Shown: in pieces, positions 1 through 5,909 of the stretch
How positions within the stretch are numbered: position 1 is the first letter of the stretch
How the letters are laid out: every line of letters starts with the position of its first letter
Assembly: GCA_018268695.1 (NCBI GenBank)
Contig: JAFDWD010000222.1
Span: 1 to 5,909 of the forward strand
DNA: 5,909 nucleotides
Source: Actinomycetota bacterium
GTDB lineage: Bacteria > Actinomycetota > Thermoleophilia > Solirubrobacterales > 70-9
Direction of reading: 5' to 3'
Made by a program: the position numbers and the translations under genes
The notes under the pieces: model-generated
What the model was told of the DNA's origin: nothing
The model's database searches: none
The model's input: the letters and a program-made list of their open reading frames with translations, nothing else

Positions 1-784
1 GATCGATGCCTTCGGGGCCGAGTCGACCGGGGAGTTCGTCGTCGACGGGGAGATCGTCGCCTTCGAGGGTTCCCGCACCAGCTTCGAGAAGCTGCAGGGC
101 CGCCTCGGCATCAGCGACCCGCGCCTCGCCCGGCTGACCGGCATCGAGGTCTTCATGTACGTCTTCGACATCCTCGAGCTGGAAGGTCGCGACGTCACCG
201 GCCTGCCGCTGCGGGAGCGCAAGGCCTTGCTCAGATCGAGCCTCGAATTCCACGGCCCCGTCCGCTACACGCAACACCGCAACGAGAAGGGGGAGAGGTA
301 CTTCCTCGAAGCGTGCGCGAAAGGCTGGGAGGGGCTGATCGCCAAGCGCGCCGACTCGACCTACCAGCACCGCCGCTCGAAGGACTGGCTGAAGGTGAAG
401 TGCTCCTTCGAGCAGGAGCTGGTGATCGGCGGCTTCACCCCGCCGAAAGGCTCACGGGAACGCTTCGGCGCCCTCCTGGTCGGCTACTACCAAGACGGCA
501 ACCTCCGTTACGCGGGGAAAGTCGGGACCGGGTTCGACCACCGCACGCTGGAGATGCTCGGCGACAAGATGGAGGTGCTCCGCCAGGCGAAGACGCCGTT
601 CACCGCCGGCTCCGGCCTGCCCCGCGACGCCACCTGCACCCGGCCCGAGCTGGTCGGCGAGTTCGGCTTCAGCGAATGGACCCGCGACGGCAAGCTCCGC
701 CACCCGCGCTACCTCGGGCTGCGCGACGACAAGGACGCCATCGAGGTCGTCCGCGAGAGCCCCACCGCCGACCCGCCGAACTGA
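1..784 (+). CDS. ATP-dependent DNA ligase, LigD-ligase type (5'-truncated by window edge)
   Basis: C-terminal 260 residues of an ATP-dependent DNA ligase that seals nicks or broken ends through a lysine-AMP intermediate. The reading frame is open from base 2 and the start lies outside the window. Visible in order: motif III (VDGEIVAFEG, bases 41-70) followed by SFEKLQGRLG; motif IIIa (YVFDILELEGRD, from 158); motif IV (EGLIAKR, 329-349); motif V (DWLKVK, 383-400) with both lysines; then an OB-fold region (ELVIGGFTPPKGSRERFGAL, followed by KVGTGFD) and the ending YLGLRDDKDAIEVVRE typical of LigD-family ligase domains. Motif I with the catalytic lysine should lie just upstream of the edge. It ends 29 bases before the LigD-like gene on the same strand, so the two are probably co-transcribed. 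The tail after EVVRE has no polymerase or phosphoesterase domain. Whether a domain precedes the ligase cannot be seen, so it could be a stand-alone ligase or the end of a longer protein. Confidence 0.93.
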   Translation, partial: IDAFGAESTGEFVVDGEIVAFEGSRTSFEKLQGRLGISDPRLARLTGIEVFMYVFDILELEGRDVTGLPLRERKALLRSSLEFHGPVRYTQHRNEKGERYFLEACAKGWEGLIAKRADSTYQHRRSKDWLKVKCSFEQELVIGGFTPPKGSRERFGALLVGYYQDGNLRYAGKVGTGFDHRTLEMLGDKMEVLRQAKTPFTAGSGLPRDATCTRPELVGEFGFSEWTRDGKLRHPRYLGLRDDKDAIEVVRESPTADPPN

Positions 785-813
785 GCCCGCCGAGGGGTAC
801 GGTCGGGGACGCG

Positions 814-2859
814 ATGGCGAAGCTGAGCGAGTACGAGCGCAAACGGGACTTCGGCAAGACCGCCGAGCCGGCGCCGCGCAAAGGCGTGAGGGGGCGGAAG
901 GGCGCGCCGCGCTTCGTCGTCCAGCAGCACGGCGCGACCCGCCTGCACTGGGACCTGCGCCTCGAGCATGAGGGCGTCGCCGTCTCCTGGGCGGTCCCGA
1001 ACGGCATTCCGCTGGACCCGAGCGAAAACCGCAAAGCCGACCACACCGAGGACCACCCGCTCGAGTACATGACCTTCGAGGGCGAGATCCCGAAGGGCGA
1101 GTACGGCGCCGGCACCGTGCGGATCTGGGACAGCGGCACCTACGGGCTGGAGAAGTGGCGCGACGACGAGATCATCTTCAGCTTTGAAGGCAGGCGGTTG
1201 CGCGGGCGCTACGTCCTCTTCCAGGCGGGCTCGGCGAAGGACTGGATGATCCACCGGATGGACCCGGCGGAGGGGAACCCGGATCCGTACCCCGACCCGC
1301 TGCCGCCGATGCTGGCCAACGAGAGCGTGCTGCCGAGCTCGACCCGCGGCTGGGCGGCGGAGCTCGCCTGGGGAGGCGTGCGGGCGATCGCGCGCTGCCG
1401 GCCGGGGCGCCTCGATCTCCGCGACGCCGAGCTCACCGACATCGGCGCGCGCTGGCCGGAGGTCCACCGCCTGACCCGCCAGATCGGCGCCCACGACGCG
1501 GTCCTCGACGGTGAGGTCGTCGTCTTCGACGAGGCCGGACGGCCCGACCGCGAGCGGCTCGCGCGCCGCGACAAGGACGGCTCGGGCAGCGCGATCCGGC
1601 GCCGCGCCCGGGAGAACCCGGCGACCTACGTCATCTTCGACCTGCTCTTCCTCGACGGCGAGGACCTGACCGACACGCCCTACAAGCGCCGCCGCGAGCT
1701 GCTCGCCGGCCTCGGGCTCGAAGGCGACGCGTGGCGCGTCCCGGCCAACGCGACGACCAAGATCAAGGAGCTGCTCGCGGCGAGCGCGGGCCAGGGGGTC
1801 GAGGGCCTGGTGGTGAAGAAGCAGTCGAGCCTCTACGCGCCGGGGCGGCGCACCGGCGAGTGGCTGCTCGTCCGCGGGGAGGGCGAGCACGACGGGGGAG
1901 AGGCGGCGGCCCGCCCCGGGATCACCGCGGCGGCCGAGCCGATCGACAAGAAGAAAGCCCGCCTCCTCGTCGCGGACCGCGAGCTCACCGTCTCCAACCT
2001 CACCAAGGTCCTCTATCCCGCCGTCGGCTTCACCAAGGGCGACCTGATCGACGCCTACGCCGACTTCGCCGAGGTCCTGCTGCCCCACCTGCGCGGCCGG
2101 CCGGTGACGCTGAAGCGCTACCCCGACGGGGTCGACGGCAAGTTCTTCTACGAGAAGCGCAGCCCCAAACATCGTCCCGACTGGGTGGCGACGGCGCGGA
2201 TCTGGTCCGAGAGCCACAAGGCGGAGATCGACTACACCCTGATCGAAGACCTGCCGACCCTCGTCTGGTCGGCCAACCTGGCGAACATCGAGCTGCACAC
2301 CTCGCTCGCCCGCGTCGGCAATCTCGACCGCCCCGACTCGATGGTCTTCGACCTCGATCCGGGCGCCCCCGCCGACGTCGTCGACTGCGCTCGCGTCGCC
2401 TTGCGCCTGCGCGCCTTCTTCGCCCAGCTCGGCCTCGACAGCTACGCGAAGACCTCCGGCTCGAAGGGCATCCACCTCCACGTGCCGCTGGGTGGCACCG
2501 CCACCTTCGACGAGTCGCGGCCCTTCGCCAAGGCCGTCGCCGAGACCTTCGCGGCCCGCTTCCCGGACGAGGTCGTCTCCCGCCAGGCGAAGACCAGTCG
2601 CACCGGCCGCGTCCTCATCGACTGGAGCCAGAACGACCGCCACAAGACGACCGCCTGCGTCTACTCGATCCGCGCCAGGGAACGCCCGACCGCCTCGACG
2701 CCGCTCGAATGGGAGGAGGTCGAGGCCGCCGCCGAGTCCGGTGACGCCGACTCCCTCGTCTTCACCGTCGACGACCTGCGCGCAAGGATCGCTGCAAAAG
2801 GCGACCTCTACGCCCCGCTCCTGAGCCAAAAACAGAACCTGCCGGACGTTTCCGTCTGA
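814..2859 (+). CDS. ligD: LigD-like NHEJ protein: 3'-phosphoesterase / degenerate ligase domain / primase-polymerase
   Basis: 681-residue end-processing protein of bacterial non-homologous end joining. The phosphoesterase domain is about residues 1-150: R11-D12, E18, H39 and H45-x-D47-x-R49 in QQHGATRLHWDLRLE, R73, and H81-P-L-E-Y85. These match, with constant spacing, the residues I recall as essential in Pseudomonas LigD, so it should be active. A ligase-like domain spans about 163-355. It keeps motif III (DGEVVVFD, 232-239), IIIa (VIFDLLFLDG, 273-282) and IV (EGLVVKK, 330-336), but motif I is ELAWGGVR (183-190), with Ala185 for the catalytic lysine and Gly187 for aspartate, and motif V is WLLVR without its usual lysines. 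No OB fold follows; an Ala/Glu/Lys-rich linker leads to the polymerase (about 388-681) with FDLDP (D513, D515), TSGSKGIHLHVPL (547-559) and LIDWSQN (D603). Full PE-Lig-Pol proteins have about 840 residues, so the shortening is internal. ATG 814 is chosen because KLSEYERKRDF is the family start and no other start codon lies between the upstream stop and 814. Confidence 0.93.
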   Translation: MAKLSEYERKRDFGKTAEPAPRKGVRGRKGAPRFVVQQHGATRLHWDLRLEHEGVAVSWAVPNGIPLDPSENRKADHTEDHPLEYMTFEGEIPKGEYGAGTVRIWDSGTYGLEKWRDDEIIFSFEGRRLRGRYVLFQAGSAKDWMIHRMDPAEGNPDPYPDPLPPMLANESVLPSSTRGWAAELAWGGVRAIARCRPGRLDLRDAELTDIGARWPEVHRLTRQIGAHDAVLDGEVVVFDEAGRPDRERLARRDKDGSGSAIRRRARENPATYVIFDLLFLDGEDLTDTPYKRRRELLAGLGLEGDAWRVPANATTKIKELLAASAGQGVEGLVVKKQSSLYAPGRRTGEWLLVRGEGEHDGGEAAARPGITAAAEPIDKKKARLLVADRELTVSNLTKVLYPAVGFTKGDLIDAYADFAEVLLPHLRGRPVTLKRYPDGVDGKFFYEKRSPKHRPDWVATARIWSESHKAEIDYTLIEDLPTLVWSANLANIELHTSLARVGNLDRPDSMVFDLDPGAPADVVDCARVALRLRAFFAQLGLDSYAKTSGSKGIHLHVPLGGTATFDESRPFAKAVAETFAARFPDEVVSRQAKTSRTGRVLIDWSQNDRHKTTACVYSIRARERPTASTPLEWEEVEAAAESGDADSLVFTVDDLRARIAAKGDLYAPLLSQKQNLPDVSV

Positions 2860-2866
2860 CGCCATC

Positions 2867-2881
2867 GGGACCATCCGTCCC
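2867..2881 (+). repeat. Short inverted repeat abutting the start of the small Cys protein gene
   Basis: GGGAC-CATCC-GTCCC, a perfect 5-bp stem with a 5-base loop, ends directly at the ATG at 2882. It occupies the place where a ribosome binding site would be expected, and no purine-rich Shine-Dalgarno sequence sits at normal spacing (the nearest is GGGA, 11 bases away, inside the stem). In GC-rich DNA such a stem can arise by chance. A role in translation initiation or in attenuation after the ligD stop is inference. Confidence 0.3.
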
Positions 2882-3097
2882 ATGTTCCAGGTCGAACTCG
2901 TGTGCTCGGATCCGCGCTGCGACGCGGAGGTGACGCTCTTCGTCGACGAGCCGGCGGAGGCCGAGGCGGTCGCCTGCGAGTGTGGGCACGGCCTGGTCGA
3001 GGTCCGGGTCGAGGGTTTCGAGCCCGTCTACGCCGCCGAGGGTGAAGTGATCGAGCTCCGGCCCGAGCGGCCCGAGCCCCTCCGCATCGCCGTTTAG
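2882..3097 (+). CDS. Small cysteine-containing hypothetical protein, possible zinc ribbon
   Basis: 71-residue protein that I do not recognise as a named family. Four cysteines form two pairs: C8-x4-C13 (CSDPRC) and C32-x-C34 followed by G35-H36 (CECGHG). The 18-residue gap between pairs and the knuckle-like CxCGH suggest a small zinc-ribbon or rubredoxin-like metal site, with His36 a possible alternative ligand. The spacings are not the classical CxxC. The rest is strongly acidic (many Glu, several Asp) with short alternating hydrophobic stretches (VELVC, VEVRVEG) that would suit beta strands. There is no signal peptide or membrane segment, so it should be cytoplasmic. It starts 22 bases after the ligD stop on the same strand and may be read through from that operon, though no good ribosome binding site precedes it. 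Coding is supported by G/C at most third codon positions and the clustered cysteines. Function is unknown. Confidence 0.72.
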   Translation: MFQVELVCSDPRCDAEVTLFVDEPAEAEAVACECGHGLVEVRVEGFEPVYAAEGEVIELRPERPEPLRIAV

Positions 3098-3112
3098 CCG
3101 CCGGTTCGGCGG
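3098..3112 (+). terminator. GC-rich hairpin after the small Cys protein gene
   Basis: CCGCCG-GTT-CGGCGG: a perfect 6-bp all-G/C stem with a 3-base loop, starting on the base after the TAG stop. No T-run follows (the next bases are GGGAGGAG), so it is not a classical intrinsic terminator. It could still cause pausing or protect the 3' end in a high-GC actinobacterium. Its position exactly between a stop codon and a new gene with its own candidate promoter favours a boundary role, but chance is possible at this base composition. Confidence 0.4.
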
Positions 3113-3136
3113 GGGAGGAGAAGCGACCGTCCTCAA

Positions 3137-3164
3137 TTGACCCGGGCGCGTCCCTGGGTAAGGG
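3137..3164 (+). promoter_or_regulatory. Candidate promoter and ribosome binding site of the yihY-like gene
   Basis: TTGACC (3137-3142) resembles a sigma-70 -35 box. TAAGGG (3159-3164) sits 16 bases later, but it is a poor -10 box and is better read as a Shine-Dalgarno sequence: AAGGG lies 7 bases before the ATG at 3172. If TTGACC is a true -35 box, the transcript would be leaderless or nearly so. The ribosome binding site reading is the firmer one, and it supports the chosen start. Confidence 0.35.
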
Positions 3165-3171
3165 TCCCGCG

Positions 3172-4044
3172 ATGGATTTGAAAGCACCTCTACGCCGTTT
3201 CGACGAGTTCCAGCAGAAGCGGCCCGCGCTGGCGGTGCCGCTGGCGATCGTCAAGAAGTTCGGCGACGACGAAGGCGGCAGCATGGTCTCGCTGATCGCC
3301 TATCGGGCCTTCTTCTCGCTCTTCCCGCTGCTGCTGCTGATGACGACGATCCTCGGCTTCGTCCTGGCCGACAACGAAGACCTCCGCAAGGAAGTCGTGA
3401 ACTCGACCCTGTCTCAATTCCCGATCATCGGCAACCAGCTGAAGGGCGGTGAACTGACCGGATCGGGGGTGGCGCTCGCGGTCGGGATCGTCGGCTCGGT
3501 CCTGGCCGGGATGGGCGTGGTGCTGGAGACCGAGAGCACCTTCAACCGCTGCTGGGGCGTGCCGAAATCGGGCGAGCGAGGATTCGTCGGCTCGCGTCTG
3601 CGGGCGATCCTCCTGCTCGTCGTGCTCGGTGGCCTGGCGGTCGTCTCGACCGTGATCGGCGGCCTCGCGGCGGGCGGCGCGAGCTTTCTCGGCGCCGACG
3701 GCAAGATCGCCGGGCTCGCGATCGCCACCGTGCTGAACCTCTTCGTCTTCGGCGCCGTCTTCCGCCTGCTCACCGCCGACACCGTCCAGACCCGGGCGCT
3801 GATCCCCGGCGTCGTCGTCGCGACGATCGGCTGGGAGATCCTGCAGGTGGCGGGCGGCTGGTACATCTCCCACGAGGTGAAGAACGCCTCCGCCGTCTAC
3901 GGCACCTTCGCCCTGGTCATCGGCCTGCTCGCCTGGATCCACCTCGGCGCGATGTTCGTCGTCCTCGGCGCGGAGACGAACGTCGTCCGCACCCGCAAGC
4001 TCTGGCCGCGCGCGATGTTCGGTGCGCCGGAAGCGAGTACCTGA
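3172..4044 (+). CDS. YihY/BrkB-family inner-membrane protein
   Basis: 290-residue polytopic membrane protein of the YihY/BrkB (formerly 'ribonuclease BN') family. Family marks: a first membrane segment starting IAYRAFFSLFPLLLL (42-56); the short motif FNRCWGVP (124-131) after the second segment; and the ending YGTFALVIGLLAWIHLGAMF (243-262) followed by VVLGAETN (263-270), the counterpart of the usual W...LLGAE.N. Six hydrophobic segments lie at about 41-66, 98-118, 145-172, 179-200, 209-230 and 245-266. The length matches the family (about 280-320). There is no cleavable signal peptide; the first 40 residues are charged and cytoplasmic. The family's biochemical role is unsettled: the old RNase BN assignment was withdrawn, and transport or envelope functions are only suggested. 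It has its own AAGGG ribosome binding site, follows the preceding gene after 74 bases, and converges with the regulator gene 15 bases downstream. Confidence 0.9.
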   Translation: MDLKAPLRRFDEFQQKRPALAVPLAIVKKFGDDEGGSMVSLIAYRAFFSLFPLLLLMTTILGFVLADNEDLRKEVVNSTLSQFPIIGNQLKGGELTGSGVALAVGIVGSVLAGMGVVLETESTFNRCWGVPKSGERGFVGSRLRAILLLVVLGGLAVVSTVIGGLAAGGASFLGADGKIAGLAIATVLNLFVFGAVFRLLTADTVQTRALIPGVVVATIGWEILQVAGGWYISHEVKNASAVYGTFALVIGLLAWIHLGAMFVVLGAETNVVRTRKLWPRAMFGAPEAST

Positions 4045-4059
4045 CGCGCTCGGACGTCC

Positions 4060-4641
4060 TCACCGCGCCGGCGACTCGAACGCGGCCAACCCGGTGACCA
4101 CCGGGATGCCGTTCTTGCCTCCGAGGCGGTCGCGGCTCTGGGCGGCGACCTCCATCAGCTCGCGCAACGCCCGGTCGAGGATCTCGGCGGTCTCCCGCCA
4201 GCCCTGCTCGTCGACGGTCATCGGCATCCAGTTCAGGGTGGTGTCCTCGCGCGGGTCGATCGTGTCGGCGTCGAGGGCGGCGCCGACCTTGCCGACGAAG
4301 GTGCGGAGCGCTTCGCTCGTCACCCCGCCGCGCACCGACAGCGGCGCCTTGCGCCAATCCTGGTGGCCGATGAACGAGCGCGGGCGGGCGGTGTAGAAGT
4401 GCTCGATCGTGCCGCGCTTCGGCCGGGTGCGGACCTGTTCGATGCAGCCGACGTCGAGGAGCGCGTTGGCGTGGTAGCTCACCACCCCGAGGCTCTCCCT
4501 GAACTTCTTGGCCAGTTCGGTCGGGCTCGCCGAGCGTCCCTGCAGCGCTTCGAGGATCTGCACGCGCATCGGGTGCGAGAGCGCCCGCACAAGGTTCTGG
4601 TCGATCGTGTCCCCGTCCGGGGCCCTGCTCTCCTCCGGCAT
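4060..4641 (-). CDS. ArsR-type winged-helix transcriptional regulator
   Basis: 193-residue DNA-binding regulator. The winged helix covers about residues 12-88: ALSHPMRVQILEAL (20-33) is the classic ArsR helix 1-2 signature, SPTELAKKF (39-47) the first helix of the HTH, GVVSYHANAL (52-61) the recognition helix, and GCIEQVRTRPKRGTIEHFYTA (65-85) the wing. The remaining 100 residues form a helical C-terminal half (including TVDEQGWRETAEILDRALREL) as in larger actinobacterial ArsR-like proteins, possibly for dimerisation or ligand sensing. The ELCVCDL metal motif is absent and Cys66 is the only cysteine, so metal sensing is unlikely. The start at 4641 is preceded by GGATGG at 7-base spacing. An in-frame ATG further upstream (4779) would run into the divergent gene and adds no recognisable domain. 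It stops 15 bases from the convergent yihY-like gene. It is divergent from the DUF72 gene, so it may control that gene and itself. Confidence 0.88.
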   Translation of the reverse strand: MPEESRAPDGDTIDQNLVRALSHPMRVQILEALQGRSASPTELAKKFRESLGVVSYHANALLDVGCIEQVRTRPKRGTIEHFYTARPRSFIGHQDWRKAPLSVRGGVTSEALRTFVGKVGAALDADTIDPREDTTLNWMPMTVDEQGWRETAEILDRALRELMEVAAQSRDRLGGKNGIPVVTGLAAFESPAR

Positions 4642-4701
4642 AGGTTCGCCATCCCAGCGGTTGACGGCGGCGCTCTCAACCCAATTATTTGAGCCACTTG
4701 G

Positions 4702-4715
4702 TAACACCGGTGGTA
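4702..4715. promoter_or_regulatory. Candidate operator palindrome
   Basis: TAACACCGGTGGTA is a 14-bp inverted repeat with a perfect 8-bp core (CACCGGTG) and TA/TA ends. Only the third pair from the ends mismatches (A against G). Size, symmetry and position midway between divergent genes suit a dimeric winged-helix protein such as the adjacent ArsR-type regulator. The assignment to that regulator is inference. Confidence 0.45.
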
Positions 4716-4748
4716 GGCGTTTAGGGGATGTTGCGGGGTGGGACTTTT

Positions 4749-4754
4749 TATACA
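4749..4754 (+). promoter_or_regulatory. Candidate -10 element of the DUF72 gene
   Basis: TATACA within ACTTTTTATACACGG, 8 bases before the ATG at 4763. No good -35 box stands 16-18 bases upstream (TTGCGG at 4731 is only 12 bases away). The short distance to ATG would give a leaderless or very short 5' leader, and the sequence before the ATG (CGGAACTC) has only a weak GGA as ribosome binding site. Confidence 0.35.
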
Positions 4755-4762
4755 CGGAACTC

Positions 4763-5530
4763 ATGGGGAAAACGCACAAAACTGTGAAAAGAGATGTGCG
4801 GGTCGGCTGCTCGGGATGGTCGTACCGCGACTGGCGCGAGGGCCTCTACAAAGGTGTGCCGCAACGCCGCTGGCTCGAGCGCTACGCGGAGGAGTTCGAC
4901 ACGGTGGAGGTCAACGCGACCTTCTACCGGCTCCCCCGGGAGAAGACCGTCGCCGGGTGGGTCGACCAGACGCCGCCAGGCTTCGCCTTCGCGGTCAAGG
5001 GCAGCCGTTACCTCACCCACATCCGCCGCCTCCGTGACACCGATACCGGGCTGCGGCGATTCTGGGAGCCGTTGGCGCCGCTGCGCGAGGCCGGCCGGCT
5101 CGGCCCCGTGCTCTGGCAGCTGCCGGAGAGCTTCGAGCGCGAGGACGGCGCCCTCGACGAGTTCCTCGCCGCCCTGCCGCCCGCCCGGCACTGCTTCGAG
5201 TTCCGCCACCCGAGCTGGTTCACCGCGCCGGTCCACCGGATCCTCGAGCGCCACGAAGCCTCGCTCGTCATCCCCGACGACGCCCGCCGCGAGCTGCCCG
5301 AGCCGAAGCCGGTCGGCCCGCTCGCCTACCTGCGCCTGCACTACGGAAGGCACGGGCGACGGGGCAACTACTCGGAGGCCGAGCTTGACGCCTGGCGCAG
5401 GCGGATCGGCGGCTGGCGGAGCCGGCGCGAGGTCTTCGTCTACCTGAACAACGACCGGGAGGGATTCGCCCCGGCGAACGCCGCCTACCTTGCTCGCGGT
5501 TTATCGACGTCCGCGGCGCGGGTAACTTAA
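4763..5530 (+). CDS. DUF72 (YecE-like) family protein
   Basis: 255-residue protein of the DUF72/YecE family, a TIM-barrel fold of unestablished biochemical function. Family motifs are spread along the whole chain: VGCSGWSYRDWREGLY (14-29), FDTVEVNATFYRLP (45-58), FAFAVKGSRYLTH (about 85-97), GPVLWQLPESF (114-124), CFEFRHPSWF (144-153), YLRLHYGR (189-196) and VFVYLNNDREGFAPANA (224-240). Length and motif order are normal, so it should be an intact cytoplasmic protein. The frame is open further upstream, but the family begins near VRVGCSGW. ATG 4763 gives a natural 12-residue lead, with GTG 4784 the only close alternative. The first 40 bases are unusually A-rich (ATGGGGAAAACGCACAAAAC), which often favours translation initiation. 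It is divergent from the ArsR-type regulator and followed within 4 bases by the next plus-strand gene. Confidence 0.92.
   Translation: MGKTHKTVKRDVRVGCSGWSYRDWREGLYKGVPQRRWLERYAEEFDTVEVNATFYRLPREKTVAGWVDQTPPGFAFAVKGSRYLTHIRRLRDTDTGLRRFWEPLAPLREAGRLGPVLWQLPESFEREDGALDEFLAALPPARHCFEFRHPSWFTAPVHRILERHEASLVIPDDARRELPEPKPVGPLAYLRLHYGRHGRRGNYSEAELDAWRRRIGGWRSRREVFVYLNNDREGFAPANAAYLARGLSTSAARVT
5523..5528 (+). promoter_or_regulatory. Candidate -10 element placing transcription start at the ATG of the next gene
   Basis: TAACTT fits the actinobacterial TANNNT -10 pattern. It ends 6 bases before the ATG at 5535, so transcription would begin at or next to the A of ATG (leaderless mRNA). It overlaps the DUF72 stop codon. 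The only Shine-Dalgarno-like bases (AAGG, 5529-5532) are 2 bases from the ATG, too close to work normally. No strong -35 box is seen; TTATCG at 5501 is the best-placed hexamer. Confidence 0.3.
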
Positions 5531-5534
5531 GGCC

Positions 5535-5822
5535 ATGTCAGTCACAACCAAACTTGCCCGTAAGGCGGTCAAGACGACCGCGAAGCACACTGCCATGGGC
5601 GCCGCCTCGAGGGTCACCCGCAAGCCGTTCCGCTCAATCACCCTGCTGGCGATCGGCGCCGGCCTCGGCGGGATCGTCGGCTGGCTGATCGGCCGCTCCG
5701 GCGGCGATCAACCCTTCGAGCCGGTGGCTCCCGCGGGCCCGACCAGCGTCGCCACCACCCCCGCCGGCCAGGCCGGCGACAACTCGACCGAGCACGCCTC
5801 GGAGACTGGAGCCATTTCGTGA
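5535..5822 (+). CDS. Small single-membrane-segment protein, unknown function
   Basis: 95-residue protein not belonging to a family I can name. It has a basic N-terminus (residues 1-33, with K/R at 6, 9, 10, 13, 17, 26, 29, 30, 33), then one hydrophobic segment ITLLAIGAGLGGIVGWLIG (35-53) rich in small-residue GxxxG-like spacings that favour helix packing. A polar Pro/Ala/Thr/Gly-rich tail of about 40 residues follows. The positive-inside rule puts the N-terminus in the cytoplasm and the tail outside. The segment begins late and no cleavage site is evident, so it looks like a membrane anchor, not a secreted protein. It starts 4 bases after the DUF72 stop and its own stop overlaps the next gene start. 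Products of this gene and the next are therefore likely made together, perhaps as a membrane pair. Confidence 0.8.
   Translation: MSVTTKLARKAVKTTAKHTAMGAASRVTRKPFRSITLLAIGAGLGGIVGWLIGRSGGDQPFEPVAPAGPTSVATTPAGQAGDNSTEHASETGAIS
5807..5811 (+). promoter_or_regulatory. Ribosome binding site deciding the GTG start at 5819
   Basis: TGGAG lies 7 bases before the GTG at 5819, within the end of the preceding gene. With the GTGA stop/start overlap it supports GTG 5819 as the true start and suggests translational coupling. Confidence 0.5.
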
Positions 5823-5909
5823 CCGCAGCACCCGAGGAGCGCGACGAGTCCTTCGTCGAGGAGGAGGAGGCCGAGGCGGCACAGGAAGCTGCGGCGATCG
5901 GCGGACCCC
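5819..5909 (+). CDS. Start of an acidic hypothetical protein (3'-truncated by window edge)
   Basis: Only the first 30 codons are in the window. The GTG start overlaps the previous stop (GTGA) and has a TGGAG ribosome binding site at 7-base spacing. The visible part is very acidic and Ala/Glu-rich (APEERDESFVEEEEAEAAQ, then EAAAIGGP), with no hydrophobic segment so far. This looks like a disordered, charged N-terminal tail. Function cannot be judged. The tight link to the preceding membrane protein, which has a basic cytoplasmic N-terminus, would allow an electrostatic interaction, but that is speculation. Confidence 0.65.
   Translation, partial: MTAAPEERDESFVEEEEAEAAQEAAAIGGP

What the first reader, a model, noticed from the sequence alone, without database searches (positions are those of the whole stretch)
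1312..1878. Pseudo-ligase domain inside a LigD-type protein
Between an intact phosphoesterase and an intact polymerase lies a nucleotidyltransferase fold whose catalytic lysine is Ala (residue 185) and whose motif I aspartate is Gly (187). ExKxDGxR has become ELAWGGVR. Motif V has also lost its lysines (WLLVR), and the SFxxLQ stretch after motif III has become DRERLARR. Motifs III, IIIa and IV remain readable, so the fold seems kept while chemistry is lost. A retained but dead ligase domain suggests a structural role, such as binding DNA, ATP, Ku or the separate ligase, or setting the distance between the two active domains.
Basis: partly seen in the sequence, partly recalled or inferred. Interest (0 to 1): 0.72.

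Follow-up and report, generated by a model that had tools for sequence, protein, structure and literature searches.

The report
Dead ligase domain kept in LigD
A bacterial DNA-break-repair protein carries a DNA-joining domain that has lost its catalytic residues but is still preserved by selection, and the same thing has happened several separate times in bacteria that own a second, apparently working joining enzyme, which suggests the dead domain now serves as a docking or positioning part.

Summary
Protein 814-2859 (681 aa) is PE – ligase-like NTase – Pol; the NTase has Ala185 for the catalytic Lys, Gly187 for the motif I Asp, no motif V lysines and no OB domain. It is no sequencing error: 0 of 120 listed family members (window included) have Lys185, whereas sister LigDs about 60% identical are intact. 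The domain is under purifying selection like its neighbours (omega 0.27 against PE 0.33, Pol 0.29) and is predicted to keep the ligase fold. Genomes with it have a separate, motif-intact LigD-type ligase: full-length in 4 of 5 in this genus, beside ku in 15 of 15 in another order, against 6 of 15 with intact proteins. Best reading: sealing moved to the separate ligase and the dead NTase stays as a docking or positioning module for PE, most likely towards Ku. The partner is inferred, not shown. Ten searches found no paper on it.

The parts
2..784 (+). separate LigD-type ATP-dependent DNA ligase, C-terminal 260 residues (part of the NTase and the OB domain); the N-terminus with motif I lies outside the window
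   Evidence: PF01068 and PF04679; TIGR02779 224.4 bits against cut-off 227.75 although truncated; 95% identical to the G001 C309 gene, whose motif I is FERKLDGVR and motif V WLKVK
814..2859 (+). LigD-type protein PE - pseudo-ligase NTase - Pol, 681 aa
   Evidence: start codon follows the upstream stop codon after 29 nt, operon-like
823..1263 (+). 3'-phosphoesterase (PE) domain, residues 4-150, conserved His/Asp/Arg residues present
   Evidence: TIGR02777 162.8 bits, above cut-off 144; H39, H45, D47, R49 in 109 of the 109 family members with letters there, 11 of 120 being gapped
1300..1875 (+). pseudo-ligase nucleotidyltransferase domain, residues 163-354, no OB domain after it
1360..1383 (+). 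degenerate motif I ELAWGGVR; A185 at 1366-1368 (Lys lost), G187 at 1372-1374 (Asp lost)
1501..1530 (+). motif III VLDGEVVVFD, kept (E234)
1540..1569 (+). RPDRERLARR in place of the SFxxLQ stretch
1624..1659 (+). motif IIIa TYVIFDLLFLDG, kept
1798..1824 (+). motif IV VEGLVVKKQ; K335 invariant, E330 relaxed in the lineage
1861..1875 (+). degenerate motif V WLLVR (both lysines lost)
1882..1914 (+). low-confidence, probably flexible linker, residues 357-367
   Evidence: pLDDT under 50
1978..2808 (+). LigD Prim-Pol domain, residues 389-665

Best explanation
This is a LigD whose ligase domain has become a pseudo-ligase. Inferred history: an organism with LigD gained or kept a separate NHEJ ligase; selection on sealing by LigD's own domain lapsed; the OB domain was deleted and motif I Lys, motif Ia Arg and motif V lysines were lost; but the NTase core was kept because it does something other than sealing. 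Shown here: loss of the catalytic residues and OB, conservation under purifying selection, recurrence in at least five lineages, and a separate motif-intact ligase in most or all pseudo-ligase genomes looked at. Inferred: the protein cannot self-adenylate or seal; the separate ligase (here its own upstream neighbour) does the final step; the retained NTase core is a non-catalytic docking and positioning module that carries the PE domain (and, here, Pol) to the Ku-bound break. The likeliest partner is Ku, because the ligase domain of LigD binds Ku directly in published work, and because in the Pol-less PE-NTase proteins it is the only domain besides PE left to do the recruiting. My weights: dead domain 0.95; selected non-catalytic role 0.85; Ku docking as that role about 0.45.
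For: Lys185 absent in 120 of 120 listed family members (window included), Ala in 117. Sister LigDs in the same genus (G042, G047, G049) are intact, VEVKWDG[IV]R. OB and Lys lost together: among distinct NTase ORFs fused to PE in the loci then held, OB present 76 of 76 with Lys, OB absent 23 of 23 without. Purifying selection: omega PE/NTase/Pol 0.33/0.27/0.29 in 5 CDS of this lineage; PE/NTase 0.25/0.37 in 11 CDS of the second; intact LigDs 0.28/0.36/0.38 (7 CDS), 0.33/0.19/0.30 (4 CDS), 0.39/0.41/0.51 (the 3 sister CDS). At least five independent conversions: 5 changes, 5 forced by starred branches, 5-5 in bootstraps; all pseudo rows as one clade rejected, p-AU 1e-100, the two large groups as one clade 2e-9. 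Separate ligase: full-length in 4 of 5 pseudo genomes of this genus plus a 38-residue contig-edge match in the fifth; in the other order beside ku in 15 of 15 pseudo and 6 of 15 intact genomes. Of 27 separate-ligase loci checked, 27 show motif I Lys and motif IV, 26 show WxKxK of motif V. Ku in 10 of 10 and 30 of 30 genomes. Partner: mycobacterial Ku, also its core alone, directly binds the LigD ligase domain (PMC9638933, abstract and passages); the B. subtilis Ku C-terminal helix is predicted to pack on the ligase domain (PMC13201618, passages). Precedent: catalytically dead yeast Dnl4 still supports imprecise end joining, likely through another ligase (PMC3694833, abstract).
Against: No interaction with Ku was computed or measured. 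The published Ku data come from ligase domains that are active, of mycobacteria and Bacillus; which half (NTase or OB) binds I did not learn. In this lineage the Pol domain could recruit Ku by itself. The link between pseudo state and separate ligase is not significant once kinship is allowed for: 4 independent pairs, ligase the same way in 3.4 on average, the other way in 0.0, no difference in 0.6, median p 0.25. Six of 15 intact genomes also have the ku-side ligase, and G035 has an intact LigD plus a 58% identical separate ligase, so the extra ligase does not force decay. In G050 only a contig-edge fragment of the separate ligase was found. Two OB-less proteins (P0143, P0148) do have Lys at the motif I position.
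Confidence: 0.5

Rival explanations
1. Structural integration: the NTase core packs on the PE domain as one rigid unit and is kept because PE needs it for stability or to hold the DNA end in the PE active site; no outside partner is needed.
For: The Actinoplanes PE-NTase protein P0225 is predicted with pTM 0.85 and mean pLDDT 91.3 over both domains, high for two loosely joined domains; in the window protein the one segment of three or more residues with pLDDT under 50 is 357-367, between NTase and Pol. PE is the constant companion in all five lineages.
Against: Archaeal PE structures of 118-124 residues stand alone (3p4h, 3p43), and PE-only open frames of about 256 aa occur in genomes of this genus, so PE-type domains can exist without NTase. 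pTM is one number; no inter-domain error map was available and no intact PE-Lig was modelled as control.
Confidence: 0.25
2. Docking site for the separate ligase: the dead NTase binds or activates the separate ligase, bringing end-processing and sealing together.
For: Separate ligase gene directly upstream in G001, G003, G048 and in the window; a separate ligase in genomes of all five pseudo lineages.
Against: Not on the same contig as the pseudo gene in G002. The ligases paired with the two large groups are different clades (quick tree), so docking would have had to arise anew.
Confidence: 0.13
3. Non-covalent nucleotide or 5'-phosphate sensor: the emptied pocket still binds ATP/AMP or a 5'-phosphorylated or adenylated end and reports it to PE/Pol.
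For: R190 and K335 invariant in both groups (109 of 109 and 103 of 103), E234 invariant in group 1 (109 of 109).
Against: K185, R205, F246, K352 and K354 lost in 109 of 109 group 1 proteins and D187 in 107; in group 2 E234 is Val in 45 of 103, F275 is Tyr in 36 and Val in 14. Invariant residues may serve the fold only.
Confidence: 0.09
4. Slow decay: a passive remnant not yet lost.
For: Catalytic sites vary freely in group 2 (88 different nine-residue motif I strings in 120 proteins).
Against: Omega 0.27-0.37, like active domains; at least five independent cases in which OB went and the NTase core stayed.
Confidence: 0.04

Closest known systems
LigD of PE-Lig-Pol order (Pseudomonas type, recalled; here intact LigDs of Solirubrobacterales, Thermoleophilaceae and Patulibacter)
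   Same: same order PE-NTase-Pol, 50-62% identity to the window protein in 24 aligned examples; Ku in the genomes of two of them (G009, G010)
   Different: ligase domain without motif I Lys and Asp, motif V lysines and OB; sealing presumably by a separate ligase
Ligase domain of mycobacterial LigD (1vs0, 6nhx, 6nhz)
   Different: the window domain lacks the nucleophile and the OB domain
Split NHEJ systems (archaeal NHEJ with separate proteins: PMC4797286, search listing only, otherwise recalled; 'nonconventional NHEJ' of PMC7719229, passages)
   Same: ligase encoded apart from PE/Pol
   Different: here a dead ligase domain stays on the PE protein; no such case appeared in the passages I read
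Catalytically dead yeast Dnl4 (K466A), laboratory mutant (PMC3694833, abstract)
   Same: ligase protein without adenylation still supports end joining, likely with another ligase
   Different: an engineered mutant, not a natural conserved family
PE-NTase proteins of Actinoplanes, Phytohabitans and Krasilnikovia, named 'DNA polymerase ligase N-terminal domain-containing protein', ATP-dependent DNA ligase or LigD by their sources
   Same: PE fused to an OB-less NTase without the motif I Lys
   Different: independent origin, no Pol domain; in the 13 genomes of this group that were checked the separate ligase lies beside ku

Membership tests
ATP-dependent DNA ligase, catalytically competent (PF01068 + PF04679) | NTase fold / PF01068 match | tested here: met
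ATP-dependent DNA ligase, catalytically competent (PF01068 + PF04679) | motif I Lys (KxDG) | tested here: not met
   A185, G187; 0 of 120 family members with Lys
ATP-dependent DNA ligase, catalytically competent (PF01068 + PF04679) | motif V lysines | tested here: not met
   WLLVR; 0 of 109 with Lys at 352 or 354
ATP-dependent DNA ligase, catalytically competent (PF01068 + PF04679) | OB domain (PF04679) | tested here: not met
   no PF04679 match in the protein at E up to 1; the upstream ORF has it
ATP-dependent DNA ligase, catalytically competent (PF01068 + PF04679) | self-adenylation and nick sealing | not testable with these tools
   needs an assay
LigD (three active domains) | PE domain with active-site residues | tested here: met
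   TIGR02777 162.8 against 144; residues kept
LigD (three active domains) | Pol domain | tested here: met
   TIGR02778 264 against 214.7; Pol catalytic residues not examined one by one
LigD (three active domains) | active ligase domain / full-length model cut-off | tested here: not met
   TIGR02779 122.9 against 227.75; TIGR02776 342.8 against 373.2; PRK09632 620.7 against 989
LigD (three active domains) | Ku in the same genome | tested here: inconclusive
   window's own genome not held; Ku found in G001, G002, G003 and, beside Pol, in G048 and G050
NHEJ_ligase_lig (separate ligase; relative P0247 of window 2-784) | TIGR02779 cut-off | tested here: met
   267.5 against 227.75; the window copy itself is truncated, 224.4

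The most novel reading that the evidence does not exclude
A recurrent class of natural pseudo-ligases: at least five times in Actinomycetota the LigD ligase domain has been stripped of its OB domain and chemistry and turned into a dedicated docking adaptor that brings the 3'-phosphoesterase (with or without Pol) to Ku-bound breaks, while a separate ligase seals. Ligation and recruitment, which are fused in ordinary LigD, have thus been separated by evolution.
Probability: 0.42. Interest if true: 0.75.

Novelty: new variant of a known kind. Interest (0 to 1): 0.62.

Why it matters
How the domains of LigD are coordinated, and what the ligase domain contributes apart from sealing, is open; the review PMC8656161 (passages) says that the arrangement of the domains in whole LigD is unknown. 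Natural proteins in which the sealing residues are gone but the NTase core is conserved are a ready-made separation of functions: whatever they still do (Ku binding, PE positioning) is the non-catalytic role. They also mean that a protein annotated LigD in these actinomycetes cannot be counted as a ligase when NHEJ capacity is predicted from genomes. Members from named Actinoplanes, Phytohabitans and Krasilnikovia (the last two Micromonosporaceae) make it testable.

Tried and rejected
Sequencing error or recent decay: rejected by 120 family members and by omega. Replacement lysine: no newly conserved Lys in the domain (the lineage is shallow, so that list says little else). Gain of positive charge for DNA binding: none; mean net charge of the NTase is +1.5 in group 1 (109 rows), -2.4 in group 2 (103), +2.0 in 43 intact LigDs, which speaks mildly against a stronger DNA-binding role. 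A single origin of all pseudo-ligases: rejected. Origin of the separate ligase by duplication of this LigD's own ligase domain: not favoured; the separate ligases form their own clade (100*), outside the starred clade that holds this LigD lineage and its intact sisters (quick tree). Strict exclusion of intact LigD and separate ligase: holds in the 12 genomes of the genus but not in the family (G035). Covariation between domains and prediction of complexes were not tried. Literature: ten searches; judged by titles and beginnings of abstracts none listed a paper about an inactive ligase domain in LigD. Five papers were opened, none in full (PMC7719229, PMC8656161, PMC9638933, PMC13201618 by passages; PMC3694833 by abstract and outline). 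The library holds open-licence PMC papers only.

Criteria set after seeing data: 'separate ligase' means a ligase not fused to PE and at least 44% identical to the L061 ligase; ku-ligase gaps are between matched stretches, and the adjacency was read off the coordinates (gaps recomputed). The presence/absence table was typed by hand; 32 of 54 tree rows were used, rows with unknown state left out, G050 and G054 among them. One search left out NTase hits under 150 residues and identical sequences. Searches used 109 of 120 group 1 proteins (over 600 aa) and 103 of 120 group 2 proteins (330-440 aa; P0143, P0148 and P0235 taken out). The lists show the best 120 of 2502, 1332 and 7997 hits. The matches are a cut list. 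Genomes reached by the genome search are of unstated completeness, so 'not found' is not 'absent'.

Full report
WHAT IS THERE. The window (5909 nt, GC-rich; origin not told; closest relatives are MAGs labelled Actinomycetota and Solirubrobacterales) begins inside a ligase gene (2-784, C-terminal 260 aa) and continues, 29 nt after its stop codon, into an ORF of 681 aa (814-2859) on the same strand. That protein is PE (residues 4-150), a ligase-type NTase (163-354) and a Prim-Pol domain (389-665). The NTase reads ELAWGGVR at motif I (183-190), where intact LigDs typically read E[IV]KWDGVR; motif V reads WLLVR; no OB domain (PF04679) follows.

NOT AN ERROR. In the best 120 listed of 2502 hits (the window itself among them) residue 185 is Ala in 117 and Gly, Thr and Asp once each, never Lys; residue 187 is Gly in 116 and Asp in 2. 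E183 and R190 are kept in 120 of 120, E234 in 119, D276 and K335 in 120. PE residues H39, H45, D47 and R49 are kept in the 109 rows with letters there. No lysine is newly conserved in the domain, so no other lysine has evidently taken over.

SELECTION. Nei-Gojobori omega, mean over pairs: this lineage (5 CDS, 10 pairs) PE 0.33, NTase 0.27, Pol 0.29; second pseudo group (11 CDS, 55 pairs) PE 0.25, NTase 0.37; intact Solirubrobacteraceae-type LigDs (7 CDS) 0.28, 0.36, 0.38; Patulibacter-type (4 CDS) 0.33, 0.19, 0.30; the intact sisters of this lineage (3 CDS) 0.39, 0.41, 0.51. The dead domain is thus about as constrained as working ones. GC-biased third positions may depress dS, so the comparison between domains matters more than the absolute values.

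THE GENUS. Of 12 genomes that the tool puts in the genus of G001, five carry the pseudo-ligase LigD (G001, G002, G003, G048, G050), three an intact PE-Lig-Pol LigD about 60% identical (G042, G047, G049), and in four no full PE-NTase-Pol gene was found (G043-G046). The separate ligase (homologue of window 2-784, at least 69% identical) is in G001, G002, G003, G046, G048, G043 and G044, and was not found in the three intact ones or in G045; G050 shows only a 38-residue match at a contig edge. It sits directly upstream of the pseudo gene in G001, G003 and G048 and on another contig in G002. In the wider family G035 has both an intact LigD and a 58% identical separate ligase. All five pseudo genomes also have a ku-pol gene pair elsewhere. 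Compared by eye, five of the 120 proteins, the window included, share a contig length with a separate ligase, among them P0005 and P0247 on a 3.8 Mb contig.

THE SAME THING ELSEWHERE. Loci L052-L054 (Micromonosporaceae), L056 (Streptosporangiales) and L060 (an unplaced actinobacterial MAG) carry PE-NTase proteins without OB and without the motif I Lys. A search with L053 listed 120 proteins, 99 of them 350-378 aa long, with Lys at that column in only 3 (P0143, P0148, and P0235, which has an OB domain); some are named for Actinoplanes, Phytohabitans and Krasilnikovia. Among distinct NTase ORFs in the loci then held, PE-fused ones with OB had the Lys in 76 of 76, those without OB in 0 of 23, and non-PE ligases in 25 of 25. 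P0143 and P0148, OB-less but with Lys, show that the rule is not absolute.

INDEPENDENT ORIGINS. On a PE+NTase tree with the motif columns removed (54 rows, 310 columns, careful search) the pseudo state needs 5 changes; starred branches alone force 5, and bootstraps give 5 to 5. The larger quick tree (124 rows) gives 6, with 4 forced. All pseudo rows as one clade: p-AU 1e-100; the two large groups as one clade: 2e-9; all pseudo rows outside this lineage as one clade: 2.7e-4. Intact proteins lie around the cases (the nearest kin of L056 is unresolved), so losses are inferred rather than gains.

THE SEPARATE LIGASE. In 30 genomes of the order of G006, 15 pseudo and 15 intact by the loci, Ku is found in 30 of 30. 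A separate LigD-type ligase lies 67-141 nt from ku, divergently, in 15 of 15 pseudo genomes, and 39-146 nt from ku in 6 of 15 intact ones (Fisher p 0.0007, which ignores kinship). With kinship allowed for, four independent pairs exist on starred branches; the ligase goes the same way in 3.4 on average and the other way in none; median p 0.25. Of 27 separate-ligase loci checked, 27 show motif I Lys and motif IV and 26 show WxKxK of motif V. So the extra ligase looks necessary but not sufficient for the conversion; the contrast is suggestive, not significant.

WHICH RESIDUES. Of 109 longer proteins of this lineage none has Lys185, Arg205, Phe246, Lys352 or Lys354, each of which is present in 43 of 43 intact LigDs; Asp187 is left in 2, and E330 is Glu in 61 and Asp in 43. 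E183, W186, G188, R190, D232, G233, E234, D276, W307 and K335 are retained. The roles of these motifs in AMP and DNA contact are recalled from the ligase literature. Loss of the nucleophile, motif Ia and motif V argues against covalent chemistry and ordinary nick binding; retained R190 and K335 leave room for non-covalent phosphate binding or may serve the fold.

MECHANISM. Five independent retentions of an NTase core after loss of OB and Lys, while PE-only frames exist in genomes of this genus, argue that the core does something useful for PE. Published work gives a candidate: mycobacterial Ku binds the LigD ligase domain directly, an interaction described there as likely not associated with ligation, and the Ku core alone binds it too (PMC9638933, abstract and 12 passages); the B. 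subtilis Ku minimal C-terminus is predicted to pack on the LigD ligase domain (PMC13201618, 6 passages). In the Pol-less PE-NTase proteins the NTase is the only domain besides PE. I therefore favour Ku docking, with PE integration second (pTM 0.85 for the two-domain Actinoplanes protein), ligase docking third and nucleotide sensing fourth. None is shown.

NOVELTY. Split NHEJ and LigDs lacking a domain are known (PMC7719229 and PMC8656161, passages). I found no description of a conserved inactive ligase domain in LigD in ten searches of open-licence papers, judged by titles and beginnings of abstracts; closed-access literature was not searched. I class it as a new variant of a known kind.

Noticed in passing
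window 3172-4044 (+): Membrane protein of the BrkB/YihY family (PF03631, 134.7 bits).
   Followed up: no
window 4060-4779 (-) and 4763-5527 (+): Divergent pair: an HTH regulator of ArsR type (PF12840, PF01022) and a DUF72 protein (PF01904, 232.8 bits).
   Followed up: no
window 2882-3097 (+): 71-aa protein with two cysteine pairs (CSDPRC, CEC) that looks like a small zinc-binding protein; no Pfam match over its cut-off.
   Followed up: no
window 5535-5822 (+): 95-aa protein with a glycine-rich hydrophobic stretch; no Pfam match at E up to 0.01.
   Followed up: no
window 709-2883 (-): Open frame of 724 aa antisense to the whole LigD gene; probably a shadow of GC-rich codon use, not tested.
   Followed up: no
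L105, L108, L109, L110, L111; L112, L149, L153, L154: Genomes of this genus have a second, stand-alone Pol beside ku, and several a PE-only open frame of about 256 aa (357 aa in L154) elsewhere, so Pol and PE are duplicated while ligation is separate.
   Followed up: partly
P0143, P0148: Two OB-less PE-NTase proteins with Lys at the motif I position (ELKWDGER, ELKWEGER) but a degenerate motif V; reversion or an early state is unclear.
   Followed up: partly
G125 C15, G200 C109: In two intact genomes ku lies beside the PE-Lig gene itself instead of beside a separate ligase.
   Followed up: no
L003 about 5953-7976: The 70-9 MAG copy of the pseudo-LigD has a run of N inside the NTase domain and reads as two frames; probably an assembly gap.
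   Followed up: partly
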